Positions 1 through 64,000 of a stretch of 64,000 nucleotides of DNA are shown piece after piece. Both the position numbers and the translations under genes were made by a program. The number at the start of each line of letters is the position of its first letter. The first letter of the stretch is position 1. Origin of the DNA: a virus. The notes under the pieces were generated by a model. The model worked only from the letters and a program-made list of their open reading frames with translations. It made no database searches and was not told the origin of the DNA. The DNA lies in the IMG/VR virus record IMGVR_UViG_3300037452_000118, positions 1 to 64,000 of that record. One strand, written 5' to 3'.

Positions 1-1
1 A

Positions 2-445
2 CAGAAGCCGAAACCTGAGCCGGAACGTCAGCCGGAGCCGAAAATCGAGCCGGCGCGCCAACGGGAACCGGAGCGGCCGGCGCCTCCTCCCGCGCCCAAG
101 CCGTCGCCCCATGCGCCCGCGGCCGCGTCGCCGCCGGACCCGGCGTCGACCGTGGAGCGCAACGGCATCGTGCTCGATCTCCGGACGCGCGAGGTCGCCA
201 ACCGCGGCCAGCGGGCCCGCATCCACCGCGACGACGGCGTCAAGGCCGTCGCCGCCCTCCTGCGCGTGATGCCGGCGCTGCTCGACGCCTCCCGCCTGGC
301 CTCGAAGGCGTTCGGCGCCGCCGGCCAGGACGGCCAGATCCGCCTCAAGGGGCTGGTCGACAACGTCAACCCGGTCCTGGCGCGGGCGCGGCTCGAGATC
401 AAGACGGTTCCCAAGATCGGATACAGCCTCTTCGACCTTGGATAA
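2..445 (+). CDS. Partial: Pro-rich protein with winged-helix-like C-terminus
   Basis: The reading frame is open from the left edge, so the N-terminus lies outside the window. The visible 147 residues start with a Pro/Glu/Lys/Ala-rich linker of about 50 residues. A compact domain of about 97 residues follows. Its end (LEIKTVPKIGYSLFDL) resembles the recognition helix and wing of OmpR-type winged-helix DNA-binding domains, where an IKTVxxxGYxL pattern is typical. A GTG at 152 could start a shorter product, but the in-frame linker upstream argues against it. Together with the methyltransferase that follows, a DNA-binding or regulatory role is plausible; this is inference. No catalytic motif is visible. 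Confidence 0.55.
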   Translation, partial: QKPKPEPERQPEPKIEPARQREPERPAPPPAPKPSPHAPAAASPPDPASTVERNGIVLDLRTREVANRGQRARIHRDDGVKAVAALLRVMPALLDASRLASKAFGAAGQDGQIRLKGLVDNVNPVLARARLEIKTVPKIGYSLFDLG

Positions 446-530
446 CGGGGACAGGTTCTGGGGCCGGTGGACGGCCTCCCCCGATTCGCGCTACGCCTCG
501 AAGGTCTCCCCGGCGAGGAAGATTCTCCAG

Positions 531-1217
531 ATGAGCGACGAGCGGCGCGCGGCCCAGGCGGGCTCACTTCTGTTGCCGGCGAAGCGCAACGCCCGCCAGC
601 GGATGAACGGCTACGACCTCCTGAAGTCGGTGCGCGACGGCGGCGCCAAGCTGGTGTTCTGTGACCCACAATACAGGGCCGTGCTCGACGCGATGGCCTA
701 CGGCAACGAGGGCGCCCGCCAGAAGGGCCGGGCCTCGCTGCCGCAGATGCCGGAGGCGCAGATCGCCAGGTTCCTGCGGCAGATCGAGCGCATCCTCGCC
801 CCGTCGGCCCACCTCGTTCTGTGGACGGACAAGTTCGCGATCGGGACCGGGTGGCACGTTTCGGTGCTCCGGCACCTCCCGGAGCTCCAGGTCGTCGACC
901 TGATCTGCTGGAACAAGCTCCGGCCCGGCATGGGGCGGCGGGCGAGGTGCGTCTCGGAGTACGCCGTGATCGTCCAGAAGTTCCCCATACGGGCCAAGGG
1001 GATATGGACCGACAGGGCCATCTGGGACTGCTGGCCGGAGATGGCCGACCGGGGCCGCCATCCCCATGCAAAACCTCACATTTTGACCGAAAGGCTGATC
1101 CGGGCGACCACCAAGCGGGGCGACCTCGTTGTTGACCCATGTGCTGGCGGATATGGCGTCCTGGCCGCCTGCGAGCTGTCCGGCCGCGTCTTCCTCGGCT
1201 GCGATTTGGTGACCTGA
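531..1217 (+). CDS. DNA N6-adenine/N4-cytosine methyltransferase (beta-type order)
   Basis: A 228-residue protein. The catalytic motif IV is CDPQY, a variant of DPPY, near residue 45. The SAM-binding motif I lies at the C-terminus (VVDPCAGGYGVLAA, then GCDL), the motif order of beta-class amino-methyltransferases. It should transfer a methyl group from SAM to an exocyclic amino group in DNA. The ATG at 531 is preceded by GAGGAA at a good distance. An in-frame TTG at 438 would add 31 residues but has no comparable ribosome site. The stop overlaps the next ATG (TGATG). It is the first of four methyltransferase genes on this strand; target and host-versus-phage role are not visible. Confidence 0.8.
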   Translation: MSDERRAAQAGSLLLPAKRNARQRMNGYDLLKSVRDGGAKLVFCDPQYRAVLDAMAYGNEGARQKGRASLPQMPEAQIARFLRQIERILAPSAHLVLWTDKFAIGTGWHVSVLRHLPELQVVDLICWNKLRPGMGRRARCVSEYAVIVQKFPIRAKGIWTDRAIWDCWPEMADRGRHPHAKPHILTERLIRATTKRGDLVVDPCAGGYGVLAACELSGRVFLGCDLVT

Positions 1218-2327
1218 TGGGCAGAGGGCCGACCTTCGACCGGAACGCGCTCCTGGCCGCCTACGGGGCGGCGGAGGGTCGTTCGCTGACGGCCAAGATC
1301 GCGGCCGCCGCGGCCGCCGTCGGCTGTTCTGCGGGGACGATGCAGCGGGCCGTCAACGGCTCCGGGGGAGTCCCGGCAATCGCCGGGGATTCCCGGCGCC
1401 CCGGCAAGAAGCCGACCTTCACCCCGACGATGATCGAGACGGCCTGGAACGCCGCCGTGGGGCCCAGCAAGTCGTCCAGGCTTCGCGCGGCGGCGGCGGC
1501 GCTGGGATGCACCCCGGCCACCGTCACCCGCTTCCTGCGGCGCCACAGCGGCGTTGGCAGGGCATCCTCGTCGCCGTCTGGGCCAGCCCCGATCGAGGCC
1601 CGCAAGACCCTGATCCTCGCCGTCGGCCACCCCGCCACGGTCGAGAATCGCACGCTGTTCCCGACCACCGTCCGCGACGTCGGCCAGGAGTGGCTTCTCA
1701 AGGGCGGCGAGCACTCCGGAAAGATCGGCCGGCGGGTCACCAAGGGGGCCTGGAAGGGCTTCCCGATCTTCACCCTGACGCTCGAGGAGCGGGCGACCTG
1801 TCCGGTATCTTGTGCCCTATGGCATTCGTGCTACGGGAATCACATGCCGATGGCGCGGCGCTGGCGGCACGGCCCGGAGCTGCTGGAGCGGCACCTCGCA
1901 CTGCGCGCCTTCGGCTACACCGCCCACGTCGAGCCGTCCGAGGACTTGATCGCCTACGAGCTCGCGCCACATCGCGACGTAGGCGACCGAGTAGAAGTCG
2001 CCGAGCGAGTGCAGGCGGACGACGAAGCCCTTGGGATGGTCCAGCTCGAGCGCGGCGACCTCCCGGCGCAGCCGCCACTCCAGCTAGCTGGCGCTGATGG
2101 TCCGGGACTACTGGACGCGCCTCGACGTTCCGCGGTTCGCGGTCCGGTTCTCCAACGCTCCGATCAACTCGCGGTCCACGGTCACGCTGGAGGGGCCGGG
2201 CCAGCGGCCGGCAGACGCCGTGATCTGCCCGGCACAATGGTCTCCGTCGGGCAAGAAGGCGGAGACCTGTTCGTCTTGCGCGCTGTGCTGGGGCACGACG
2301 AAGAGAGTGGCTTTCTTGCGCCACTGA
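1217..2327 (+). pseudogene. Rearranged phage gene with an inverted internal segment
   Basis: The first part reads normally from ATG 1217: an N-terminal region with two HTH-like repeats, then a conserved-looking stretch with CPVSCALWHSCYGN ending near 1890. The C-terminal part is in another frame (about 2097-2327; DYWTRLDVPRFAVRFSNAP, ICPAQ, CALCWGTTKRVAFLRH). Between them, 1964-2079 codes only when read on the minus strand, giving HPKGFVVRLHSLGDFYS. In homologues, as I recall them, that piece lies inside the protein in the same orientation. The inverted piece is bounded by GAGCTC (1958-1963) and the palindrome CCAGCTAGCTGG (2080-2091). The plus frame stays open to 2365 by chance. The intact protein probably had four cysteines near residue 200 and a second CxxC near the end; its function is unknown. 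The change could be real or an assembly artefact. Confidence 0.75.
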
Positions 2328-2376
2328 GCACACAAAACTTGAAAGCGCGATTCGGGAAGGCGTGACGGGAATCAAG

Positions 2377-2583
2377 ATGGGCAGAAACCATACGGCCAAG
2401 GAGATATTCAAGATCGCGAAGGCCAAGCGGCAAAGCGCGCTGGAGCGCAACGAGTTCCGCTACCCCTCCGAGGCCCGCGTCTCGGCGGCCGGCGCGACCT
2501 CGTTCGCCGTCAAAACCGTCGACGACGAAACCGCGCGCCTCATCGCCGAGTACGTGGACAAGCGCGGGGCGAATCGACCATGA
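2377..2583 (+). CDS. Small hypothetical protein
   Basis: A 68-residue basic/polar protein starting MGRNHTAKEIF, with no recognised domain. ATG 2377 is preceded by GGGAA at a usable distance. An in-frame GTG at 2362 is an alternative with its purine-rich site too close. It follows the rearranged gene and precedes a nuclease gene after a 93-base gap in which I see no gene. The codon pattern fits coding DNA but the function is unknown. Confidence 0.5.
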   Translation: MGRNHTAKEIFKIAKAKRQSALERNEFRYPSEARVSAAGATSFAVKTVDDETARLIAEYVDKRGANRP

Positions 2584-2676
2584 TCCGCCCGCCGGGACAA
2601 CGGCTCGCTACCGCTTTCCCGCCTTCACGGGGATTACCGGCAACCTTCTCCAGCCCATGAAGGGGGGCGCCAAGTT

Positions 2677-3147
2677 ATGACAATTTTCCGATCCCATTGG
2701 GAGCGCCGACTAGGGCGCTGCGAAAGCCCGATTGAGTCGATATTTCTCTCGCAGTTCTGCGCCGCCGCAGTTGAGTACGGATACGGCGTCGGGCGCACGG
2801 TCAAGGTCCCCTCCGAAACCATCGTCGTCCAGCCGCAGGCGCGCGTCGACCGCTTCCGCGTCGACTTCCTGATCTGGTTCGACTTCTTCGGCGACCGCAT
2901 CGAGATCGTGGTCGAGTGCGATGGTCACCATTGGCATGAGCGGACGAAGGCGCAGGCCGCGAAGGATCGGTCCCGCGACCGCGCGCTCCAGGCCCTCGGC
3001 TACGAGGTCCTTCGCTTTACCGGCCGGGAGATCAATGCTTCCCCTGCGCACTGCGCCTTCGAAGTGCTCAACCGAATCATGGAGTTTCAAACCGCGTGTT
3101 TTGTGAAGGCCATCGAAGCGACGGGGCGCGAGGATGAAATGCGATGA
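2677..3147 (+). CDS. DUF559 / very-short-patch-repair-like endonuclease
   Basis: A 156-residue protein with the hallmarks of the restriction-endonuclease-like fold in DUF559/Vsr-related proteins. An N-terminal CESPIE glutamate comes first, then RVDFLIW with the catalytic aspartate near residue 68. Next is IVVECDGHHWHERT (E and D near residue 86) with a following KD..RD, and finally GYEVLRFTGREI. It would cut or nick DNA. Proteins of this kind are common as stand-alone phage or host nucleases, and the biological target is not evident. An AGGGGGG ribosome site precedes ATG 2677. The stop overlaps the next gene's start (ATGA), so the two are probably translationally coupled. Confidence 0.75.
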   Translation: MTIFRSHWERRLGRCESPIESIFLSQFCAAAVEYGYGVGRTVKVPSETIVVQPQARVDRFRVDFLIWFDFFGDRIEIVVECDGHHWHERTKAQAAKDRSRDRALQALGYEVLRFTGREINASPAHCAFEVLNRIMEFQTACFVKAIEATGREDEMR

Positions 3148-3836
3148 TCGACGACGGCCGCTTGCCCTGGGTGCCGTTGTGGCCAGTTAAGCTGCTCAAT
3201 GCACTTGCATCAATGAAACCTGATCAGCAGATCATTTATCAAATCATCCTATGGAGAATTTACGAAGTGGAAGGGCCTTGCCCTGACTCTCTCGACGCGC
3301 TGGCAAAGCGCGGGGGGATCAACAAACGGCGCGTGACCGACGCCTTAGACCCGCTGTTCAAGACCGGCCAATTACTCGCCGTCGCCGGCGGGATCATGAA
3401 CCCTTTTGCGGCGAAAGTCCTCGCCGGGCGGAACGCCCTCCGCTGGGAGCGCGCAAGCGCCGGACGAATAGGCGGACTTAGGGCAGCTAAAAATCGCAAG
3501 GAAAATCAAAGCCCACCCCCTAGCAAGGCTGCAGCAAACAGCAAGCATATAGATAGAGAGGTAGAAGAATCCTTATTCCCTAACGGGAATAAGGCGCCGG
3601 CTTCTAAAGCTGAACCGTCAGCCGAGGCCGACCTGTTCCGCCGGGGCAGGGAGATTCTCGGGGCAGAGGCTGGGGGCCTGATCAAAAAGGTTTTGAAGGC
3701 CAAGGACGGCAGCGTTCCTCTCGCTAGGGCCGCCATCGAAACCGCCGCCACGAAAAACGATCCGCGCGAATACATCGGCGGCGTCATAAGGGCCAAGAGC
3801 AGGGATCAAGATCAAACCGTGGACGGCCGGCTATGA
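3144..3836 (+). CDS. DUF1376-like phage replication-associated protein
   Basis: A 230-residue protein. The N-terminal half (LPWVPLWPVKLLNAL, then a helical stretch ending RRVTDALDPLFKTGQL) resembles the winged-helix DUF1376 domain found in phage replication-initiation neighbourhoods. A basic GGLRAAKNRK segment and a low-complexity linker follow. A C-terminal helical domain (residues about 160-225) contains NDPREYIGGVIRAK. It lies directly before the primase and helicase genes and overlaps both neighbours by ATGA, so it is likely co-translated with them. Base composition dips around 3500-3570. A role in loading or recruiting the helicase is inference from position only. Confidence 0.65.
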   Translation: MIDDGRLPWVPLWPVKLLNALASMKPDQQIIYQIILWRIYEVEGPCPDSLDALAKRGGINKRRVTDALDPLFKTGQLLAVAGGIMNPFAAKVLAGRNALRWERASAGRIGGLRAAKNRKENQSPPPSKAAANSKHIDREVEESLFPNGNKAPASKAEPSAEADLFRRGREILGAEAGGLIKKVLKAKDGSVPLARAAIETAATKNDPREYIGGVIRAKSRDQDQTVDGRL

Positions 3837-4144
3837 TTACGGCCGGGGAGATTTTGCGCGAGCACGGGATCGTCCTGCGCGACGAAGGCATTGGGCGGCA
3901 CTACGCCGTCTGCCCGCAATGCTCGTCGAAGAGGAAGCCGGCGCATCGACGGCTGAAATGCTTGGGCGTGACGATCAATGGCGACGGATTAAATTGGGGT
4001 TGCAATCACTGTGGATGGACTGGAGGGGGTTTCTATGACCGGAAAAGTTCTCGGAGCGTTGGGCGTGACGGCCTTCGAAAACCGGGGCATCTCTCCAGAA
4101 ACGGCCGGAAAGTACGGGATATATACCGCGCGCCGCAGCGATAG
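3833..4144 (+). CDS. Stand-alone primase zinc-ribbon domain (gp4-type)
   Basis: A 103-residue ORF whose first 65 residues form a zinc ribbon. It has CPQC near residue 28 and CNHCGW near residue 60, separated by LKCLGVTINGDGLNWG, as in the zinc-binding domain of T7 gp4-like primases. That domain recognises the priming trinucleotide. In relatives it is usually fused to TOPRIM and helicase domains, but here those start in another frame inside this gene (4035). The overlap is 110 bases and spans a GGAGGGGG run at 4022-4029. Residues after about 65 are basic and look like non-homologous tail, so the true product may end near the overlap or be joined by frameshifting. Confidence 0.7.
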   Translation: MITAGEILREHGIVLRDEGIGRHYAVCPQCSSKRKPAHRRLKCLGVTINGDGLNWGCNHCGWTGGGFYDRKSSRSVGRDGLRKPGHLSRNGRKVRDIYRAPQR

Positions 4145-6611
4145 CGGCGACGTCGAGCCGTACGAGCGCGGCAACATCGTCGTCTTCCCGTTCCTGGACC
4201 GTGGCGCGGTAGTCAACGAGAAGTACCGCGCGCCGTCGAAGAAGTTTTGGCAACGCGGCGGCGGCAAGCGGACGTTCTGGAACGCTGACGCGCTGGACGA
4301 TCCTGCGCTGGAGGATGGGCGCCTCGCGCTGGTGATAACCGAGGGCGAGATCGACGCCCTTTCGGCGATCGAGTGCGGCTTCCCGCTGGCCGTGTCGGTG
4401 CCGGACGGCGCCCCAGGCGTCCCGGAAGGCGAGGACCCGGAGAACCTCGCGCCGCTCGACCCGAAGGCGGAGGACACCGGCAAGTTCGAGTTCCTCTGGA
4501 ACAACCGCGAGCGTCTGGCGCGCGTCAAAAGGTTTGTGCTCGCCGTGGACAGCGACGCTCCAGGGAGGCGGCTGGGCGCCGAGTTGGTGCGCCGGTTGTC
4601 GGCGGCCCGGTGCTCGTTCGTGACTTACCCTGAAGGCTGCAAGGACCTCAACGACGTCCTGACGAAGCGCGGCGCGGAAGAGGTCGCCGGGGTGATCAAC
4701 GCGGCCAGGCCTTACCCGGTGCGCGGGCTCTATCGGCTGTCGGAGTTTCCGCAGCATGGGGCGCTGCAGACGTTCAGTACCGGCTGGTGGACGCTCGACA
4801 AGCACCTCCGCCTCTTCGCCGGCGAGTTCATGGTCGTTACCGGAATCCCGGGACACGGGAAGTCCAGTTGGGTGCTCAACCTGCTGTCCAACGCGGCCGA
4901 ACTTCATGGCTGGCGCTCCGCGATCTTCTCACCGGAGATGCCGACGGTGCCGCAGCTCAGGGACAAGCTGAGGCGCATCAAGGCCCGTCGGCCCGTCGAC
5001 GAGTTGGACCGCAACATGATCGCCGACGCGGACGAGTGGATCGAACGCAACTTCGTCTTCATCGACGCGGACCCGACCGGGAAAGACGATGAAGAGTACG
5101 ACCTCGACTGGGTGCTGGACAGGGCGACCGATGCCGTACTGCGCGACGGCGTCCGTATCTTGGTCATCGATCCGTGGAACGAGGTCGAGCACGCGAAGCG
5201 TAGGGACGAATCCATGACGGAGTACATCGGCCGGGCGATCAGGGCGATGAAAAGATTCGGGCGCCTCTATGACGTGACGGTCATCGTCGTGGCGCACCCG
5301 ACCAAGGACATCGCCAAGGAAGGCAAGAGCCGGCCGCCGACGCTTTACGACATCGAGAGTTGTTATTCCGATGATACCGAAGTGTTGACGAAGCGCGGTT
5401 GGTTGCATCACGGCCAAATTACCGCCGCTGATGACATAGCGTGCTTCGACTTGGCAGACGGTAGCGTTGTTTATGCCCAACCGAGCGCGATTCATCGCCA
5501 CGAAAGATGCGGTGAGATGATTTCGCTGCGCGGCTACGGCTACGACTTGCTCGTGACGCCATCTCACCAAATGGTAGTCAAGCCGAAATGGACCGAGCCA
5601 GTCGGCGGCGATGGCACGTACGGTCGTCCGCGCCTTTGGAGAAAATCGAGCTGGCAGAAATGCCAAGCTGCGAAGTTGCCAAGCGCGCCTTTTTCGCTGC
5701 CGCTTGCCGGCATTCCGATTCCGGGGGCGCATCCCGTCGAGATCGCCATCGGGAACAAATCCTATCCGATGAAAGCGTTCTGTCGATTGATTGGATGGTA
5801 CATTTCCGAAGGTTGCGCGGGCCAAACCGGCTTAACTTGGTCGCAGACGGAGAATGCGCTCGCCGGTGATTTCACTGCGACGTTTGCTGAGTGCGGCATC
5901 CCGGCATCGGTCAATTGGCAGGAGCCTTCGCCCACGCGCGGTTACGGCGGAACATTGCGCAGCGGGCGCTGGTATATCGGCAATCGGTTCAGCCGAGAAC
6001 TCGTCGCTTGGTTCCGGGAAAACTGCGGCGAAAAGAGCCACGAAAAAAGGCTTCCAGAATCCGTCTTCGATCTGTCCCCGGAACTAAAGCGCATCGTACT
6101 TATGGCCTACATTGAAGGCGACGGTTGCGCTGCTCGCGCTGGCTGGAGGGCAACGACCGTTTCCAAACGGCTTGCAGACGATCTTCAACGCTTGGCGGTC
6201 GAGATAGGCATCGCGACGAGCTGTCTAGTCCGCGATGTCGATGGATTTCGCAGGCAATATAATTTGAGGTTTGGGCATTCCGGCCGCGTCGAAACGGCAG
6301 TACGAGTCTCACGTAACGTAGAGCGATGTTCCTATGATGGTTTGGTCTGGTGCCTTACTGTTCCGACCGGGGCGTATTTTGTGCGCCGTAATGGGCGCGT
6401 TGCCGTAGCTGGAAACTCGGCACACTGGTTCAACAAATGCGACCACGGCATCGTCGTCGATTGGCCGGATTCCAACATCGCGGAGAGCGTGATCCGCGTC
6501 GCCAAGGTCCGCTTCGAGGAAAGCGGCGAGCGCGGCCAGGTTCGGATGAAGTTCGACAGGTTCTCGGGGCGCTACGATTTGTTGTTGGACATACAGGAGG
6601 GAACGCCGTGA
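4035..6611 (+). CDS. TOPRIM primase/DnaB-type helicase with intein
   Basis: The 858-residue precursor has a TOPRIM domain (VITEGEIDAL near residue 103; LAVDSD near 172) and a RecA-like helicase core. Walker A is GIPGHGKSS (residues 270-278), Walker B is ILVIDPWNE near 379, and VVAHPTKD follows near 420. Residues 443-794 are an intein. Excision would leave about 506 residues with DIES joined to SAHWFNKCDH, a conserved helicase motif. The product should unwind the replication fork and, with the separate zinc ribbon, prime lagging-strand synthesis. ATG 4035 has GGAGG at ideal spacing; an in-frame ATG at 4011 lacks this. The stop overlaps the next GTG. Confidence 0.9.
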   Translation: MTGKVLGALGVTAFENRGISPETAGKYGIYTARRSDSGDVEPYERGNIVVFPFLDRGAVVNEKYRAPSKKFWQRGGGKRTFWNADALDDPALEDGRLALVITEGEIDALSAIECGFPLAVSVPDGAPGVPEGEDPENLAPLDPKAEDTGKFEFLWNNRERLARVKRFVLAVDSDAPGRRLGAELVRRLSAARCSFVTYPEGCKDLNDVLTKRGAEEVAGVINAARPYPVRGLYRLSEFPQHGALQTFSTGWWTLDKHLRLFAGEFMVVTGIPGHGKSSWVLNLLSNAAELHGWRSAIFSPEMPTVPQLRDKLRRIKARRPVDELDRNMIADADEWIERNFVFIDADPTGKDDEEYDLDWVLDRATDAVLRDGVRILVIDPWNEVEHAKRRDESMTEYIGRAIRAMKRFGRLYDVTVIVVAHPTKDIAKEGKSRPPTLYDIESCYSDDTEVLTKRGWLHHGQITAADDIACFDLADGSVVYAQPSAIHRHERCGEMISLRGYGYDLLVTPSHQMVVKPKWTEPVGGDGTYGRPRLWRKSSWQKCQAAKLPSAPFSLPLAGIPIPGAHPVEIAIGNKSYPMKAFCRLIGWYISEGCAGQTGLTWSQTENALAGDFTATFAECGIPASVNWQEPSPTRGYGGTLRSGRWYIGNRFSRELVAWFRENCGEKSHEKRLPESVFDLSPELKRIVLMAYIEGDGCAARAGWRATTVSKRLADDLQRLAVEIGIATSCLVRDVDGFRRQYNLRFGHSGRVETAVRVSRNVERCSYDGLVWCLTVPTGAYFVRRNGRVAVAGNSAHWFNKCDHGIVVDWPDSNIAESVIRVAKVRFEESGERGQVRMKFDRFSGRYDLLLDIQEGTP
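5361..6416 (+). mobile_element. Intein with LAGLIDADG homing endonuclease in the helicase
   Basis: A 352-residue in-frame insertion beginning with Cys1 (CYSDDTEVLTKRGW, block A) and ending AVAGN before Ser+1. A block B histidine sits in LVTPSHQMV. Two LAGLIDADG-type helices are LIGWYISEG (about residue 584 of the precursor) and LMAYIEGDG (about 687), so homing activity may be intact. Block F is VWCLTVPTGAYFV. The usual penultimate His is Gly, as in some phage inteins. The insertion splits the motif between DIES and SAHW in the helicase core. The DNA is less GC-rich than the flanking exteins, which supports later acquisition. Confidence 0.92.
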
Positions 6612-6979
6612 GCGGGACCGGACCAAACCGCGTCCCTTGCTGCGTCCCGGAGTGCCGGCGGTCTTTCAAGGCGAGCGCCGCCGCGCTGGAGCACGACCAC
6701 GACGAGGTCATGTGCGGGCGCTGCTACCGCACCGTTGAGGCGCGGCTGATCGCGCGCCACAAGGCTATCCACCGCCGCTGGCGCCGCGCGGAGAGGCTGT
6801 CGTATGTGAAGACCATCGCGTCGAAGCCAGCCTTCCTGATTCAGATCAACGCTCTGGATGGTTTGTTCAGGCGGGCCTGCGCGCGGTCCTGGGCGGAGAT
6901 CAAGGAGGATGCGACGATGAAGAGCGCGCTGCGCGTTGAAGGGACCGCCGGCGAGTTGGCGGCAAGGAGGGCTGCATGA
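6608..6979 (+). CDS. Small zinc-finger-like hypothetical protein
   Basis: 123 residues from GTG 6608, whose G overlaps the helicase stop. The N-terminus has CCVPECRRSF and, about 25 residues later, MCGRCYR, forming a probable four-cysteine zinc site. The rest is basic and helical (RHKAIHRRWRR). A nucleic-acid-binding accessory role next to the helicase is plausible but inferred. The stop overlaps the next ATG (ATGA). Confidence 0.6.
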   Translation: MSGTGPNRVPCCVPECRRSFKASAAALEHDHDEVMCGRCYRTVEARLIARHKAIHRRWRRAERLSYVKTIASKPAFLIQINALDGLFRRACARSWAEIKEDATMKSALRVEGTAGELAARRAA

Positions 6980-7635
6980 CGGACCATCCGATAATTTTCT
7001 CGGCGCCCATGATCCAAGCGCTGCTCGCTGGCCGCAAAACGATGACTCGTCGACTTGCATGGAAATCGGCTCGCGTCACCCACGTCGCGATGATCTCTCC
7101 GGGCGAGTTCACCACCGCGATGGCCCGCGATGCGTCGCCCTGGCAGCGCGTGAAGCCCGGGGATCGCTTATGGGTCCGCGAAGGCCTAGCGCTCGGTGCC
7201 ACGAGCAATGCCTGGAAGTATCGCGCCGATGACACTCTGATCTCGATGACATGGCCGGACCATCGCGTCGCGCAGATGGTCGCCTGGGCGCATCATCAAG
7301 AACGCGAGACCATCCCCTCGATCCACATGCCCCGGATATTTTCCCGCCTCACCCTCGTCGTCACCGCGACGAAGATCGAGCGGCTGCAGGACATCAGCGC
7401 GATCGACGCGATAGCGGAGGGGCTCGTCCGGGTACCGCTGGAGGACCGCCTCGACGTTGAGTACGAGTGGCAGCCATATCCGTGCGGCACTTCGTATCCT
7501 GACCCGGTCGAAGCCTTCGCGATGCTCTGGCAGGCCGTTCACGATGCGGAGGCGTGGCGCTCGAATCCAGAAGTTGTTGCACTATCTTTTGAGGTGCACA
7601 AGCAGAACATCGACTCGATGAAGGAGGCCGCATGA
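6976..7635 (+). CDS. ASCH-like phage protein
   Basis: 219 residues matching a family common in phages, as I recall it. The landmarks are IIFSAPMIQALLAGRKTMTRR at the start, KPGDRLWVREGL near residue 63, IHMPRIFSRLTL near 115, LQDISAIDAIAEGL near 140, and a tail ending NPEVVALSFEV. The GRKTxTRR and PGDRLWVRE features recall ASCH domains, a beta-barrel fold related to PUA that is thought to bind RNA. No catalytic role can be assigned. It overlaps both neighbours by ATGA. Confidence 0.65.
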   Translation: MTDHPIIFSAPMIQALLAGRKTMTRRLAWKSARVTHVAMISPGEFTTAMARDASPWQRVKPGDRLWVREGLALGATSNAWKYRADDTLISMTWPDHRVAQMVAWAHHQERETIPSIHMPRIFSRLTLVVTATKIERLQDISAIDAIAEGLVRVPLEDRLDVEYEWQPYPCGTSYPDPVEAFAMLWQAVHDAEAWRSNPEVVALSFEVHKQNIDSMKEAA

Positions 7636-7973
7636 CGCCGCAGGTCAAGGAGCAGATGGTGCTGGCGCACGAGGGCCAGACGCTGATGATGGCCGGCAGC
7701 CACGGCAACGACCACGCCGTCTCGATGGGCCATTGCGTGGTCGACGGCGTGATGAACGCGCTGGTCAGGATGGAGGGGCCGGAGAAGGCGGCGGAGTACG
7801 CCTTCGCCCTGGCCGACCGCATCGTCGGCGCCGTCAAGTCGCCGACCCCGCTGCCGTTCGTCCCGCACCAGATTCCGCCGCCGACGAAGGATTGGTGGTG
7901 GTCGTGGGCGCACGGCTGCCTCGTCGGCTTCGTCGCCGGCATGATCGTCGGGGCGTTCGGGAGGAGCCCGTGA
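7632..7973 (+). CDS. Hypothetical protein with C-terminal membrane segment
   Basis: 113 residues. The first 75 are soluble and helical. A proline-rich hinge (FVPHQIPPPTKDWWW) leads to one hydrophobic stretch (HGCLVGFVAGMIVGAF) near the C-terminus, probably a single membrane anchor. The function is unknown. Start ATG overlaps the previous stop and its stop overlaps the next GTG, so it sits within one translationally coupled run. Confidence 0.55.
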   Translation: MTPQVKEQMVLAHEGQTLMMAGSHGNDHAVSMGHCVVDGVMNALVRMEGPEKAAEYAFALADRIVGAVKSPTPLPFVPHQIPPPTKDWWWSWAHGCLVGFVAGMIVGAFGRSP

Positions 7974-8290
7974 AACCAATCGCAGACCTGCCGCTCTTCG
8001 CCTATCCATCATCTCCAGGATTCAAGGAACGGAGCACGTCGATGGACGCAGCCCGCGCCATGACCTCGCGCGCCTCGATCCTGCGCAACCGGGCCTTCGC
8101 CGAGATCGTGAGGGCCGGGGCCATCGGGCTCACCGCAGACGAGGTGGCGGAGCGCCTCGGCGAGACGGTGCTGGCGATCCGGCCGAGGGTCAGCGAGCTG
8201 GCGAAGGCGACGCCGCCCATGATCGTCCCCACCGGCGAGCGGCGGAAGAACAACAGCGGGCTCAAGGCCAAAGTCTGGAGCGCGGCGTGA
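7970..8290 (+). CDS. Small winged-helix-like DNA-binding protein
   Basis: 106 residues from GTG 7970. The central region (AFAEIVRAGAIGLTADEVAERLGETVLAIRPRVSEL, quoted in parts) has the layout of a winged helix: helix, GLTADEVAERLG turn, then a recognition helix with IRPRVSEL, and a basic wing (TGERRKNNSG). Such proteins often regulate phage genes or accompany replication modules. It lies immediately upstream of a cytosine methyltransferase and overlaps its start by four bases. The role as a regulator is inferred. Confidence 0.55.
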   Translation: MKPIADLPLFAYPSSPGFKERSTSMDAARAMTSRASILRNRAFAEIVRAGAIGLTADEVAERLGETVLAIRPRVSELAKATPPMIVPTGERRKNNSGLKAKVWSAA

Positions 8291-10065
8291 AGGCCGCAAC
8301 CCTCTTCAGTGGCATCGGAGCTCCAGAGGTCGCGATGCCCGGGTGGACCTGGCTCTGGCACGCCGAGGTCGAGAAGTTTCCCTGCGCCACCATGAAGGCG
8401 CGCCACCCCGAATCCGTGAACCTTGGAGACGTCAATGCCGAAGACTTCGTCGAGCGGGCCCTCGCCGTCGGCCGCCCAGATGTCGTTGTTTGGGGCGCCC
8501 CCTGCCAGGACTTCTCCGTCGCCGGGAAGCGCGTCGGAATGGATGGCGCGCGCGGCAACCTGGCCCTCGTCGGCCTTGGGATTGTTGCACGCCTCCGGCC
8601 CCGCTGGATGGTCTTCGAGAACGTCCCCGGCCTCCTGTCCTCTTACAGCGGAGGCGCAGAAGCGGAGCGTGCGCTTCGCGATCGCGCCGAAGGATGCGAC
8701 GAGTTCAGAGGACTCGGAGACGGACAAAGCATGGTGGACGCTGACGAGGACAGTGACTTCGCCGCCTTCCTCTCCGCCGTTCGCGAGTGCGGGTATCTTG
8801 GATGCTACCGGATTCTTGACGCTCAGTTTGCCGGAGTACCGCAGCGGCGCCGTCGCGTCTTCCTTGTCGGACATCTTGGAGACTGGCGCCCTGCCGCGGC
8901 GGTTCTATTTGAGCCCGAAAGCCTGCGCGGGGATTTTGCGCCGCGCCGAGAAGCGGGGGAAAGAGCTGCCGGAACAGTTACGGCGCGCGTTGGAAACGGC
9001 AGCAGGCAGGCCGGAGCCAACGGCAACCTCGCCGGCCAGACCGAGTTCCTCCCGCAAAGCAGCCGGGTCTACGACGAAGAAGGCCTCGCCCCGACGCTCC
9101 AAGCCACGGGCAAAAGGAACGGCCAAAGGACGCCGATGATCGCGGCCTCGACGTCTGGCGACGGCTATTGGCGCGAGGGCATCGGCCCGCTGCGCGGCCG
9201 CGAGCAGGACTCGCACGAGAACCTCGTCGCGGGCACGCCGATGCTGGCCTTCGGCGGCAACAACACCTCCGGGTCGATCGACGCCGCCACCGCCGTCCGC
9301 GCCAAGGGCGGCTCCGGCCACGGCGACTTCGAGAGCGAGACGTTCGTCGTGGCGGCCGATCTTCGCAACGGAACGATCGACGGCGACACCACTCACACCG
9401 TCCAAGTCGGCGGCCAATACCCGAGCGTCGACAGCGTCCCGCACGTCATCGCCTTCGACACGACGCAGATCACCCACCCGGAGAACCGCTCGCGGCCCGA
9501 CGACCGATCCCCGCAGCTGTCGCAGAGCGGCCACCCGCCTGCGGTCGCCTTCAGCCAGCGGACGCGCGGCGACGACGGGCGCGGCTACGAGCGGGAACCC
9601 AACTTCGTCGAGGAGGTCTCGCCGACGATTGAGGCCATCAAGCCGCCGAGCGTCGTCGCGTTCGACTGCAAGGCCGGCGGCGACACCGGCTTCGCCATCG
9701 GCGACCAGGCCGGCGCGCTGCGCGGCGCGGGATACGGCGGCGGCCACGCCGCGGTCTTCAAGCCGTCGCACTACGCCCGCGACGGCAAGTCCAGCGGCGC
9801 CCCTGCCGACCAGGCCCCGCCGCTCACCGCCGACGCCGACAAGGGCGACCAGGACCCCGTCCTCTTCACCGGGGCGGCGGTGCGCAGGCTCACCCCGGTC
9901 GAGTGCGAGCGCCTCCAGGGGTTCCCGGACAACTACACGCTCATAAAGTTTCGTGGCAAACCGGCCGCCGATGGGCCACGGTACCGGGCGCTCGGCAACT
10001 CGATGGCCGTGCCTGAGGTGCGCTGGATATTGACTCGCATTGAGTCGTTCGAGGGGCTGAAGTGA
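8287..10065 (+). CDS. DNA (cytosine-5) methyltransferase
   Basis: 592 residues. Motif I is TLFSGIGAPE at the N-terminus, and motif IV is GAPCQDFS with catalytic Cys73. Motif VI is FENVPG, motif VIII is PQRRRRVFL, motif IX is RRLTPVECERLQGFP, and motif X is YRALGNSMAVP at the end. It should form 5-methylcytosine in a sequence-specific way. The region between motifs VIII and IX (about 270 residues) is unusually long. It contains repeated APTL/PTIEA-like and GALRG-like segments, suggesting an expanded target-recognition domain. It starts at GTG 8287 overlapping the upstream stop, and overlaps the next methyltransferase by GTGA. Self-protection against host restriction is the likely use. Confidence 0.9.
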   Translation: MKAATLFSGIGAPEVAMPGWTWLWHAEVEKFPCATMKARHPESVNLGDVNAEDFVERALAVGRPDVVVWGAPCQDFSVAGKRVGMDGARGNLALVGLGIVARLRPRWMVFENVPGLLSSYSGGAEAERALRDRAEGCDEFRGLGDGQSMVDADEDSDFAAFLSAVRECGYLGCYRILDAQFAGVPQRRRRVFLVGHLGDWRPAAAVLFEPESLRGDFAPRREAGERAAGTVTARVGNGSRQAGANGNLAGQTEFLPQSSRVYDEEGLAPTLQATGKRNGQRTPMIAASTSGDGYWREGIGPLRGREQDSHENLVAGTPMLAFGGNNTSGSIDAATAVRAKGGSGHGDFESETFVVAADLRNGTIDGDTTHTVQVGGQYPSVDSVPHVIAFDTTQITHPENRSRPDDRSPQLSQSGHPPAVAFSQRTRGDDGRGYEREPNFVEEVSPTIEAIKPPSVVAFDCKAGGDTGFAIGDQAGALRGAGYGGGHAAVFKPSHYARDGKSSGAPADQAPPLTADADKGDQDPVLFTGAAVRRLTPVECERLQGFPDNYTLIKFRGKPAADGPRYRALGNSMAVPEVRWILTRIESFEGLK

Positions 10066-11744
10066 TCAAGATATTTGTCGGGGATTGCAGGCAAGTTCTC
10101 AGGTCGATGCCGGCGGAGAGCGTGCACGCCTGCATTACTTCGCCGCCTTATTATGGTTTGCGGGATTATCAGATCGAGCCGAGCATCTGGGGCGGCGATC
10201 AGGCCTGCTATCACAGATGGGAGGTCGATCTATTGGACCGCACTCGCGCGACGCCCGGGGTCGGCGGCAGCGGGCTCACCGGCGGCGGCGCGACCCAGGC
10301 GAAGGCAAATCGTTTCGAGAAGCGCTCATCCTTTTGCCAGTGCGGAGCCTGGCGCGGCACCTTCGGCCTCGAGCCAAGCTACCAGATGTACGTGGACCAC
10401 GCGGTCGATATCTTCCGCGAGGTCAGGCGCGTGCTCCGGCCGGACGGGACGCTCTGGCTGAACCTCGGCGACAGCTACGCGACCGGCGCCGGCGCAGTCG
10501 GAGACTCGCCGGGCGGCGGCGCCCGCGGGGACGCCTGGAAAGGATACCGCGGCGACAGGATCGGCCACGAAGGCAAGCTCGGCAACTACAAGAAAGGCGC
10601 GATCGAGGGGGACCGCGGCACGGCGATGGGGCCGATGACGCAGCCGAACCGGATGCCGCAACCCGGCCTGAAGCCGAAGGATTTGATGGGGATACCATGG
10701 CGGGTCGCTTTCGCGCTGCAGGACGATGGCTGGTGGCTCCGGCAGGACATAATCTGGGAAAAACCGAACCCGATGCCGGAGAACATCAAGGACCGCTGCA
10801 CCAAGGCGCACGAGTATCTGTTCCTGCTCAGCAAGAGCGAGCGCTATTACTTCGACGCCGACGCCATCGCGGAGGAGGCCGTCTACGACGGCCGCGGCCA
10901 GGACGAGACCGGCTTCAAGAGTCCGGCCGACTTCAACGGCAAGAATGCCGATGGCGGCGCCCGCAACCACCGCAAGACGACGTCGGGCAACAAGGAGCGC
11001 AAGCCGCGGCCCGGCGTCCCCGAGGGTACCGGCAAGAACCAACGCGGCTCCGTCCCGTGGGAGGGAGCCTCGCGCAACAAGCGCTCAGTCTGGACCGTGG
11101 CGACGTCGCCGTTCCCGGAGGCGCACTTCGCCACCTTCCCACCGGCGCTCGTCGAGCCTTGCCTGAAGGCGGGGACCGGCGAGCGCGGCTGCTGCCCGAA
11201 GTGCGCGGCACCGTGGGAGCGGGTCACGCGCCTCGTCGACACCGGGCTGACGCAGAAGATGCCGGACGGGATGGCGACCTACGCCGGCGGCCACACCGCT
11301 ATCCACAAGGACGGCCGCGAGGCCGGCGCCACCGACAATCCGGTGATGGCGAAGCAGACGGTCGGCTGGTACCCGGCGTGTCGGTGCGAGGGCGATCCGC
11401 CGCTGCCGGAATTTCCTGCGCCGCCGAGCCGCGCCCGGCTCGCCGACGAGGCGGCGTACAAGGTGGCCAAGGCCGAGCACCGCGTCGCCTGCGCGGCGAT
11501 CGACGATGAGCGCCAGCGGATGTGCGGGCCGCTCGCCGGCCGGAAAACGGCGCCTGCGGTCGCGCTCGATCCCTTCGGCGGCGCCGGCACTACGGCGCTG
11601 GTCGCGGACCGCCTCGGCCGCGATGCCGTCCTCGTCGAGCTCAATCCTTCCTACGCGGAAATGGCGAGGAACAGGCTCGCCGGCGACGGCGGAATGTTCT
11701 GCAAGGTGGTGGTAGAGGCGCCAATCAAGGAGGCCGCAGAATGA
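10062..11744 (+). CDS. DNA N4/N6 methyltransferase (SPPYYGLRDY type)
   Basis: 560 residues with the catalytic motif TSPPYYGLRDY at residues 26-36 and a C-terminal SAM-binding motif DPFGGAGTTAL near residue 504 followed by VELNPSYAEMA. This is the beta-class order seen in many phage and plasmid orphan methyltransferases of this length. A central region with four cysteines (CCPKCAAPW near 372, then CRCEG) may bind zinc. The start is GTG 10062, overlapping the cytosine methyltransferase stop. The stop overlaps ATG 11741. Target sequence is unknown. Confidence 0.88.
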   Translation: MIKIFVGDCRQVLRSMPAESVHACITSPPYYGLRDYQIEPSIWGGDQACYHRWEVDLLDRTRATPGVGGSGLTGGGATQAKANRFEKRSSFCQCGAWRGTFGLEPSYQMYVDHAVDIFREVRRVLRPDGTLWLNLGDSYATGAGAVGDSPGGGARGDAWKGYRGDRIGHEGKLGNYKKGAIEGDRGTAMGPMTQPNRMPQPGLKPKDLMGIPWRVAFALQDDGWWLRQDIIWEKPNPMPENIKDRCTKAHEYLFLLSKSERYYFDADAIAEEAVYDGRGQDETGFKSPADFNGKNADGGARNHRKTTSGNKERKPRPGVPEGTGKNQRGSVPWEGASRNKRSVWTVATSPFPEAHFATFPPALVEPCLKAGTGERGCCPKCAAPWERVTRLVDTGLTQKMPDGMATYAGGHTAIHKDGREAGATDNPVMAKQTVGWYPACRCEGDPPLPEFPAPPSRARLADEAAYKVAKAEHRVACAAIDDERQRMCGPLAGRKTAPAVALDPFGGAGTTALVADRLGRDAVLVELNPSYAEMARNRLAGDGGMFCKVVVEAPIKEAAE

Positions 11745-11929
11745 TCGAGCAGCTCGAATACTCGGAGAGCGTCGGCGTACCGAGCGACGCGAAGACGGCG
11801 CGGGCGGCGCTTCGGCTGCTCGGCGCGTTCAACGCCGGCACCGCGATCTTCGCCGCGACCTCGGCGGAGCGGCGCGAGGATCTGGCCGCGGCGCACAAGA
11901 GGGACGCCGATGCCGACCGCGACCGCTGA
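11741..11929 (+). CDS. Small hypothetical protein
   Basis: 62 residues, acidic at the N-terminus (MIEQLEYSESVG) with an Ala-rich helical middle. ATG 11741 overlaps the preceding methyltransferase stop (ATGA) and its end overlaps the next start by 20 bases. No domain recognised. The retained overlap pattern supports it being translated. Confidence 0.45.
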   Translation: MIEQLEYSESVGVPSDAKTARAALRLLGAFNAGTAIFAATSAERREDLAAAHKRDADADRDR

Positions 11930-12137
11930 GCCCAAGGTCAACGAGGAGGTCTGGTACCACTCCCCGTTCCGCACCGGGGTTTTTCCGGGGCGCGTCGTCC
12001 GCAAGAATCCCGACGGCACCGTCATGCTGAAGGTCTACTTGCCGGGCGCCGCCGGACGGTGGAAGATGGACGAGGAGCCGGCGGTCACGCTGCGCTCGGT
12101 GACCTACGGGCCGGACGGCCGCGCGAGGCCGAAGTGA
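11910..12137 (+). CDS. Small hypothetical protein
   Basis: 75 residues with a predicted small beta-barrel-like pattern: EEVWYHSPFRTG, GRVVRKNPDGTVMLKVYLPG, then TLRSVTYGPDG. It resembles small KOW/SH3-like or agglutinin-type folds only in its strand pattern, so no function is assigned. It starts inside the upstream gene and overlaps the next gene by GTGA. Confidence 0.5.
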   Translation: MPTATAEPKVNEEVWYHSPFRTGVFPGRVVRKNPDGTVMLKVYLPGAAGRWKMDEEPAVTLRSVTYGPDGRARPK

Positions 12138-12946
12138 TCAAGCTCCGCACGATCTCGTTGGGTGCTGGAGTCCAGTCCACCACGATGGCCTTGATGGCGG
12201 CGCGGGGCGAGGTCGGCCCGATGCCGGACTGCGCGATCTTCGCCGACACCGGCTGGGAGCCTCGCGCCACCTACGAGCACCTCGACCGCCTGGAGAAGCT
12301 GCTGCCGTTCCCGGTCCACCGCGTCAGCGCCGGCGACATCCGCGCCGACCTCCTGGCCCGCAACTCCGCGCGCTCCGGCCGCTTCATGACCGTGCCGTTC
12401 TTCCTCCGCCATGCCAACGGCCAGCAAGGGCTAGGCAAGCGGCAGTGCACGACGCACTACAAGATCGAGCCGATCACCAAGAAGATGCGCGAACTACTCG
12501 GCGTCGGTCCTCGAGGTTACATGGGGCGTGGCACCGTCCAGACGTGGATAGGCATTTCAGTCGATGAGGTGGTCCGCGCGACTCCGTCGAAGCGTGCCTT
12601 CGAGATGAAACGCTTTCCGCTGATCGAGGCCGGGATGAACCGGCGGCAATGCGTGCAATGGCTTCAGGAACGGCAATACCCGGTCCCGTCGAAGTCGGCC
12701 TGCCTGGGCTGCCCTTTCCACGGCGACGCGACCTGGCGCGACATGCGGGACAACCGGCCCGACGAGTGGGGCCAAGCGGTCGAGGTCGACCGCGCGGTCC
12801 GCGACGCCTCCGACTACCGCGCAGGCGCGACGCAGTTCATGCACCGGTCGATGGTACCGCTCGACGAGGTGGACTTGCGCACCGACGCAGAAGCGGGGCA
12901 ACCTGACCTCTTCGACCACGAGTGCGACGGTCACTGCGGGGTTTAG
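12134..12946 (+). CDS. PP-loop ATPase, PAPS-reductase-like
   Basis: 270 residues. The PP-loop is near the start (SLGAGVQSTTMALMA), followed by CAIFADTGWEP as in phosphoadenosine phosphosulfate reductase family proteins. Three cysteine clusters follow: KRQCTTHYK near residue 112, SACLGCPFH near 193, and CDGHC at the C-terminus. These may hold an iron-sulfur centre or zinc. Family members activate substrates by adenylation, and phage copies have been linked to nucleic-acid sulfur or base modification. Here it sits between DNA methyltransferases and a ParB-like gene, so a DNA-modification role is attractive but unproved. GTG start overlaps the previous stop. Confidence 0.75.
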   Translation: MIKLRTISLGAGVQSTTMALMAARGEVGPMPDCAIFADTGWEPRATYEHLDRLEKLLPFPVHRVSAGDIRADLLARNSARSGRFMTVPFFLRHANGQQGLGKRQCTTHYKIEPITKKMRELLGVGPRGYMGRGTVQTWIGISVDEVVRATPSKRAFEMKRFPLIEAGMNRRQCVQWLQERQYPVPSKSACLGCPFHGDATWRDMRDNRPDEWGQAVEVDRAVRDASDYRAGATQFMHRSMVPLDEVDLRTDAEAGQPDLFDHECDGHCGV

Positions 12947-13543
12947 ATGGCGACGAAGCGAAAAGCGGTATCCACTTTCGACGGCGCCGACGTCCCGGCC
13001 ATGCGGCCGGAGATGCGGAAGCTGTCGATGGTCCACGAGTACCCCAACAACCCGCGCACCCATCCCCCGGCGCAGCTCGCCATGCTGGCGGAGCTGATCA
13101 AGAAGCATGGTTTCGATCAACCGATAGTTTGTGACGAAGATGGCGTGATTATTAAGGGTCACGGCAGGAAACTGGCGGCCATGCTCGCCGGCCTCGACGA
13201 GGCCCCGGTCATCGTCCACCGCGGACTGTCGGACGCCGACAAGATGGCGATGCGGATCCAGGACAACGCCGTCTCGCTGCTGTCGGGCTGGGACAAGGAG
13301 CTCGTCCGCGGCGAGATCGTGCAGCTCCAGGCGATGGACTTCGACGTCAAGCTGCTCGGCTTCGGCGACACGCAGCTGGTCCAGTTCACCACGCTGCCGG
13401 GGCCGCCGGGTCAGTTCCCCGCCGTCGGCGAGGACCTGCACGTTGATAAGCAATGTCCAAAATGCGGATATACGGGGTCCGGCGACTGGACGCCGAAGGC
13501 GAAGAAGGAGCCGAAGAAGCGCGCCAAGAAGAACGGCAAATGA
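12947..13543 (+). CDS. ParB/sulfiredoxin-like protein with zinc ribbon
   Basis: 198 residues. Residues about 25-100 are a ParB N-terminal-like domain: VHEYPNNPRTHPPAQLAMLAE, IVCDEDGVIIKGHGRKLAAML (quoted in parts), then DKMAMRIQDNAVSL. The GHGRKLAA segment corresponds to the GHxR nucleotide-binding motif of ParB-like CTPases/nucleases. A linker and a short CPKCGYTGSGDW half zinc ribbon follow, then a Lys-rich tail. Phage copies commonly neighbour methyltransferases. It overlaps the next methyltransferase by ATGA, suggesting joint function. Confidence 0.8.
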   Translation: MATKRKAVSTFDGADVPAMRPEMRKLSMVHEYPNNPRTHPPAQLAMLAELIKKHGFDQPIVCDEDGVIIKGHGRKLAAMLAGLDEAPVIVHRGLSDADKMAMRIQDNAVSLLSGWDKELVRGEIVQLQAMDFDVKLLGFGDTQLVQFTTLPGPPGQFPAVGEDLHVDKQCPKCGYTGSGDWTPKAKKEPKKRAKKNGK

Positions 13544-14829
13544 AGCCGCCCTACCGCGTCCCGCCGATGGCGGAGATCGCCAGGATCAAATGGAACGGCC
13601 TTACCGTGGTGACGACCTTCGCCGGCGCCGGCGGATCGAGCCTCGGCTACCGGATGGCGGGCTACCGCGTGCTGTGGGCCAACGAGTTCGTCCCGATCGC
13701 GCAGGAGAGTTACCGCGCCAACATGCGCAAGGGGACGATCCTCGACGGGCGCGACATCAAGCAGGTCACCGCCGCCTCGATCCTCCAGGCCACCGGGCTC
13801 AAGGCCGGCGAGCTGGACCTCTTCGACGGCTCGCCGCCGTGCCAGGCCTTCTCCACGGCCGGCACCCGCGACAAGGGCTGGGGCAAGGACAAGAAATACG
13901 CCCATGGTGCCGAACAGAAGAACGAGGAGCTGTTCTCCGAGTACATCCGGCTACGTGACGGCCTCAAGCCGCGGGCGTTCGTGGCGGAGAACGTCAGCGG
14001 GCTGGTCAAGGGCAAGGCGAAGGGGTTCTTCCTGGAGATCCTGCGCGAGCTCAAGCGCGGCTACCGCGTCGAGGCGCGGCTTCTTGATGCCCAGTGGCTC
14101 GGCGTGCCGCAGCAGCGGGTGCGAGTGATCTTCGTCGGCGTCCGCGACGACATCGGGCTCGAGCCGGCGTTCCCGTCGCCGCTGCCGTACCGCTACAGCG
14201 TCCGCGACGCGCTGCCGTGGATCGGCGGGGCGACGCACGACACCGGGCGCAAAGGCCAGCAGCCGAAGGACATCACGGGGCGGCCGGCGCCGACGATCAC
14301 CTCCGGGCCCGACGACGTCCGCGAGGGCGGTGGCCCCCGCAACCACTTCAAGGTTGAGGCGGAGACCGACATCTCGCGCTTCGCCATCGGCGACGAGTAT
14401 GACAAGCTGAACCCCGGCCAGCAGTCGGACAAATACTTCTCGTTGGTGCGTCCGGCGCTCGACGAGCCTTGCCCGACGATGACCTACGGCCAACTCAAGG
14501 GGAGCCTCAGCGGCGCCAGCGTCGTCCATCCCACGGAGAAGCGCCGGTTCTCGATCCTGGAGGTCAAGAGACTCTGCTCATTTCCGGACGACTTCGAGCT
14601 CAAAGGATCGTTCGCGGCTCAATGGGAGCGCCTCGGCAACTCCGTGCCACCGTTGATGGCGAAAGCTATCGGGGAGGCTGTCCGCGACCGCGTACTGTTG
14701 CCGGCTCGGGAGGCTGGCAATCGCAGCACCAAGCCATGTGCAGGCAATACTCGCCGTGTATCGTCCCGTCGAGCGACGGTAGCGGCAGCCAGCCCAGCGC
14801 CAGATAGTCCGCAGCGAGGTGAAGCCTGA
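13540..14829 (+). CDS. DNA (cytosine-5) methyltransferase, second copy
   Basis: 429 residues, distinct from the copy at 8287. Motif I is TFAGAGGSSLGY, motif IV is GSPPCQAFS with catalytic Cys101, and motif VI is AENVSG. Motif VIII is PQQRVRVIF, and near the end is WERLGNSVPPLMAKAI. The C-terminal 45 residues are a basic, Ser/Ala-rich tail beyond the usual family end. ATG 13540 overlaps the ParB-like stop; upstream in-frame starts lie inside that gene. A convergent minus-strand block begins 24 bases after the stop, with no clear terminator visible between. Confidence 0.9.
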   Translation: MKPPYRVPPMAEIARIKWNGLTVVTTFAGAGGSSLGYRMAGYRVLWANEFVPIAQESYRANMRKGTILDGRDIKQVTAASILQATGLKAGELDLFDGSPPCQAFSTAGTRDKGWGKDKKYAHGAEQKNEELFSEYIRLRDGLKPRAFVAENVSGLVKGKAKGFFLEILRELKRGYRVEARLLDAQWLGVPQQRVRVIFVGVRDDIGLEPAFPSPLPYRYSVRDALPWIGGATHDTGRKGQQPKDITGRPAPTITSGPDDVREGGGPRNHFKVEAETDISRFAIGDEYDKLNPGQQSDKYFSLVRPALDEPCPTMTYGQLKGSLSGASVVHPTEKRRFSILEVKRLCSFPDDFELKGSFAAQWERLGNSVPPLMAKAIGEAVRDRVLLPAREAGNRSTKPCAGNTRRVSSRRATVAAASPAPDSPQRGEA

Positions 14830-14853
14830 CCCACCTATGCGTCGGGTAGACGC

Positions 14854-15096
14854 TCACCGCGCCCGGTCCCTCTCGCGCCGCAGCTTCACCAGCTCGCGGC
14901 GGATAACCCGCCAATCGCCCCGCTTGCGGAGCCGCATGACTTTCAGGGGCTCGACGTGGAAGCGCGAGAAGTCGTGGAAGGTCCAGTAGACGCGGCCGTC
15001 GCCGGGGCGGCGGTAAATGTAGACCTTGAGGCCGCCGATGATGGCGTCCAAGGTGGCGGGGTTGGACAGGTCGAGCGCGTCAGAGCGGCACGGCAT
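14854..15096 (-). CDS. Small hypothetical protein
   Basis: 80 residues starting MPCRSDALDLSN. The middle (GLKVYIYRRPGDGRVYWTFH) looks like a small beta-sheet, and the C-terminus is strongly basic (RELVKLRRERDRAR). It is the last gene of the leftward block and overlaps the glycosylase-like gene by 17 bases. Nucleic-acid binding is possible from its charge but not shown. Confidence 0.5.
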   Translation of the reverse strand: MPCRSDALDLSNPATLDAIIGGLKVYIYRRPGDGRVYWTFHDFSRFHVEPLKVMRLRKRGDWRVIRRELVKLRRERDRAR

Positions 15097-15538
15097 CGGC
15101 AGCGAGCTCCCTCCAGAACAGCAGCGCCTTGGCGACGTTGGTCTTCTCGTTCCACCAGCGCGAGACCCCGGAGGGGTGCGGGCAAAAGGCGACCTGGAAT
15201 CCGCCGCCGTCTATCATGCTCCAGAGCAGCTGCTCCGAGGGCGGGAAACCGAAGGTGCGGGCGACGTTGGCGCCGAGCATCACCACCCTGCGGTCCCTCA
15301 TCGTCCCGAGCAGGAGGAGGTCGATGGCCTTCTTGCGGGCCTTGTTGACGTCGAACCGGTCGCCCTTCCCGGCCTTGCCGGGAAACTTGTCGAGCAGGTT
15401 TACCCGCTCGAAGAGCTCCAGGAACCGCGTCTGCTCGATCCCGCACAGACCGGCCAGCCTCGCCCCGCAGCGCCCCGCCAATGGATCGGCGGGGTCGGAG
15501 CGGGGGCCTGGGGCTTGGCCGATCAGGAGCGGCTTCAA
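15080..15538 (-). CDS. Uracil-DNA glycosylase superfamily protein
   Basis: 152 residues. The N-terminus PLLIGQAPGPRSDP matches the GxAPG water-activating motif of family 4-like uracil-DNA glycosylases. The C-terminal HPSGVSRWWNE matches the HPS loop that binds the DNA minor groove. Strands VVMLGANVA in the middle fit the fold. Cysteines sit near residues 24 and 32 (RCGARLAGLCG). It would remove uracil or a related base from DNA. The only sensible start is TTG 15538, preceded by AAGG just after the stop of the H1-like gene. Confidence 0.72.
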   Translation of the reverse strand: MKPLLIGQAPGPRSDPADPLAGRCGARLAGLCGIEQTRFLELFERVNLLDKFPGKAGKGDRFDVNKARKKAIDLLLLGTMRDRRVVMLGANVARTFGFPPSEQLLWSMIDGGGFQVAFCPHPSGVSRWWNEKTNVAKALLFWRELAADAVPL

Positions 15539-15543
15539 CGGCC

Positions 15544-16074
15544 TTACTCGGCCGCTTGGGCTTGCGCGGCGCGGGGAGCCTTCCCGCTGTACCGCTTCTC
15601 CTTGGCGTCGTACTCGATGGTGAAGCCGAGCTTGTGCTTGGCGGCGTGGATCTTGGAGCGCAGCGGGTGCGCGTCCATCTTGAACTGCTTCTCCAAGATA
15701 GCCATCGGGACGCCGCTGCCGTCGCCGTAGGTACAGATGAACGTCCCGACCGTCAGCGGGCTGCGGTCGACGCCCTTCGCGGTCACGATCTTCTTCGCCG
15801 GCGCCGCCTTCGCGGCCTTGGCCTTCGGCGCGGCCTTGGCCTTGGCCTTGGCCTTGGCCTTCGCCTTCGGGGCCGACTTCTTCTTCGCTTTCTTCGACAC
15901 GCCACTCTCCTTTGCCGGCCTCGCCGGCGGTTCGACCTTCTTCGGTCCGTCGACGGCGGCGGTCATCGCCCTCGTCGTCTGTGTTGTTGCGCTCGGCTCT
16001 TTCGGGCGCCTCGTTGCCGTTTTGGCTTCGCGCTGCGCGCGGCGCTGCGCTTCTTTCGGGCCAATCGTAGCCAT
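15544..16074 (-). CDS. Histone H1-like Lys/Ala-rich protein
   Basis: 176 residues. A basic N-terminus (MATIGPKEAQRRAQREAK) leads into a Lys/Ala/Pro tail with an alternating KAKAKAKAKAK core around residues 75-100, like the C-terminal tails of histone H1 and bacterial HctB-like proteins. It ends in a compact domain of about 75 residues (SPLTVGTFICTYGDGSGVP ... LGFTIEYDAKEKRYSG). The tail should bind DNA non-specifically. The start at 16074 has GAGGAG at good spacing; 31 further residues upstream are in frame but have a site that is too close. DNA compaction is inferred. Confidence 0.7.
   Translation of the reverse strand: MATIGPKEAQRRAQREAKTATRRPKEPSATTQTTRAMTAAVDGPKKVEPPARPAKESGVSKKAKKKSAPKAKAKAKAKAKAAPKAKAAKAAPAKKIVTAKGVDRSPLTVGTFICTYGDGSGVPMAILEKQFKMDAHPLRSKIHAAKHKLGFTIEYDAKEKRYSGKAPRAAQAQAAE
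15832..15861. repeat. Five tandem GGCCTT hexamers in the H1-like gene
   Basis: Five consecutive perfect copies of GGCCTT, reading on the minus strand as alternating Lys-Ala codons. Partly degenerate copies flank them. Such a short tandem array can change length by slippage in multiples of two residues without breaking the frame. Confidence 0.9.
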
Positions 16075-16206
16075 CGTTGTTCTCCTCGATTCAGTTCCTC
16101 TTTTACGAGCCGGGCGGCAAATTCGAGTCGCGGCGCTACGTTGGTATGCGCCGTTTGTCGTGCCCATTCTCCTTGTAGGCGAGCGTCAAATTGATTTTCC
16201 GTCTTG

Positions 16207-16353
16207 TCACCGCAGCAACCCCTTCGGGCACCCCGGCTCCGGCTCGGACGTGCTGGTCAAGACGATGCAGCGGCAGCGCGGGTACGTGCAGCGCACCGGC
16301 TCGGCATCCTTCGGCTCATCCTTCGTCGCGGGCTTCGGCTGCGGCATCGCCAT
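16207..16353 (-). CDS. Small CxxxxCxC protein
   Basis: 48 residues, MAMPQPKPATKDEPKDAE followed by VRCTYPRCRCIVL and a lone later cysteine (GCPKG), a likely zinc or metal site. The start at 16353 is preceded by GAAGGAG at ideal spacing. It overlaps the end of the upstream gene by 38 bases. No function is known. It is short but has the ribosome site and codon structure of a real gene. Confidence 0.6.
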   Translation of the reverse strand: MAMPQPKPATKDEPKDAEPVRCTYPRCRCIVLTSTSEPEPGCPKGLLR

Positions 16354-16807
16354 CGGCGGCTCCTTCGGTCGCGTGGGTAAAATTATCCATACCTAGATGT
16401 GCGCTCCCGGCCGGAATGTCCACGGGGAAATATGCGGCCTCGCGCCGGTGCCGGTCCTGCCAGCGGGCCAAGTCCGCCCCGTCGCCGGAGGGCGGCACCT
16501 CGAAGCGGGCGCGCAAGATGGCGTCGGCGTACTCGCCGAGCAGCGCGCAGAGCTCCCGGCGCCCGGCCTCGGTGATCGTGGTGTGGGTCGGCGCCTTCTG
16601 GTGGTGCTGGACCGCGAACGCCGTGCTGCGGGCGCCGTTGGTCTTGAGCAGGCCCCGCGCCAGGAGCGCCTGGGTCGTCCGCAGCCTGTCGCCGCCGGCC
16701 GCGCCGCGGAACCCTTTGAGCTCGGAGACCCGCACGATCGGCACCTCCGCGCCGTCGAGGTGGTCGATCAGGACGTCACGCATCTGCGAGCTGAGCAGCG
16801 TCGACAT
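16316..16807 (-). CDS. Hypothetical protein, winged-helix-like
   Basis: 163 residues from the ATG at 16807, preceded by GGAGAGG. Residues 1-75 contain VRVSELKGFRGAAGGDRLRTT and ARGLLKTNGARSTAF, then TTITEAGRRELCALLGEY. That spacing is typical of winged-helix proteins of MarR or replication-initiator type, where the wing ends in a TxxGRxxL motif. The remainder is Asp/Ala-rich. It heads the leftward block, so a regulatory role is plausible but inferred. Confidence 0.6.
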   Translation of the reverse strand: MSTLLSSQMRDVLIDHLDGAEVPIVRVSELKGFRGAAGGDRLRTTQALLARGLLKTNGARSTAFAVQHHQKAPTHTTITEAGRRELCALLGEYADAILRARFEVPPSGDGADLARWQDRHRREAAYFPVDIPAGSAHLGMDNFTHATEGAADGDAAAEARDEG

Positions 16808-17065
16808 GGTTTTTTCCTCTCCAGGAGTTATCCCCAGGCGCGAGAGTGCCGCACCCCGCGCCGGGCGTCCACTGGCAAACCGGGGATTTTTGTACCCGAG
16901 GGGGTTGCCCGCGGCCTGCCGTCGCTGGTATCGTCCTCTGAATCGCGGCTGGAAACGCGAGAACGCGGCGCTCTTCCCCTGCTTCACCGCGCGGGGTGTG
17001 TCGCTGCAAAGCGAACCCCTAACTCGCGTTCGGGCTTTCCAGGCTCCGCGCGGTGGAGACTGAAA
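16808..17065. other. Divergent intergenic region
   Basis: 258 bases between divergently transcribed genes, so it must hold promoters for both directions. I see ribosome sites at both ends and several short GC-rich inverted stretches. I see no convincing -35/-10 pair, no gene and no terminator. Confidence 0.5.
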
Positions 17066-17509
17066 ATGGGCACAAGAGCAGACTTCTATATCGGGACCGG
17101 GAAGGATGCTGAATGGATTGGCTCGATTGCTTTTGACGGCTACCGTATCCATGAAATGACGAAAGAGCATTCGTTCAAAAACCTCGACAGCATGGAATGC
17201 TGGGCAATCAAGACCGCTACCGACGAAAAAGTATTCCGACAGGCGGTTACCAAATTGCTCGCGTTGAATGACGATGCGACAACCCCCGATCAGGGATGGC
17301 CGTGGCCGTGGGGCGATAGCAAGACGACCGACCGCGCCTATTGTTTTGCTGACGGCAAATGCAAGGTTTTTGCTTGGGGCGCCGAAGTTACCTTCAGGCC
17401 CGATGGCGATTATGAGTCGGCGCCCAAAGCGGAATGGCCGGACATGAGAAACGTCCAGAATGTTACTCTCGGCCATCGAAGCGGTACATTGATTGTGAGA
17501 GGCCCGTAA
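17066..17509 (+). CDS. Conserved phage hypothetical protein
   Basis: 147 residues starting MGTRADFYIGTGKDAEWIGSIA and containing WPWPWGDSKTTDRAYCF near residue 85. I recall this as a family frequent in phages of Gram-negative bacteria, with unknown function. GGAG lies about nine bases before the ATG. It opens the long rightward accessory region, and its stop overlaps the next start (TAATG). Confidence 0.65.
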   Translation: MGTRADFYIGTGKDAEWIGSIAFDGYRIHEMTKEHSFKNLDSMECWAIKTATDEKVFRQAVTKLLALNDDATTPDQGWPWPWGDSKTTDRAYCFADGKCKVFAWGAEVTFRPDGDYESAPKAEWPDMRNVQNVTLGHRSGTLIVRGP

Positions 17510-17694
17510 TGTCGACGGCAATCCAGAGGGCCATCCAGGCCGAGAACGCCGCCATCGCAGAACGCGCGCACCAAGCCGACGTGAACGAAGCCCTGGATGC
17601 GGCCCAGCTTACTATCGAGGAATACTACAACGGCGACCGCGAGTGGGCCGAGGCTTGGCTGCTCAAGGCGGCGGCGGCCAACAAGGCGAAGTGA
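17509..17694 (+). CDS. Small helical hypothetical protein
   Basis: 61 residues, almost entirely predicted helix (MSTAIQRAIQAENAAIAER ... AEAWLLKAAAANKAK). Start overlaps the previous stop by one base. No domain recognised. Confidence 0.5.
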   Translation: MSTAIQRAIQAENAAIAERAHQADVNEALDAAQLTIEEYYNGDREWAEAWLLKAAAANKAK

Positions 17695-17696
17695 AG

Positions 17697-18191
17697 ATGG
17701 CCAAAGGTCCAAAACCTCAACCTGTTATCAAAAGATTTTGGGAAAACGTCCTAATACAGGATGGCTGCTGGGCATGGCGCGGGCAGAAAAATCCAGATGG
17801 CTATGGACAAATTCATGTACGCCGTCGTTCAGAGGGCTTTCGCACGGTTCTTCTCGCCCACAGAATTTCATGGGAGATACATAAAGGACCTATCCCGTTG
17901 GGAATGTTTGTCTGTCACCATTGCGACAATCCAGAATGCGCCAATCCTGAGCATCTGTTTCTTGGAACGAACCGCGACAATATGATCGACTGCTCGGCGA
18001 AAGGCCGCCAAAATGGCGCGGCTAAATCTCTTCCTGGTTCTAAGAATGGGAATGCTATTCTTAACGAGGACATTGTCCGCGAAATTCGTAAGAGCAAAGA
18101 AATCGGGGCTGTTTTAGGGAGGCAATTGGGGGTTACGACAGGACTCATCAGCGCTATTCGTAGACGAAAGGCGTGGAAGCATGTTGATTGA
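17697..18191 (+). CDS. HNH endonuclease (HNH_3 type)
   Basis: 164 residues. The HNH core is LLAHRISWEIHKGP, FVCHHCDNPECANPEHLFLGT and NRDNMID (residues about 55-100). It has zinc-binding CHHCDNPEC and the catalytic His in AHR. The C-terminus (NAILNEDIVREIRKSK, then a repeated-helix DNA-binding module ending AIRRRKAW) is the typical intron-homing-type NUMOD/HTH tail. The gene is AT-richer than its neighbours, as expected for a mobile homing endonuclease. It overlaps the next gene by 11 bases. Confidence 0.85.
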   Translation: MAKGPKPQPVIKRFWENVLIQDGCWAWRGQKNPDGYGQIHVRRRSEGFRTVLLAHRISWEIHKGPIPLGMFVCHHCDNPECANPEHLFLGTNRDNMIDCSAKGRQNGAAKSLPGSKNGNAILNEDIVREIRKSKEIGAVLGRQLGVTTGLISAIRRRKAWKHVD

Positions 18192-19635
18192 TTTGCTCTT
18201 GATTCATCCCGGCGCTCAACATGGCGTCTACGGATCGCTCGGCGATACGCTGACGGCGCTGGAGCCGCCAACCTGGACTCGCATGATTGCGGGCTATGTC
18301 CGTGACCGCGGATTTAGCGTGCAGATTTTGGACGCGGAAGCGGAGCAACAAGGCGCACATGAGGTCGGCCAGATAGCACGCGACGCGAGGCCGCGGCTGA
18401 TCTGCATTGTAGTAGCGGGGCATCAACCGAGTGCGTCCACGCAACAAATGGTAGGCGCTAGCGCCATCGCCAAGGCGATTAAGGCTCAATGTGAATCGCC
18501 GGTTATCATGGTTGGCGGCCATCCATCAGCATTGCCTGATCGTACATTGCGAGAGGAATCCGTAGATTACGTCGCCGTAGGTGAAGGCCCGCTCACAATT
18601 CTCGGCCTGCTGCGCGGAGATGATCGCGGCGCTATTCCTGGCCTCGTTTACGAGAACGGCTACATCATCAAAAATAAATCGGCGCCGCTGATCGAAAATC
18701 TTGACGAACTCCACGGCGACGTATGGGACATACTTCCCATGAACAGATATAGGTCGCATTCGTGGCAGGTGCTCGACAATCTTTCCCGGCGCCAACCTTA
18801 CGCTTCGATTTATACGACACTCGGATGCCCGCATTTTTGCTCGTTCTGCATGATCAACGCCCCGTTCGAATCCAATCGCTATCGGATGCGACGCCCGGAA
18901 TCCGTCGTCGCACAAATCACGGGGCTTTATCGAGACTACGGAGTGAAAACGATCAAGTTCGCCGACGAGATGTTCATCCTCGCGCCTCGCCATTACACGG
19001 CGATTGCCGAAGGACTAATCGCCTCTGGCATCGCAGACGACATCAACATCTGGGCGTATTCGAGAATCGATTCCATCAGGCCGGACACGCTTTCTTTGCT
19101 TCACCGCGCCGGCATCCGCTGGCTCGCGCTCGGCATCGAGTCCGGCTCCGCGCACGTCCGTAACGGGGCGAACAAGAAGATGCGAACGGAGGACATCGTC
19201 GGTACAGTCAAGACGATTCAGCGCGCCGGGATTTACGTAATTGGGAACTTCATGGTCGGGCTTGCCGACGATACCGCTGAGACCATGAAACAGACCTACG
19301 ACCTCGCGATCGAGTGCATGCCGGACTGGAGCAATTGGTACGTTACAATGGCCTACCCCGGGAGCGCGCTCTACACGCAAGCACTCAAGGAAGGCCGGAC
19401 ACTGCCGCCCAACTGGAAATCTTTTTCGCAGCACAACGAAGATTGTTTTCCGCTCGCGAACGAGCATCTGACAAGCGCGCAAATTCTGAAATTTCGCGAC
19501 GAGGCGTTCACCGCGTTCTTCACCGACCCGCGCTACCTCTCCCACGTCGAGCGCAAGTTCGGCGCGGCGGCGGTGGCGCACATCCGGGACATGACCCGCT
19601 ACAAGCTGAAGCGCAAGCTGTTGGAGGCGGCGTAA
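18181..19635 (+). CDS. B12-binding radical SAM enzyme
   Basis: 484 residues. The N-terminal cobalamin-binding-like Rossmann domain (about 1-150) includes LICIVVAGHQPSAST and VIMVGGHPSALP. The radical SAM domain has CPHFCSFC (Cys216, 220, 223) binding the [4Fe-4S] cluster, then VKTIKFADEMFIL and ALGIESGSAHVRNGANKKMR. A helical C-terminus follows. Such enzymes methylate or rearrange unactivated carbons; the substrate cannot be read from sequence. With the sugar genes downstream it may modify a sugar or lipid. It is one of four radical SAM genes in 25 kb. Confidence 0.85.
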   Translation: MLIDLLLIHPGAQHGVYGSLGDTLTALEPPTWTRMIAGYVRDRGFSVQILDAEAEQQGAHEVGQIARDARPRLICIVVAGHQPSASTQQMVGASAIAKAIKAQCESPVIMVGGHPSALPDRTLREESVDYVAVGEGPLTILGLLRGDDRGAIPGLVYENGYIIKNKSAPLIENLDELHGDVWDILPMNRYRSHSWQVLDNLSRRQPYASIYTTLGCPHFCSFCMINAPFESNRYRMRRPESVVAQITGLYRDYGVKTIKFADEMFILAPRHYTAIAEGLIASGIADDINIWAYSRIDSIRPDTLSLLHRAGIRWLALGIESGSAHVRNGANKKMRTEDIVGTVKTIQRAGIYVIGNFMVGLADDTAETMKQTYDLAIECMPDWSNWYVTMAYPGSALYTQALKEGRTLPPNWKSFSQHNEDCFPLANEHLTSAQILKFRDEAFTAFFTDPRYLSHVERKFGAAAVAHIRDMTRYKLKRKLLEAA

Positions 19636-19904
19636 TGGTAGAAAAAGTTCGAAAGCTGCTATGCGTCGGAGGCCCCCACGACGGAGAATGGATAGATATG
19701 CCGTGGACCGACACGGCGGTCATCTTGGTCAAGCCTGCGCCTCCTGCCGACGCGATGAACCCATCTCCTGCCGAGATCGCGGCCTCTAATTTTCCGACTT
19801 TGGACAACATGCACCGGGCGTTTTCCGAGATGGTTCAAAAAACGACTTACGTCAGACGCGGATCAGGTACGGACGAACATTTGGAAGTAGTGGAGGCGGC
19901 GTGA
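19635..19904 (+). CDS. Small hypothetical protein
   Basis: 89 residues starting MVEKVRKLLCVGGPHDGEWIDMP. The VGGPxDGEWI opening is one I recall from small phage proteins without known function. The rest is polar. It overlaps both neighbours by one base or more (TAATG before, TGATG after). Confidence 0.55.
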   Translation: MVEKVRKLLCVGGPHDGEWIDMPWTDTAVILVKPAPPADAMNPSPAEIAASNFPTLDNMHRAFSEMVQKTTYVRRGSGTDEHLEVVEAA

Positions 19905-20167
19905 TGGGCTACGGAGCTGACGAAGTAGACAGAAGGTTAGAAGCTGCCATCGCGACGAATGCCGATCCGGCCATCGTTTCGCCGTCCGGCACAAGGTTTG
20001 CTTGGACTCGGGTTTGGGGATGGGATCACGTCACCCGGCAACATCGTTGGCTGTGGATGGAGCGGGTTATTTGGTTCCGACCGCTCGACTTGCTGACCGA
20101 GTATGCGACATACGCTGGCAGCGAGAAGGAATTTTACAACAAGCACGGTCGGTATTCCTGGCAATGA
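19904..20167 (+). CDS. Small Trp-rich hypothetical protein
   Basis: 87 residues with a tryptophan-rich middle (RFAWTRVWGWDHVTRQHRW, then WMERVIWFRP). ATG 19904 overlaps the previous stop (TGATG); GTG 19901 is an alternative. It ends overlapping the start of the thiamine enzyme subunit by ATGA. Function unknown. Confidence 0.5.
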   Translation: MGYGADEVDRRLEAAIATNADPAIVSPSGTRFAWTRVWGWDHVTRQHRWLWMERVIWFRPLDLLTEYATYAGSEKEFYNKHGRYSWQ

Positions 20168-20748
20168 CCCGCGACGAGCTCATCGCCTTTGAGGCCGACA
20201 TAGCCGCCGAGTTCAACAACGGCCGCATAAGATTTCCTATTCACCTGGACGGCGGGAATGAGGACCAACTCATCGAGGTCTTCAAGAACATCAAGCCGAC
20301 CGACTGGGTCTTCGCGACGTGGCGCAGCCATTATCGCGCGTTGCTACACGGGATCCCGCCTGAGAAGGTCAAGGCGGCGATAATGGCTGGCCGGTCGATA
20401 ACCTTGTGCTTCCCTGAGCATCGGTTTTTCTCGTCGGCCATCGTCGGCGGCAACCTGCCGGTCGCGCTCGGCGTCGCGCTGTCGATCAAGCGGCGGGGCG
20501 GGGACGAGAAGGTGTTTGCATTTCTAGGCGATATGTCAGCCCGGACAGGCATCTTCCACGAGTGCCTTTCCTACGCGGTCGGGCACGGCCTGCCGATCAC
20601 GTTCGTCGTCGAGGACAACGGCAAGAGCGTGTGCACGCCGACTCGCGAGGTTTGGGGTGAGCAGTCGAAGGGCGCGTCGTGCGTCCAGAGATTCTCTTAC
20701 GCGCTTCCGTTCCCGCATTCTGGCGCCGGCGTTCGCGTGGTCTTCTGA
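20164..20748 (+). CDS. Thiamine-diphosphate enzyme, E1 alpha-like subunit
   Basis: 194 residues, shorter than typical E1 alpha subunits (about 320). It contains the family landmarks FATWRSHYRALLHGIP near residue 52 and FFSSAIVGGNLPVALGVA near 90. The ThDP-binding motif reads GDMSARTGIFHECLSYA ... ITFVVEDNG (about 120-150), with GDM where GDG is usual. It should bind thiamine diphosphate together with the beta-like subunit at 21081. Two-subunit enzymes of this kind transfer or decarboxylate 2-oxo acids. In some branched-sugar pathways (paulomycin, from memory) such a pair adds a two-carbon unit to a sugar, which would fit the neighbouring genes. Confidence 0.78.
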   Translation: MTRDELIAFEADIAAEFNNGRIRFPIHLDGGNEDQLIEVFKNIKPTDWVFATWRSHYRALLHGIPPEKVKAAIMAGRSITLCFPEHRFFSSAIVGGNLPVALGVALSIKRRGGDEKVFAFLGDMSARTGIFHECLSYAVGHGLPITFVVEDNGKSVCTPTREVWGEQSKGASCVQRFSYALPFPHSGAGVRVVF

Positions 20749-20796
20749 TGAGGGAATACTTGAGTCCCTGATCCGAAATTCAACAGGAGAAACAAC

Positions 20797-21081
20797 ATGC
20801 CAAGTGAACTCGCCAAGCGATTTGCGGCCTATATCAGCGACGACCTGCCGCCCGAGGTTCGGATGCCCGATAGCCTCGAACTTGGGAACGCGCTTCTGGC
20901 CGCTGAACAGCTATTGGACGGCGTTGCCGCCTTCTTTCGTGGGCAAGACGATAGCCAAGGCTTGCCAGATGGCTTCGAAAAACTCGCGGATTACGAGCCT
21001 GTAGATGTCACCTTCAATGCGCGGACGATACGAGCGGTTTTGGCGGCGACCGAGCCGCCCAGTGACTCAAGTTCCCTCTGA
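20797..21081 (+). CDS. Small hypothetical between E1 alpha and beta genes
   Basis: 94 residues, acidic and helical (MPSELAKRFAAYISDDLPP ... LLAAEQLLDGVAAFFRG). A good ribosome site (CAGGAGAAACAAC) precedes ATG 20797, and the stop overlaps the beta-subunit start. It interrupts an alpha/beta gene pair that is normally contiguous, so it may be a linker subunit or an unrelated insertion. No domain recognised. Confidence 0.55.
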   Translation: MPSELAKRFAAYISDDLPPEVRMPDSLELGNALLAAEQLLDGVAAFFRGQDDSQGLPDGFEKLADYEPVDVTFNARTIRAVLAATEPPSDSSSL

Positions 21082-21605
21082 TGACATATCGGGACGAGCT
21101 CACGAAGGCGATGACTTGGCTCGGCGGTCAGCCGCGAACGATCTTCCTTGGCCAGGCGATTCAATATCCCGGCACCGGGATGACGAGTTCTTTCGGTGGC
21201 GTTCCTTCCGGCAAGTTGCTCGAGCTGCCCGTGGCGGAGCAGATGCAGATGGGGATGTCGATCGGCCTCGCGCTCGCCGGCGATCTTCCCGTCAGCATCT
21301 ACCCGCGGCAAAACTTCCTGCTCTGCGCGATGGATCAGCTCGTGAATCATCTCGACAAAATCCCGATGTTCTCCGACTATCGGCCGAAGGTGATAATCAG
21401 GACGGCAGTATGCTCGCCGACGCCGCTTGATCCAGGGCCTCAGCACCTTTTCGAGCACAGCGATGCCTTCCGCGCGATGCTCAAAACCGTTACCGTCGTG
21501 CGGCTCTGGCGCGCCCGCGACATCATGCCGGAATACGAGGCGGCGCTCGCCCGGCCGCTGTCGACCATCATCACGGAATATCCGGAGCTCTACGATGCCG
21601 AATGA
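21081..21605 (+). CDS. Thiamine-diphosphate enzyme, E1 beta-like subunit
   Basis: 174 residues. It corresponds to the pyrimidine-binding domain of transketolase/E1 beta proteins: IFLGQAIQYPGTGMTSSF, then LELPVAEQMQMGMSIGLAL. The glutamate in PVAEQ is expected to activate the thiamine ring. Next come SIYPRQNFLLCAMDQLVNHL and VIIRTAV. The C-terminal domain of full E1 beta (about 330 residues) is absent or reduced. It pairs with the alpha-like protein at 20164. Its end overlaps the DegT-fold gene by 11 bases. Confidence 0.78.
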   Translation: MTYRDELTKAMTWLGGQPRTIFLGQAIQYPGTGMTSSFGGVPSGKLLELPVAEQMQMGMSIGLALAGDLPVSIYPRQNFLLCAMDQLVNHLDKIPMFSDYRPKVIIRTAVCSPTPLDPGPQHLFEHSDAFRAMLKTVTVVRLWRARDIMPEYEAALARPLSTIITEYPELYDAE

Positions 21606-22809
21606 TTGGTGGTTTCCGACCGCGTTTGCGTCTTGGAAGCCGGGCGACGGATCGGAGGAAGACCAGGCGCTTCATCGCGTTCTGCGGTCTGGCCAGCTAA
21701 CTATGGGGCCGGAGGTAGCGGCGCTGGAGCGCGAGTTCGCCGATTTCCACGGCCGCAAGTACGCGATAATGACGAACAGCGGATCATCGGCAAACGAACT
21801 CGCGGTCGCCTGTCTTTTCCACAAGCACCGCAATCCGTTGCGCCGCGATGATGACGAATGGCGCGGGCGGCACGCTGTTACTCCCGCGTTGGCGTGGAAT
21901 ACGACTTACGGTCCATGCGTGCGAAACGGCTTGAAGCTGATCCTTGCCGACGCCGACGCGTCTTGGAACGCCCCGGCGGACAATCCTGATTGGGGATATG
22001 CCGCGGGATGCCCCCGCCTCATCGTTATCTGTCCGATACTTGGTAACCCTGCTTACGGCGCTGAGTGGGTACAAGTTGCCAAGGAAAGCGGCGCATATCT
22101 GGTCGAGGATGCGTGCGAGTCGTTTGGCGCGGTTGATCCCGAAGGGCAACGCTGCGGTACGCGCGGTCTTCTCAGTACGTTCTCGTTTTTCTATTCTCAC
22201 CAAATTTCTGGCATCGAGGGCGGCTGCGTCGTCACGGATGACGAAGAACTCGCAAACCTCTGCCGCATCCTGCGCGCCCATGGCTGGACCCGCGACGTGT
22301 GGCATGATCCGTTCGGGAACCCGTCGCGCCCTCCACGCTTCGAATTGGAATATGACTTTACTCATTTCGGGCACAACGTCAGGCCCCTGGAAATGCACGC
22401 CGCCGTGGCGCGCGAGCAACTGAAGAAAACGGCGACGTTCCAGGCTGCGCGGTGGTCCAACTACGTCGTCTTCCGCAATCTGGTCCGCGATTTGCCGATC
22501 AAACTGCCGCAGCTCCGCGGCGCGCCGAACCCGTTCAGCCTGCATTTCACCTGCGAGAGCGAGGAAGTGCGGCGCGATCTAGTCGTGGCCCTGCGCGCGA
22601 ACGGGATCGACTGCCGGCCGCCGACCGGCGGCAGTCTGAGGCTCCATAGGGTAGGTATGCCATACGCGAACCAGCAGACGCCGAACGCGGATGCTATACA
22701 TCGCACAGGTCTTTTTTTAGGTTGCGCCCCGTTCGAAATTTCCGAAAAAATAGAGAAGGCCGCGAAGGTGATGCGGGCGGTGTTCGACGCGAAGGCGAGG
22801 GCGGCATGA
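21595..22809 (+). CDS. DegT-fold sugar 3-dehydratase-like enzyme (PLP Lys replaced by His)
   Basis: 404 residues of the DegT/DnrJ/EryC1 fold: RSGQLTMGPEVAALEREFADF, TNSGSSANELAVACL, YLVEDACESFGA. In the cofactor loop FSFFYSHQISGIEGG the residue aligned with the Schiff-base lysine is His202. That swap is known in the ColD and E1-type PLP/PMP-dependent sugar 3-dehydratases, which remove the 3-hydroxyl instead of transaminating. I therefore prefer a 3-dehydratase acting on a nucleotide 4-keto-6-deoxy sugar. ATG 21595 lies inside the end of the E1 beta-like gene. A dehydratase beside a two-carbon-transfer enzyme suggests a branched deoxy-sugar pathway. Confidence 0.82.
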   Translation: MPNDWWFPTAFASWKPGDGSEEDQALHRVLRSGQLTMGPEVAALEREFADFHGRKYAIMTNSGSSANELAVACLFHKHRNPLRRDDDEWRGRHAVTPALAWNTTYGPCVRNGLKLILADADASWNAPADNPDWGYAAGCPRLIVICPILGNPAYGAEWVQVAKESGAYLVEDACESFGAVDPEGQRCGTRGLLSTFSFFYSHQISGIEGGCVVTDDEELANLCRILRAHGWTRDVWHDPFGNPSRPPRFELEYDFTHFGHNVRPLEMHAAVAREQLKKTATFQAARWSNYVVFRNLVRDLPIKLPQLRGAPNPFSLHFTCESEEVRRDLVVALRANGIDCRPPTGGSLRLHRVGMPYANQQTPNADAIHRTGLFLGCAPFEISEKIEKAAKVMRAVFDAKARAA

Positions 22810-22889
22810 ATAATTTACTTGTAACTGGCGACGAAAAGATATATAGGCTCCTAAATCCTAGGGGCTGCGATGAAAACCGGCAGCAATAA
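22806..22889 (+). CDS. Possible very small ORF
   Basis: 27 codons from an ATG that overlaps the previous stop (ATGA), ending inside the start of the HNH gene. It may only serve translational coupling or be the remnant of a longer gene cut by the HNH insertion. No similarity recognised. Confidence 0.25.
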   Translation: MNNLLVTGDEKIYRLLNPRGCDENRQQ

Positions 22890-23412
22890 GCGATACATTG
22901 GGCGCGTTGTCGGCCTCGTCGACAAAAAAACTGTTGAGAAAGCTAAAGCTGTCGGGATTGAAAATATCGCGGGCGGCTCCATCAATAAAAAAGACAAACG
23001 AGTTCGTATTTTCGTCAAGGGATTGTATCCAGGCGCCCACCCAAGTGGCGGATACGCGCTGCGGTCGCGGGTAGTTTGGTGGCTCAATACGGGAGAGGTA
23101 CTTCACGGTTTAGAAAAAAACATCCACCACAAAAATCACGTAAGGTCCGATGACAGATTTTCAAATCTGGAGAAAATAGGCCATCATGATCATACCAGAT
23201 TGCACAATCCAAAAACTGTTGAGATGGTTGAACGAACTTGCATTCATTGTTTGCATTTTTTCACGATAGAACGGTGGCGGTTGAAAGATGAGTCGAGAGG
23301 AAGATTTTGTTCGCAAAAGTGTTATCAGGCTCATCCGAAGAGTAAAGAATCCAGACAGAAGCAGGGTATATCCCTGCGTGCAAAATATGCGGAAGGATGG
23401 AGACCGCGATGA
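22870..23412 (+). CDS. HNH endonuclease with zinc-finger tail
   Basis: 180 residues. The HNH_3-like core is GYALRSRVVWWLNTGEV, NIHHKNHVRSDDRFSNLEKI and HHDHTRLHNP (residues about 60-117). A treble-clef-like CIHCLHFF ... FCSQKC zinc finger follows. The sequence is clearly AT-richer than its neighbours, with runs such as AAAAAAC. This is typical of mobile phage endonucleases. It sits between the dehydratase and epimerase genes of the sugar cluster and ends in an ATGA overlap with the latter. Confidence 0.82.
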   Translation: MKTGSNKRYIGRVVGLVDKKTVEKAKAVGIENIAGGSINKKDKRVRIFVKGLYPGAHPSGGYALRSRVVWWLNTGEVLHGLEKNIHHKNHVRSDDRFSNLEKIGHHDHTRLHNPKTVEMVERTCIHCLHFFTIERWRLKDESRGRFCSQKCYQAHPKSKESRQKQGISLRAKYAEGWRPR

Positions 23413-24332
23413 AAATAATCGTGTCGGGCGGGGCCGGATTTTTAGGAGCTATTCTCGTTCCTGCGCTTCTCGATGTTGGCCACAACGTCACGGTTTTAGA
23501 TTCTTTTCGGTGGGACCAGAACAGCCTCGCGCACGTCTGCGCCGATCCAGGCCTTGAGATCGTGCGCGGCGACGCCCGCGACCCGCGCGTGCTCGGCCAT
23601 CTCCTGCCGCAGGCCGATTGCATCATCCCGCTCGCCGCCCTCGTCGGCGCACCGCTGTGCGACGCCGACCGGGAGGGCGCGATCAGCACCAACCTGGGGG
23701 CCATCGAAACGCTCTGCCGGACGGCATCGCGCGGCCAGATCATCCTCATGCCGACTACGAACAGCGGCTACGGCAACGGCGACTGGGTGACGGAGGACTC
23801 GCCGCTGAAGCCGGTCTCGCTCTACGGCGTCACCAAGGTGCAGGCGGAGCAGGCCGTCTTGGAGCGCGGCAACGCGGTCAGCTTCCGGCTCGCCACGGTC
23901 TTCGGCATGTCGCCGCGCATGCGTTTGGATCTGCTCGTAAACGACTTCGTGCACCGCGCCGTAAACGACCGCGCGCTCGTACTTTTCGAGGCGCACTTCA
24001 AGCGGAACTACATCGGAATCCGTGACGTCGCCCGCGCCTTCGTCCACGGCATCGACAACTTCGACCGGATGAAAGATCAGGCCTACAACGTCGGCCTCTC
24101 CGACGCCAACCTGTCGAAGATGGAGCTCTGCTCGGTCATCCAGAAGCACGTTCCCTCGTTCGTGTTCTATGAATCCGAGATAGGCTCCGATCCAGACAAA
24201 AGAAATTATTTGGTCAGCAACGCCAAGATCGAGGCCACGGGGTTCCGGCCGCTTACGTCACTCGACGACGGGATCGTCGAACTCATGAAGGGGATGCGGA
24301 TGATCAGCAACAGCAAGTACGGGAACATCTGA
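23409..24332 (+). CDS. NAD-dependent sugar epimerase/dehydratase (extended SDR)
   Basis: 307 residues. The Rossmann motif is GGAGFLGA at the N-terminus. The catalytic segment PTTNSGYGNGD lies near residue 120, with YGVTKVQAEQ (YxxxK) near 143. RLATVFGMSPRMR follows, as in UDP-glucose 4-epimerase-like extended SDRs. It would oxidise, epimerise or reduce a nucleotide-sugar. ATG 23409 overlaps the previous stop; four residues upstream are also in frame from ATG 23397. Genes before and after handle sugars, supporting a nucleotide-sugar substrate. Confidence 0.85.
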   Translation: MKIIVSGGAGFLGAILVPALLDVGHNVTVLDSFRWDQNSLAHVCADPGLEIVRGDARDPRVLGHLLPQADCIIPLAALVGAPLCDADREGAISTNLGAIETLCRTASRGQIILMPTTNSGYGNGDWVTEDSPLKPVSLYGVTKVQAEQAVLERGNAVSFRLATVFGMSPRMRLDLLVNDFVHRAVNDRALVLFEAHFKRNYIGIRDVARAFVHGIDNFDRMKDQAYNVGLSDANLSKMELCSVIQKHVPSFVFYESEIGSDPDKRNYLVSNAKIEATGFRPLTSLDDGIVELMKGMRMISNSKYGNI

Positions 24333-24361
24333 CGACTAGCTTCTGCTTAACAGGGACTATC

Positions 24362-25093
24362 ATGAGCGAAGATAAAACGGCCCTCTCCTATTGGTTTCCG
24401 AAGATCGCGGCGGCTGGCCTGCCGGTGCCGCGAACAAAGATTATTGAGATACCAAAGGAGGCACAGGAAAGCATCTGGAAATGGTTTGACGGCCAGTCCG
24501 GCAATGGCGCTGAAAAGCCGTTCCTCGCCGACCTAGCGGCGGCGGCGACCGAAATGGGATTTCCATGCTTCCTGCGAACCGACCATACGTCCAATAAGCA
24601 TTCTTGGCAGGAAACCTGTTTCCTCACATCGGCCGACAAAATCGCTCAGCACGTCTATAACCTCGCCGAATTTTCCGAGATCACCAACATGATCGGCATC
24701 CCTTGGAACACTTGGGTCGTCCGTGAATTTTTGCCGACGATGCCACTCGGCGTTTGTCCCGCCTATGGCAACATGCCGATCTGCCGCGAATTTCGATACT
24801 TTGTGGACGAGGGCAAAATCCGCTGCGTTCATCCCTACTGGCCTGACTATGCGCTGGAACAAGGCGGCGTTGATCTTGCCACGTTCGACTACAAAGCGCT
24901 CTGCGCCGGTCAGGTGCCCGGCTTGGATTGCCTCGCCGAAGAAGCTGGTAAAGCGGTCGGCGGTTCCTGGTCCATCGACATCCTCGAAACGCGCAACGGC
25001 TGGTACGTCACCGACATGGCCGAAGCGCATACGTCGTTTCATTGGGATGGCTGTGCGATGGCAACAGACAAGCGCCGCAAAGTTGCCGGTTAA
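24362..25093 (+). CDS. ATP-grasp-like protein
   Basis: 243 residues. Features in order: FPCFLRTDHTSNKHSWQETCFL (about 67-88; a nucleotide-binding lysine region), VVREFLP near 120, FRYFVDEGKIRCVHPYW near 143, and GSWSIDILET then WYVTDMAEAHTSFHWDG near the C-terminus. These match the pattern of small ATP-grasp proteins in phages, with acidic residues in the last segments coordinating magnesium. Substrate unknown; ligation of an amino acid or sugar acid is possible. It lies between two SDR genes. Its last codons overlap a leader sequence shared with the gene at 41297. Confidence 0.65.
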   Translation: MSEDKTALSYWFPKIAAAGLPVPRTKIIEIPKEAQESIWKWFDGQSGNGAEKPFLADLAAAATEMGFPCFLRTDHTSNKHSWQETCFLTSADKIAQHVYNLAEFSEITNMIGIPWNTWVVREFLPTMPLGVCPAYGNMPICREFRYFVDEGKIRCVHPYWPDYALEQGGVDLATFDYKALCAGQVPGLDCLAEEAGKAVGGSWSIDILETRNGWYVTDMAEAHTSFHWDGCAMATDKRRKVAG

Positions 25094-25104
25094 CTGAGGT
25101 TTAG
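25085..25104 (+). promoter_or_regulatory. Leader element shared with 41270-41289
   Basis: A 20-base sequence, GCCGGTTAACTGAGG plus TTTAG, occurs 6 bases before the ATG of the SDR at 25111. It recurs with 19 of 20 matches 7 bases before the ATG at 41297. It includes a GAGG ribosome-binding core, but the identity extends well beyond that, so a shared translational or antitermination signal is possible. Confidence 0.5.
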
Positions 25105-25110
25105 ACAAAA

Positions 25111-25983
25111 ATGCGCATCATCGTCGTCGGCGCCTCCGGGCTGATCGGCTCCGCCGTCGAGGCCGCAGCGCGCAAGGCCGGGCACGAGGTCGTCGGCACC
25201 TACGCGACGCGGCCGCGCGAGGGGCTGCTGCGGTTCGACGTGACGAAGGAAAACCTCCTCGACGTCGTCCCCGACCTCGGCGCTGACGACCGCGTGATGC
25301 TGATGTCGGCGGCGATCGATCAGGCGTGGGTGCAGGCGCACCCCGGCGAGTCGCACGCCGTCAACTACATCGGCGCCGTCGAGGTCGCCTCTGCGGCGCT
25401 GATGCGGGGGGCTTACCTCGTCTTCATGTCCAGCGAGGCGGTCTTCGGCATACCGGTCGGCGCGTACGGGTTCGGCGAGGACTCCGCGCCGGCGCCATTC
25501 GGCCTCTACGCCGAGCAGAAGGTCAAGGTGGAGCAGCGCCTCCCGCTCCGCGAGGCCTGCGTCGCGAGAGCCGGCCACGTCGTCGGCTGGGGCGCCGGGG
25601 ATACGCGGGACGCCGTTTCCGCGACCTACCGCGCGCTGCTCCAGCCGTACACGCGGATGGCCTACGACAACCTGTTCACGGTCACCGCCGTCGAGGACAT
25701 CGCCATGGGGCTCCTCCGTGCCGCCGAGCGCAGGACGTGCGGGGTGCTGCACCTCGCCGCCAACCCGCCAGTGTCGCGGACGCAGCTAGCGGACTGGATC
25801 AAGGCGTCGAGCCGGCACGGCGACCGGATGCGGTACCATCGCGTCCAGGTGGCGAGCCTGCCGATGGTCAGGGCGCCGCAGGCTTGGCTGCGCAGCGACC
25901 GCGCCGCGGAGCTCGGGCTGACCTTCGCGGAGCCGCGCTCCATCGTAGAGCGCAAAGTGGCGATCTTGGATCAGGAGATATGA
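25111..25983 (+). CDS. RmlD-like NAD(P)-dependent sugar reductase (SDR)
   Basis: 290 residues. It starts MRIIVVGASGLIGSAVEAAA, then VMLMSAAIDQAW (about 70), NYIGAVEVASAA, and VFMSSEAVFG near 107. YAEQKVKVEQ (YxxxK) lies near 133. This is the pattern of dTDP-4-dehydrorhamnose reductase-like proteins. It would reduce a 4-keto sugar, a logical late step after the dehydratase. DNA here returns to high GC after the AT-richer HNH and ATP-grasp genes. The leader at 25085 provides the ribosome site. Confidence 0.82.
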   Translation: MRIIVVGASGLIGSAVEAAARKAGHEVVGTYATRPREGLLRFDVTKENLLDVVPDLGADDRVMLMSAAIDQAWVQAHPGESHAVNYIGAVEVASAALMRGAYLVFMSSEAVFGIPVGAYGFGEDSAPAPFGLYAEQKVKVEQRLPLREACVARAGHVVGWGAGDTRDAVSATYRALLQPYTRMAYDNLFTVTAVEDIAMGLLRAAERRTCGVLHLAANPPVSRTQLADWIKASSRHGDRMRYHRVQVASLPMVRAPQAWLRSDRAAELGLTFAEPRSIVERKVAILDQEI

Positions 25984-25985
25984 CG

Positions 25986-26204
25986 ATGTGCGAAACTTGT
26001 GCGAACAAACTTCTGGAGCTGGCCGAAGCGGCGATGCCTCTTCCCGATCAAATGGGCGACGGGCGTGCCGCCAACACTCTGCGAGACGCGGCCAAGACTA
26101 TTCGTCCCATAGAAAATCTGGCTCTGCGCCAACTTGCAAACAGCACGCTCCCCAATGAGCTTGTTGGTATCAGGCTGCGTGAGATATTCGGCAACGGAGC
26201 GTAG
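25986..26204 (+). CDS. Small hypothetical protein
   Basis: 72 residues, MCETCANKLLELAEAAMPLP ... LREIFGNGA. The CETC near the start could bind metal, but no partner cysteines follow. ATG 25986 is preferred because AGGAG lies about eight bases upstream; an ATG at 25980 overlaps the previous stop. Less GC-rich than its flanks. Function unknown. Confidence 0.5.
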   Translation: MCETCANKLLELAEAAMPLPDQMGDGRAANTLRDAAKTIRPIENLALRQLANSTLPNELVGIRLREIFGNGA

Positions 26205-26207
26205 AAG

Positions 26208-27308
26208 ATGGCCCGAGTTCTCGTCATCGGCGGCGGGTTCGCCGGCTGCATCGCGGCGCAGATGCTGGCGGGGCGCCACGACGTCACCGTCGTCGAGCGG
26301 GCGCCGTTCCTCGGCGGCAGCTGCAAGACGTTCACATGGGGCGGCCACCCCTACACGCTGGGGCCACGGCACTTCCTCACGAAGAACGAGGACGCCTGGA
26401 ACTACCTCGACAGGTTCTGCCCGATGCACCGGTTTCCCGGCCACGAGTTCCTGACCTACGTCGAGCGCGACGCGCAGTTCTGCCACTACCCGATCCACGA
26501 GGACGACGTCGAGGCGATGCCGGACCGCGACGCCATCCGCGCGGAGCTGGCGGCGTGCCCCGGCGCGGCGGGAGCGCGGAACCTGGAGGAATATTGGCTG
26601 CTCTCGGTCGGCCCGACGCTCTACGACAAGGTCGTCAAGAACTACTCGAAGAAGATGTGGGGGATCGAGAGCAACACCGAGATCACGGACTTCGGCTTCA
26701 CGCCGAAGGGCGTCGCGCTGAAGCGCGGGCCGGTCAAGGCGGCGTGGAGCGAGGCGATGTCCGGCTTCCCGAAGGCGATGAACGGCTACGACGACTACTT
26801 CGGCATGGCGACGAAGGACTCGAAGGTGTTCCTGGGCACCAACATCGACGATTTCGACATGCCGAATCGCAAGGTCAAGATCGCCGGCGAGTGGAGCGCC
26901 TGGGACGTCATCGTCAGCACGGTGTCGGTCGAGGTCATCCTCAAGAACGCGCTGGGGCCGCTGCGCTGGGCGGGACGCGACTTCCTCAAGGTCGTACTGC
27001 CCGTCGAGCATTGCCTCCCGAAGGACGTCTACTTCCTCTACTACGCCAACGCGGAGCCGTTCACCCGGATCGTCGAGTACAAGAAGTTCTACCGCTACGA
27101 GGCGCCGACGACGCTGATCGGCATCGAGATACCCTCGACGAAGAACAAGCTCTACCCGTTCCCGATGAAGCGGGACCAGGATTTGCACGCGGAGTACCTG
27201 AAGCTGCTTCCGCCGAACGTCTTCTCGACGGGCCGAAACGGCACCTACCGCTACATCGATGTCGGGGTTATGATCGAACAGGGATTCGAGATGTTCCGTG
27301 ACGTTTGA
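26208..27308 (+). CDS. glf: UDP-galactopyranose mutase-like flavoprotein
   Basis: 366 residues, the usual length for UDP-galactopyranose mutase. The FAD-binding motif is VIGGGFAGCIAAQML, then VERAPFLGGSCKTF. Further landmarks are GPRHFLTKNEDAW near 57, SKKMWGI near 153, FGFTPKGVALKRGPVKA near 165, and a C-terminal FSTGRNGTYRYIDVGVMIEQG. The last matches the conserved G-R-x-x-x-Y-x-D segment. It would interconvert pyranose and furanose forms of a UDP-sugar using reduced FAD. Substrate may differ from galactose given the neighbouring enzymes. It ends the first block of the sugar cluster. Confidence 0.85.
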   Translation: MARVLVIGGGFAGCIAAQMLAGRHDVTVVERAPFLGGSCKTFTWGGHPYTLGPRHFLTKNEDAWNYLDRFCPMHRFPGHEFLTYVERDAQFCHYPIHEDDVEAMPDRDAIRAELAACPGAAGARNLEEYWLLSVGPTLYDKVVKNYSKKMWGIESNTEITDFGFTPKGVALKRGPVKAAWSEAMSGFPKAMNGYDDYFGMATKDSKVFLGTNIDDFDMPNRKVKIAGEWSAWDVIVSTVSVEVILKNALGPLRWAGRDFLKVVLPVEHCLPKDVYFLYYANAEPFTRIVEYKKFYRYEAPTTLIGIEIPSTKNKLYPFPMKRDQDLHAEYLKLLPPNVFSTGRNGTYRYIDVGVMIEQGFEMFRDV

Positions 27309-27316
27309 GCTGTCTC

Positions 27317-27336
27317 CTAGCGCCGAAAAACGCTAG
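27317..27336. other. Short perfect hairpin
   Basis: CTAGCG, an eight-base loop CCGAAAAA, and CGCTAG lie nine bases after the mutase stop. There is no T-run on either strand, so it is not a standard terminator; it may protect the mRNA 3' end. Confidence 0.35.
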
Positions 27337-27348
27337 TGAATGGCAATA

Positions 27349-27420
27349 AGGTGCCTCCTATGAAGGCTGGAGGCGGGACTGCCAGGATCGGCCCCGGATC
27401 AAGGACCAACAGGGGCACCT
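27349..27420 (+). other. Possible structured leader of the broken gene
   Basis: AGGTGCC (27349-27355) can pair with GGCACCT (27414-27420). An alternative inner hairpin pairs GCCTCC (27353-27358) with GGAGGC (27369-27374). The two helices share bases and are mutually exclusive, the layout of a switching leader. This could be chance in GC-rich DNA. Confidence 0.25.
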
Positions 27421-27449
27421 AATTTGTTCCGCGACGTATAGGAGGGATC

Positions 27450-27878
27450 ATGACCCCGCAAGTCGAGATCGCTTTGGCTGCTCCAGTATTCGATCCAGAG
27501 CGCCAGATCACTACCAAGTTTTTCTGGTATCCTGAGCGCCTGATCAGCGCCGGGCTGACCTGCAACATCGGGATGGAATGAAGCCGCTATGCCGGAGGCA
27601 GGCCGCTTTGGCAGCTCAGCCTTTCCTACCACGATCCCGAGACAGGTAGGCCGGTGCCGGTGCTCCGTTGGAGCCCAACGAAATGGCGGAAGGCGGAAGA
27701 ATTGAGAGATCGCATCATGCGCGGCGTCGGCACGGACGAGGAATGGGTAACCGAGGAAATGTCGGCGCAATTTGGAATGAGAGCTTACGCCGTTCACTAT
27801 CGGCGCCCGCTGCGCATCGACGAAATCGCGCGGATGGCGCCGACTACTGAAGTCAGAGAGAGGCCTGGAAGACCATGA
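27450..27878 (+). pseudogene. Hypothetical phage gene interrupted by an in-frame TGA
   Basis: A strong ribosome site (AGGAGGG) precedes ATG 27450. The frame reads MTPQVEIALAAPVFDPE ... NIGME, meets TGA at codon 44 (27579-27581), and continues in the same frame with SRYAGGRPLWQLSLSYHDP and VLRWSPTKWRKAEEL to a stop at 27878. Both halves look like one protein of 141 residues. The TGA may replace a TGG Trp codon (GMEWSRY). No SECIS-like element or genome-wide TGA reassignment is seen, since neighbours end in TGA. A nonsense mutation or sequencing error is more likely than recoding. The end overlaps the next gene by ATGA. Confidence 0.75.
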
Positions 27879-29680
27879 CCGCGCTGCCTGCCGTCAACCT
27901 AGCGCCGGACCGCGACAAGGTGGCCGCCTTTTTCGCGCGGTATTTCCCGCGCAACGTCCGGCGCGTGCTGCTGGTCAACCCGCCAGACGCCGACTCCAGC
28001 CTGTTCCGCATCGAGACGGCCAAGCGCGGGCGCTATACCAACTACCCGCCCTATGGGCTCGGCGTGCTGGCGCAAAATCTCCGCGACGTCGGTGTCGACG
28101 TACGGCTGATCAATTTGAACCACATCGTGCTGAAGGCGGCGCGGTCGGGCGGCGCATTCGACTTCGACAAAACGTGGCAGGACGCGCTGTGGGCCGAGAT
28201 CGGGGACTTCGACCCCGACCTGGTCGGCGTCACCTGCATGTTCACGATGACGCATACGTCCTTCAAGCGGGTCTGCGAGTACGCCGCCAAGGAGTGCGGC
28301 GCCGTCGTCGCCATCGGCGGCGTGCACGTCACCAACGACGTCGAGCGCGTGCTGGACGACGTGCCCCACGCCCGCGTCGCTTTCCTACGCGAGGGCGACG
28401 TGGCCATCAAGAGCTTCGTCGCCACCGCCAACGGGGGCGCCCTCGGCGGGATGGGCCAGGTCATCCTCGACGACGGCGCCGAGCGGTTCCGCTTCACCGC
28501 CGAGCGCCAGCCGGGGGAGGACGAGATCGACGTGCTGCCGGCCTACGACCTCTGCGACATCGGCGAGCTGTCCCAGCACGGCACCGTCGGCGCCTTCTAC
28601 TGCTTCAAGCCGAAGGGCGCCCGCTTCGCTACGGTGCTGTCTAATCGCGGCTGCCGGGCGCAGTGCACGTTCTGCAGCGTCCGCAACTTCAACGGCAAGC
28701 GGGTGCGCCAGCGCAGCGTCGGCTCCGTGCTCGACGAGCTCCAGCTGCTCGAGGAGGTCCACGGCATCGACCACGTCATGTGGCTCGACGACGACCTGCT
28801 CAAGGACCACGCCCGCGCGATCGCGCTGTTCGATGGCAAGGTATCCCGCGGCCTGAAGATGACGTGGGACGCGACCAACGGGCTGATCGCGGCGTCGTGC
28901 ACCGACGAGGTCGTCGCGGCGATGGCGGCGTCGGGCTGCATCGCCGTCAACATCGGCATGGAGTCCGGCTCGCCGGAGATCCTGCGCAAGGTCAAGAAGC
29001 CGGGGACTGTGGAGAACTTCGTCGAGGCCGCTGACATCCTGCGGAAATTTCCGCAGATACACTCCAGCGTCTTCCTCATGGTCGGCTTCCCCGGCGAGAC
29101 GATGGCCCAGATCACGCAGACGATCGACGTCGCGAGGCGCATGGACATGGACTGGTACCGGATCAGCCCGGTGCAGCCGCTGCCGAACACGCCGATGTAC
29201 GACGCGATGGTCGAGCAGGGCCTCGTCCAGGCCGTCGGCAGCAAGGAGCTGCGCTTCATGGGCGGCGCCTACGGCAAGCAGGCCGAGATCGAGCAGGGCC
29301 AGCGGATGACGACGGGGAGCTTCAAGGAGGCCTTCGCCGCGATCGCGCCGGGCGACGTGCCGACCGAGGACCAGATCACCGACATCTGGTTCTACATGAA
29401 CTTCCACCTCAATTTCCGCCGGCTGTTCGACGAGGACCGGCCGGTGAAGGTCGAGCAGCAGCTCGCCCACCTCCGCGCGCTGTCCGACGTCATCTCGCCG
29501 GAGAACGGCTTCGCGCTCTACTTCACCGCATACCTGCAGCGGAAGTTCCGCAGCGCCGTCCAGGACGGGCTGACGGACCGCCTGCGGGCGCGGCTGGACA
29601 CCTCGCCGTACTGGCGCGACCGCTTCGCGGCGTTCGATCTCAACGTGGACGATCTGATCCCTCGTGCGTCGGCGAAATAA
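27875..29680 (+). CDS. B12-binding radical SAM enzyme, second
   Basis: 601 residues. The N-terminal cobalamin-binding-like region includes VLLVNPPDADSS, YPPYGLGVLAQNL and VVAIGGVHVTND. The radical SAM motif is CRAQCTFC (Cys260, 264, 267), preceded by VLSNRG. Then come HVMWLDDDLLKD, IAVNIGMESGSPEILRKVKK and VGFPGETMAQI. A C-terminal helical domain of about 150 residues ends FRSAVQDGLTDRLR. Architecture matches P-methylase/B12 radical SAM enzymes that methylate or rearrange carbon skeletons. Base composition is strongly GC-rich, unlike the radical SAM gene at 18181, so the two probably have different histories. Confidence 0.87.
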   Translation: MTALPAVNLAPDRDKVAAFFARYFPRNVRRVLLVNPPDADSSLFRIETAKRGRYTNYPPYGLGVLAQNLRDVGVDVRLINLNHIVLKAARSGGAFDFDKTWQDALWAEIGDFDPDLVGVTCMFTMTHTSFKRVCEYAAKECGAVVAIGGVHVTNDVERVLDDVPHARVAFLREGDVAIKSFVATANGGALGGMGQVILDDGAERFRFTAERQPGEDEIDVLPAYDLCDIGELSQHGTVGAFYCFKPKGARFATVLSNRGCRAQCTFCSVRNFNGKRVRQRSVGSVLDELQLLEEVHGIDHVMWLDDDLLKDHARAIALFDGKVSRGLKMTWDATNGLIAASCTDEVVAAMAASGCIAVNIGMESGSPEILRKVKKPGTVENFVEAADILRKFPQIHSSVFLMVGFPGETMAQITQTIDVARRMDMDWYRISPVQPLPNTPMYDAMVEQGLVQAVGSKELRFMGGAYGKQAEIEQGQRMTTGSFKEAFAAIAPGDVPTEDQITDIWFYMNFHLNFRRLFDEDRPVKVEQQLAHLRALSDVISPENGFALYFTAYLQRKFRSAVQDGLTDRLRARLDTSPYWRDRFAAFDLNVDDLIPRASAK

Positions 29681-29681
29681 A

Positions 29682-30668
29682 ATGCTTCTCGTGAAAACAA
29701 AAGCGGCACCAAGCGCGATTCACGGCACGGGGCTGTTTGCCGACGAGCCCATAAAGCGTGGCGCGATCGTCTGGCGCTTCGACGACAGCACGGAAGAATC
29801 GTTCAGCCCCGAGGAAGCGGAAGCGCTGCCGGAACCGAAACGCACGAGGGTTCTGAGCCTCGTGCACTCGTACATCAGCAACCCGGACGGGCGGTTTATC
29901 CTGAGCAAGGACGACGCGATCTACTTCAACCACTCGTTCGCCCCGAACGTCGTGGAGACCGGCGACGGCCGGTGCGCGGCCCTGCGCGACATCCCCCGCG
30001 GCGAGGAGTTGACCATCGACTACAGGGACTATGCCGAGGACAATCCCCTGAACTTCGAGGTGGCAATGAGCGACGAACTAAGATTCGATCCTTCGCGCTT
30101 CCGCTTGGACGCCGACGCCCGTTCGCTGTCCTATTGCAGCCTCGACGCCACGGTCGGCGTAGACGACAGGCTGGTCGACACGCTGGTCGCGGAGTCAGAG
30201 CGCCGCGGCGGCGTCAACGCGCGGGTCTGCCTGCACACGTCGCCGGAATCCAACTTCCACGAGATGGTCATCCTGGAGCGCCGGGGCTACTACTTCCCGC
30301 CGCACCGGCACACCAACAAGGCGCAGTCCTGCAACATCCTGCGCGGCGAGGCGGCCGTGTTCGTCTTCGACGACGCCGGCAACGTGAAGCGCACCTGCGT
30401 CCTGGGGCGCGACGGCAACCTGATCTTCAGGATCGGCGAGGAGCGCTACCACCTCACGCTGCCGCTGACGGACTTCATCGTCTACCACGAGGGCAAGCCC
30501 GGCCCGTTCGAGCGCGAGGGCGACAGCATCTACGCGGAGTGGGCGCCGAAGCGCGAGGACAAGGAGGCGGTCGCGAAGTATCTGGACCATCTCCGCCATT
30601 TCGTCGAGCCGCGCGTCGTGAAGGGGCCGATCATCGGCGACCCGCAAGAGCCGCCAGACGTGCCGTGA
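29682..30668 (+). CDS. SET-domain / WbuC-like cupin fusion protein
   Basis: 328 residues. Residues 1-120 are a SET-like domain: AIHGTGLFADEPIKRGAIVW, YFNHSFAPNVV (Asn83-His84) and GEELTIDYRDY. These are the SAM- and lysine-binding landmarks of SET methyltransferases. Residues 130-310 are a cupin resembling the WbuC family from O-antigen clusters: VCLHTSPESNFHEMVI, YYFPPHRHTNKAQSCN and VFVFDDAGNV. A continuous frame joins them; an internal ATG at 30067 could also give the cupin alone. The cupin links it to glycan synthesis, and the SET part may methylate protein or a small molecule. Start ATG 29682 is two bases after the previous stop. Confidence 0.78.
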   Translation: MLLVKTKAAPSAIHGTGLFADEPIKRGAIVWRFDDSTEESFSPEEAEALPEPKRTRVLSLVHSYISNPDGRFILSKDDAIYFNHSFAPNVVETGDGRCAALRDIPRGEELTIDYRDYAEDNPLNFEVAMSDELRFDPSRFRLDADARSLSYCSLDATVGVDDRLVDTLVAESERRGGVNARVCLHTSPESNFHEMVILERRGYYFPPHRHTNKAQSCNILRGEAAVFVFDDAGNVKRTCVLGRDGNLIFRIGEERYHLTLPLTDFIVYHEGKPGPFEREGDSIYAEWAPKREDKEAVAKYLDHLRHFVEPRVVKGPIIGDPQEPPDVP

Positions 30669-31666
30669 TGATGCGGCCGACCGTCGTCAAGATCGCCGCC
30701 TGGGGCGACCGCCATATTGAGTCGCTGCACCAGAACATCCTGCCTTGCCTGCTGGCGCCGCGGAACCTGCCGGCGCTGTGCGCGGCGTCGGAGACGGAGC
30801 TGATCCTCTACACCGACAGGCCGGCCAATATCGACCCTGAGATCCCGGGTTTGACGGTGACCGTCCGCGTGCTGGCGCCGCTGCCGGACGCCGGCGACCT
30901 GCCGGCGAACCGCAGGGTGCTGGCGCGGACCGACGCGGAGAGCGCCCGGCTCGCCGCGGCGAGGGACGCCGACTGGTTCGGCCTCCAGGCCGACACCTTG
31001 ATCAGCGACGCCTTTCTGCCCAGGGTCAAGGACCTGCTCGTCGCGTACCTCGCCGTGGCCGGGAGCCCGATCAGGACGGACGCCGACGCCCTGCGGGCGG
31101 CCGCCGGCGCGCGCCGCGCCTTCGACGCCGCCGACCTGCGCCGCCTCTCGATGGCCTGCCTGCACCCGGTGACGGCGGGCTACTTCGTCCGCGACCCGCC
31201 GGCCACGATCCCGGCCGACCCGCACCAGCTGCTGTTCCGCACCGCCAGCGGCTTCGCGGCGCGGACCTGGCAGTTTTGCCCGTTCGGCATCAGCCCCGAG
31301 GGTTTGCGGCCGATGATGACGTCCGACGAGGATTCGGAGCAGCCGATCGACGACGAGTCGACCATCGACTGCTACCTCGTCCAGAACCTGCCGTCGGCGC
31401 GGGTACGCTTCCACCGCCCGGCGACGGACGACTTCTACCTGACCAGCCTCGACGATCCGTCCGGCATCCCGAGGTTCGGCGAGTTCGAGATGTCGGCGGC
31501 CGGCGTCGCGGGCTCGATCCGCAAGTTCTCGCGGGACTACGGTGATGTCATCAACTACGGCGTCGCGCTTCGGCAGCGGTTCGCCTACCCGACGGAGGTC
31601 GCGCTGCCGGACAGCCTCGGCGAGGAGGAGACGCTGGAAGCGGTACGCAAGGCGCTGACGCCGTAA
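30668..31666 (+). CDS. WGD-family protein 1, glycosyltransferase-like
   Basis: 332 residues beginning MMRPTVVKIAAWGDRHIESLH, then ILPCLLAPRNLPAL and TELILYTDR. That beginning resembles the proteins at 32132 and 37724. The strand-helix-strand start followed by an acidic YTD resembles a GT-A nucleotide-sugar fold, with DADWFGLQADTLISDAF near residue 98 as a possible acidic site. I cannot name the family with certainty. The gene lies between the SET-cupin and SPASM radical SAM genes, so a sugar-transfer role is reasonable. ATG 30668 overlaps the previous stop. Confidence 0.6.
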   Translation: MMRPTVVKIAAWGDRHIESLHQNILPCLLAPRNLPALCAASETELILYTDRPANIDPEIPGLTVTVRVLAPLPDAGDLPANRRVLARTDAESARLAAARDADWFGLQADTLISDAFLPRVKDLLVAYLAVAGSPIRTDADALRAAAGARRAFDAADLRRLSMACLHPVTAGYFVRDPPATIPADPHQLLFRTASGFAARTWQFCPFGISPEGLRPMMTSDEDSEQPIDDESTIDCYLVQNLPSARVRFHRPATDDFYLTSLDDPSGIPRFGEFEMSAAGVAGSIRKFSRDYGDVINYGVALRQRFAYPTEVALPDSLGEEETLEAVRKALTP

Positions 31667-31766
31667 AATTCGGTGTGGACGGCGGCCGTCAAAGAATGGA
31701 TAATTATACCTTCAGAAAGTTGTCACGGAAGCCAGCCCGCGCCCGCCAACTTCATAGGAGAGAACG

Positions 31767-32135
31767 ATGTTCGTTGAGACTAAAAAGGACGGTGAGGCCC
31801 TACCGGTAACTCCGTCGGCGAAGGATGTTCTGGTCGCCGCCCGCGCAAAAATCGCCGAACCCGAAAATTGGTGTCAGGGCTGTCAAGGATTGGACAAGGA
31901 TGGCTGCGGCGTCAATCCGCTCGATTCCGACGCCGTGAAGCATTGTGCGCTCGGTGCGCTTTCTGCGGTCATCGGCAGCTACGTTCTTCCAACCCATCCA
32001 GCCCGCGTCGTTCTGCAACGCTGTGTCCCCGGTCCGATTGGCCCTTGGAATAATCGCCACTCACATACCGAAGTCGTCGCGGCCTTCGACGCTGCAATCG
32101 CGTGCATAAGCGGCCAAGCCCAAGGGGCAACATGA
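31767..32135 (+). CDS. DUF6197-like hypothetical protein
   Basis: 122 residues. The pattern VLVAARAKIAEPENWCQGC, HCALGALSAVIGSY, GPWNNRHSHTEVVAAFDAAI (quoted in parts) resembles the DUF6197 family as I recall it, small proteins of unknown role in phages and actinobacteria. GGAGAG precedes ATG 31767. The upstream gap of 100 bases is AT-richer (TGGATAATTATACC) and may hold a promoter. It overlaps the next gene by ATGA. Confidence 0.6.
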   Translation: MFVETKKDGEALPVTPSAKDVLVAARAKIAEPENWCQGCQGLDKDGCGVNPLDSDAVKHCALGALSAVIGSYVLPTHPARVVLQRCVPGPIGPWNNRHSHTEVVAAFDAAIACISGQAQGAT

Positions 32136-33052
32136 GATTCCGCTTCACCCTCGTGGTCTGGGGCGATTGGCACATCGGCCAGTTCGTCAGGCACGGCCTG
32201 CCCAGCCTGCGGGCGCCGGGCAACCTCGACGCGATCGACCACGTCGTTTCCGCGAAGACACGGCCGTCGGACCTGGAGCGCGTGCGCGCGGCGCTGGACG
32301 GCGTCAACGCCGAGATCGAAGCGCTGCTTCCCGACGACATCGGCTCCGACCAGGCGACCTGCAACACGGCGGTCTTCACGCACAACGTCGACGACCGATC
32401 CGCCGCCGCCCAGGCCGGGGAGGCCTGGGGACTGCTGTCGCCCGACATGGTGTGGGGCGAGGGAACGTGGGCGCACCACCGCGCCGCGCTGGAGGGCGGC
32501 GCGAAGGCGGTCTTCCGCCCGCTGCTGCGCGTCGACTCCGAACGCGCCGGGACGATCCGCGATTTCCGCAGACGCAGCCTCGCCGCGACCGCCTTGGAGC
32601 ACGAGCACGCGATCGCGCGGACGGACTACCGCGCCGGCGGGGAGAGGTTCTCGCCGCACGCCGAGATGATTATCTGGGAGGCGCCGGGTTGGCTGATCAA
32701 CCGGACCATCACCGCTGAAGTCCAGACCTGCATCCCGGCTGCGGTGCCGTTCAACTCGCAGGGTTTGTCGGCGCTGCCGCTGGACGGCGAGATGTGCGTG
32801 GTCCGCGACAGCGACGAGGCGATCGCGGTGGCGATGTGCCCGCCGGACAAGGACTTCGGCTGGCTGCAGGGGACGCGACCGCTCGATGTCGACCTTGTCC
32901 GCGGTTTCCTGCGGTCCTACAACTCGCCGGCATCGAGGAACATCGCGCGCCAATCCTACCACCTGCATGCGGGCGACATCGTCGATGCCGAGATATGGAA
33001 AACGGTATTAGATCGTAGATCAGACGATTTCATCACGGAGGTCTTCGCGTGA
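32132..33052 (+). CDS. WGD-family protein 2, glycosyltransferase-like
   Basis: 306 residues. It begins MRFRFTLVVWGDWHIGQFV, then GLPSLRAPGNLDAIDHVV, aligned with the starts of the proteins at 30668 and 37724. The middle has GLLSPDMVWGEGTWAHH near 110, and the C-terminal part includes RTDYRAGGERFSPHAEMII. Acidic and histidine residues cluster in these segments. Function is unknown; the repeated presence of three such proteins in the glycan region suggests a transferase or sugar-modifying role. ATG 32132 overlaps the previous stop, and the end overlaps the SPASM gene by GTGA. Confidence 0.6.
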   Translation: MRFRFTLVVWGDWHIGQFVRHGLPSLRAPGNLDAIDHVVSAKTRPSDLERVRAALDGVNAEIEALLPDDIGSDQATCNTAVFTHNVDDRSAAAQAGEAWGLLSPDMVWGEGTWAHHRAALEGGAKAVFRPLLRVDSERAGTIRDFRRRSLAATALEHEHAIARTDYRAGGERFSPHAEMIIWEAPGWLINRTITAEVQTCIPAAVPFNSQGLSALPLDGEMCVVRDSDEAIAVAMCPPDKDFGWLQGTRPLDVDLVRGFLRSYNSPASRNIARQSYHLHAGDIVDAEIWKTVLDRRSDDFITEVFA

Positions 33053-34167
33053 ACCTGCACCTCGCGTCAGACCTGCTCCTGGACAAGCATCTTCCGGAGC
33101 CGGAGCCTGTCCCCGACAAGGCGGCCTACCTCCGCGAGCGCGAGGCCTGCCTGGCGCTGTCGCCGGCGGCGCGCGAGAACTGGGAGCGCTACGAGCGCTC
33201 GACGAGGCGCGAGGCGGAGCTGGACTACCTGCCGGTCCGGCTCGACGTCGAGAACGTCAGCCGCTGCAATTTTCGTTGCACCATGTGCCAGGTCAGCGAC
33301 TGGCCGAAGGGCCAGCGCGCCGCCGACATGAGCCTCGACGACTTCAAGCGGCTGCTCGACGAGCAGGTCGGAGTCGTAGAGCTGAAAATCCAGGGCTTCG
33401 GCGAGCCGACGATGGGCGCCCACTATTTTGAAATGATCCAATACGCGAGGGCGCGGCGGATATGGGTGCGCACCATCACCAACGCCTCGCGGCTGCATTT
33501 GAGAAACACGTTTCAAAAGTTGGTCGATACCGACGTGAACGAAATCCAAATATCAATAGACGGCGCAACGAAGGAAGTCTTCGAGGGCATCCGGCGCGGC
33601 TCGGTGTTCGAGCAGGTCGTGAAGAATTGCGCGCTGATCAATGGCTATGCAAAAGCCCAGGGCAAGCTACGAACCAAAATGTGGACTGTCGTGCAACAAA
33701 CCAACGCGCACCAGCTCGACGACCTGGTCGACCTCGCCTACGACGCCGGCTTTGCGCATTTGGTTTTTTCATTTGAATTGATTGATTTTGGGCAGCCGAA
33801 ATGGAAGGAGACGAACGATGCCGCCTCGGTCGCGGATCGGATAAGCCTCGCGGAATGTTGGCGGCTGCACCATCGCGCCAAGGCGCTCGGCGTCCGATTG
33901 GGTTTTTGGTTTGCCAACGAACGCTATAGCTATGAGGCGGGCAACCCGGAAAAGCTATGCTCGTGGCCGTTTCAGTCTGCCTACATCTCGTCCGACATGA
34001 AAATCGTACCGTGCTGTATAATTGGAAACCCCGAAGTTAGCAATTTCGGCGATGCCCGCAAGCTCACTGAACTTTGGAATGGCCCCGCCATCAAGGCTTT
34101 CCGTGAGGGTCATTTGACGGGGTGTGTTCCGGATATTTGCAGGTCCTGTTATAAGGGGAATCGCTGA
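33049..34167 (+). CDS. Radical SAM/SPASM-domain enzyme
   Basis: 372 residues. The radical SAM motif is CNFRCTMC (Cys73, 77, 80), with IQGFGEPTMG near 117, ITNASRL and IQISIDGATKEVFEGIRRG. The C-terminal SPASM region carries cysteines in LCSWPF, VPCCIIGNP and CRSCY, for auxiliary iron-sulfur clusters. Such enzymes modify peptides, sugars or alcohols. In glycan clusters SPASM proteins can act as dehydrogenases or dehydratases. DNA shifts from GC-rich to noticeably AT-richer after about 33400, suggesting a recombination junction inside the gene. GTG start overlaps the previous stop. Confidence 0.85.
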   Translation: MNLHLASDLLLDKHLPEPEPVPDKAAYLREREACLALSPAARENWERYERSTRREAELDYLPVRLDVENVSRCNFRCTMCQVSDWPKGQRAADMSLDDFKRLLDEQVGVVELKIQGFGEPTMGAHYFEMIQYARARRIWVRTITNASRLHLRNTFQKLVDTDVNEIQISIDGATKEVFEGIRRGSVFEQVVKNCALINGYAKAQGKLRTKMWTVVQQTNAHQLDDLVDLAYDAGFAHLVFSFELIDFGQPKWKETNDAASVADRISLAECWRLHHRAKALGVRLGFWFANERYSYEAGNPEKLCSWPFQSAYISSDMKIVPCCIIGNPEVSNFGDARKLTELWNGPAIKAFREGHLTGCVPDICRSCYKGNR

Positions 34168-34215
34168 ATCAACTCTATTGACTTATAATTATCGCGTGGT
34201 GTAGGAATGGTTCCT

Positions 34216-34368
34216 ATGAGAACCACGCACAAGCAGACGATTACCTTCACGAAACCAGAGATCGACTACCTGCGGATCGAGGCTAAACGCCTCGGCATAT
34301 CCGTGGCCGATCTTGTGCGGCGGATCATAGATCAGCACCAAGAGAGCCAAAGGAAAGCAGCAAAATGA
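34216..34368 (+). CDS. Small ribbon-helix-helix protein
   Basis: 50 residues, MRTTHKQTITFTKPEIDYLR then EAKRLGISVADLVRRIIDQ. The short basic strand followed by two helices joined at LGIS is the Arc/MetJ ribbon-helix-helix pattern, so it should bind DNA as a dimer. It lies just upstream of the gene bordering the pentamer tract and overlaps it by ATGA. An AT-rich stretch (TTGACTTATAATTAT) about 25 bases upstream may be a promoter, though the boxes lack normal spacing. It may regulate this locus. Confidence 0.65.
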   Translation: MRTTHKQTITFTKPEIDYLRIEAKRLGISVADLVRRIIDQHQESQRKAAK

Positions 34369-35177
34369 ACAAACCAATCCAAGCCGAAGAGGCCGTTACC
34401 GTTGCCGAGATACAGATGACCGAGATGAGCTTCAACATCGTCGGGACATCCCCTCTCGTGATCCATGCTATGAGCGCGAAGAGCAAAGGCTCTCTGCTCT
34501 TTCCATCTCCGCGCAAGAATGCGACGGAGCGAGCGACGACGATGAAGCACGAACCATATGAGGAGTTTCTCGGCGCTTGCTATCGCTTCAGGGACGCCGA
34601 CAAATCGCCGACCCGGCTCTATATGCCGGCCGGAGCTTTTCATGCCGCGATGGCCAACTCCGCGATTGATATGGTCGGCGCTAAGAAAGCGCAGATCGGG
34701 CGCTTGACTACGGTACCCGGCGGCAAGATTCCAATCTTCGGTGTGCCGCAACTCTGGATGACCACCGTCAGGTCGAGCGACATGGCGCGAACACCGGACA
34801 TTCGCACGCTGCCGATCCTGCCGTCATGGTGCGCCACGATCACGGTGCAGTTCGTCGGTAGCCTGATCAAGCAGCAGTCGATCGCCAATCTGCTCGCTGC
34901 CGCTGGCGTCATCATTGGTATCGGTGACGGGCGCCCAGAGAAGGGCAAATTGTCGATGGGCCAGTTTCGCCTTTGCTCCGACGATGATCTAGAGTTTTTG
35001 CGGATCGTGAAGCAAGGCGTAACCGCGCAGGATAAGGCGCTTGCCGACCCGGCGACTTTCGACGAGGAAACTGCAGAACTTTGGGATTGGTTCACAAAAG
35101 AAAAAACCAAACGGGCGGCGGCTCCGGCGTCAATACCGAAGCGCCCCCCCCAAGGCAGAGCATGCAGCGCGAGCTAA
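34365..35177 (+). CDS. Conserved phage protein bordering the repeat tract
   Basis: 270 residues. Landmarks: MSFNIVGTSPLVIHAMSAKS, YEEFLGACYRF, RLYMPAGAFHAAMANSA, then IANLLAAAGVIIGIGDGRPEKGK and GQFRL. I recall related phage proteins with the same ending pattern (GIGxxRPEK), without known function. The Gly-rich loop and the PxxAFxxA segment would suit a nucleic-acid-binding beta fold, reminiscent of but not identified as a Cas7-like fold. It lies directly upstream of the pentameric repeat tract, making it a candidate reader of those repeats. Confidence 0.6.
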   Translation: MNKPIQAEEAVTVAEIQMTEMSFNIVGTSPLVIHAMSAKSKGSLLFPSPRKNATERATTMKHEPYEEFLGACYRFRDADKSPTRLYMPAGAFHAAMANSAIDMVGAKKAQIGRLTTVPGGKIPIFGVPQLWMTTVRSSDMARTPDIRTLPILPSWCATITVQFVGSLIKQQSIANLLAAAGVIIGIGDGRPEKGKLSMGQFRLCSDDDLEFLRIVKQGVTAQDKALADPATFDEETAELWDWFTKEKTKRAAAPASIPKRPPQGRACSAS

Positions 35178-35212
35178 CGGCTCTTGAAATCCAGTCCAGT
35201 TGGGACACGATA

Positions 35213-36060
35213 GCCCAGTCATATCTCGATGTGACGAGATACGACTAGATGCGACCGGGACCAACAAGACTTGATCGGTCAAGATGCGAACAGTCTTGAT
35301 GCGACGGGACCGGATATGATCCGATGAGCCGTGACTGGACCAACGCGACTAGACCGGACGCGACGCGATACGATCTGGCTAGATACGATGAGACCAATGC
35401 GATGCGTTTGGCCGAGTTCGGACGCGACATGATCCGCCGTGATGCGCTTTGCCAAGACGCGACCAACATGATGAGCCGTGACCAGCCACGATCAGACCCG
35501 ACGGGCCGGAGCGCGACTTGCTCAGACCAACAAGACCTGCCGAGCCGCGATCGGCCGCGCTGCGATACGATTGGACAGGACGTGTTTTGTCCAACATGAC
35601 CCGACTAGCGATGACGAGCGGTGCCGGGCCATGACGAGACCAACAAGCCAAGTCTGGACGTGCTCGGACGGAATATGATCGGACTGGACAAGACCAACAC
35701 GACAAGACTGGAGACGACGTGCGGAGCCGGGACCGGCCGCGACAACGCTGGACCTGACCAACGGGCCTAGAAGGGACCGGATTAGCAATGCCGTGGCGAG
35801 ACGGGACCGACAAGTCACGATCAGCCAAGTCCCGAGGAGCCAACGCGAGATCGGACATGCCAAGACCAACGAGGTTTGCTCAGATGAGCGAAGCCGCGAC
35901 GTGATCGGCCAAGACGTGACCAACGTGACTGGCTATGCCGAGATTGGCCCGGACCAGATGCCTTGGGACGAGACTTGAAATGCCGAGACCAACGAGCCGC
36001 GATGTGACCTGACGCGCTATGCCGCGATCAGTAGCGATGAGATGGGATAAGTTGCCAACC
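35213..36060. repeat. Phased pentamer tract with GACCAACNN unit headers
   Basis: About 850 bases built of pentamers of the form G[A/C/T][C/T]NN, most often GACNN or GATNN. Thirteen headers of nine bases, GACCAACNN or a one-base variant, start at 35259, 35338, 35392, 35461, 35525, 35589, 35638, 35692, 35756, 35805, 35864, 35918 and 35987. Spacings are 79, 54, 69, 64, 64, 49, 54, 64, 49, 59, 54 and 69, all equal to 9 plus a multiple of 5. Between headers the G recurs every five bases with almost no indels, although the NN positions vary freely. The five-base period rules out ordinary coding. It lies between two conserved phage genes. Function unknown. Confidence 0.92.
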
Positions 36061-36076
36061 AAAGAGGAGGTTAAAA

Positions 36077-36571
36077 ATGTCGACCATGAAAATCCGCGCT
36101 GCGGCGATCAAAGCGATCGAGGATGAAGCCGGCAGAGTGACGGCGGAAGCGCTGGTATTGGCGGCGCGCGATCAAACCCATCCGCTGCACAAGGAGTTTC
36201 CCTGGGACGACAAAAAGGCGGCGCACCAGCATCGCCTCGATGTCGCCCGCCGTATAATCGCCAGCGTAAGGGTAACCATCACAACTACAACCAAGAAGGT
36301 AACCTGCGTTGGCTATGTCAGGGATCCTGAAGCCGGGCTACGACAGGGCTACGTCAGCACCGTCAAGCTGCGTACTGAGGCCGATGCTGCGCGGGAAGCC
36401 CTCGGCGCGGAGATCGCCAGGGTACAGAGCATTTTGGAAAGAGCGAAGGAACTCGCTGCAGGCCTCGAGCTTGACGAGGATTTTCAATTGTCTCTCGCCG
36501 GCGCCTTGGATTTTTCCAGCCGGATGCGAAAAGGACTCGGTTTTCCAGGAGATGGAAGAGCCTTGCAATAA
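36077..36571 (+). CDS. Conserved phage protein after the repeat tract
   Basis: 164 residues, with an excellent ribosome site (AGAGGAGG). Landmarks: TAEALVLAARDQTHPLHKEF, PWDDKKAAHQHRLDVARRII, then a helical second half (REALGAEIARVQSILERAKEL). I recall phage proteins with the same ArDxxHPLHxxFxWDD signature, unnamed and of unknown role. It sits between the main tract and the second tract block, which suggests a functional link to them. Confidence 0.65.
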   Translation: MSTMKIRAAAIKAIEDEAGRVTAEALVLAARDQTHPLHKEFPWDDKKAAHQHRLDVARRIIASVRVTITTTTKKVTCVGYVRDPEAGLRQGYVSTVKLRTEADAAREALGAEIARVQSILERAKELAAGLELDEDFQLSLAGALDFSSRMRKGLGFPGDGRALQ

Positions 36572-36587
36572 AGCCTAAACGTACTGT

Positions 36588-36707
36588 GCCGTGTCACGTT
36601 ACGACATGATCGGACACGATCTGACGAGACCAACGCGACCTGACTCGTCTTGTTGCGGTGAGGCATGACATGATGCGATTTGTCGCGATCCGACTAGCCG
36701 CAGCAAG
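36588..36707. repeat. Second block of the phased pentamer repeat
   Basis: About 120 bases with the same structure as the main tract. Eight in-phase pentamers from 36588 (GCCGT, GTCAC, GTTAC, GACAT and so on) are followed by one header, GACCAACGC, at 36628. About 13 pentamers then run on to the next gene. The gene at 36077 separates the two blocks. Confidence 0.85.
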
Positions 36708-36725
36708 ATGATCAAAGGGAAGCTA

Positions 36726-37727
36726 ATGATACTCTCTGTCGGGGAATACGATGCCCTTGAGCAGGAAGCTCGCTGCGGTCTTTCTTTTTGCGAGCTCATG
36801 GCCTTCGCGCCGCGCACTTTCGACATGCTCGGCTTCCCGCATCGCGTCGAGGATGAGCGGGAGCTCGTCCGCTACGCCGATTGGAATCGGGACACCGGAA
36901 ATCAAGAATACTTTCGGCCCGGCCATTTCTTCGGCGGCCCGGCCGTGCAGACCGACTTCACCGCCGATGAGGTCGAGATGATGAATCGCGTCCGCGACCA
37001 GGCCGTCGCGGCGACCACCAAGCTCGGCCGGCCGGTGCGGCCGCTGTGCAGTCCCTTCGCGCAGCTCGGCCTGTTTCGCATCTTGGCCGCCATCGGATTG
37101 CCTGGGCTCCGCGTCTTCGAGGTCGGCCCCGGTACCGCCTATCTCGGCGCCATGCTCATCAACGAAGGCGCGAGCTATTATTCTTTCACCGACAACGCCC
37201 AGGCGCTTTTCCTTTGGCAATGTCGCTTGATGGCCGAGGTCGGGTATCAACCGACGTCGCGCGCTGGGCTTCCGTGGTGGGACTTCGCCCGCGGCGTCAA
37301 CCTTCTTCCGGTCGATGTCGTGGTCTCCAACACCAACCTCGGCGAGATGACCGGCGACGCGCTCAAGATCACGGCGCACCGCGCGCGGCAGATGCTGGAG
37401 AGATCGCCGCTTGGTCTCTTCCTGTTCGTCAACGTCGGGGCGCCGATGTACAATTCGGAGGAGGGCGTCGACCGCGAGCTGCGCCGTGCCGGCTTCAGCC
37501 TCGTCGTCAACCGCTTTTTCCGCGCCTACCGGGCGCCCAACTCCGAGCCGCTCCCGGAGGCGGCGCTGGCCTTGGAGTTCGGCATGCCGCTCTATAATCC
37601 AAGCGGCAGGCCTGGCACGGTGTCCGGTGGCGAGGCCGTGTACATCCCCGACGACCAGCGCCCGCTCGACCTCGACGTTACGGAGCTGCTGGAGGGGTGG
37701 CGCCCGCCGGTGAGGAGCAAGCCATGA
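36726..37727 (+). CDS. Putative SAM-dependent methyltransferase
   Basis: 333 residues. LRVFEVGPGTAYLGAMLINEG near residue 132 matches the SAM-binding motif I (E/DVGxGxG) of class I methyltransferases. It is followed by an acidic-loop-like YYSFTDNAQALFLW and then VDVVVSNTNLGEMTGDALK, similar to motif IV. This arrangement resembles putative sugar O-methyltransferases. The N-terminal 120 residues include HFFGGPAVQTDF. ATG 36726 has GGGAAG before it; ATG 36708 is an alternative adding six residues. It overlaps the next gene by ATGA. Confidence 0.65.
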   Translation: MILSVGEYDALEQEARCGLSFCELMAFAPRTFDMLGFPHRVEDERELVRYADWNRDTGNQEYFRPGHFFGGPAVQTDFTADEVEMMNRVRDQAVAATTKLGRPVRPLCSPFAQLGLFRILAAIGLPGLRVFEVGPGTAYLGAMLINEGASYYSFTDNAQALFLWQCRLMAEVGYQPTSRAGLPWWDFARGVNLLPVDVVVSNTNLGEMTGDALKITAHRARQMLERSPLGLFLFVNVGAPMYNSEEGVDRELRRAGFSLVVNRFFRAYRAPNSEPLPEAALALEFGMPLYNPSGRPGTVSGGEAVYIPDDQRPLDLDVTELLEGWRPPVRSKP

Positions 37728-38647
37728 AGATCGAGGTCGTCGTCGCGGCGTGGGGACACTGGGCGCAGCGCTGGCGCAACCTCAACTGCGCCGTCGTGCG
37801 GGCCGAGGCCGACGACGTCGGCGGCACCTTGGTCGTCTACGCCGACGACGACGGCCGCGAGCGGCTGGCGGGGGAATGGATCGACGAGTTCAGGCCGCTG
37901 CCGGAGCCGGTGAGCTGGTTCGACCAGGCCGACGGCGCGCACGCCGACGCGATCGACCGGGCCCTGGCCGGCGGCTACGCCGTGGCGCCGCTGTGCGCGT
38001 CGCTCCGCCTCGGCAGGGGGACGCTCGCCGCCGCCAAGCGCCGGCTCGACGCCGGCTACCGGGCCTGCATGGCGCTCTGCGTCCCGGCCGGGGTGCCCGA
38101 CAAGGTCGAGACCGCCGCGGCGATGTCGGCCAAGCTCAAGCACGCCGGGTTCGGCTGGTGGGAGGGCAGGACGAGGACGACCCACCCCGGCCACTATGCC
38201 TGGCGCTCGGCCAACGGCGCCGTCCTGGTGCGGCCGATCTACCACCACCCCGTCCTCATCAGGCCGACGCGCGCCCACGCTCCGCGCCGCGCCGCCGACC
38301 ACTTCATGACCGAGGGCTACCTCGACGACGTCTCGCAGGTCGCGCAGCTCGACCCCCTCGACGGCTGCATCAGCGGCCTGCCGGCCCACGACGGCACCGG
38401 CCCTCCGCCGGGCCCGGCCAGGCCCCCGGAGAACCCGGCGCTGGCGGAGCCCGCCGGCATCGTGGGCTGGATGCTGTCCGGGGTCGGCGTCGCCGGCGGC
38501 GTCAACGTGATGCCCTGGAACCTGCACTACATGGCCCACCGCTTCTGGTGTGGCGAGCCCGGCGCCGACAGGCTAGAAGTTGAGATGGAATCGGACCGCG
38601 CCGTCGCCGAGATCAGGCGGATTTATTTTGAAAGGGTAGGAAAGTGA
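37724..38647 (+). CDS. WGD-family protein 3, glycosyltransferase-like
   Basis: 307 residues starting MKIEVVVAAWGHWAQRWRN. The core VVAAWGHW matches AAWGDRH and VVWGDWH of the proteins at 30668 and 32132. GTLVVYADDDGRERL near residue 35 corresponds to the YTD segment of the first. Later come YHHPVLIRPTRAHAP near 180 and NVMPWNLHYMAHRFW near 263. The shared strand, acidic turn and His/Trp-rich later segment support a common fold. Overlap with the methyltransferase gene suggests coupling. Its stop codon is part of the stem of the RNA candidate downstream. Confidence 0.6.
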   Translation: MKIEVVVAAWGHWAQRWRNLNCAVVRAEADDVGGTLVVYADDDGRERLAGEWIDEFRPLPEPVSWFDQADGAHADAIDRALAGGYAVAPLCASLRLGRGTLAAAKRRLDAGYRACMALCVPAGVPDKVETAAAMSAKLKHAGFGWWEGRTRTTHPGHYAWRSANGAVLVRPIYHHPVLIRPTRAHAPRRAADHFMTEGYLDDVSQVAQLDPLDGCISGLPAHDGTGPPPGPARPPENPALAEPAGIVGWMLSGVGVAGGVNVMPWNLHYMAHRFWCGEPGADRLEVEMESDRAVAEIRRIYFERVGK

Positions 38648-38824
38648 ACTTAGCGGAGCGGAGGCGGGGAAAGCAGACCCGCACGGACTGGACACAGGTA
38701 CGCAGGGAATTAGGGGCGCAAGCTCCGTGAATTGCGACGCACCTCAGCGGGTTCGATTCCCGACGGTCATCAACGAAATAGCGATGAAGCTGGAGTAGCG
38801 CCCAGCCCGCTCCGCTAAGTTCAT
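38644..38824 (+). ncRNA. Structured RNA candidate closed by a 16-bp stem, with a T-loop-like arm
   Basis: Positions 38646-38661 (AACTTAGCGGAGCG core) are perfectly complementary to 38807-38822, closing a domain of about 177 bases. Inside are GCGGG/CCCGC with a nine-base loop, GGGGC-GCAA-GCTCC with a GNRA tetraloop on a longer AATT/AATT extension, and TCATC/GATGA. One arm, CGGGTTCGATTCCCG, has the exact tRNA T-loop sequence TTCGATT. No matching acceptor or anticodon arm gives a normal tRNA. End-closed stem plus T-arm mimic recalls YrlA-type Y RNAs, but I cannot confirm that. No ORF explains the pairing. Confidence 0.6.
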
Positions 38825-38852
38825 ACGAGCTAAAGCCGCAAAGGAGGATCAA

Positions 38853-39062
38853 ATGCCCAAGTGTCGTTTCTGCGGTGCGGACATGATCTTCCGAGATTTT
38901 GGTCCGTACTACCCGCTCTACGATGTTCCCGGCGCGAGCGTCGGCTATTGGGAATGTCTCAATTTCAACGATGGTCGCCACGGCGATCCGCGACAGAGAC
39001 AGGACCGTTATCAGACGAACGACAAAACCCTCGTGCCAAAGGAGAAATATCATGCCGCTTAA
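38853..39062 (+). CDS. Small zinc-finger hypothetical protein
   Basis: 69 residues starting MPKCRFCGADMIFRDFGP. One CxxC is near the start and a lone Cys is near residue 35 (GYWECLNFNDG). AAAGGAGG precedes the ATG. It overlaps the next gene by 11 bases. Function unknown. Confidence 0.55.
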   Translation: MPKCRFCGADMIFRDFGPYYPLYDVPGASVGYWECLNFNDGRHGDPRQRQDRYQTNDKTLVPKEKYHAA

Positions 39063-39486
39063 AGACCCGCGCGAATCCCTCGTTGAACGCCGCGCGCTAC
39101 TAAAATTTTTCGGGATTGCCGTCCCCGCCGCGCTTCTACCGACCGTTGCCGAAGAAAGCGAGCGGCCTTCTGGCCCGCAATTCTTTATGAGGCCGGACGA
39201 AATCTTCACATTGTTCGTGAGCGAAATGGTAGCCGCGCTGCCCCAGCAATATGCCGATGCGGCGCGTGATCGTAGTTCGGTATTGCGAACGATGATCGAG
39301 GCACACGGCGTCGCGATGGCAACCGTTTTAGCAACGTTCCAGATGCCGCCGCAGGATATTGCCATCGGGAAAACGTTGACGGACTTCGGAATAATGTGGG
39401 ATGTCGTCCGCTTAGATGGCGAATCCGACAATGATTTGCGGACTCGGCTGGCAGATCGAATGAAAGGCACCGCGAGACGATCATGA
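39052..39486 (+). CDS. Hypothetical protein with N-terminal hydrophobic/Tat-like segment
   Basis: 144 residues. ERRALLKFFGIAVPAALLP near residue 10 looks like a twin-arginine-type or signal-anchor sequence (RR, then a hydrophobic core). The C-terminal segment DFGIMWDVVRLDGESDNDLRTRLADR resembles a short motif (GVxRxxGESDxxLRxRL) seen in phage structural proteins. It could be exported or membrane-bound. AAAGGAG precedes ATG 39052. Function unknown. Confidence 0.5.
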   Translation: MPLKDPRESLVERRALLKFFGIAVPAALLPTVAEESERPSGPQFFMRPDEIFTLFVSEMVAALPQQYADAARDRSSVLRTMIEAHGVAMATVLATFQMPPQDIAIGKTLTDFGIMWDVVRLDGESDNDLRTRLADRMKGTARRS

Positions 39487-39770
39487 AAATGATGAAAACT
39501 ATTTCGGTCCCGGCGACAACGCGCGAAGCGCTTGATTACATCAAATGCGAGCTTTGCCCTACGCAAACACGCTCCGATGGCTATTGGCCTACGAACATAG
39601 GCTACAGAGTTGATGACGTTGAGGTTGAGTACGTCACGGGGGACAGCTACCCGGAAGGTGGCTCTACAAAAACCGTCATTCTCGACATCTGCCCCAAATG
39701 CTTCGAAGAAAAGTTGGTCCCGTGGTTTAGGTCTCAAGGTGGTGTACCTCGTGTGGAAGAAAGGGACTGA
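39483..39770 (+). CDS. Small zinc-ribbon-like hypothetical protein
   Basis: 95 residues with KCELCPTQ near residue 22 and ICPKCFEEKL near 72, a probable four-cysteine zinc ribbon, between which lies VEYVTGDSYPEGG. It overlaps the previous gene by ATGA. Nucleic-acid or protein binding is possible; function unknown. Confidence 0.55.
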   Translation: MKMMKTISVPATTREALDYIKCELCPTQTRSDGYWPTNIGYRVDDVEVEYVTGDSYPEGGSTKTVILDICPKCFEEKLVPWFRSQGGVPRVEERD

Positions 39771-39774
39771 CGAT

Positions 39775-39897
39775 ATGCCGGACGTTCCCAAAGTCCTCGA
39801 CACCATTGCCGACCGGGTCCTCCGATACCGGCCCAAGCCGAAGTCAAAGCCCGCTCGCCGCCGTAAGCGCCGGGCTGCCAAGCTGGCGTCAAAATGA
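39775..39897 (+). CDS. Very small basic protein
   Basis: 40 residues, MPDVPKVLDTIADRVLRYRP followed by a Lys/Arg-rich tail (ARRRKRRAAKLASK). It starts five bases after the previous stop, with GGGACTGACG upstream as a weak site. Probably nucleic-acid binding if expressed. Confidence 0.4.
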   Translation: MPDVPKVLDTIADRVLRYRPKPKSKPARRRKRRAAKLASK

Positions 39898-39948
39898 GCG
39901 GAAGAATCAGAAGCGGGTTGATCTATATGCAGCATTGGAGATGATATA

Positions 39949-40917
39949 ATGCAGTGGTGTTGGAATTGTTTTTCGCATAATCCTACGGGCATCCGCTCTC
40001 TCGAGGACATCATCGAGATCGTCTCCGGCCAGCTCATCGCGCTGGGCCACACCGCGGCGTGGGACCGGACCAACGAGCACATGGTCGCGCGGGACGCCGG
40101 CATCAACATCCTCGTCGAGGGCTTCACGGAGCACCACGTCGGCATCGTCAAGCAGATGCACGAGGCCGGCGCGCGCTTCATCGTCCTCGCCACCGAGGAG
40201 CCGACCGACAAGGGCTTCAACCACGGCACGCAGAAGGAGATGGTGGAGAGGCAGCAGGTGTTCCCGCTGATCGCCCCGTACATCGAGGGCATCATCCACC
40301 TCGTCCCCGGCGACCACGTCACGCGCTGGTACTCGCAGTTCGCGCCGTCGGCCTACACCGAGCTAGGCTGGTCGCCGAAGATCATGCGGCAGAACGCGCC
40401 GATCGTCGTGAAGAACAAGGACGGCTCGCAGCGCGTCATCCCGGAGCCGGACTACGAGTTCGGCTTCTACGGCTCGCTGACCGATCGGCGGCACAAGCTG
40501 CTGAAGAAGCTGGCCAAGAGGGTCACCAACAACCCGAAGGCCATCGTGACGATGGTCGACTTCGGCACCCGGGGCAACCGCGACAACGAGATGCGCCGCG
40601 CCAAGGTCATCGTGCAGCTCCGCAAGTTCGACGAGATGGGGCTGGTGTCGTCGAGCCGCTGCAACACCGCGCTGGCCATCGGGCGGCCGGTGATCGCGGA
40701 GCCGCACGAATTGGCGAAACCGTGGGACGAAGTGATCCGCTTCTCGAAGACGCAGGAGTCCTTCATCGACGAGGCGATGGCGATGCGCGCGATGTGGCGC
40801 GGCGTCTACCAGCACCAGGTGGCCAAGTTCAAGGAGAAGTTCCCGCCGGAGGCCTGCATCGGTCGCGCGCTGGAGATCCTCGGCATCGGGCAGGAGCCGC
40901 GGAGGCTGGCGTCGTGA
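39949..40917 (+). CDS. Glycosyltransferase-like protein (GT-B type)
   Basis: 322 residues. The second half has FGFYGSLTDRRHKLLKKLAK near 165, AKVIVQLRKFDEMGLVSSSR near 222 and NTALAIGRPVIAEPHE near 240. These match the donor-binding domain of GT-B glycosyltransferases (GxLxxRR, then the E/R-rich nucleotide-sugar site). The first half has a Rossmann-like INILVEGFTEHHVG and ARFIVLATEEP. It would transfer a sugar, plausibly the product of the cluster upstream. ATG 39949 follows GGAGATG. Isolated from its neighbours by small zinc-finger genes. Confidence 0.72.
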   Translation: MQWCWNCFSHNPTGIRSLEDIIEIVSGQLIALGHTAAWDRTNEHMVARDAGINILVEGFTEHHVGIVKQMHEAGARFIVLATEEPTDKGFNHGTQKEMVERQQVFPLIAPYIEGIIHLVPGDHVTRWYSQFAPSAYTELGWSPKIMRQNAPIVVKNKDGSQRVIPEPDYEFGFYGSLTDRRHKLLKKLAKRVTNNPKAIVTMVDFGTRGNRDNEMRRAKVIVQLRKFDEMGLVSSSRCNTALAIGRPVIAEPHELAKPWDEVIRFSKTQESFIDEAMAMRAMWRGVYQHQVAKFKEKFPPEACIGRALEILGIGQEPRRLAS

Positions 40918-40956
40918 GAAAGCGCGCGCTTGCTTCTGCATAGTCGAGAGAAAACT

Positions 40957-41268
40957 ATGATCGATCTTGAGAGCGACGATATTCCAGAGGGCTACTTTGA
41001 GTGCGAAGATGGCGATTATTGCGACCATGAAGAATATGAAATTGACGTGTGCACCGGCCGCGCCGCATGCCAGGTTTGCGGAGCCCGATGGTGGGCAACA
41101 AAAGAACAAGTCGATGCGGAGTTAGATCGCATCGCTGACTATACGAAATGGACTGATCAAGAAAATCGCCGCGAGCGTTGGCGCGAAGTTCTTTATTGGT
41201 TATGGTGGCCGTTGCGCCAGTTACGCCGCTTTTGGCCCGAACGGCATGACGATGAAATCCCGTTCTAA
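40957..41268 (+). CDS. Small acidic Cys-containing hypothetical protein
   Basis: 103 residues, MIDLESDDIPEGYFECEDGDY then VCTGRAACQVCGARWWATK (a probable zinc site), ending in a Trp/Arg-rich stretch (VLYWLWWPLRQLRRFWPE) that may associate with membrane. ATG 40957 is preceded by GAGAG. AT-richer than neighbours. Function unknown. Confidence 0.5.
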   Translation: MIDLESDDIPEGYFECEDGDYCDHEEYEIDVCTGRAACQVCGARWWATKEQVDAELDRIADYTKWTDQENRRERWREVLYWLWWPLRQLRRFWPERHDDEIPF

Positions 41269-41269
41269 G

Positions 41270-41289
41270 GCCGGTTAACTGAGGTCTAG
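41270..41289 (+). promoter_or_regulatory. Leader element shared with 25085-25104
   Basis: GCCGGTTAACTGAGG plus TCTAG, one mismatch to the copy before the SDR gene. It ends seven bases before ATG 41297 and starts just after the previous stop. The match over 20 bases at two distant, non-homologous genes is unlikely by chance. Confidence 0.5.
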
Positions 41290-41296
41290 CATCCCG

Positions 41297-42094
41297 ATGC
41301 CGAGGCCGCCTAAACGCGACAAAGCCTTCAAGACTGAGGTTGAATTATGCGGTGCATTTTTGGCCGCTGTTGATAATACTCAATGGACCGCATTCGCGGA
41401 AACGGCGAATTGGGACATACTTTTAGTCCGCAAGATCGACGGCTTCCAGATCGGCATCCAGGCGAAGCTGAAGCTCAACGTCGACGTTGTAAACCAGGTG
41501 ATCGAGGGCGACGATGGCTGGTTCAACACCGCCCACGCCCACCCCGACTGCTGCGCGATCCTCGTCCCCGAGGGCGACGACGGCAAGCTCGGGAAAGTGT
41601 GCGACTGCCTCGGCATCACGGTGATCAGGATGCGGTCGGCGAGCGCGGAGGGCTGGCGCGAGAGCGACTTCAAGCACAACGCCCGCTTCACGCCTGACCT
41701 GCCGCAGCCGGGGAAGTCTTGGAGTCAGGAAGCCTGGCACGACCTCGCCACGGTGAAGCGGCACAAGCTGCCGGAATACGTGCCGGACGTCGCGGCCGGC
41801 GCGCCCTCCCCGCTCCAGCTCACCGACTGGAAGATCAAGGCGATCAAGCTCGCCGTCACGCTGGAAATGAGAAAGCATCTCACCCGCCGCGACTTCGCCC
41901 ACCACGGCGTCGACCACCGCCGCTGGGTAACGCAGGGCTGGCTGAAGGTAGTCGACGGCCGCTACGTCAAGGACGCCTTCCCGAACTTCAAGAAAATGCA
42001 CCCGGTCAATTACAAGCAAATCAAAAAGGACGCGCCGAAATGGCTGCCGAAGACTCTGCTGGAGCCGGTGGCAACCCAGGCGGCGATGCTGTGA
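41297..42094 (+). CDS. Putative PD-(D/E)XK-like nuclease protein
   Basis: 265 residues. Near the N-terminus VELCGAFLAAVDN, NWDILLVR and FQIGIQAKLKLNVDVVNQVI follow the order E, D, Q-x-K of a PD-(D/E)XK nuclease core with Gln in place of the usual second acid. Two Cys pairs follow (HPDCCAIL, KVCDCLG). The C-terminal half (about 170-260) is helical and basic. A DNA-cleaving role is inferred from the motif alone. The end overlaps the radical SAM gene by GTGA, a strong coupling signal. Confidence 0.55.
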   Translation: MPRPPKRDKAFKTEVELCGAFLAAVDNTQWTAFAETANWDILLVRKIDGFQIGIQAKLKLNVDVVNQVIEGDDGWFNTAHAHPDCCAILVPEGDDGKLGKVCDCLGITVIRMRSASAEGWRESDFKHNARFTPDLPQPGKSWSQEAWHDLATVKRHKLPEYVPDVAAGAPSPLQLTDWKIKAIKLAVTLEMRKHLTRRDFAHHGVDHRRWVTQGWLKVVDGRYVKDAFPNFKKMHPVNYKQIKKDAPKWLPKTLLEPVATQAAML

Positions 42095-42930
42095 GCCTGA
42101 TCCGGGTTTTCCCCAGGCGCACGCGGGCGACGCCCGACGATGCCCTCGCGCGCTTCGGGCCGCCCGACCTCCTCGATGAGGCCGACGAGGTGCACGTCTC
42201 GGTCACCTTTACCTACGACAAGGCCAAGGCGGAGCAGCTCGCGGAGCAATGGCGCCACGTCGCGCCGGTCAAGATCGGCGGCGTGGCCTACGGCGACACC
42301 AGCCTGGAGTTCATCCCCGGCCGCTATCTGAGGCCCGGCTACACGATCACCTCGCGCGGCTGCCCGCGCCGCTGCTGGTTCTGCAGCGTCCCAAAGAAGT
42401 GGCCGACCGTGAACCTGCTTCCGATCTACGACGGCTGGAACGTCCTCGACGACAACCTGCTGGCCTGCGACCGCGGCCACTTCGAGAGCGTCATCGCCAT
42501 GCTCCGGCGCCAGAAACTGCCGGAGAACGGCCGCGTCGAGTTCAGCGGCGGGCTCGAGGCGCTGTCGCTGCAGGACTGGCACGTCGACATGCTGGCCAGC
42601 CTGAAGCCGCGCCCGAACTGCTTCTTCGCCTACGACCCCGGCGACGCCTTCGAGACGCTGGAGAGCGCCGCGCGCCGGATGCTCGCCGCTGGCTTCACGG
42701 CGGCGTCGCACCGGCTGCGGACCTTCGTCCTCGTCGGCTATCCCAAGGACACGCTGGCGCTCGCCGAGGCGAGGCTGCGGCAGATGACTTCCATCGGCTT
42801 TACCCCGTTCGCGATGCTGTGGAGGCCGGAGACGCCATCGCAGCAGAGATATGCGCCCGGACCGGAGTGGAAGCGGTTCCAAAAAATGTGGGCGCGACCG
42901 GCTATCATTCACGCCCAGGCGGCGGCATAG
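42091..42930 (+). CDS. Radical SAM enzyme, phage type
   Basis: 279 residues from GTG 42091. The motif CPRRCWFC (Cys91, 95, 98) is preceded by YTITSRG and followed by a central VEFSGGLEALSLQDW and a late LVGYPKDTLALAEA. It lacks a B12 domain and a SPASM tail. This compact type is frequent in phage genomes next to nuclease-like genes, with unknown substrate. It differs from the three larger radical SAM proteins upstream. The preceding gene overlaps its start, suggesting a two-gene unit. Confidence 0.8.
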   Translation: MSLIRVFPRRTRATPDDALARFGPPDLLDEADEVHVSVTFTYDKAKAEQLAEQWRHVAPVKIGGVAYGDTSLEFIPGRYLRPGYTITSRGCPRRCWFCSVPKKWPTVNLLPIYDGWNVLDDNLLACDRGHFESVIAMLRRQKLPENGRVEFSGGLEALSLQDWHVDMLASLKPRPNCFFAYDPGDAFETLESAARRMLAAGFTAASHRLRTFVLVGYPKDTLALAEARLRQMTSIGFTPFAMLWRPETPSQQRYAPGPEWKRFQKMWARPAIIHAQAAA

Positions 42931-42960
42931 TGGGCGAATCCAGTTTTCAAGAGAGCGCCG

Positions 42961-43236
42961 ATGAGCAACCGCAAGGGCCGATGCTTCCGATCACAGCGCC
43001 GCCTGAAGAGGCGCAAGGCGCGGCAGGACAAGGTTCAGCGGCGCATCGATCTTATGGCGCTCGCCGTCGAGGTCGGGGCGGTGCTGTCGCTGGTGGAGGC
43101 GATGAGGTTCTCCAATGAAAGCCTCACCGCGATGACTCGAGGGCGGCGGTCGCGCCTCCGGGATTTTTACCCGCCGCTCAACGTGACCGCCGCCATGATG
43201 AAGGCACGGCAAGCAGGAATAGGATTGCGGATATGA
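42961..43236 (+). CDS. Small basic hypothetical protein
   Basis: 91 residues, extremely basic at the N-terminus (MSNRKGRCFRSQRRLKRRK), then a helical core ALAVEVGAVLSLVEAMRF. It overlaps the next start by ATGA. Probably nucleic-acid binding; function unknown. Confidence 0.45.
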   Translation: MSNRKGRCFRSQRRLKRRKARQDKVQRRIDLMALAVEVGAVLSLVEAMRFSNESLTAMTRGRRSRLRDFYPPLNVTAAMMKARQAGIGLRI

Positions 43237-43478
43237 CCAACGAGCAGCACGCTTGGCTTCAGGCTCACCCCGACTACACGATGATCGGCCAGGTCGGCGG
43301 CGGCATGCGCTACGTCAGGCGCGGCACGCTGAGGAAGGACGGCACCTTCGTCCCGGTCACCCGGTCCGCCCCGCTGGTCGACACCCGCGACGGCGGCTTC
43401 GGGGTCGGCGTCAAGGAGGTCGGCAGGATGGGCGCCGATCCCCGCACCGACTTCGGCCCGCGGTCGGCGGGGCGCTGA
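43233..43478 (+). CDS. Small hypothetical protein
   Basis: 81 residues, MTNEQHAWLQAHPDYTMIGQ then VGGGMRYVRRGTLRKDGTFV. This opening (ExxxWLxxHPxYxxIG) is one I recall from small phage proteins without function. Overlaps the previous gene by ATGA. Confidence 0.55.
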   Translation: MTNEQHAWLQAHPDYTMIGQVGGGMRYVRRGTLRKDGTFVPVTRSAPLVDTRDGGFGVGVKEVGRMGADPRTDFGPRSAGR

Positions 43479-43480
43479 AC

Positions 43481-43729
43481 GTGGGATTGCTCGTGCGCTG
43501 CACGGACGAGGCGGCGCCCTTCCCGCGCCCGGTAATCCTCGAGCTGGCCTGCGACGGCGCCGCGCACGGCATGTTCCCCGACCATCAAACCTTCGCCGAT
43601 CCTGACGGCTTCATCGCGCAGCACTCCGCCGCGATCGCGTCGGGATGGACCGAGCGCCAAGGCCCGCAGGGCAGGACATGGATCGGCCGCTGCTGCACCG
43701 GAAAAGGAGCGCGCGATGTTCCGGTTTGA
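43481..43729 (+). CDS. Small Cys/His hypothetical protein
   Basis: 82 residues from GTG 43481. Cysteines occur in VRCTDEA, ELACDG and GRCCTGKG, with His in HGMFPDHQTF and AQHSAAI, suggesting a metal site. A small gene of this form is common in phages. It overlaps the next gene by 14 bases. Confidence 0.5.
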   Translation: MGLLVRCTDEAAPFPRPVILELACDGAAHGMFPDHQTFADPDGFIAQHSAAIASGWTERQGPQGRTWIGRCCTGKGARDVPV

Positions 43730-44162
43730 ATGGCCGCCGCAGTTGCTCTATCGTCTCCGGCGCCACCACCGTCGAGTCGCGATCGTCGTCGACGGCCGCA
43801 TCCACGAGCTCAACCCCCACCGGAGGACGCACCTCATGCTCCCAGTCACCGCCGGCCACGCCGTCGCCCTCGCCATCGCCTACCTCGACGCCAACGGCCA
43901 CAAGATGCTGACGCAGCCGACCCCGGACGGCCCGCCGTCCTGGACAGACGCCCCGAGCGCCCCCGGCATCGACACGCTGACCGTCGCCCCCGACGGGTCG
44001 AGCGCCATCCTGGCCACCAACCCCGCCGACGCCGACGGCTCCGACACCGTCGGCCTGTCCGTAACCGTCGGCGGCAAGACGTTCTCCGCGACGCTCGCCG
44101 TCGCGATCTCCGCCGCACCACAAGTCTTGAGCAGCGTGGAAATCGTCGGCACCGTCCAATAA
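43716..44162 (+). CDS. Ig-like-fold (BIG2-type) small phage protein
   Basis: 148 residues. After a basic N-terminus (RLRRHHRRVAIVVDG) the second half reads PSAPGIDTLTVAPDGSSAILATNPADADGSDTVGLSVTVGG (quoted in parts), a repeating strand pattern like bacterial Ig-like domains. AAAAGGAG precedes ATG 43716. It is the last gene before a strong terminator, so it ends the accessory transcript. It may be a decoration or host-binding protein; this is inference. Confidence 0.55.
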   Translation: MFRFEWPPQLLYRLRRHHRRVAIVVDGRIHELNPHRRTHLMLPVTAGHAVALAIAYLDANGHKMLTQPTPDGPPSWTDAPSAPGIDTLTVAPDGSSAILATNPADADGSDTVGLSVTVGGKTFSATLAVAISAAPQVLSSVEIVGTVQ

Positions 44163-44242
44163 TCCCGTTGCAACGAATCGTCGCCCCGTGCGACAAACGT
44201 CGCCGGTGCGAGAGAACTCCTCGAAACCGTTGGAAGTCCCCG

Positions 44243-44277
44243 CCGCCGGCAGCACCCCCTGCCGGCGGTTTGCTTTT
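44243..44277 (+). terminator. Rho-independent terminator
   Basis: A perfect 10-bp stem CCGCCGGCAG/CTGCCGGCGG with a six-base loop is followed at once by TTTGCTTTT. It lies 80 bases after the Ig-like gene and before the packaging genes, so it separates the accessory and packaging transcripts. Confidence 0.9.
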
Positions 44278-44339
44278 GCGGATGGCATGCGGCTAAGATA
44301 GCCAATGCCGCAAAAAAATAGCCATTGGACCTGATCAAG

Positions 44340-44855
44340 ATGCCGCGCGGAGGGGCAAAGCCCGGCGAACGCCGCGGCGGTCGCAAGAAGAACTCGCTCA
44401 ACAAGGCGACGATCGCCAAGCTGCACGATGCCGCCATCGTCGAGAGGGTCGCCGCCGACATCGGCGCCGACAAGACCATGGTAGACGCCGCGCTCAAGAG
44501 GGCGCAGGCCCTGCAAGGCTTCCGCGCCAAGTACGAACTCATCGAGCTGGCGATGGTGATGAAAAACCACCTGCTCCATTTCCAGGAGGCGGCGATGGCG
44601 GCCGGACTCCCCGGCGCGAAGGGCTACAGCAAGGCGCTATGGGACGAGGTCAAGGAATGGGGCAAGTTCTACCTCGACCTCTGCGACACGGTCGCGGACT
44701 TCGGCCCCGACGCCCGCATCAAGACGATCGCGATGGTAATGGCAGCGCCGCCGGAGTCTCCGAAAGCGCAGCCTGAAAACATCCATCAGATCGAAGATGC
44801 CAACGCGGCCTCGCGCGTCTATCTGCGCGTCGTGAAGGGGGGCAAAGCCGCCTAA
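44340..44855 (+). CDS. Putative terminase small subunit
   Basis: 171 residues. It starts MPRGGAKPGERRGGRKKNSL, a Gly/Arg/Lys N-terminus (GAKPGERRGGRKxGxxN) typical of one class of phage small terminase or terminase-adjacent proteins. A helical body follows. It ends 25 bases before the large terminase gene, which supports the assignment. It would bind the packaging start site and regulate the large subunit. ATG 44340 is chosen over TTG 44325; neither has a strong ribosome site. Confidence 0.65.
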   Translation: MPRGGAKPGERRGGRKKNSLNKATIAKLHDAAIVERVAADIGADKTMVDAALKRAQALQGFRAKYELIELAMVMKNHLLHFQEAAMAAGLPGAKGYSKALWDEVKEWGKFYLDLCDTVADFGPDARIKTIAMVMAAPPESPKAQPENIHQIEDANAASRVYLRVVKGGKAA

Positions 44856-44879
44856 CGCTCCGGGCGCGCCGAGCGCGCG

Positions 44880-46577
44880 ATGATCACCGACCCCGACTCG
44901 ATCGATTGGAAGCATCCGGATTACTCCGCCATCTTCCGGGCGCGGCTCAAGGTGCTGGAGGCGATCCGCGCCGACCCTTCGGTGCTCCCCGCCTTGAAAG
45001 AGTATTACCGTGACAACCCCGCCGATTTCATCTCAGATTGGGGCTTGACCTACGAACCCCGCAACGCCGAGCGCAACCTGCCGACCTTTATCCCGTTCAT
45101 CCTTTTCCCGCGGCAGCGGGAGTGGGTAGACTGGGTAGTGGCGCATTGGCGGGCCGGAACGCCGGGACTGACGGAGAAGTCGCGCGATTGCGGCGTCTCC
45201 TGGCTGGCGATGGCCCTGTCTTGCACGCTCTGCCTTTTCCACGAAGGCATCGCCATCGGCGTCGGCAGCCGCAAGACAGAGTACGTTGACAAAATTGGCA
45301 CCTATAAGCCGCTTCTGCCGAAGGGCCGATTGTTCGTCGAGCACCTGCCGGAGGAGTTCCGCGGCGGTTGGGTGGACTGGCGCGACGCGCCGTTCATGCG
45401 GATCACGTTCCCGCAGACGCGGTCGATCATCGGCGGCGAGGGCGGCGACGACCTCGGCCGGGGAGATCGTACGTCGCTTTTCATAGTCGACGAGTTCGCA
45501 TATTTCGAAAGGCCGGAGCTGACGGAGATGTCGCTGTCGCAGACGACGAACTGCCGCATCGACGTTTCGTCCGTCGCTGGCATGAACAATAAGTTCGCCG
45601 AGAAACGGCATAGCGGTCGCGTCGACGTCTTCATTTTCGATTGGAAAGAAGATTTTCGGAAAGACCAGGAATGGTACGACAACCTCGGCAAGCCGGAATC
45701 TGAGGGCGGCAAGGGCCTCGATCCCGTCACCATCGCGCAGGAGGTCGACCGCGACTACTCCGCCTCGGTCGAGGGCATCGTCATCCCCGGGGCGTGGGTG
45801 CGCTCGGCGATCGACGCTCATCTCAAACTAAAGGTCGAGATCACCGGCCGGCGCGGCATGTCGCTCGACGTCGCCGACGAGGGCGCCGACAAGAACGCGG
45901 CGTGCCGGTCGCAGGGCATCCTCATTGAGGGCAGCGAGGAGTGGAGCGGCAAGGGCGCCGACATCTTCGACACCGTGCAGCGGGCCTTCAACATCTGCGA
46001 CCTCTACGGTATCCCTGACTTCGACTACGATTCCGACGGGCTAGGCGCTGGCGTCCGCGGCGATGCCCGGATCATCAACGAGACGCGCCGCGCGAACGGC
46101 GCAAAGCCGATCCCGGCGCTCGGCTTCCGCAGCTCCGAGGCCGTAGTCAACCCGGACGGCATCGTCGAGGGCACCATCGGACGCGACGACGACAAGGGGC
46201 GCCTCAACAAGGATTACTTCGCTAACCGAAAAGCGCAGGGCTGGTGGTCGCTGCGGCGGCGCTTCCAGAAGATCCACCGCTGGGTAGTCGACGGCGTCAA
46301 ATGTTCGCCAGACGAGATCGTCGCGATCAGCTCGAAGTGTCCCAACCATCTCAAGCTCGTCGCCGAACTCAGCCAGCCGACCTACGCCACGAACGGCGTC
46401 GGCAAGATCGTCATCAACAAGAAGCCGGGCGGCATGAAGAGCCCGAACATGGCCGACGCCTGCATGATCCGCTTCGCCCCGAAGGACCAGCAGCCCGCCG
46501 AGTACACCGCGGAGCTGACCCAGCTGATCCGGCAGTACGGCGCCCAGCGCCAGGCCCGCCGGAACCGCGGCCGTTGA
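44880..46577 (+). CDS. Terminase large subunit
   Basis: 565 residues. The ATPase part has an adenine-binding-like FPRQREWVDWVVA near 75, a Walker A-type TEKSRDCGVSWLAMAL near 97, and Walker B TSLFIVDEFAYFE near 200. Motif III is IDVSSVAGMNNK. The nuclease part has SLDVADEGADKNAACR near 325 and DFDYDSDGLGAGV near 380, the acidic cluster that cuts packaged DNA. It drives genome translocation into the prohead through the portal encoded downstream. ATG 44880 follows a 24-base gap after the small subunit gene. Confidence 0.92.
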   Translation: MITDPDSIDWKHPDYSAIFRARLKVLEAIRADPSVLPALKEYYRDNPADFISDWGLTYEPRNAERNLPTFIPFILFPRQREWVDWVVAHWRAGTPGLTEKSRDCGVSWLAMALSCTLCLFHEGIAIGVGSRKTEYVDKIGTYKPLLPKGRLFVEHLPEEFRGGWVDWRDAPFMRITFPQTRSIIGGEGGDDLGRGDRTSLFIVDEFAYFERPELTEMSLSQTTNCRIDVSSVAGMNNKFAEKRHSGRVDVFIFDWKEDFRKDQEWYDNLGKPESEGGKGLDPVTIAQEVDRDYSASVEGIVIPGAWVRSAIDAHLKLKVEITGRRGMSLDVADEGADKNAACRSQGILIEGSEEWSGKGADIFDTVQRAFNICDLYGIPDFDYDSDGLGAGVRGDARIINETRRANGAKPIPALGFRSSEAVVNPDGIVEGTIGRDDDKGRLNKDYFANRKAQGWWSLRRRFQKIHRWVVDGVKCSPDEIVAISSKCPNHLKLVAELSQPTYATNGVGKIVINKKPGGMKSPNMADACMIRFAPKDQQPAEYTAELTQLIRQYGAQRQARRNRGR

Positions 46578-46641
46578 CGCGCCCTTGGTTTCGGGACACG
46601 GTGCCGTGCTCGATTTTCAAAAAAATCAAGGGGCAAATCCG

Positions 46642-46914
46642 ATGAGCGTTCCGCGCCTTCTCCGCAACGCCCGCGACGGGCTGGGCAAGTACAGCGTCTT
46701 CGACAACCGCAAGCAGAAGCCGGTGCTGCAGGACGGCCCCGGCGAGGCGAACGAGCACTTCGTCCTGATGCTCAAGGACAAATACTCGCGCGCCGCGCTG
46801 ATGGCCTACGCCGACGCGGCCGCTGCCGACGGCGAGCTGGAGTATGCCAGGGACGTGACCGATCTGGCGAACCGCGCCGGGCCGCTGCACCCGAACTGCA
46901 AGGCGCCGGACTGA
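46642..46914 (+). CDS. Small conserved phage protein next to terminase
   Basis: 90 residues: GKYSVFDNRKQKPVLQDG, EHFVLMLKDKYSRAALMAYA, then EYARDVTDLANRAGPLHPNC. I recall this as a frequent phage family near packaging or structural genes, without known role. AGGGG precedes ATG 46642. Its stop overlaps the next start (TGATG). Confidence 0.6.
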   Translation: MSVPRLLRNARDGLGKYSVFDNRKQKPVLQDGPGEANEHFVLMLKDKYSRAALMAYADAAAADGELEYARDVTDLANRAGPLHPNCKAPD

Positions 46915-47045
46915 TGCGCACCGATCCCTACAAGGTCGCCGACCGGCTGACGGCGGTCTACGTCTTCGCCGGCGTCGGGATTGGCCTCGCCATCCTCGGC
47001 GGATGGGGCTACGTCGTCGTCCATTTCGCGCGCAAGTTCTGGTGA
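46914..47045 (+). CDS. Small single-membrane-segment protein
   Basis: 43 residues, MRTDPYKVADRLTAVYVFAG then VGIGLAILGGWGYVVVHFAR. One clear hydrophobic helix with basic flanks. ATG overlaps the preceding stop by one base. It could be a small membrane accessory such as a holin-like peptide, but nothing specific supports that. Confidence 0.5.
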   Translation: MRTDPYKVADRLTAVYVFAGVGIGLAILGGWGYVVVHFARKFW

Positions 47046-47054
47046 GAAACACGC

Positions 47055-47273
47055 ATGAGCGCCGACAAGCACAAGAAGAAGCAGCGGGCTTTCGAGATGC
47101 TCCGCGATCACAGGCGATGGGTGCGCCACGACGGTCCGATGTCCTTCCATTTCAGCGGAACGCCATCGGCCGCGATGCGATGGCTCGTCGAGAAAGGTCA
47201 CGCCGTCATTACCAGACGGGCTCGGCATCCGGCAGGCTTGGCGGGACGCAACGTGTTCACAGAGCTAAGTTGA
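47055..47273 (+). CDS. Small hypothetical protein
   Basis: 72 residues, Lys/Arg-rich N-terminus (MSADKHKKKQRAFEMLRDHR), then SAAMRWLVEKGHAVITRR, resembling a small helix-turn-helix or wing. It ends one base before the next start. Function unknown. Confidence 0.45.
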   Translation: MSADKHKKKQRAFEMLRDHRRWVRHDGPMSFHFSGTPSAAMRWLVEKGHAVITRRARHPAGLAGRNVFTELS

Positions 47274-47735
47274 ATGAACGAGATCCCGCGCCGATCCTTC
47301 CTCGCCCTGCTCGGCGCCGCCGTGGTCGCGGCGAAGCTGCCGCCGGAGCCTTTGCTGGCGACGCCGCTTCAGGCGTTCACCCCGGAGGAGATCAAGAGCG
47401 ATCCGGTCACCATCGTGCGGCGCTGGTACGTCACCCGCGTTGAGATATGTGACGGATGGGGAGGAGAGCGTTCCCGCGTGCGCCTCGTCGAGACTTTTTT
47501 CCCAGAAGACGATGCCGCCAAGTTCCCGCAGGCGCAGATTGATTACGGGGACATCATCGCCTGCTCGGTGGAGAGGCCGGTCGAGACCTACATGACGCAG
47601 GAGATGGGCCCGATCCATTTTCCGCTGCCGGCGACCGCAGAGGTCGAGATAAGTACCGGCAAAGCGATGGACCTGCAGCGGAAGATGATGGGCGGCCTCG
47701 ACCTCGTCGAGTTCGTCGGCGACGCTCCGCTTTGA
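47274..47735 (+). CDS. Hypothetical protein with Tat-like signal
   Basis: 153 residues. MNEIPRRSFLALLGAAVVAA is a clear twin-arginine signal (RRSFL plus hydrophobic core), followed by a likely cleavage region near residue 30. The mature part is mostly beta strand (VTIVRRWYVTRVEICDGWGG, AEVEISTGKAMDLQ). Export through the host Tat pathway is inferred. The cargo role is unknown. A signal of this kind is unusual beside packaging genes. Confidence 0.55.
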   Translation: MNEIPRRSFLALLGAAVVAAKLPPEPLLATPLQAFTPEEIKSDPVTIVRRWYVTRVEICDGWGGERSRVRLVETFFPEDDAAKFPQAQIDYGDIIACSVERPVETYMTQEMGPIHFPLPATAEVEISTGKAMDLQRKMMGGLDLVEFVGDAPL

Positions 47736-47780
47736 TCCCAAAGGAGTTTCATGTGAAACAGTCGCTTGCAGGACGTTAGT

Positions 47781-47993
47781 ATGGACAAGGCCGCACTGCC
47801 TGAAATGAGAGAAGGTCGCCCCGATGATTGGGTGGCCTCATGTGGCGTCTGTGACGAACCGTTCGCTATGCGAAACGCGGACGCCCCAGAAGGCAATCCT
47901 TATCCGCATGGGTGCTTTTGCCCAGACTGCCAAGCTCGGAAATTGATTGCGCCGGGGGTGCTGCACTGGCATCGCCGCGCGGAAAACGACTAA
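47781..47993 (+). CDS. Small zinc-ribbon protein
   Basis: 70 residues. SCGVCDEPF near 21 and FCPDCQARKL near 47 form a probable zinc ribbon around a PYPHG segment. ATG 47781 has AGGA about eight bases upstream; TTG 47766 is an alternative. AT-richer than neighbours. Function unknown. Confidence 0.55.
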   Translation: MDKAALPEMREGRPDDWVASCGVCDEPFAMRNADAPEGNPYPHGCFCPDCQARKLIAPGVLHWHRRAEND

Positions 47994-48077
47994 CCGCCGA
48001 CAATCGCGCGCCGCGTGACACCTGCTTGATTCCCGGCCATACTGCGAGTCGCCTTTTCAAATCGGGGGACTAGCCTG

Positions 48078-48557
48078 ATGGCTGACCAACGGCGCGAGCG
48101 CGACAAGTCCGGCGCCGCCGCGGCGTTCGGCGTCGCGATCCTCCTCCTGCTGGCGGTCATGCTGGCTTGGTGCGGGCATCGCGTCCCGGCGGCGCTCCCG
48201 CCGGCCGCAGAGCCGCCGATCGTTGCGCCGACCCCTCCGGTTGTTGCGCCGGAACCCCCTCCCGTTGCATCGGAGCCGCCGGCCGTCGCGCAACCGGGCG
48301 AAGCGCCCCAGATGGCGCCGCAGGAAGAGCCGAAACCACCGGAACCGGCCGTTCCAGCTATGCCCCTGCCGCCAGATAGGGCCGTGGCGCCGCCGACCCC
48401 GCCAGACGCGGCGCCGCCGGCGCGGGCCACGCCAGCGGGCCCGGCGCCCGGTCGCGCCCCCGCCCCCCGCAGGCACCGGGCGCCCCGTCCCCGCGGCGAC
48501 CGCGGCTGCAGCCAAGCCTACCTGTCGATCTCCTGCCCGCAGAAGGAACGCCAATGA
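48078..48557 (+). CDS. Membrane-anchored Pro-rich protein
   Basis: 159 residues. One membrane segment (AAAFGVAILLLLAVMLAWCG, about 13-32) is followed by about 100 residues of Pro/Ala/Glu-rich, TonB-like sequence and a short C-terminal CSQAYLSISCPQK. The layout suggests an anchor in the inner membrane with an extended periplasmic spacer, as in TonB-like or spanin-like proteins. No lysis partner is seen nearby. It overlaps the portal polyprotein start by ATGA. Confidence 0.5.
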   Translation: MADQRRERDKSGAAAAFGVAILLLLAVMLAWCGHRVPAALPPAAEPPIVAPTPPVVAPEPPPVASEPPAVAQPGEAPQMAPQEEPKPPEPAVPAMPLPPDRAVAPPTPPDAAPPARATPAGPAPGRAPAPRRHRAPRPRGDRGCSQAYLSISCPQKERQ

Positions 48558-51500
48558 CCAAGAAAGCCGGCCACGGCGGCCCGAGGCCCGGCGCCGGCCG
48601 CAAGCCGCTGACCCCCGAGGAGCAGGAGGCCAAGCGGGTTCGGCGGAACGAGGCCGCCCGGAAACGCCGCGCCGACGCCAAGGCGAAGGCCGCCGGCGCG
48701 GCCGTAGCCGAGGCCCCCGCCACCGTCCCCGCCGCGCCGAAGGGCCAGCAGGCGGGCGCCTGGGGCGACGCGCGGGCCATCGAGGCGCTGATGGAGCGGA
48801 TGGGCCAGCGGAGGAAGCGGAGCCGGGCGCCGGAGTTCAACCCGTTCCAGGTCGCCAAGCACCCGCCGCGGGCCACCCCGCCGAAGAAGCTCCAGATGGC
48901 GATGGACGACGGCACGATGGGCTGGGCGGCGAGCGCCTGGCTGGGCGGGTTCGGCGGCGTCTTCGGGGCGGTGGGCGCGGAGGGGCTGCAGTTCCTCGGC
49001 TACCCCTACCTGTCGGAGCTGGCGCAGCGGACGGAGTACCGCGTCATCTCGGAGACCATCGCCGACGACGCCACGCGGAAGTGGATCGACTTCGACGTCA
49101 CCGGCACCATCAAGGACAAGGAGAAGGGCCAGGACGACGAGGAGACCGAGGAGAAGGAGGAGGCCGGCGAGCCGGTCGACCCCGACGAGGAGAAGCAGAA
49201 GCGCGAGGACCGCGTGAAGTCCTCGGGCAAGATGGAGAAGGTGAAGCAGCTCAAGGACGAGCTGGCGCGGCTCGAGCTGCGGGACTGCATGTACCGGATC
49301 TGCCGCGACGACGGCTTCTTCGGGCGATCGCACCTCTACCTCGACTTCGGCGACGACCTCGACAAGACCGAGGCGATGAACGAGCTGAAGACGCCGATCG
49401 GCGACGGCCGCGACAAGCTCAGCCAGGGCAAGGTGGGACCGCAGAAGCCGCTGGCGGCGGTGCGCCCGGTCGAGCCGGTGTGGTGCTACCCGACGACCTA
49501 CAACGCCATCAACCCGCTGCGCGACGACTGGTACAACCCGCAGGTCTGGTACGTGATGGGCCGCGAGATCCACCGCAGCCGCCTGCCGACCTTCGTCGGC
49601 CACCCGGTCCCCGACCTCCTGAAGCCTGCGTACTCGTTCGGCGGCCTGTCGCTGTCGCAGATAGCGAAACCCTACGTCGACATCTGGCTGCAGACCCGGG
49701 ACAGCGTTGGGGAGCTGATCCACGCCTTCTCGACGATGGTGCTGCTGACCGACGTGCAGACCAACCTGGCGCCGGGGGCGACCGGCGGTCCGGGCACGCT
49801 GATGGCGCGCGTCGCCGCGTTCAACGACTTCCGCGACAACATGAACACCTTCGTGCTGAACAAAAATACGGAGGATTTCAAAAATGTGTCGGTCCCGCTC
49901 GGCGGCCTGCACGAGCTCCAGGCGCAGTCGCAGGAGCATGTTGCCTCGGCTGTACGCATCCCGCTCATCAAGTTCACGGGGCTGCAGCCTGCGGGACTCA
50001 ATGCGTCCGCCGAGGGTGAGGTGCGAGCATATTACGACACGATCGCGGCCTACCAGAACCGCTTCCTACGGCCCAACCTGACCCGCGTCCTCAACTTCGT
50101 GCAGCTCTCGCTATGGGGCGAGATTGACCCAGAAATTGTCTTCGACTTCGAGGGCCTCTGGGAGATGAGCGAGAAGGAGAAGGCCGACCTCCAGAAGGCC
50201 GAGGCGGAGCGCAACCAGACCTACGTCGACATGGGCGTCATCGCGCCGGAGGAGGTCCGCGGCGTGGTCATCGACGACCCCGAGCTGCCGTTCGGCGACC
50301 TCGACCCCGACGACGTGCCGGAGCTCAAGGAGGAGGAAGAGGGCGGCCTCATCCCGCCCGGCGGCGGGCGCGCCGAGGAGGCCATCATCGGCGAGCCGGG
50401 CGCGGAGCCCGGCGGTCCGGGCCGGCCGGCGGGCGCCCCGGCGCCGAAGCCCGGCGGCGGCCACGGCGACCCGGCGTTCCAGGAAGACGGGGGAGGCGCG
50501 GCGGCGGGGGCGCGCAACGTGGTCCCTTTCAGGGCGCGCGGCGCCGCTGACGAGCTGGACCCGCTCTTCGCCAGCCTCGCCAACGACGCCGCGATCGAGT
50601 GGAACGAGAGCAAGCACCCCCGCGACCCCAAGGGCGAGTTCACGGCTGGCGCGTCGGCTGGCGCGGCGTCCCATGCCGCGGAGACCGGCGCCGGCGCCCC
50701 GAAGGCCAAGGGCTACGGCTGGCACGGCGGCCCCCAGCAGCACTTCGTCATGCCGCAGTTCGGGCTGTGGGGGCCGCCGGGCAGTTTCGGCGGCGGGCAC
50801 TGGAGGCCGGAGCCGCGGCCGCCGCTCGACCCCTCGACGCTCAAGAAGGTCGGCCCGCAGATGGGGTCGAACCCCGGCGGCGTGTTCGAGGACGAGAAGG
50901 GGCGCAAGTTCTACGTCAAGGAGGGCCGGTCCAAGGACCACGTCCGCAACGAGCTCACCGCGGCCGACCTCTACGACCTCGCCGGCGCCCCGACGCTGCG
51001 CTACCGCGACGTCGCCGGCGGCGCGCACATAGCGTCGGAGATGGAGAAGCTCAGCAAGAAGAACGCGTCGGAGCTGTCGGCGGAGGAGGTGCGCAAGGCC
51101 AAGCGCGACTTCGCCGCGCACGCCTGGACGGCGAACTACGACGCGGTGGGCACCGGCGGCGACAACCTTGTCGCGGCGGGCCCGGACGTCTTCACGGTCG
51201 ACCTCGGCGGCGCGCTTGAATACCGGGCGCGCGGCAAGCCCAAGGGCGACGCGTTCGGGAACCAAGTCACAGAGATGGACACCATGCGCGATCCGAGCAT
51301 CGCGCCGGACGCCTCCGCGATCTTCGGCGACATCACCCCCGCCGAGTTCAGGGAATCGGCCGCCCGCGTGACGCGGATCAGCGACGGCGCCATCCGCGCC
51401 GCGGTCAAAGCGCGCGGCGGGTCGGACGCCTTGGCCGACAAGATGATCGCGCGGCGCGACGACATAGCGAAGCGGGCCAAGACTTTCGGCGCCGAGGGCG

Positions 51501-54500
51501 ATCCGAAGAAGAAGACCTCGACCGTGATCTTCCCCGCCGGCGACGCGCTACCGGTGAAGACGCTCAACGGGGTGGCGTTCGAGCCGTGGACGCCGCCGGC
51601 CGACGGCGACTGGAACGAGGTCGACGGCCAGATGGACATCGAGGACGAGGCGCCGCTGCCGGAGGGCGCGCAGGGCAAGCAGCTGGCCTCGGGACTGATC
51701 ATCAGGGAGAAGGACGGCCGCGTCTGGCTCGCCCGGCCGAAGGGTGGCTTCGGCGGATACGACAGCACATTTCCAAAGGGCCGGGTCGAGCACGCGCTGT
51801 CGATGCAGGCCAACGCGATCAAGGAGGCCTTCGAGGAGACCGGGCTCAAGGGGCGGATCACCGGCATGGCCGGCGACCGCGTCGGCGACGTCACGCTGAC
51901 CCGGTACTATCTCGCGGAGCGCGAGGGCGGCGATCCCAGCCGGCCCGGAGAGGAGAGCGAGGGCGTGGTGCTGGCGCCGGCGGACAAGCTCGACGGCTTC
52001 CTCAACCGCGACCGCGACCGCAAGCTGGCCAAGGAGATCGCCCAGGACGAGGAGCCCGGCGCGCCGCGGACGCTCTACGTCAACCGCCCGCTGCTCAACG
52101 CCGGCGACCTGGCGGCGTGGGCGCGGGAGCACGGCGTCAAGAAGCTGCTGCCGGCCGACGACATGCACGTTACCGTGGCGTTCAGCAAGGCGCCGCTGGC
52201 GTGGGCCGCTGCTGGGGACGGCGCGGCGAAGGTCGTCGCCGAGGGTGGCGAGCGGTCGGTCGAGCGCCTCGGCAACGAGGGCGCCGTAGTGCTGCGCTTC
52301 GAGTGCCCCGCGCTGGACCGGGACTGGCGGCGGTTCGTCGACGCCGGCGCCTCGTGGGACCATCCAGGCTACAAGCCGCACGTCACCTTCACGATGGGCG
52401 ACGTCGACGTCGACGCGGTCGAGCCCTACGACGGGCCGCTGGAGTTCGGGCCGGAAGAGTGGGACGAGATCGGCAACCGGCCGGCCGACTGGGCCGCCAA
52501 GGCGAAGGCCTCGCTGGTCGCCGCGGACGCCTTCGAGGAGGGCAAGCACCCCCGCGGGCAGCCGGAGAACAAGGGCCAGTTCGGCCCCGGAGGCGGCGGG
52601 GGCGGCCAGGCGAAGCGGACCTCGGCCGGCAGGCCGACGCCCCGGCGCGGGAGCGGGGCGGTGCTGCAAAGCCGGAGCCAGGGCGCCGCCCAGGCGGCGG
52701 CCGCGGCGCCGAAGCACGACTCCGCGAAGCTGCTGGAGAAGTCGGTCTCCGACGCGCTGGCGAAGGCCACGCCGAAGCAGAAAGAGCAGGCGGCCGACCA
52801 CGACCGCAAGACGAAAGCGTTCCTCGCCTCGGAGCCCGCCCGCAAGTCGATGGCGGCGTCGGTCAAGGCGTTCGCCGCCAAGCACGCCGCGGCGATGGCG
52901 AACTACCACCTCACCGACGCGATCATGCTGCCCGGGGTGCACCACGTCGTCGAGCAGGCGGTCTCTGCGATCGGGCTGGGCGCGGTGCCCGGCCTCACGC
53001 TGGGCGCCACCGCGGTCGCGGCGTACGCGGCGAACCGGCTGATCGAGACCTACCACCTCAACCTCACCGGGGCGAAGCAGCTGCTGGCGCCGGTGGTGCG
53101 CGGGATGGTCGACGTGCTCGGCAACGTCAAGGAGACCTCGGCGCGGATCGCCGACCTGGAGCGGCGCGGGCTCGTCGGGGCGGAGGACGCGAAACGCGAC
53201 GATACCGTGCTCGACGCGCTGATCGTACTGCTGCTGGAGGTCGAGAAGCTCGGCGAGGAGGAGCCGCAGGCCGAGGACGAGGCGCCGTTTGAGGAGTCGA
53301 AGCATCCCCGCGACGCGCACGGCGAGTTCACCAGCAAAGGCGGCGAGGGCGGGGGCGGGCAGTACATCGGCACTGGCGGCGAGGAGGATCCCGCGGAGCA
53401 GATCGCCGCGGCCAACGAGCCGCCGGCCGGCGAGGGCACGAAGCCGGTATCTACCAACGACATCGTGAAGAAGGCGAACGCGAACGCCGAGGCCGCCGGC
53501 CAGGGCGGCCTCGACGACGTGGACCCGCTGACGAGCGCGAAGCACAAGTACAACGCCGCGATCCAGCTCGGCGCCAACTACGCTACGGCGACGTGGGCGA
53601 CGACGCACGAGGAGGACGCGGCGCTCAAGCAGGTCTACAGCTCGACCGAAGACGCATGGAAAGCGCTCGCCGAGGCTGAGAAAAATAAGGCCGGCGACCC
53701 GCAACAATCGTTCAAGGCCGAGATCGCGAAGATCGACAACGCTGAGGGCGAGTACGCCGACCTCGATACCAACCTGAAATCTGCCGAAGCGAAGGTAAAG
53801 GCCGGCATGGCGCACGAGATGGCGCCGGATGATGTTGTCGATGCTCTCTCCGAGGTCGAATACAACGCGATCCAGAAGAAGTACGGCAACATTACCGGCG
53901 CCTACGCAGAGATGAAGAAGGCCGATGAGGAAAAACCTCAAGGAGCGCTGGAGTGGGCCAAAAAACTGCTTGAGACCGGGCTTGTCGGGCCAGAGGCGGA
54001 GAAGATTCTCGCCCACCTTGATACGATCGGATACGGCGACACCGACAAACTCAATGCTTTGATCGCGCAGGCTGCCGGGAAAGAAGCGCCCACTCCACAA
54101 GCCAAGGAGGGCAAAACCAAGTTCGGCGGCCTGTGGAAGGTGACCGGCCTCGGCGAGAAGGCGGACATCCAGCTCAACGCCAAGACGGTGCTCCTCAAAC
54201 CGACCAACGCCGGACAGAGCTACCGGCAGATGATGACGTTCCTGATCAACAACGCCGCGGCCGGCGACCTCGACGCCGACATCGTCGGCAAATTGAAAGT
54301 TAAACTGGTCGAGGCGCTCTACAAGGCCAGCGACAAGGCGACTCAGCTCGGCAAGGAGGGCGACGCCAAGAAGATCAACCTCGCGCTGAACAAGATCAGC
54401 ATGAAGGAGCCGGCCATCCTCGCCGCCGGGATGGGGGCGTGGGAGGCCAGCAAGAACGGCCAGCCGCCGCCGGCCTACAAGCCCCCGCAGCCCGAGCCCG

Positions 54501-55777
54501 ATCCGGCGCCGCAATCCAAGCCGACCGTGAACGACAAGGCGATGGCCTCCTTCAAGAAAGCTGCCGCCGCGATGTGGAAGAAGGCCGGTTACGGCCCCGA
54601 CAGCAAGGGCGATTCGGTCACCGCGTCCGAGAAGGCCAAGCTGGCCGCGCAGCACGGCATCTCGACGCAAGACCTCATCGACAATCTCACCTTGGCGGAG
54701 AACAAGTCGCTGAAGGATTTTTACGGCTCGATCGCCAACGCGATGAATTGGGCCGCGAACAAGGTCGAACCCGACGCCAACGAGGCGAAGGAGGTCGCCA
54801 CGATCGCGCCGGCGACGTCCGCGTCGGAGCCACCGTCATCGTTGAAGGCGACCTATGCCGAGATCACCAAGGCGAAGAAGACCGCTCCGCTCCAACTGCA
54901 GTACGTGCCGAACGCGCCGCAGACCGATGAAGCGCAGAAGCTCGTCGACGAGTTCAACGCGAAGTGGTCCGGCAAGGAGGTCGACGACGACATCGCGCTG
55001 AAGAAGATCGCCGACTTCAAGGCGATGCAGCAGAAGATGGTGCCGCTGATGAACGCGGCGCAGAAGGCGGCGGCGGAGCAGAACGCCAAGATCGCCGCGG
55101 AGGCGAAAAAATCGCAGGCGGAGCAAGTCGCGAAGTCGGCGAAGGAGACCGCGAAGCACGCGGCGCAGCTCGAGGAGTACAAGAAGGAACTCGGCGTCGG
55201 CGACGCGGAGGCCGAGGCCTTCGAGGGCCTGGTCGACATGCTCGGCGGCGACAAGCAGAAGGTGCTGGCCAGTTTCAAGAGCTACGCTACCTCCGCAGGC
55301 CACGGCCTGACCGGCTTCGAGGGCAAGCTGATCGCGGGCTACAAGTCGGACAGCAGCGTCGTCAACGCGGAGATGCGGAAGCCTATGGCGTCGTGGAAGT
55401 CGCCGAAGTTCATGTACGCCAAGATATTGAACAAGGCGCTGTCGAAGCTGCCCGGCTACAGCGGCGTCACGATCAGGAACACGCCGCTGAGCAGCGAGCT
55501 GCAGATGCGCTACCAGCCCGGCAACGTCGTCATGGAGCACGGCTTCACCGGGACCTCGAAGCAGAAGCCGAACGGGGTGTTCAGCGGCAACACGAGGTTC
55601 TACATCAAGGGGATCGGCAAGCGGGCGGCCGACATCTCGGAGATGTACGGCTTCCAGGGCGAGGGCGAGGTGCTCTACCAAGCGCACACCGCCTTCCACG
55701 TCGACAAGGTCGAGGGCCAGGTAGGCAGCGACGGCGAGGCGAGCTACAAGGTCTACATGACCGAGCTGGAGGTTTGA
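48554..55777 (+). CDS. Portal polyprotein with kinase-like, NUDIX-like, Acb1-like and ADP-ribosyltransferase domains
   Basis: 2407 residues in one frame. About 1-640 is a DUF1073-type portal: MAMDDGTMGWAASAW, EYRVISETIADDATRKW, SVPLGGLHELQAQSQEH and GLQPAGLNASAEGE. ESKHPRDPKGEF (685-696) opens a second module. A PI/HipA-kinase-like region (about 790-990) has GRKFYVKEGR, AANYDAVGTGGDN-like and VFTVDLGG segments. A NUDIX-like domain (about 1040-1170) has a degenerate box (GRVEHAL ... KEAFEETGL). A 2H phosphoesterase (about 1180-1300) has MHVT (1204-1207) and PHVT (1275-1278), as in Acb1-like domains of portals. Further KHPR linkers follow (H1332, H1584), then Ala/Lys-rich helices. An ADP-ribosyltransferase closes the chain, with R2308, FTGTS (S2335) and E2370-G-E2372. 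Confidence 0.85.
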   Translation: MTKKAGHGGPRPGAGRKPLTPEEQEAKRVRRNEAARKRRADAKAKAAGAAVAEAPATVPAAPKGQQAGAWGDARAIEALMERMGQRRKRSRAPEFNPFQVAKHPPRATPPKKLQMAMDDGTMGWAASAWLGGFGGVFGAVGAEGLQFLGYPYLSELAQRTEYRVISETIADDATRKWIDFDVTGTIKDKEKGQDDEETEEKEEAGEPVDPDEEKQKREDRVKSSGKMEKVKQLKDELARLELRDCMYRICRDDGFFGRSHLYLDFGDDLDKTEAMNELKTPIGDGRDKLSQGKVGPQKPLAAVRPVEPVWCYPTTYNAINPLRDDWYNPQVWYVMGREIHRSRLPTFVGHPVPDLLKPAYSFGGLSLSQIAKPYVDIWLQTRDSVGELIHAFSTMVLLTDVQTNLAPGATGGPGTLMARVAAFNDFRDNMNTFVLNKNTEDFKNVSVPLGGLHELQAQSQEHVASAVRIPLIKFTGLQPAGLNASAEGEVRAYYDTIAAYQNRFLRPNLTRVLNFVQLSLWGEIDPEIVFDFEGLWEMSEKEKADLQKAEAERNQTYVDMGVIAPEEVRGVVIDDPELPFGDLDPDDVPELKEEEEGGLIPPGGGRAEEAIIGEPGAEPGGPGRPAGAPAPKPGGGHGDPAFQEDGGGAAAGARNVVPFRARGAADELDPLFASLANDAAIEWNESKHPRDPKGEFTAGASAGAASHAAETGAGAPKAKGYGWHGGPQQHFVMPQFGLWGPPGSFGGGHWRPEPRPPLDPSTLKKVGPQMGSNPGGVFEDEKGRKFYVKEGRSKDHVRNELTAADLYDLAGAPTLRYRDVAGGAHIASEMEKLSKKNASELSAEEVRKAKRDFAAHAWTANYDAVGTGGDNLVAAGPDVFTVDLGGALEYRARGKPKGDAFGNQVTEMDTMRDPSIAPDASAIFGDITPAEFRESAARVTRISDGAIRAAVKARGGSDALADKMIARRDDIAKRAKTFGAEGDPKKKTSTVIFPAGDALPVKTLNGVAFEPWTPPADGDWNEVDGQMDIEDEAPLPEGAQGKQLASGLIIREKDGRVWLARPKGGFGGYDSTFPKGRVEHALSMQANAIKEAFEETGLKGRITGMAGDRVGDVTLTRYYLAEREGGDPSRPGEESEGVVLAPADKLDGFLNRDRDRKLAKEIAQDEEPGAPRTLYVNRPLLNAGDLAAWAREHGVKKLLPADDMHVTVAFSKAPLAWAAAGDGAAKVVAEGGERSVERLGNEGAVVLRFECPALDRDWRRFVDAGASWDHPGYKPHVTFTMGDVDVDAVEPYDGPLEFGPEEWDEIGNRPADWAAKAKASLVAADAFEEGKHPRGQPENKGQFGPGGGGGGQAKRTSAGRPTPRRGSGAVLQSRSQGAAQAAAAAPKHDSAKLLEKSVSDALAKATPKQKEQAADHDRKTKAFLASEPARKSMAASVKAFAAKHAAAMANYHLTDAIMLPGVHHVVEQAVSAIGLGAVPGLTLGATAVAAYAANRLIETYHLNLTGAKQLLAPVVRGMVDVLGNVKETSARIADLERRGLVGAEDAKRDDTVLDALIVLLLEVEKLGEEEPQAEDEAPFEESKHPRDAHGEFTSKGGEGGGGQYIGTGGEEDPAEQIAAANEPPAGEGTKPVSTNDIVKKANANAEAAGQGGLDDVDPLTSAKHKYNAAIQLGANYATATWATTHEEDAALKQVYSSTEDAWKALAEAEKNKAGDPQQSFKAEIAKIDNAEGEYADLDTNLKSAEAKVKAGMAHEMAPDDVVDALSEVEYNAIQKKYGNITGAYAEMKKADEEKPQGALEWAKKLLETGLVGPEAEKILAHLDTIGYGDTDKLNALIAQAAGKEAPTPQAKEGKTKFGGLWKVTGLGEKADIQLNAKTVLLKPTNAGQSYRQMMTFLINNAAAGDLDADIVGKLKVKLVEALYKASDKATQLGKEGDAKKINLALNKISMKEPAILAAGMGAWEASKNGQPPPAYKPPQPEPDPAPQSKPTVNDKAMASFKKAAAAMWKKAGYGPDSKGDSVTASEKAKLAAQHGISTQDLIDNLTLAENKSLKDFYGSIANAMNWAANKVEPDANEAKEVATIAPATSASEPPSSLKATYAEITKAKKTAPLQLQYVPNAPQTDEAQKLVDEFNAKWSGKEVDDDIALKKIADFKAMQQKMVPLMNAAQKAAAEQNAKIAAEAKKSQAEQVAKSAKETAKHAAQLEEYKKELGVGDAEAEAFEGLVDMLGGDKQKVLASFKSYATSAGHGLTGFEGKLIAGYKSDSSVVNAEMRKPMASWKSPKFMYAKILNKALSKLPGYSGVTIRNTPLSSELQMRYQPGNVVMEHGFTGTSKQKPNGVFSGNTRFYIKGIGKRAADISEMYGFQGEGEVLYQAHTAFHVDKVEGQVGSDGEASYKVYMTELEV

Positions 55778-55781
55778 GGCG

Positions 55782-56204
55782 ATGGCGAAGCTGGAGCATC
55801 AGTACGGCGTCGGAGAGCGGTCCGACGGCACGATCGACACGTTCCCGATGAGCGAGTGGCCTGCAAGACTGGCGGAGCTCCGCGCGATGCTCGATGGCGA
55901 GACGAAGCCCGACGACCTCGAAGATCTCGGCGCGATCGAGAAGTTGTTCGAGGCGGAGCCCAAAGATGCCGCGGCTGACGAGCGCCGGACGGTCCGCGTT
56001 TTCAAGCTGAAGCCGCCCGGCGGCGAAGCGTTCGTGGCCGCGCTGGCCGGCGGCCGCATCGTGTCGAACCGTGCCGGGAAATGGGCGGACGAGGATCAGA
56101 TCAGCGTCGCCGACCTCGCGATGCCGGAGCAGCGGCTCGGCGAGTGGGACGTCGAGGAGATCCCGGCCGACGATCCAAGAGTCGCCGCGCTTCGGCGCCA
56201 GTAA
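55782..56204 (+). CDS. Hypothetical protein after the portal polyprotein
   Basis: 140 residues, acidic, starting MAKLEHQYGVGERSDGTI and containing PPGGEAFVAALAGGRIVS and ISVADLAMPEQRLGEWDVEE. It begins four bases after the polyprotein stop. It may act with the C-terminal ADP-ribosyltransferase domain, for example as an inhibitor, but only position suggests this. Its last 104 bases overlap the convergent gene on the other strand, an unusually long tail-to-tail overlap. Confidence 0.55.
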   Translation: MAKLEHQYGVGERSDGTIDTFPMSEWPARLAELRAMLDGETKPDDLEDLGAIEKLFEAEPKDAAADERRTVRVFKLKPPGGEAFVAALAGGRIVSNRAGKWADEDQISVADLAMPEQRLGEWDVEEIPADDPRVAALRRQ

Positions 56205-56805
56205 CGATGCGGGCATCGCCGGTCACGCCGTCGATAACCTTGACCGAATAATCGTAGATCAAATCGCCGACCGTTGCCGGTGCGAGCATCTCGCGTAACG
56301 CCCAAAACTCCACGCCTTGCCCCGAGACAGCATAAAGTTCGCCGCGCTCGGTGACCTCCTTGCGGCCGACCTTGAACGGCTTGCCAAGCAGCGCATTGAA
56401 ATCGACGGACCACCAAGCGGCGCCATCTGGAGGGGGAGGCGGCGTTGCAACGAGGGTTACTGTATCATCGAGGCTTATGGGCTTCGATAATCCTAATGTC
56501 TCGGCCGCCTCTGGCGACATGAACAATGTCTGAGGTTCTGGAATCGCCTCCCGCATGACCGCGGCGAGAAGTTGCGCACTCTCCCATACCTGCCACGTCG
56601 GGTCACGCTGCTGCGCGTCCCAGACCCAGGACAGCGCCGCCAGAACATCGCGCGCCGCAGATTCCCGTTCCCAGTTGAACTTTCGCGCGTCTGCCAAAAA
56701 GTCTTGGCAACCCCGCAGATATGCCCGCGCCTGCTCCAACTCGGACGGCGGCCGCACCAAATGGGTGACGTCGACTATTTGGGTGACGTTCTGCAAGGTG
56801 GTCAT
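56101..56805 (-). CDS. Hypothetical protein ending the leftward operon
   Basis: 234 residues from the ATG at 56805, with GGAG upstream. The N-terminal helical half (RAYLRGCQDFLADARKF, SWVWDAQQRDPTWQVW) precedes a beta-rich half (TLFMSPEAAETLGLSKPI, VTLVATPPPPPDGAAWW, KVGRKEVTERGELYAVS). The last 35 residues are Arg/Pro-rich and overlap the opposite gene, so the native end may be nearer 56200 with a frameshift. AT-richer in its central part. Function unknown. Confidence 0.55.
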   Translation of the reverse strand: MTTLQNVTQIVDVTHLVRPPSELEQARAYLRGCQDFLADARKFNWERESAARDVLAALSWVWDAQQRDPTWQVWESAQLLAAVMREAIPEPQTLFMSPEAAETLGLSKPISLDDTVTLVATPPPPPDGAAWWSVDFNALLGKPFKVGRKEVTERGELYAVSGQGVEFWALREMLAPATVGDLIYDYSVKVIDGVTGDARIVTGAEARRLLDRRPGSPRRPTRRAAAPASRGRRR

Positions 56806-56950
56806 AGATTCTCCATTTGGCGGACGAGGAAAGCGCGGGGGCGGTTTTATCCCACGCCCCCGCGCCCGTGACGGCTTCGGACCTGCCGCCTTTTGCACCG
56901 GCGGCGCCTTAAAGCCGCCCCGCCGCGGATTGCTACGCGGCGTTGGTGCT

Positions 56951-56997
56951 GGCGAGGCGGTACGGCGATCGACCGCCGTTTTCGTACACGCCTCGCC
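56951..56997. other. Nested inverted repeats in the 5' leader of the 56805 gene
   Basis: GGCGAGGCG (56951-56959) pairs perfectly with CGCCTCGCC (56989-56997), and inside it ACGGCG (56962-56967) pairs with CGCCGT (56974-56979). The element lies in the 227-base gap 56806-57032, in which I see no gene. There is no T-run, so a structured leader or processing site is more likely than a terminator. Confidence 0.45.
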
Positions 56998-57032
56998 GCG
57001 CGAAAGGCCTTCTTATATAGAGCCCTCCGCTG

Positions 57033-57380
57033 TTAAGCGCCCGGATCGGTTGCACCGGATGCGCCCCGCCTGGATTGCTCCAGGTAGCCGATTATCGAGC
57101 CGGTGACGCGCTTGACGATGGAGCGGCGGGCATCGGCGACTTGCTGGTTCGACCCAAAATACTCCCTGTGGTGGAGGATGCAATCGGCCACGGCGCCGTC
57201 GACGATCCTCCATATCTGGGTGTAGCGGCCGCGCGGCTTCTGCGGCGGCACCTTGGCGCGCTTCCAGCGCTGGCGTTTTGATGCTGGCCTCTTCGCGACG
57301 AATCTCTTCAGCTCCGGCGACCACTTGCCGAGGAGGCGGCGCCGCGCCTTGCGCCGGGCCCTAGCGCCTTTCGCGCTCAT
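57033..57380 (-). CDS. Small very basic hypothetical protein
   Basis: 115 residues, Arg/Lys-rich at the start (MSAKGARARRKARRRLLGKW, FVAKRPASKRQRWKRAK) then HREYFGSNQQVADARRSIVK. Its start overlaps the stop of the small membrane protein upstream (ATGA), which fixes the start at 57380. Likely DNA- or RNA-binding; function unknown. Confidence 0.55.
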   Translation of the reverse strand: MSAKGARARRKARRRLLGKWSPELKRFVAKRPASKRQRWKRAKVPPQKPRGRYTQIWRIVDGAVADCILHHREYFGSNQQVADARRSIVKRVTGSIIGYLEQSRRGASGATDPGA

Positions 57381-57538
57381 TGCTTTTGCGAAAACTCTTG
57401 AAGACGTTTCAGGAAGTCTGGAGGGGGATCCGTGAAGCGCCGGGTGATCTTCAGACAAACCCATGCGAACGGGAGGGCGATGCCAAACTCGATCAGGTTG
57501 GCCAATCCCTGCGCGGCGTGTTCCGGGGTGATGCTCAT
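57377..57538 (-). CDS. Small membrane protein
   Basis: 53 residues: MSITPEHAAQGLANLIEFGI then ALPFAWVCLKITRRFTDPPP. One hydrophobic segment ends in a Cys-Leu-Lys boundary and a polar tail. Its stop overlaps the next start and its own start lies three bases after the previous gene. Function unknown. Confidence 0.55.
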   Translation of the reverse strand: MSITPEHAAQGLANLIEFGIALPFAWVCLKITRRFTDPPPDFLKRLQEFSQKQ

Positions 57539-57541
57539 CGG

Positions 57542-57814
57542 TCAGTTCGCCTTTCTGCCGCCGGACAGCCGGCAGCCCAGCTTGACGGAGCGCGGGTCGT
57601 CGGGCCGGCCCGCGGTCGTCACCACGACGAACAGGCCGCAATCCTCGCAGTGGACAGTGTAGGCGCCGCACCGCCTCGCCGGGTAGTCGAGCTTCAGCGA
57701 GCAGGTCGCCTCGGCGCCGGCGGAGAGGTCGGCGTCGACGCCGCGCGGGAATGCGGGGTTTGGTTTGCACTTCGGCTCGCGGCCGGCGTCGTGCCAGCGG
57801 ACGCGGAAGGTCAT
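57542..57814 (-). CDS. Conserved small phage protein with Cys pair
   Basis: 90 residues. MTFRVRWHDAGREPKCKPNP, then a beta-rich middle and VHCEDCGLFVVVTTAGRPDD. I recall similar small phage proteins (CxxCGLxVVxT) of unknown role. GGAAGGA precedes the ATG. It overlaps the upstream gene by ATGA. Confidence 0.6.
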   Translation of the reverse strand: MTFRVRWHDAGREPKCKPNPAFPRGVDADLSAGAEATCSLKLDYPARRCGAYTVHCEDCGLFVVVTTAGRPDDPRSVKLGCRLSGGRKAN

Positions 57815-58014
57815 CGGTCGTCCTTCCATTTCGTCTCGTTCCAGGCGCTCGCCATGCAGGCTCCGACGACGACGCCGCCGACGAAACCGAGCTCGCCGAA
57901 GGAAAACCGCAGGACGAGGTAAGTCCCAGCGCCGGCGGCGAGCGCGGCGCACAGGCTGCAGGCCTGCCAGGTCCAGTAGTACGTCCGCGTCATCCTGAGA
58001 TCGGGCGGCGTCAT
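57811..58014 (-). CDS. Small two-segment membrane protein
   Basis: 67 residues from the ATG at 58014 (GAGGAAGC upstream): MTPPDLRMTRTYYWTWQACS, then hydrophobic CALAAGAGTYLVLRF-like and FVGGVVVGACMASAW stretches, likely two membrane helices. Both ends overlap neighbours by ATGA. Function unknown. Confidence 0.55.
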   Translation of the reverse strand: MTPPDLRMTRTYYWTWQACSLCAALAAGAGTYLVLRFSFGELGFVGGVVVGACMASAWNETKWKDDR

Positions 58015-58361
58015 TGCTTCCTCGGCCAAATGGTCGCGCCGCGCGCCGCCCCACGCGAAGGGTCTTTCTCCTTGAACCTGTCCTCGTCGCGCATGACCTT
58101 GGAGATCGCGGCGCGGAGGTCGCGCTGGTCGCGCCCCGTCGTGGCTTGGTAGGCCGCCGCGATGTGGTCGAGCAGGTCGGAGAGCAAGACGCCGGCGACC
58201 CTGGGGTCGTCCATGTTTTCGTTAATGTCGCCGAACGAGATCAGATAGCGGACACCGCCATCGTCGGTTTTGTACACGACGATGATCGGGTTGCGGATGA
58301 AGCCGGACGGATCGCCGCCGGGCGGGATCAGCGAATCGTCGTCTTGGATGCGGTCAGTCAT
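58011..58361 (-). CDS. DUF5076-like protein
   Basis: 116 residues. NPIIVVYKTDDGGVRYLISF, DDPRVAGVLLSDLLDHIAAA then a helical RDLRAAISKVMRDEDRF. This resembles the small DUF5076 family seen in alphaproteobacteria and their phages, as I recall it. The function is unknown. Both ends overlap by ATGA within the leftward operon. Confidence 0.6.
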   Translation of the reverse strand: MTDRIQDDDSLIPPGGDPSGFIRNPIIVVYKTDDGGVRYLISFGDINENMDDPRVAGVLLSDLLDHIAAAYQATTGRDQRDLRAAISKVMRDEDRFKEKDPSRGAARGATIWPRKQ

Positions 58362-58462
58362 GCGTCGGTCTCCTTTACGATCCCGGCCGCGGACGCCGTC
58401 TCGCCGCGCGAGACCGGGTCGACGATGGCCGCAGCGGCCGGGTACTCAACGGGGTCGGTCAT
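58358..58462 (-). CDS. Very small hypothetical protein
   Basis: 34 residues, MTDPVEYPAAAAIVDPVSRG then ETASAAGIVKETDA. Start and stop both overlap neighbours by ATGA, a strong sign that it is translated. No domain recognised. Confidence 0.45.
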   Translation of the reverse strand: MTDPVEYPAAAAIVDPVSRGETASAAGIVKETDA

Positions 58463-58605
58463 CGCTCTATCCAAGCGCGGCAGCGATTGAGGTCTATAAT
58501 CAGCGTTCCCGGCTTGCGTACTGGAAACATCAAGTCCAGGACGTCATCGATGGCGCAGACGACGGCGATCTGCGGCAAAACCAAAATCCACCTCAGTGTC
58601 ATCAT
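58459..58605 (-). CDS. Small hydrophobic protein
   Basis: 48 residues, MMTLRWILVLPQIAVVCAID then DVLDLMFPVRKPGTLII. One short hydrophobic segment at the N-terminus. CCGGAG precedes the start at a good distance. Overlaps both neighbours by ATGA. Function unknown. Confidence 0.5.
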   Translation of the reverse strand: MMTLRWILVLPQIAVVCAIDDVLDLMFPVRKPGTLIIDLNRCRAWIER

Positions 58606-58880
58606 CGGATTTTCTCCGGCGACTGCGCCTTCTTCTTGGCTTCGCGCTTCTTCCTGGCCTTCGCCGCCTCTTTGATCAGCCCGGGCACCAACTGCTCGAC
58701 TTCGTCGAAGGCGATCTTCCCCTCGTCGATGAAATGCAGAAGCGCCGCCGTCGGGACCGGGATCGGCAGGCCGTTGGCGTAGCCTTGCGATGTCCGCTTG
58801 CCGATGCCGAACGCGCGCCCGAAAGCCTCTTGCGAGAGTTTGAGTTTGGCGAGCAAGCTGCGATATTGGTCCTTCGTCAT
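58602..58880 (-). CDS. Helix-turn-helix protein
   Basis: 92 residues. MTKDQYRSLLAKLKLSQEAF, GRAFGIGKRTSQGYANG: the LKLSQEAFGRAFGIGKRT stretch is an Xre-like helix-turn-helix. The tail is Lys/Ala-rich (KEAAKARKKREAKKKA). It should bind DNA and may regulate this early-type operon, in which it is internal. GAGAGGA precedes the start. Confidence 0.68.
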   Translation of the reverse strand: MTKDQYRSLLAKLKLSQEAFGRAFGIGKRTSQGYANGLPIPVPTAALLHFIDEGKIAFDEVEQLVPGLIKEAAKARKKREAKKKAQSPEKIR

Positions 58881-58937
58881 CTTGTCCTCTCAGATGGGCG
58901 CGGAAACCGCGCTTTGTGCAACATCCGCGCCCCGGTG

Positions 58938-59276
58938 TCAAAACTCCTTGAACATCGGCCAGTCGTCCCAGTTCTCCTGGAGCGGGCCGAGCGCGCTCCA
59001 GACCCGCATGTAGGCCATGTGCAGTTTGTTGTCGGCGACGGAGCTCTTGAAGTTGGGGTAGGTGATCCGGTCGACCTCGCCCTTGAGCGCCTCGGCGATC
59101 GCGGACTTCTTGATCGCGGCGCGGTAGAGGTAGTCGGCCTTCGGGTCGCGCTTCACCTTCGCCTTCGGGAACACCTTCTCGATGTCGCCCTTGCGCCTGG
59201 CGCGCACCAGCAGCTCGTCGCGGGCGCAGTCCTTTGACACAATGGAGAGGAAGCAATCTGAAAGTAGCAGCCACAT
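58938..59276 (-). CDS. Conserved phage hypothetical protein
   Basis: 112 residues: MWLLLSDCFLSIVSKDCARD, LLVRARRKGDIEKVFPKAKV, DYLYRAAIKKSAIAEAL, NFKSSVADNKLHMAYMRVW. I recall a frequent phage family with the same S-x-V-D..LHxAYxxVW signature and no known function. It sits amid other unknown early-type genes. Confidence 0.65.
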   Translation of the reverse strand: MWLLLSDCFLSIVSKDCARDELLVRARRKGDIEKVFPKAKVKRDPKADYLYRAAIKKSAIAEALKGEVDRITYPNFKSSVADNKLHMAYMRVWSALGPLQENWDDWPMFKEF

Positions 59277-59282
59277 CGTGGT

Positions 59283-59576
59283 TTATTTCCTTTCCAACAT
59301 CGTCAGGCAGATCGAGTTGTGGCTATGCTCGCGTCCCCAGCGCTGCATCGCCCAGATCAGCGTATCGGCGTTGCCGCAGGCCTGCATCGCCCACCAAACC
59401 ATCCGCAAGGAAACGCTGGCGTCATCCCGGACGCTCATGGTGCTGCCGCCCTCGTCCGGCGCCCACTCGACCTTCGCCAGAAATGACATGCCATTGGCGT
59501 CGCATTTGCTGGCGAGCTCCATCAGCGTCGGCGCGATCTCGCGGTCGTAGAAAGCCTCGCGTTCTTTCTCGTCCAT
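59283..59576 (-). CDS. Conserved phage hypothetical protein
   Basis: 97 residues. EREAFYDREIAPTLMELASK, GMSFLAKVEWAPDEG, then a helical AMQACGNADTLIWAMQRWGREH. A family of similar small proteins occurs in many phage early regions as I recall. Role unknown. It is six bases from the next gene in the operon. Confidence 0.6.
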   Translation of the reverse strand: MDEKEREAFYDREIAPTLMELASKCDANGMSFLAKVEWAPDEGGSTMSVRDDASVSLRMVWWAMQACGNADTLIWAMQRWGREHSHNSICLTMLERK

Positions 59577-59579
59577 CCC

Positions 59580-59855
59580 TCAGTCCTCCCTCTTTTCCCA
59601 ACGCCACTTCTTGACGGACGAGAACGTCACGCGCACGCGAAACCGCGCCGGCACGCTGTTGTAGATGGCGTCCTTGACCGCTTGCTTCGTAGAGGCGGAC
59701 AGCCGGCGAGAAGTCGAGATGTCCCAACGGAAATCCCAAAATTCGAGGTAGTTCTCCCGAACCAGCCAATCGTCGCACTCCTCCGCGAGAAACTCGCATA
59801 TCATCTTCATCGCCTTCGTGAGGCTCGCATGGATCGGAAGTTGAGCGTGCGGCAT
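59580..59855 (-). CDS. Small hypothetical protein
   Basis: 91 residues: LTKAMKMICEFLAEECDDWL, LEFWDFRWDISTSRRLSAST and a basic C-terminus (VKKWRWEKRED). The strand-helix mix gives no recognised domain. Start overlaps the previous gene's stop (ATG at 59855). Confidence 0.5.
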   Translation of the reverse strand: MPHAQLPIHASLTKAMKMICEFLAEECDDWLVRENYLEFWDFRWDISTSRRLSASTKQAVKDAIYNSVPARFRVRVTFSSVKKWRWEKRED

Positions 59856-60238
59856 CAGTATTCGCTCGGCAGAAGGATCACGTTGTCGGTGCAGTACAGC
59901 TTGACCTCCGGCAGCGGGAAGTCAGTGAACTCGATGTGCTTGCTGGCGACGACGTTTCCGTTGCCGTCGTCGCAGCTCAGCGTCGCCCCGTTTCCAGTCT
60001 TGCCAATCGCCGCATCGTCGCGAAGGAGCGTCCAGACCTGGAACTCCTCGGCGGCGACCTTCTTGTCGAACTTCTGCGCCAGCGCGATCTCGTCCAGGAG
60101 CCAATAGGCGCCGCCGGCATCGGCGACGTGCTTCGCCCCGTCGGTGAACGTGATCTTCGGCACCAAGCCGTGCTGGTACCATTGCTCGCTGCCGGTGAAC
60201 TGCCGCAACTCCGCTTCGTTCAAGGTCATCGTCGTCAT
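59855..60238 (-). CDS. DUF6876-like protein
   Basis: 127 residues. LNEAELRQFTGSEQWYQHGL, FTDGAKHVADAGGAYWLLDE and, at the end, FTDFPLPEVKLYCTDNVILL. This matches the DUF6876 family pattern as I recall it (FTGTExxYxH ... DGxxxxAxxGGAYWLxDxI ... LLPSEY), small proteins of phages and Proteobacteria with unknown function. It starts at 60238 or nine bases further in. Confidence 0.72.
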   Translation of the reverse strand: MTTMTLNEAELRQFTGSEQWYQHGLVPKITFTDGAKHVADAGGAYWLLDEIALAQKFDKKVAAEEFQVWTLLRDDAAIGKTGNGATLSCDDGNGNVVASKHIEFTDFPLPEVKLYCTDNVILLPSEY

Positions 60239-60260
60239 CGTTTTCTCTCCCCTCTTTGTT

Positions 60261-60515
60261 TCAATCCAACCCGGCGACGTGCTCGCCGATCTCGCGCAGC
60301 TCGGCCAGGACGGCCTCGAGCTTCTGCAGGCGCGCCCAATGCTCGGTCGTCGCGGCCGTCCCGGCGCCGGGGACGAGGTAGTAGTCCCGCAGGTTCGGCC
60401 CGTTCTTCTGGCAGACCTCGATGGCGTGCCGCACCGCGTTGACGCAGTCGATGTAGCCCTCGAGCAGCGCCTCGCGCGAGGTGCCGTTGAGGTGGACCGT
60501 CGGGAAGGTCGTCAT
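60261..60515 (-). CDS. Small conserved helical phage protein
   Basis: 84 residues: MTTFPTVHLNGTSREALLEG, YIDCVNAVRHAIEVCQKNGP, NLRDYYLVPGAG, then EHWARLQKLEAVLAELREIG. The DYYxxPG and EHxxRxxxLxxVxxELxxI features recall a common phage family with unknown function. Its start overlaps the upstream gene's stop. Confidence 0.62.
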   Translation of the reverse strand: MTTFPTVHLNGTSREALLEGYIDCVNAVRHAIEVCQKNGPNLRDYYLVPGAGTAATTEHWARLQKLEAVLAELREIGEHVAGLD

Positions 60516-60733
60516 AGCCCGATCCTCATCATGAGCTCTTCGGCGCCGTAGACGGCGTTCTCGCCGCAGCCTTCGCACTTGTACTTGCGGGCGTCGGGCT
60601 CGCAGCAGCCGTTCTCCAGCCCACAGGCGAGACAGATGCCGGGGTTGTCGAGCGAGGTCATCTGCCGCTCGCAGGCCTCCATGATCACCTCCTCGGTGAC
60701 CTTGGGGTTCACGTTTATTCCGTCGATCTTCAT
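60512..60733 (-). CDS. Small zinc-binding protein
   Basis: 73 residues. CLACGLENGCCEPDARKYKC and CEGCGE supply six or seven cysteines, likely a zinc ribbon of the DUF-type seen in small phage proteins (GICLACGxExxGCEPDAxxYxCE, an arrangement I recall). It ends with MRIGL. Overlaps both neighbours by ATGA. Confidence 0.65.
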   Translation of the reverse strand: MKIDGINVNPKVTEEVIMEACERQMTSLDNPGICLACGLENGCCEPDARKYKCEGCGENAVYGAEELMMRIGL

Positions 60734-60915
60734 TTTCTCAACCCCGCTTGCTGGATGATGGACAGCCCGATCAGCATCGCCTCGTCGGCCGCCTTGTGCT
60801 CCCCGCGCTGCGTCTTGCGCTGGAACGAGGACTCGACGGCGTGGACGACGTGAATCCAGTCGGCGATGGGTAGCGCGACGGCGACTATCGGCGATTTGAC
60901 CTTGGTGTCGCTCAC
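60730..60915 (-). CDS. Small hypothetical protein
   Basis: 61 residues from GTG 60915: VSDTKVKSPIVAVALPIADW then VVHAVESSFQRKTQRGEHKA. The GTG overlaps the upstream stop (GTGA), which fixes the start; longer readings enter the previous gene. No domain recognised. Confidence 0.5.
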   Translation of the reverse strand: MSDTKVKSPIVAVALPIADWIHVVHAVESSFQRKTQRGEHKAADEAMLIGLSIIQQAGLRK

Positions 60916-61250
60916 TGCTCGCCCCCGATGAACTTTTGCCGCGCGATCTCCCATGCCTCGTTCCAGAGGGCAGTATCGGCGTCTGATCCGAAGTCCAATG
61001 GGCGGCCGACGACATCCGTGAAGGCCTCGTCCATCGCCATGTTCGCGTCGCAGAAATCGTGCGAGGCGCAGCAGCCCTCGGCATAGGCTGAGGTTTGGTT
61101 GCGCTTCCGCATCTCGGCGAACTCGCCGGGGGAAAGCCACCGCCGCAGCACCGCCGCGAACTTCTCGGCGATCTGCGCCGGGCGCTCGTCGCCCTCGGCA
61201 TAGGCGACGTAGTTCTCTGCGGCGCTTTCAAAGCCTTTGATGATTGCCAT
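60912..61250 (-). CDS. Conserved hypothetical protein
   Basis: 112 residues: ENYVAYAEGDERPAQIAEKF, RRWLSPGEFAEMRKRN, CCASHDFCDANMAMDEAF and a C-terminal ALWNEAWEIARQKF. Similar proteins occur in phages beside early-type genes, as I recall. GGAG lies at normal distance before 61250. Function unknown. Confidence 0.6.
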   Translation of the reverse strand: MAIIKGFESAAENYVAYAEGDERPAQIAEKFAAVLRRWLSPGEFAEMRKRNQTSAYAEGCCASHDFCDANMAMDEAFTDVVGRPLDFGSDADTALWNEAWEIARQKFIGGEQ

Positions 61251-61254
61251 CGTT

Positions 61255-61500
61255 TCAAGTCTCCGCTCGATTGTCATAGAGAAGGACGGTTTGCGAGGTC
61301 CAGTCCTTCGCCGATCCGGCCCAGACCCGGCCGTTATAGCTGATATGGCCGATGACCTTGCCGTCCTGAAACAAGGCGGCGGCCGAGAGCCGGGAGGCGC
61401 CGAGACCGAGGCCGTCGCGGACGTTGGAGTAGGTCTCCGAGCATTCCTTGATCGTCGCGCACTCGAAGGCCATCCGGTTGACGCGGAACTTGTAGGCCAT
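61255..61500 (-). CDS. Small hypothetical protein heading the leftward operon
   Basis: 81 residues: MAYKFRVNRMAFECATIKEC, LGASRLSAAALFQDGKVIGH, SYNGRVWAG. The KVIGxISYNGRVW segment suggests a small beta-rich fold. It is first downstream of the divergent control region, with AAGAGGAAGGGG as ribosome site. Function unknown. Confidence 0.55.
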   Translation of the reverse strand: MAYKFRVNRMAFECATIKECSETYSNVRDGLGLGASRLSAAALFQDGKVIGHISYNGRVWAGSAKDWTSQTVLLYDNRAET

Positions 61501-61551
61501 TGATCTTTTCCCCTTCCTCTTATGCTCTCAATATGCGCATTTTCCGCGCCT

Positions 61552-61649
61552 TACGCAATATCCGCGCTTACGGCGGAACGGTGTGCCTGGCACGCGCCCC
61601 CGGCATAGCCCCCGGAGGGCGCGGGTATTGCGTACGCGGATATTGCGCA
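61552..61649. promoter_or_regulatory. Large imperfect palindrome with GCGGRTATTGCGYA iterons in the divergent control region
   Basis: The gap 61501-61786 separates divergent operons. TACGCAATATCCGCGC (61552-61567) pairs with GCGCGGGTATTGCGTA (61619-61634) over 16 bases with one G-T wobble. CGCGCCC (61594-61600) and GGGCGCG (61617-61623) form an inner helix sharing part of the right arm. Immediately right, GCGGATATTGCGCA (61636-61649) repeats the same half-site, giving three copies in two orientations. GTGCC-T-GGCAC (61583-61593) is a further small palindrome. This suits operators for a dimeric repressor or a replication origin. No clear promoter boxes stand out. Confidence 0.65.
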
Positions 61650-61786
61650 TATATCAGTATCGAAGGGAAAAGGAGGGGAAAAGCCGCGCAGTAAGGCCAA
61701 TCCGTTGCCCCCGGTCAAAAAGCGGACACCGCAAGTAGACCGTGGAGGGCAGCGAGCGCGGCGGCCCCCTCCCTGAAGGAGCAAGC

Positions 61787-62143
61787 ATGACACTGCCAAC
61801 AGTCGAGAAAAACACGGTCCTCGTGATCCGCACCGATGGAAGGGAGGAGATCGTCAAAGGCAAGCCGAAGGTCGCGGCGATGCACGCGATGATCGGGGCC
61901 GAAAGCCTGGACTTCGTCCGCATCGGAAAACTCGTGCCGAGCGACCTGACGATGGCAGTCGACGACTTCGGCTGGGAGACGGAGCGGATCGAGACGCCGG
62001 GCAAGGTCGAGCTGCGCCCGGTCCGGGCGCGGAAGCCGATCAACGCCAAGGCGACCGCGCTCTACCTCGCGGTCTGCCGCCCCGGCACGACGCATCAGAT
62101 CGCCGGCGACGTCGCGGTTTTTCACGACGAGGACATCGGATAA
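61787..62143 (+). CDS. Conserved phage hypothetical protein
   Basis: 118 residues with a good ribosome site (AAGGAG). Landmarks: VEKNTVLVIRTDGREEIVKG, RIGKLVPSDLTMAVDDFGWE, RARKPINAKATALYLAVCRP, GTTHQIAGDVAVFHDEDIG. I recall the latter part (NAKATALYLxxCxPGTxHxIxGDVAxVxD) as a common phage and alphaproteobacterial family of unknown role. It opens the rightward operon across from the leftward one. Confidence 0.68.
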   Translation: MTLPTVEKNTVLVIRTDGREEIVKGKPKVAAMHAMIGAESLDFVRIGKLVPSDLTMAVDDFGWETERIETPGKVELRPVRARKPINAKATALYLAVCRPGTTHQIAGDVAVFHDEDIG

Positions 62144-62182
62144 CGGTAGACTTTCGGCGCCGGGGCGGCCACATATCGCGGC

Positions 62183-62533
62183 ATGGCCCCTCAACGTCAC
62201 CAGCCAGCAGAAGATCGCCGCGCAATGGCGCGCCGCCTGGGCGCGACGAAGCATACATTCATCGCGTGGCTGTCTTACCAGCGAGGAGCGGCCTACGTAT
62301 TGGCCGCTCGATTGGAGTACCACGGCCATGAACCAGGATTACATTGCCATGCGTCGTGCGGCGACCTGGATGAGCTTCCTGCCGGAGTCGTGAAGCCCTT
62401 CGGCACCCGACGTGTGCCACAATACGGCACGTTTCACAGGCGAGTAACCTACGAAATGACAGAATCGTCAGCGCTCAGTTTGTCATTCGAATTTTTTGGG
62501 GTAAATGCGCCGCCAGAAGGTGCGATGATATGA
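62183..62533 (+). CDS. Hypothetical protein
   Basis: 116 residues: RRLGATKHTFIAWLSYQRGA, AARLEYHGHEPGLHCHASCG and a C-terminal TESSALSLSFEFFGVNAPPE. Cys and His in HCHASC could bind metal. Overlaps the next gene by ATGA. AT-richer than most of the window. Function unknown. Confidence 0.5.
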   Translation: MAPQRHQPAEDRRAMARRLGATKHTFIAWLSYQRGAAYVLAARLEYHGHEPGLHCHASCGDLDELPAGVVKPFGTRRVPQYGTFHRRVTYEMTESSALSLSFEFFGVNAPPEGAMI

Positions 62534-63315
62534 ACAAGGAGCAGCTTTGCCACGCTTTCTGCAATGATCTCAAGGTCCAGCAGGTCCCTGCCGGACTCGC
62601 CGTCACAACTGCGTTCGCCGCTGCTGACGGCGATCATATTGGCTTTTACATAATCAACGAGGGTGGCCTGTTCCGCATTGAAGACGATGGCGCCACCCTT
62701 CCATATTTGGAAGCCAGCGGCGTTGATTTTCGTTCCGGTACGCGAGGCGAGGCCCTAAGCGAACTGCTTGGGGAATATGGCGTTCATATCGATGAGACGA
62801 CACAAGAGTTTTATATCGCGCAGTTGAACGAGGAAGAGGTTCCTGCGGCGGCGCTCAAGTTCGTCGCATTTTCATTGCGTGTCCGAGACTTCATGTTGAT
62901 GACGGAGTTTCGTGTTGCCACGACATTCCGTGAGGATGCCGCCAAGCTGCTTAAGGAGGCGGTGAGCGGGAAGGCTCGTTTCGAGGAAAACCAAAAGATC
63001 AGCGACAACCTTGCGGACTTTCCTGCAGATTTCGTCCTTCGCGCTCCTCATCGTCCTCCGGTTGGAGTATATCTTGGCATCTCGGATAACCGTATCCTAG
63101 AGGCGCTTTTCATGCACATGCGAGCGCTGCACGAAGTACATGAACCCGTTCAGATCATTGCGTTGCTTGAACGTGGTCGTGGGATCAGCGCGAAGGTAAG
63201 ACAACAAGCAATGAATCGCTTAGACGCAGTGACTGAATTTAGAGGCGATGAAATCGCAGCGGTTCAGCGCATTGCGCGTGCGGCTCTTGGAGAGGCTCCC
63301 CGTGTTGCCCATTGA
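62530..63315 (+). CDS. DUF1828/DUF1829-like protein
   Basis: 261 residues. N-terminal DUF1828-like features are YIINEGGLFRIEDDGATLPY then VDFRSGTRGEALSEL and FYIAQLNEEEVPAAALKFVA. A C-terminal DUF1829-like half follows (FVLRAPHRPPVGVYLGIS, LFMHMRALHEVHEPVQI). Proteins of this family occur in mobile elements and defence-type loci with small partners. The gene overlaps the small gene at 63302. Its base composition is clearly lower in GC than the phage core, so it may be a recent acquisition. Function unknown. Confidence 0.7.
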   Translation: MNKEQLCHAFCNDLKVQQVPAGLAVTTAFAAADGDHIGFYIINEGGLFRIEDDGATLPYLEASGVDFRSGTRGEALSELLGEYGVHIDETTQEFYIAQLNEEEVPAAALKFVAFSLRVRDFMLMTEFRVATTFREDAAKLLKEAVSGKARFEENQKISDNLADFPADFVLRAPHRPPVGVYLGISDNRILEALFMHMRALHEVHEPVQIIALLERGRGISAKVRQQAMNRLDAVTEFRGDEIAAVQRIARAALGEAPRVAH

Positions 63316-63478
63316 TCCCAAAGCAAACCCAGAAGTCGAATTGCGCCCTGACGCTTGGCAACGATTCGAACGCGCCGTTGATGTTGTGGCTAAGTCGCCG
63401 CCGCAACATAAGACGAAGATTGACAAAATACGTGGCAAGCGGAAAGTAACGAAACTAAAGGCATCACCCAAGCGTTGA
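63302..63478 (+). CDS. Small partner of the DUF1828-like gene
   Basis: 58 residues from GTG 63302 with GGAGAGG upstream, overlapping the DUF1828-like end by 14 bases. RPDAWQRFERAVDVVAKSPP then a Lys-rich tail. It resembles small antitoxin-like proteins (RPDxWxRFExAV) that I recall in phages and plasmids. A toxin-antitoxin or accessory pair with the upstream gene is possible but unproved. Confidence 0.55.
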   Translation: MLPIDPKANPEVELRPDAWQRFERAVDVVAKSPPQHKTKIDKIRGKRKVTKLKASPKR

Positions 63479-63562
63479 AATCTGAAGCCCACTCTTTCGG
63501 AGGCCCGTTTCATGGAACGCCCAGACCGACAAAATTCATGTGGCCTGCTCACATCAGACGGA

Positions 63563-64000
63563 TCAGCCTATTTCCCCAATCTCGTGAATAATTCCGGCTT
63601 TCAATGCAGCATCTGGGTCGATCGTGCCGGGGTTGCGAAAGTAGGTTTCAACGTCCTTGGCAGAGAGATTAGTGCGCTCGACAATAATGTCGGTCATAAT
63701 CTTCTCGCCAATCTTCAGCGTCTCTAGCGCATCTTCATAGACAACGCGGTGTGAGGTTCCTTGGAGCGGATAGAATGTTCCGTGGTGGCGGAAATAACTG
63801 TGCTTGCAAGCTCGTCGTTTTTCACCCGCTAAAAATATAATATTTGCGCCCGATGTCACCTCACCGATGTTGTGAGTGGTAACCGGAATTTTTATTGAGC
63901 GCAGAATATTATAGATCGCTATAGATGCTCCAATATCACCTCCAAGGCTGCTGATCGGAATAATTAGTTCCGTGATAGCTTTTGACGGGTCAGCCTGCGG
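63563..64000 (-). CDS. Partial: ClpP-like serine protease
   Basis: The frame is open to the right edge, so only the C-terminal 145 residues are visible. PISSLGGDIGASIAIYNILR corresponds to the ClpP substrate-channel strand (SxGGxxxxG). EVTSGANIIFLAGEKRRACK carries the putative catalytic Ser in TSGA, and HSYFRHHGTF the His. The last part, DIIVERTNLSAKDVETYFRN, is helical and includes the aspartate region. This is the S14 protease fold. Phage copies can be head maturation proteases, but the AT-rich DNA and convergent position next to a DUF1828-like gene make a mobile or host-derived protease equally likely. Confidence 0.72.
   Translation of the reverse strand, partial: PQADPSKAITELIIPISSLGGDIGASIAIYNILRSIKIPVTTHNIGEVTSGANIIFLAGEKRRACKHSYFRHHGTFYPLQGTSHRVVYEDALETLKIGEKIMTDIIVERTNLSAKDVETYFRNPGTIDPDAALKAGIIHEIGEIG

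Follow-up and report, generated by a model that had tools for sequence, protein, structure and literature searches.

The window analyzed here, a 64,000-nt stretch of DNA, is part of a virus record of 128,813 bases. The record carries genes for a terminase large subunit, a portal protein, a tail sheath, and a tape measure protein and therefore represents a contractile-tailed phage; a primase/helicase gene is also present. The locus of interest begins with a radical-SAM/SPASM gene (33049-34167), followed in order by a gene for a 270-aa protein (34365-35177), a long phased tract that we call array 1 (35213-36060), a gene for a 164-aa protein (36077-36571), and a short second tract, array 2 (36588-36705), all four of the latter on the plus strand. 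For the last gene in the series (36708-37727), viral contigs and named phages yielded no homologues. This cassette is surrounded by several cargo genes of radical-SAM-like and methyltransferase-like type, as well as by a SET-domain-like gene (29664), as if the region from 18181 to 42930 were a cargo island. Elsewhere in the window, one 2,408-aa open frame (48554-55777) joins a portal protein (residues 108 to 596) to weak nudix and clear RNA-ligase-like segments (about residues 1062 to 1281), an unusual fusion.

Array 1 is built of G[A/C][C/T]NN pentamers in 14 blocks, with 13 headers (GACCAACNN) between the blocks. The initial annotation had described a strict 5-base phase and had proposed autocorrelation against shuffled controls as a check, and the expected peak is present: the lag-5 autocorrelation of 35213-36060 was 0.412, compared with 0.266 ± 0.016 in 500 dinucleotide-preserving shuffles (maximum, 0.323; z = 9.0). 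Lags 10, 15, and 20 were raised too, lags 4 and 6 fell below chance, and the tract ranked first for the lag-5 statistic among the 848-base stretches of the window. The pentamer had been given as G[A/C/T][C/T]NN; the G and the C/T held, but the second base is A or C, the fitted frequencies being 94% G, then 58% A or 29% C, then 54% C or 33% T, and then two N positions. Tandem Repeats Finder was silent on the tract because the conserved positions are too few.

The headers lie at 35259, 35338, 35392, 35461, 35525, 35589, 35638, 35692, 35756, 35805, 35864, 35918, and 35987. Our parser reproduced exactly the number of headers and the 12 header-to-header distances reported initially (79, 54, 69, 64, 64, 49, 54, 64, 49, 59, 54, and 69), all of which equal 9 + 5k. 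Exact GACCAAC was found in 10 of the 13, with the variants GACCAAT at 35392, GTCCAAC at 35589, and GACCGAC at 35805, and a purine stands directly after the header in 14 of 14 cases, such that the header acts as GACCAACR. The near-absence of indels was also confirmed, there being none from 35259 to about 36047 (~790 bases); a single extra G disrupts the phase at 35258, just upstream of the first header. Blocks 1 to 13 contain 9 to 15 NN pairs each, and the block preceding the first header is shorter (6 in a strict parse). The tract first described is thus real, but it is not the only one, as array 2 had been overlooked; it has one header (36628) and two blocks, g14 (8 NN) and g15 (14 NN).

Several familiar readings of the tract were set aside. 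The period of 5 and the shortness of the internal open frames rule out protein coding, and there are no identical repeats with unique contiguous spacers as in CRISPR, so the initial annotation was right on both counts; a simple tandem repeat was rejected as well, with no repeat reported by Tandem Repeats Finder. A structured RNA fared no better, since array 1 showed no RNA structure beyond that of shuffles (z = -0.42) and matched no Rfam family. A promoter and terminator scan was uninformative at the locus, where no sigma-70-like promoter was found, although the promoter rules of this phage may differ.

The 34365 product belongs to a function-unassigned family (phrog_4652; E = 4e-16), and neither it nor the 36077 product had a cas-type match in Pfam, NCBIfam, or PADLOC. 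With the single 34365 sequence, phmmer gave a weak match to PDB entry 36pp, "SUSP1 Vipr protein"; a profile of 11 homologues had 36pp as its sole match in the PDB (E = 1.1e-5), and hhalign aligned the family with the Vipr of phage Alf5 (E = 8.5e-9). In a Foldseek search with an AlphaFold2 model of the protein (pLDDT, 81.7; pTM, 0.75), the top matches were all RAMP/Cas7 proteins (Csm3 and others), which are type III CRISPR subunits (best E = 4e-5). The open frame is intact, with its conserved motifs kept, and has a C-terminal G-loop motif, GIGDGRPEKGK. We refer to this gene for a Cas7-like RAMP protein as vipr. The predicted fold supports the view that its product is the kind of protein that oligomerizes on RNA, and by analogy with SUSP1 Vipr we propose that it may polymerize on a guide RNA. 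The filament-forming protein with a 5-nt step foreseen by the initial annotation is consistent with this model, the step itself being suggested by the same analogy.

VIPR (Viral Interference Programmable Repeat) was described in an April 2026 preprint (PMC13142463; bioRxiv 2026.04.26.720920) as a RAMP protein, Vipr, acting with vrRNAs of 9 to 16 GGY/NN pentamers in non-contiguous RNA-guided DNA recognition. Double-stranded DNA is read as NNxNNx; the base passed over is in most cases the wobble position of a codon, and phages use the system against competing phages (PMC13142463). VIPR is a proposed ancestor-like relative of CRISPR effectors. In the preprint, the systems are mostly GGY, a "related consensus" is allowed, "staggered arrays" are mentioned, and seven types are distinguished.

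The 36077 product, which we call putative Vap (VIPR accessory protein; phrog_15946), has N-terminal helices with an FEWDxxKAAxxYRxxQAR motif and long helices after them. Its AlphaFold2 model reached a pTM of only 0.39 and had no fold match in the PDB, and hhalign found it unrelated to the protein at the vap position of the SUSP1-like phage Alf5. Six unrelated vap genes are named in the VIPR preprint (PMC13142463). A 36077 homologue adjoins vipr and an array in those relatives whose neighborhood was read through. Both 34365 and 36077 had been put forward as readers of the tract; this remains apt for the RAMP-like 34365 product, but 36077 is a conserved neighbor without sign of reading it.

A single-sequence search with 34365 retrieved no viral relatives. 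Searching with the array pattern yielded five other viral contigs, four of them near-identical, all with a vipr homologue at 57 to 62% identity, and an alignment search added four further viral loci with vipr homologues. Five loci came from bacterial genomes (Methylobacterium, Aureimonas, Pararhodobacter, a Nannocystis MAG, and a Binatia MAG), and Gordonia phages Ecliptus and Pipp also carry vipr and an array. A 5-nt phased tract lies beside vipr in 13 of 13 other distinct loci (vipr identity, 25 to 62%), the window not being counted and four near-identical contigs being among the pattern matches. Such tracts, whose presence beside 34365 homologues had been suggested as a check, were thus found in every relative examined, and several relatives have two or more separated arrays. 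In all loci, the header consists of a 4-nt unit and, after it, a normal pentamer, and the header spacing is 9 + 5k; the form is GACC-AACNN in the window and GGCT-GACNN, GGCA-GTCNN, GGCG-GTCNN, or GGCA-GGCNN elsewhere. In L009, one of the two closest relatives of the window, the first block abuts the vipr stop codon, no header standing between them, and the array terminates in GACCAAA; we therefore infer that the header closes each guide.

Individual relatives showed further features. In Gordonia phages Ecliptus (gene 19; L007 2938-3567) and Pipp (gene 42; L008 2998-3621), Vipr is annotated as hypothetical and GGY arrays lie directly downstream. Felixounavirus Alf5 (L086:1690-3517) has a SUSP1-like Vipr (gene 86) with GGY vrRNAs on both sides; the Alf5 Vipr segment is present in 129 phage records and is annotated as hypothetical among the matches listed. 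The other closest relative, L011 (568-3237), packs >20 guides with GYC triplets into a single array, which is followed by a small gene and another array. Adjacent guides in the Nannocystis MAG (L039:552-737) are near-identical, one ending in GT CT CA GC AA and the next reading AT CC AA GA GG GT CT CA GC AA, which suggests that guides spread via unit duplication. Two of the three L009 guides at 4794-5055 have their last four NN pairs (TT AC GA AA) in common, suggesting recombination between guides, and Methylobacterium guides 3 and 4 (L040:11567-11678) share GT..AC GC AA, which would fit the targeting of two alleles of the same gene.

The locus resembles VIPR in its RAMP protein with a G-loop, its two-gene phage cassette, its long intergenic RNA regions, its 5-nt repeats with hypervariable NN, and its guide length (9 to 16 NN in VIPR, 9 to 15 in the window's full blocks). 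A wobble-aligned 1-nt skip, with related phages as targets, is probably shared as well; it has statistical support, but no perfect target was found for the window guides. It differs from published VIPRs in its triplet, in the 4-nt phase break of its headers, and in its accessory gene, which is unrelated to that of Alf5. SUSP1-like systems have separate vrRNAs with an invariable structured 3' tail, whereas the window guides run head to tail with only a 7-nt separator; other VIPR types have other array architectures (PMC13142463). The window's subtype may already be among the preprint's seven types.

The published triplet is GGY, but the constant triplet is G[A/C]Y in the window, GAC in L009, and GYC in L011. 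GGY does occur in the wider family of the window's Vipr: GGY (or GGA) triplets are found in relatives at 35 to 47% identity and in the Gordonia phages. At 11 positions, the Vipr proteins of the window and its two closest relatives all have a residue that none of the eight remaining aligned sequences has; N34H, K93H, R149L, and W/F/Y189G are among these clade-specific residues. The three non-GGY loci form one clade and so count as one event; judging from the alignment, the residues are candidate determinants of the triplet. It is a plausible, if somewhat doubtful, proposal that the constant half of the VIPR code was rewritten here, GGY becoming G[A/C]Y or GYC, together with these Vipr changes (N34H, K93H, R149L, and aromatic 189 to Gly), giving a scaffold orthogonal to published VIPRs whose guides act against competitor alleles of the flanking cargo genes.

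The initial annotation had suggested that selection acts on register and not on sequence, a view that did not survive analysis of the NN pairs. In three arrays, the fit of these pairs to codon positions 1 and 2 exceeds that to genomic dinucleotides by 12, 8, and 22 log units (the reverse complement of codon positions 2 and 3 fits about equally well), and the composition of the first N differs from that of the second (P = 1e-4, 1e-4, and 2e-10). The NN pairs carry information, and guides decode to recognizable peptides. Decoding followed a 1-nt-skip rule (NNxNNx), with guides examined post hoc; under this rule the skipped base would be the wobble position of a codon, so that a guide decodes into a short peptide.

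Guide g1 (15 NN; 35259-35337, plus strand) decodes as [NK][FL]R[NK]A[HQ][FL]AGR[IM]P[DE]V[CW] and matches a radical-SAM/SPASM C terminus. Its self-like site (34096-34140, plus strand; codons AFREGHLTGCVPDIC) lies at the end of gene 33049-34167 and matches at 22 of 30 NN bases, with a score of 54 against a null of 38.2 ± 3.3 from shuffled guides (maximum of 400, 52). Guide g15, which decodes as ALS[FL]A[DE][IM][IM]A[FL]APYA, has such a site at 36777-36818 (plus strand; codons GLSFCELMAFAPRT) in gene 36708-37727, where 21 of 28 NN bases match (score, 45; null, 32.6 ± 2.6; P = 0.0025). Both matches are sense and in frame, in the two genes that flank the cassette. Because the own sites differ at 7 to 8 bases, we read them as self-avoidance; the true targets would then be the alleles of competitors. 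The phage's own copy of the g1 target has probably escaped. In another genome, a 52%-identical gene contains the homologous site, and it is there that g1 aligns best.

When 87 guides were compared with own-phage DNA, five matches exceeded z = 3 and all nine with P ≤ 0.05 were sense; in the cross-control, 1 of 261 exceeded z = 3 and 8 of 17 were sense. Methylobacterium guide 2 had 20 of its 22 bases matched, in the sense orientation and in frame, by the prophage tape-measure gene of another Methylobacterium genome, its single match among 111 genomes at ≤2 mismatches (~0.16 expected by calculation). Guide 1 of that array matched at 13 of 14 bases across the tail-tube start codon of the same prophage, a match that is weak alone (P = 0.045). 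Skip rules 0, 2, and 3 yielded nothing comparable in this prophage; in own-phage DNA, a skip-3 guide (L007_g3) reached z = 4.5, so single matches can mislead. There was no signal from 14 of the 16 window guides, and none had a perfect natural target among IMG/VR exact 8-NN seeds or 398 Hyphomicrobiales genomes. IMG/VR searches with exact 8-NN seeds of g1 (two seeds), g15, and Methylobacterium g2 gave chance-like matches only, g1 had no match at ≤3 mismatches in the 398 Hyphomicrobiales genomes, and all guides against the DNA of the collected loci gave no strong cross-target besides the Methylobacterium one. A guide in the sense orientation is unable to base-pair with mRNA, which points to DNA as the likely target, as the preprint showed for SUSP1 (PMC13142463).

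Taken together, the tract is very probably a guide-RNA array of a VIPR system in a tailed phage, with guides most likely directed against the alleles of competing related phages and repressing them through DNA binding. The array would be transcribed into RNA, and copies of the 34365 protein would hold its G-A/C-Y triplets one after another in 5-nt steps, leaving two N bases per step exposed to pair with one strand of the DNA target, which would be read NNxNNxNN with one base skipped at each step. GACCAAC, a phase-breaking 4-nt unit plus AAC, would close one guide and open the next, full guides having 9 to 15 NN pairs. The targets would most likely be competitors' alleles of genes that this phage also has, namely, the cassette-flanking genes here and tail genes in a relative. 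No nuclease was recognized in the cassette, which makes repression of the target genes through DNA binding a more likely outcome than cutting.

We also considered a VIPR array devoted to the phage's own regulation, with g1 and g15 tuning flanking genes 33049 and 36708 rather than acting on competitors. Both decodable guides do resemble cassette-flanking genes, but the own copies differ from these guides at 8 of 30 and 7 of 28 NN bases, most guides match nothing in their own genome, the Methylobacterium guide with 20 of 22 matches fits the tape-measure gene of another prophage, and the tail-tube guide mismatches its own start codon, and we regard this explanation as unlikely.

A near-perfect register maintained while NN varies could also be expected of a cis-acting DNA element (centromere-, packaging-, or origin-like) under a filament protein that senses the 5-nt register alone. 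That reading is highly improbable given that NN is codon-like, that the first and second N differ in composition, that guides resemble coding sequence in the sense orientation and in frame, that 34365 is RAMP-like and from a family of RNA binders, and that several relatives have more than one separated array. We give equally little credence to a decaying array that has lost expression or function: 3 of 13 headers have one substitution each, some triplets deviate, and a sigma-70-like promoter was not found, but no frame-breaking indel has arisen in ~790 bases whose NN have fully diverged, and the vipr frame and its motifs are intact.

Compared with other guide-based systems, the VIPR-like cassette shares with class 1 CRISPR-Cas (type III Csm/Cas7) a Cas7-like fold, a helical backbone on guide RNA, and periodic non-paired positions. 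It has neither the 20- to 40-nt repeats nor the contiguous spacers of those systems, in which five of six guide bases are read, as opposed to two of five here, and both cassette proteins lack a cas-type match. The TIGR-Tas effector is a Nop-domain protein, and the 34365 and 36077 products have no Nop-type Pfam match. Phage-borne tandem interspaced guide RNAs are what TIGR-Tas (PMC12045711) has in common with the locus.

The locus indicates that a changed scaffold triplet is compatible with an unaltered 5-nt register and two-base message, and it points to candidate Vipr residues that changed along with the triplet. Its guide bank is unusually large (about 15 in the window and >20 in L011), with a minimal 7-nt mark between guides. 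Because guides can be decoded into peptides, phage-versus-phage targets may be predictable from sequence, and a function is suggested for unannotated genes of named phages, such as Gordonia phages Ecliptus and Pipp.

Follow-up and report, generated by a model that had tools for sequence, protein, structure and literature searches.

An intergenic spacer of 205 nt (38648-38852) between two plus-strand genes of a contractile-tailed phage holds an element of ~180 nt, the ends of which pair over 17 bp and which contains a T-arm sequence probably derived from the end of the phage's own tRNA-Ile(GAT) gene. The element is real, unusual, and an orphan, and a tRNA-derived T-arm in an end-paired spacer is uncommon. 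We tentatively favour a reading in which the element forms a folded spacer within a polycistronic transcript of the phage and may act in RNA processing or stability. The sequence originates from IMG/VR record IMGVR_UViG_3300037452_000118, which comprises 128,813 bases; the window, i.e., the whole 64,000-nt stretch of DNA that was analysed, is the first half of this record. The sequence-only reading of this DNA had described a structured RNA with a tRNA T-arm that recalls Y RNAs; the end-paired element, which probably acts as RNA, and its T-arm sequence are retained here, whereas the identity as a Y RNA is not.

The tail sheath, baseplate, head maturation protease, and major head protein recognised in the record are those of a contractile-tailed phage. 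The gene upstream of the element has no Pfam, PHROG, or phage match, and no relatives of it were found; its earlier description as a glycan gene is thus not borne out by the gene itself, although a sugar-nucleotide island does precede it. This island (25111-34167) encodes RmlD, UDP-galactopyranose mutase, B12-radical SAM, SET-domain, and SPASM radical SAM proteins, and none of the related phage records compared has a convincing counterpart of it. The stop codon of the upstream gene marks the 5′ end of the element, and the ribosome-binding site of the downstream gene, AAAGGAGG, lies 17 nt after the element. The downstream CxxC protein has no Pfam match, and a search with two downstream genes found no relatives. 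Further downstream, gene 39949-40917 (+) is conserved in related phages with 46-83% amino acid identity. In several of these phages a homologue of the record gene 80346-80795 directly precedes the homologue of gene 39949, whereas the two genes are 40 kb apart here, and therefore the gene order is rearranged. Protein coding by a 569-aa minus-strand open reading frame that runs across the element was also considered and rejected, the frame being antisense to the conserved plus-strand gene 39949-40917. The coordinates of the element, its parts, and the two flanking genes are summarised in Table 1.

Table 1. Features of the end-paired element and its flanking genes (positions in the window)
Feature	Positions	Strand	Basis
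Upstream gene, 316 aa	37697-38647	+	Gene call
Whole element, end-paired, within the spacer	38645-38823	+	Inverted repeat, fold z -6.0, gene calls
Closing helix, 5′ arm TGAACTTAGCGGAGCGG	38645-38661	+	Pair probability 0.98-1.0
Hairpin GCGGG-9 nt-CCCGC, competing with the T-arm segment for pairing	38664-38682	+	Pair probability ~0.43
GACUG, possible acceptor-like partner of CGGUC (38764-38768) with the T-arm forced	38686-38690	+	Constrained fold
Long central arm, AGGU/ACCU plus CGCAG/UUGCG (38701-38705/38732-38736), GNRA-capped	38696-38744	+	Pair probabilities 0.25, 0.57
GNRA hairpin GGGGC-GCAA-GCUCC	38713-38726	+	Pair probability >=0.95
Segment similar to the tRNA-Ile(GAT) 3′ end and following spacer; holds the T-arm	38747-38778	+	Alignment
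Hairpin UCAUC-11 nt-GAUGA, mutually exclusive with the acceptor-like helix	38767-38787	+	Pair probability 0.72-0.83
Hairpin GCUGG-8 nt-CCAGC, abutting the closing helix	38789-38806	+	Pair probability 0.98
Closing helix, 3′ arm CCGCTCCGCTAAGTTCA	38807-38823	+	Pair probability 0.98-1.0
Downstream gene, 69 aa, CxxC motif	38853-39062	+	Gene call

The two arms of the closing helix form a perfect inverted repeat of 17 bp with a gap of 145 nt; the stem had been called perfect from the sequence alone, although with a length of 16 bp. All other spaced perfect inverted repeats in the 128.8-kb record are shorter, and the maximum repeat in the controls was 14 (30 Markov simulations of the window) or 10 (300 dinucleotide shuffles of the region). 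The predicted fold of 38640-38830 has an energy of -84.0 kcal/mol (z -6.0), with 0 shuffles as stable, whereas the 145-nt interior without the closing helix has a z of only -0.71, with 47 of 200 shuffles folding as well, and therefore the order beyond chance is that of the closing helix. The earlier statement that the element is too ordered for spacer DNA depends on this helix. The complementary strand (-79.1) is nearly as stable as the gene strand because any inverted repeat folds nearly as well on both strands. Neither an intrinsic terminator nor a sigma-70-like promoter was found at the element, and the former was rejected on the absence of a T-run after the stem. A related record (G003) has a 16-bp repeat, its arms separated by 205 nt, that has AATTGCGACGC in common with the element; it was set aside because it is located inside a tail-fibre gene, and such inverted repeats are thus seen to arise in coding DNA too.

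Among the interior hairpins, the GNRA hairpin reported from the sequence is present and firmly predicted, although it is no sign of unusual order by itself: the window holds 33 GNRA hairpins of >=5 bp, and therefore such a hairpin alone is ordinary. The hairpin at 38789-38806 occupies the position of a would-be permuted D-arm, and its loop contains no GG.

The T-arm CGGG-TTCGATT-CCCG, read correctly from the sequence, is located at 38748-38762, and no other 4-bp T-arm with a TTCRANN loop besides CGGGTTCGATTCCCG occurs on either strand of the window. Its location within the longest repeat is unlikely to be a coincidence. In the free predicted ensemble the T-arm has a pair probability of 0.08, yet forcing it costs only 0.8 kcal/mol in minimum energy (-83.2 vs -84.0 kcal/mol), and thus fold prediction neither shows nor excludes the T-arm. 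In the forced fold, the helix GACUG/CGGUC adjoins the T-arm, the long arm is GNRA-capped, AUCA follows the helix, and there is no D-stem; this predicted arrangement resembles an acceptor-T-arm unit. However, the acceptor-like helix is of a kind expected by chance: by our arithmetic, ~0.7 five-pair helices with one G-U would occur within the 95 nt upstream.

The T-arm has its closest counterpart in the phage's own tRNA-Ile(GAT) (L007 8430-8503), with which the element has 20 exact nucleotides in common, GCGGGTTCGATTCCCGACGG, comprising the T-arm and the start of the acceptor strand. The similarity extends, with two short gaps, through CAACGAAA, and at the tRNA locus it passes the CCA end into the spacer. 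Owing to the 20 exact nucleotides and the similarity past the CCA end, the T-arm was probably derived from the end of the tRNA-Ile(GAT) gene, a copy being the simplest reading of the alignment and convergence plus chance the alternative. Local alignment of the element with tRNA-Ile reaches a score of 44, whereas the best of 300 shuffles reaches 31; for the tail after the T-loop by itself, p is ~0.002 against tRNA-Ile and 0.04-0.07 if any of 31 tRNA tails is allowed to match. A lenient alignment of the whole interior with tRNA-Ile is not convincing, 5 of 300 shuffles being as good. In contrast to tRNA-Ile(GAT), the element lacks complete acceptor, D, and anticodon arms, and a covariance model of 25 phage tRNAs matches only the T-arm in it.

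The tRNA array of the phage lies outside the window at 67.8-71.3 kb of the record (L007 7801-11289). ARAGORN finds 31 genes there, and permissive settings or the phage-tRNA model add several more, including serine and alanine candidates, to give about 36-38 in total. Many tRNAs of the array have non-standard T-loops, which is unusual for bacterial or phage tRNAs; examples are Lys-CTT GGGGATCGTGGCCCC, Pro GGATCGAAGCC, Glu-TTC GGATCGAAACC, Asp GGATCAATACC, and Phe GGCTCGAAACC (position 54 not T). Several of the array tRNAs are missed by the bacterial mode of ARAGORN.

The element is an orphan, with no homologue in five related records or in any collection searched. Blastn with the element found no homologue in phages and none in plasmids. 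The exact 16-mer of the closing stem has four matches in viral contigs, none with a second arm nearby, and a T-arm 22-mer (other than CGGGTTCGATTCCCGACGGTCA) found no homologue there. Related records were reached via the tail sheath and the genes at 39949 and 41297. The element is absent from the five of these that are whole or nearly so (G003, G004, G009, G011, and G013) and, by blastn, from further related records. The closest of them, G004 (IMGVR_UViG_3300050821_011222; 83% amino acid identity for gene 39949), ends inside gene 39949, short of the element. A structure-aware pattern for the GNRA arm gave at least 146 sites in the viral contigs and genome_contigs; the best score among the matches listed, 33, is near the shuffle maximum of 31 for the alignment of the element with tRNA-Ile, and this site has neither a pairing stem nor a T-arm.

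The sequence-only reading had found that no full tRNA or tmRNA can be folded, which was confirmed: ARAGORN finds none at the element, an Rfam search over it gives nothing up to E 5, and a tRNA or tmRNA gene is likewise rejected by the phage's own tRNA model. The search that it had proposed with covariance models was run, and the YrlA and tRNA models match only the T-arm. The Rfam YrlA model RF02553, searched to E 10, aligns its positions 32-46, i.e., the T-arm only, with 9.2 bits and E 9; it gives the same 9.2 bits on the T-arm of the phage tRNA-Ile, against a family gathering score of 69. Neither TROVE/Ro (PF05731) nor RtcB (PF01139) was detected in the record, which is perhaps incomplete, and a host protein could serve in place of either. 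In bacterial Y RNAs, which bind Rsr and PNPase, the two ends pair into a stem and a tRNA-like domain carries D, T, and acceptor arms; YrlA is 90-150 nt long (PMC8394870). The element is similar in that its 5′ and 3′ ends form a long stem (17 bp) with a T-arm sequence inside; however, ~85 nt are inserted between the stem and the T-arm, its length exceeds that of YrlA, and it has no model match beyond the T-arm, no evident D-arm, and no Ro partner in the record. The suggested kinship with YrlA-type Y RNAs is therefore not upheld, and on these sequence comparisons the element should not be filed as YrlA. A retron non-coding RNA was also rejected, reverse transcriptase (PF00078) not being found in the record.

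The reading as a folded intergenic spacer with a role in RNA processing or stability is based on the helix beyond all simulations, the z of -6.0, the absence of a terminator or promoter, the only T-arm motif, and the match to tRNA-Ile; furthermore, the element occupies the spacer exactly, starting on the stop codon and leaving 17 nt ahead of the ribosome-binding site. Against it are an interior no better than shuffles, the T-arm probability of 0.08, an acceptor-like helix expected by chance, the lack of a homologue, and the near-equal stability of the complementary strand (-79.1). The helix, its position, the T-arm sequence, and the likeness of the latter to tRNA-Ile are shown; we infer transcription across the element, formation of the T-arm, cleavage, and any benefit to the phage. 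Briefly, a polycistronic transcript would run in the plus direction across the spacer, the ends of which would pair over 17 bp; because 145 nt would thereby be looped out, the upstream stop codon would be brought near the downstream ribosome-binding site, and the shorter effective distance between them could keep the two genes coupled despite the spacer.

The perfect helix is, in addition, a candidate RNase III site. RNase III sites occur in phage intergenic mRNA, and a perfect helix of 17 bp is a plausible substrate. The likeness to such sites is that of a long perfect helix between same-direction genes, although those sites are simple hairpins, whereas the helix of the element closes a multibranched loop of 145 nt and can be considered a candidate site only. 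Similarly, RNase P or a different enzyme that acts on tRNA may find a contact in the T-arm together with its short acceptor-like helix and the adjacent AUCA. Known RNase P substrates include acceptor-T-arm model RNAs, the phage RNAs M3 and C4, and polycistronic mRNAs (PMC11143913). The element resembles the M3 RNA, the C4 antisense RNA of P1/P7, and the polycistronic mRNAs in having a T-arm-like hairpin beside a short acceptor-like helix; however, its helix stack is shorter than the 12 bp of a tRNA, and cleavage here is a candidate event. Through processing at the element, the upstream sugar-nucleotide block would no longer share the fate of the downstream genes.

A DNA-level origin is somewhat unlikely: the element would then be a recombination scar or a non-autonomous DNA element with 17-bp terminal repeats and a 145-bp core that carries a tRNA-gene end, the RNA fold being incidental. 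The perfect terminal repeats agree with this explanation, as do an interior not structured beyond chance, the absence of the element from related phages, where the surroundings of gene 39949 differ, and the tRNA-Ile-like segment, which passes the end of the tRNA and to that extent is unneeded for mimicry. However, the element is present as a single copy, its arm occurs only as this pair in the record, neither a target-site duplication nor a flanking direct repeat is seen at its ends, and no other copy was found in phages, plasmids, or viral contigs.

It is unlikely that the element is an ordinary spacer in which an inverted repeat and a T-arm-like sequence arose fortuitously. The interior, with a z of -0.7, would permit this, as would the lack of homologues, the similar repeat in the tail-fibre gene of the related phage (16 bp, 205-nt gap), and a tail similarity with a p of only 0.04-0.07 over any of 31 tRNAs; by contrast, the repeat, at 17 bp, is longer than in any simulation, its location is intergenic, and the sole T-arm motif of the window lies between its arms.

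A stable, trans-acting non-coding RNA, which would mimic tRNA as YrlA does or act as a decoy for tRNA-cleaving defence enzymes, is quite unlikely. An end-paired stem with a T-arm is also found in YrlA (PMC8394870), the phage carries a large tRNA array, and in formal terms a permuted tRNA-like domain has the same order of T-arm, hairpin, hairpin, and closing stem. However, the YrlA and phage-tRNA models match the T-arm only, the would-be D-loop lacks GG, no Ro or RtcB was detected in the record, and the T-arm is poorly formed in the prediction. A new type of phage non-coding RNA, in which the phage's own tRNA-Ile 3′ end is placed in an end-paired RNA as a trans-acting tRNA mimic, is very unlikely; in a phage that carries a near-complete tRNA set of its own, such an RNA might act as a decoy for tRNA-cleaving defence or as an adaptor for tRNA-binding proteins.

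An attachment site or captured host tRNA 3′ end is scarcely credible: the half-tRNA sequence with its T-arm and start of the acceptor strand would suit it, but no phage integrase family (PF00589) was found in the record, the 22-mer CGGGTTCGATTCCCGACGGTCA has no exact match in genome_contigs, which together make an att site unlikely, and the phage's own tRNA-Ile is the better match. Of the att-like tRNA fragment raised earlier, the tRNA fragment thus fits better than YrlA, whereas the att site is unlikely.

If an RNA is made from the element, it would be a case of a phage building, outside the tRNA array, a structured RNA with part of its own tRNA genes, and would join the few phage RNAs that exploit tRNA features for processing or mimicry; if the element is a scar and nothing more, it would document the movement of tRNA-gene ends within a phage genome. 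The general importance is limited because the element is an orphan. Other spacers of the phage are also folded. The spacer 61501-61786, which lies between divergent gene blocks, is the most strongly folded of those tested (z -8.8) and forms a long hairpin with ~90 nt on each side and a perfect core of 13 bp, CGCAATATCCGCG (61554-61566/61635-61647); it may serve as an origin or as a regulatory region for both directions. The spacers 44163-44324 and, in record coordinates, 78142-78275 are strongly folded as well, each with a G+C-rich hairpin followed by a T-rich tail, and look like ordinary intrinsic terminators.
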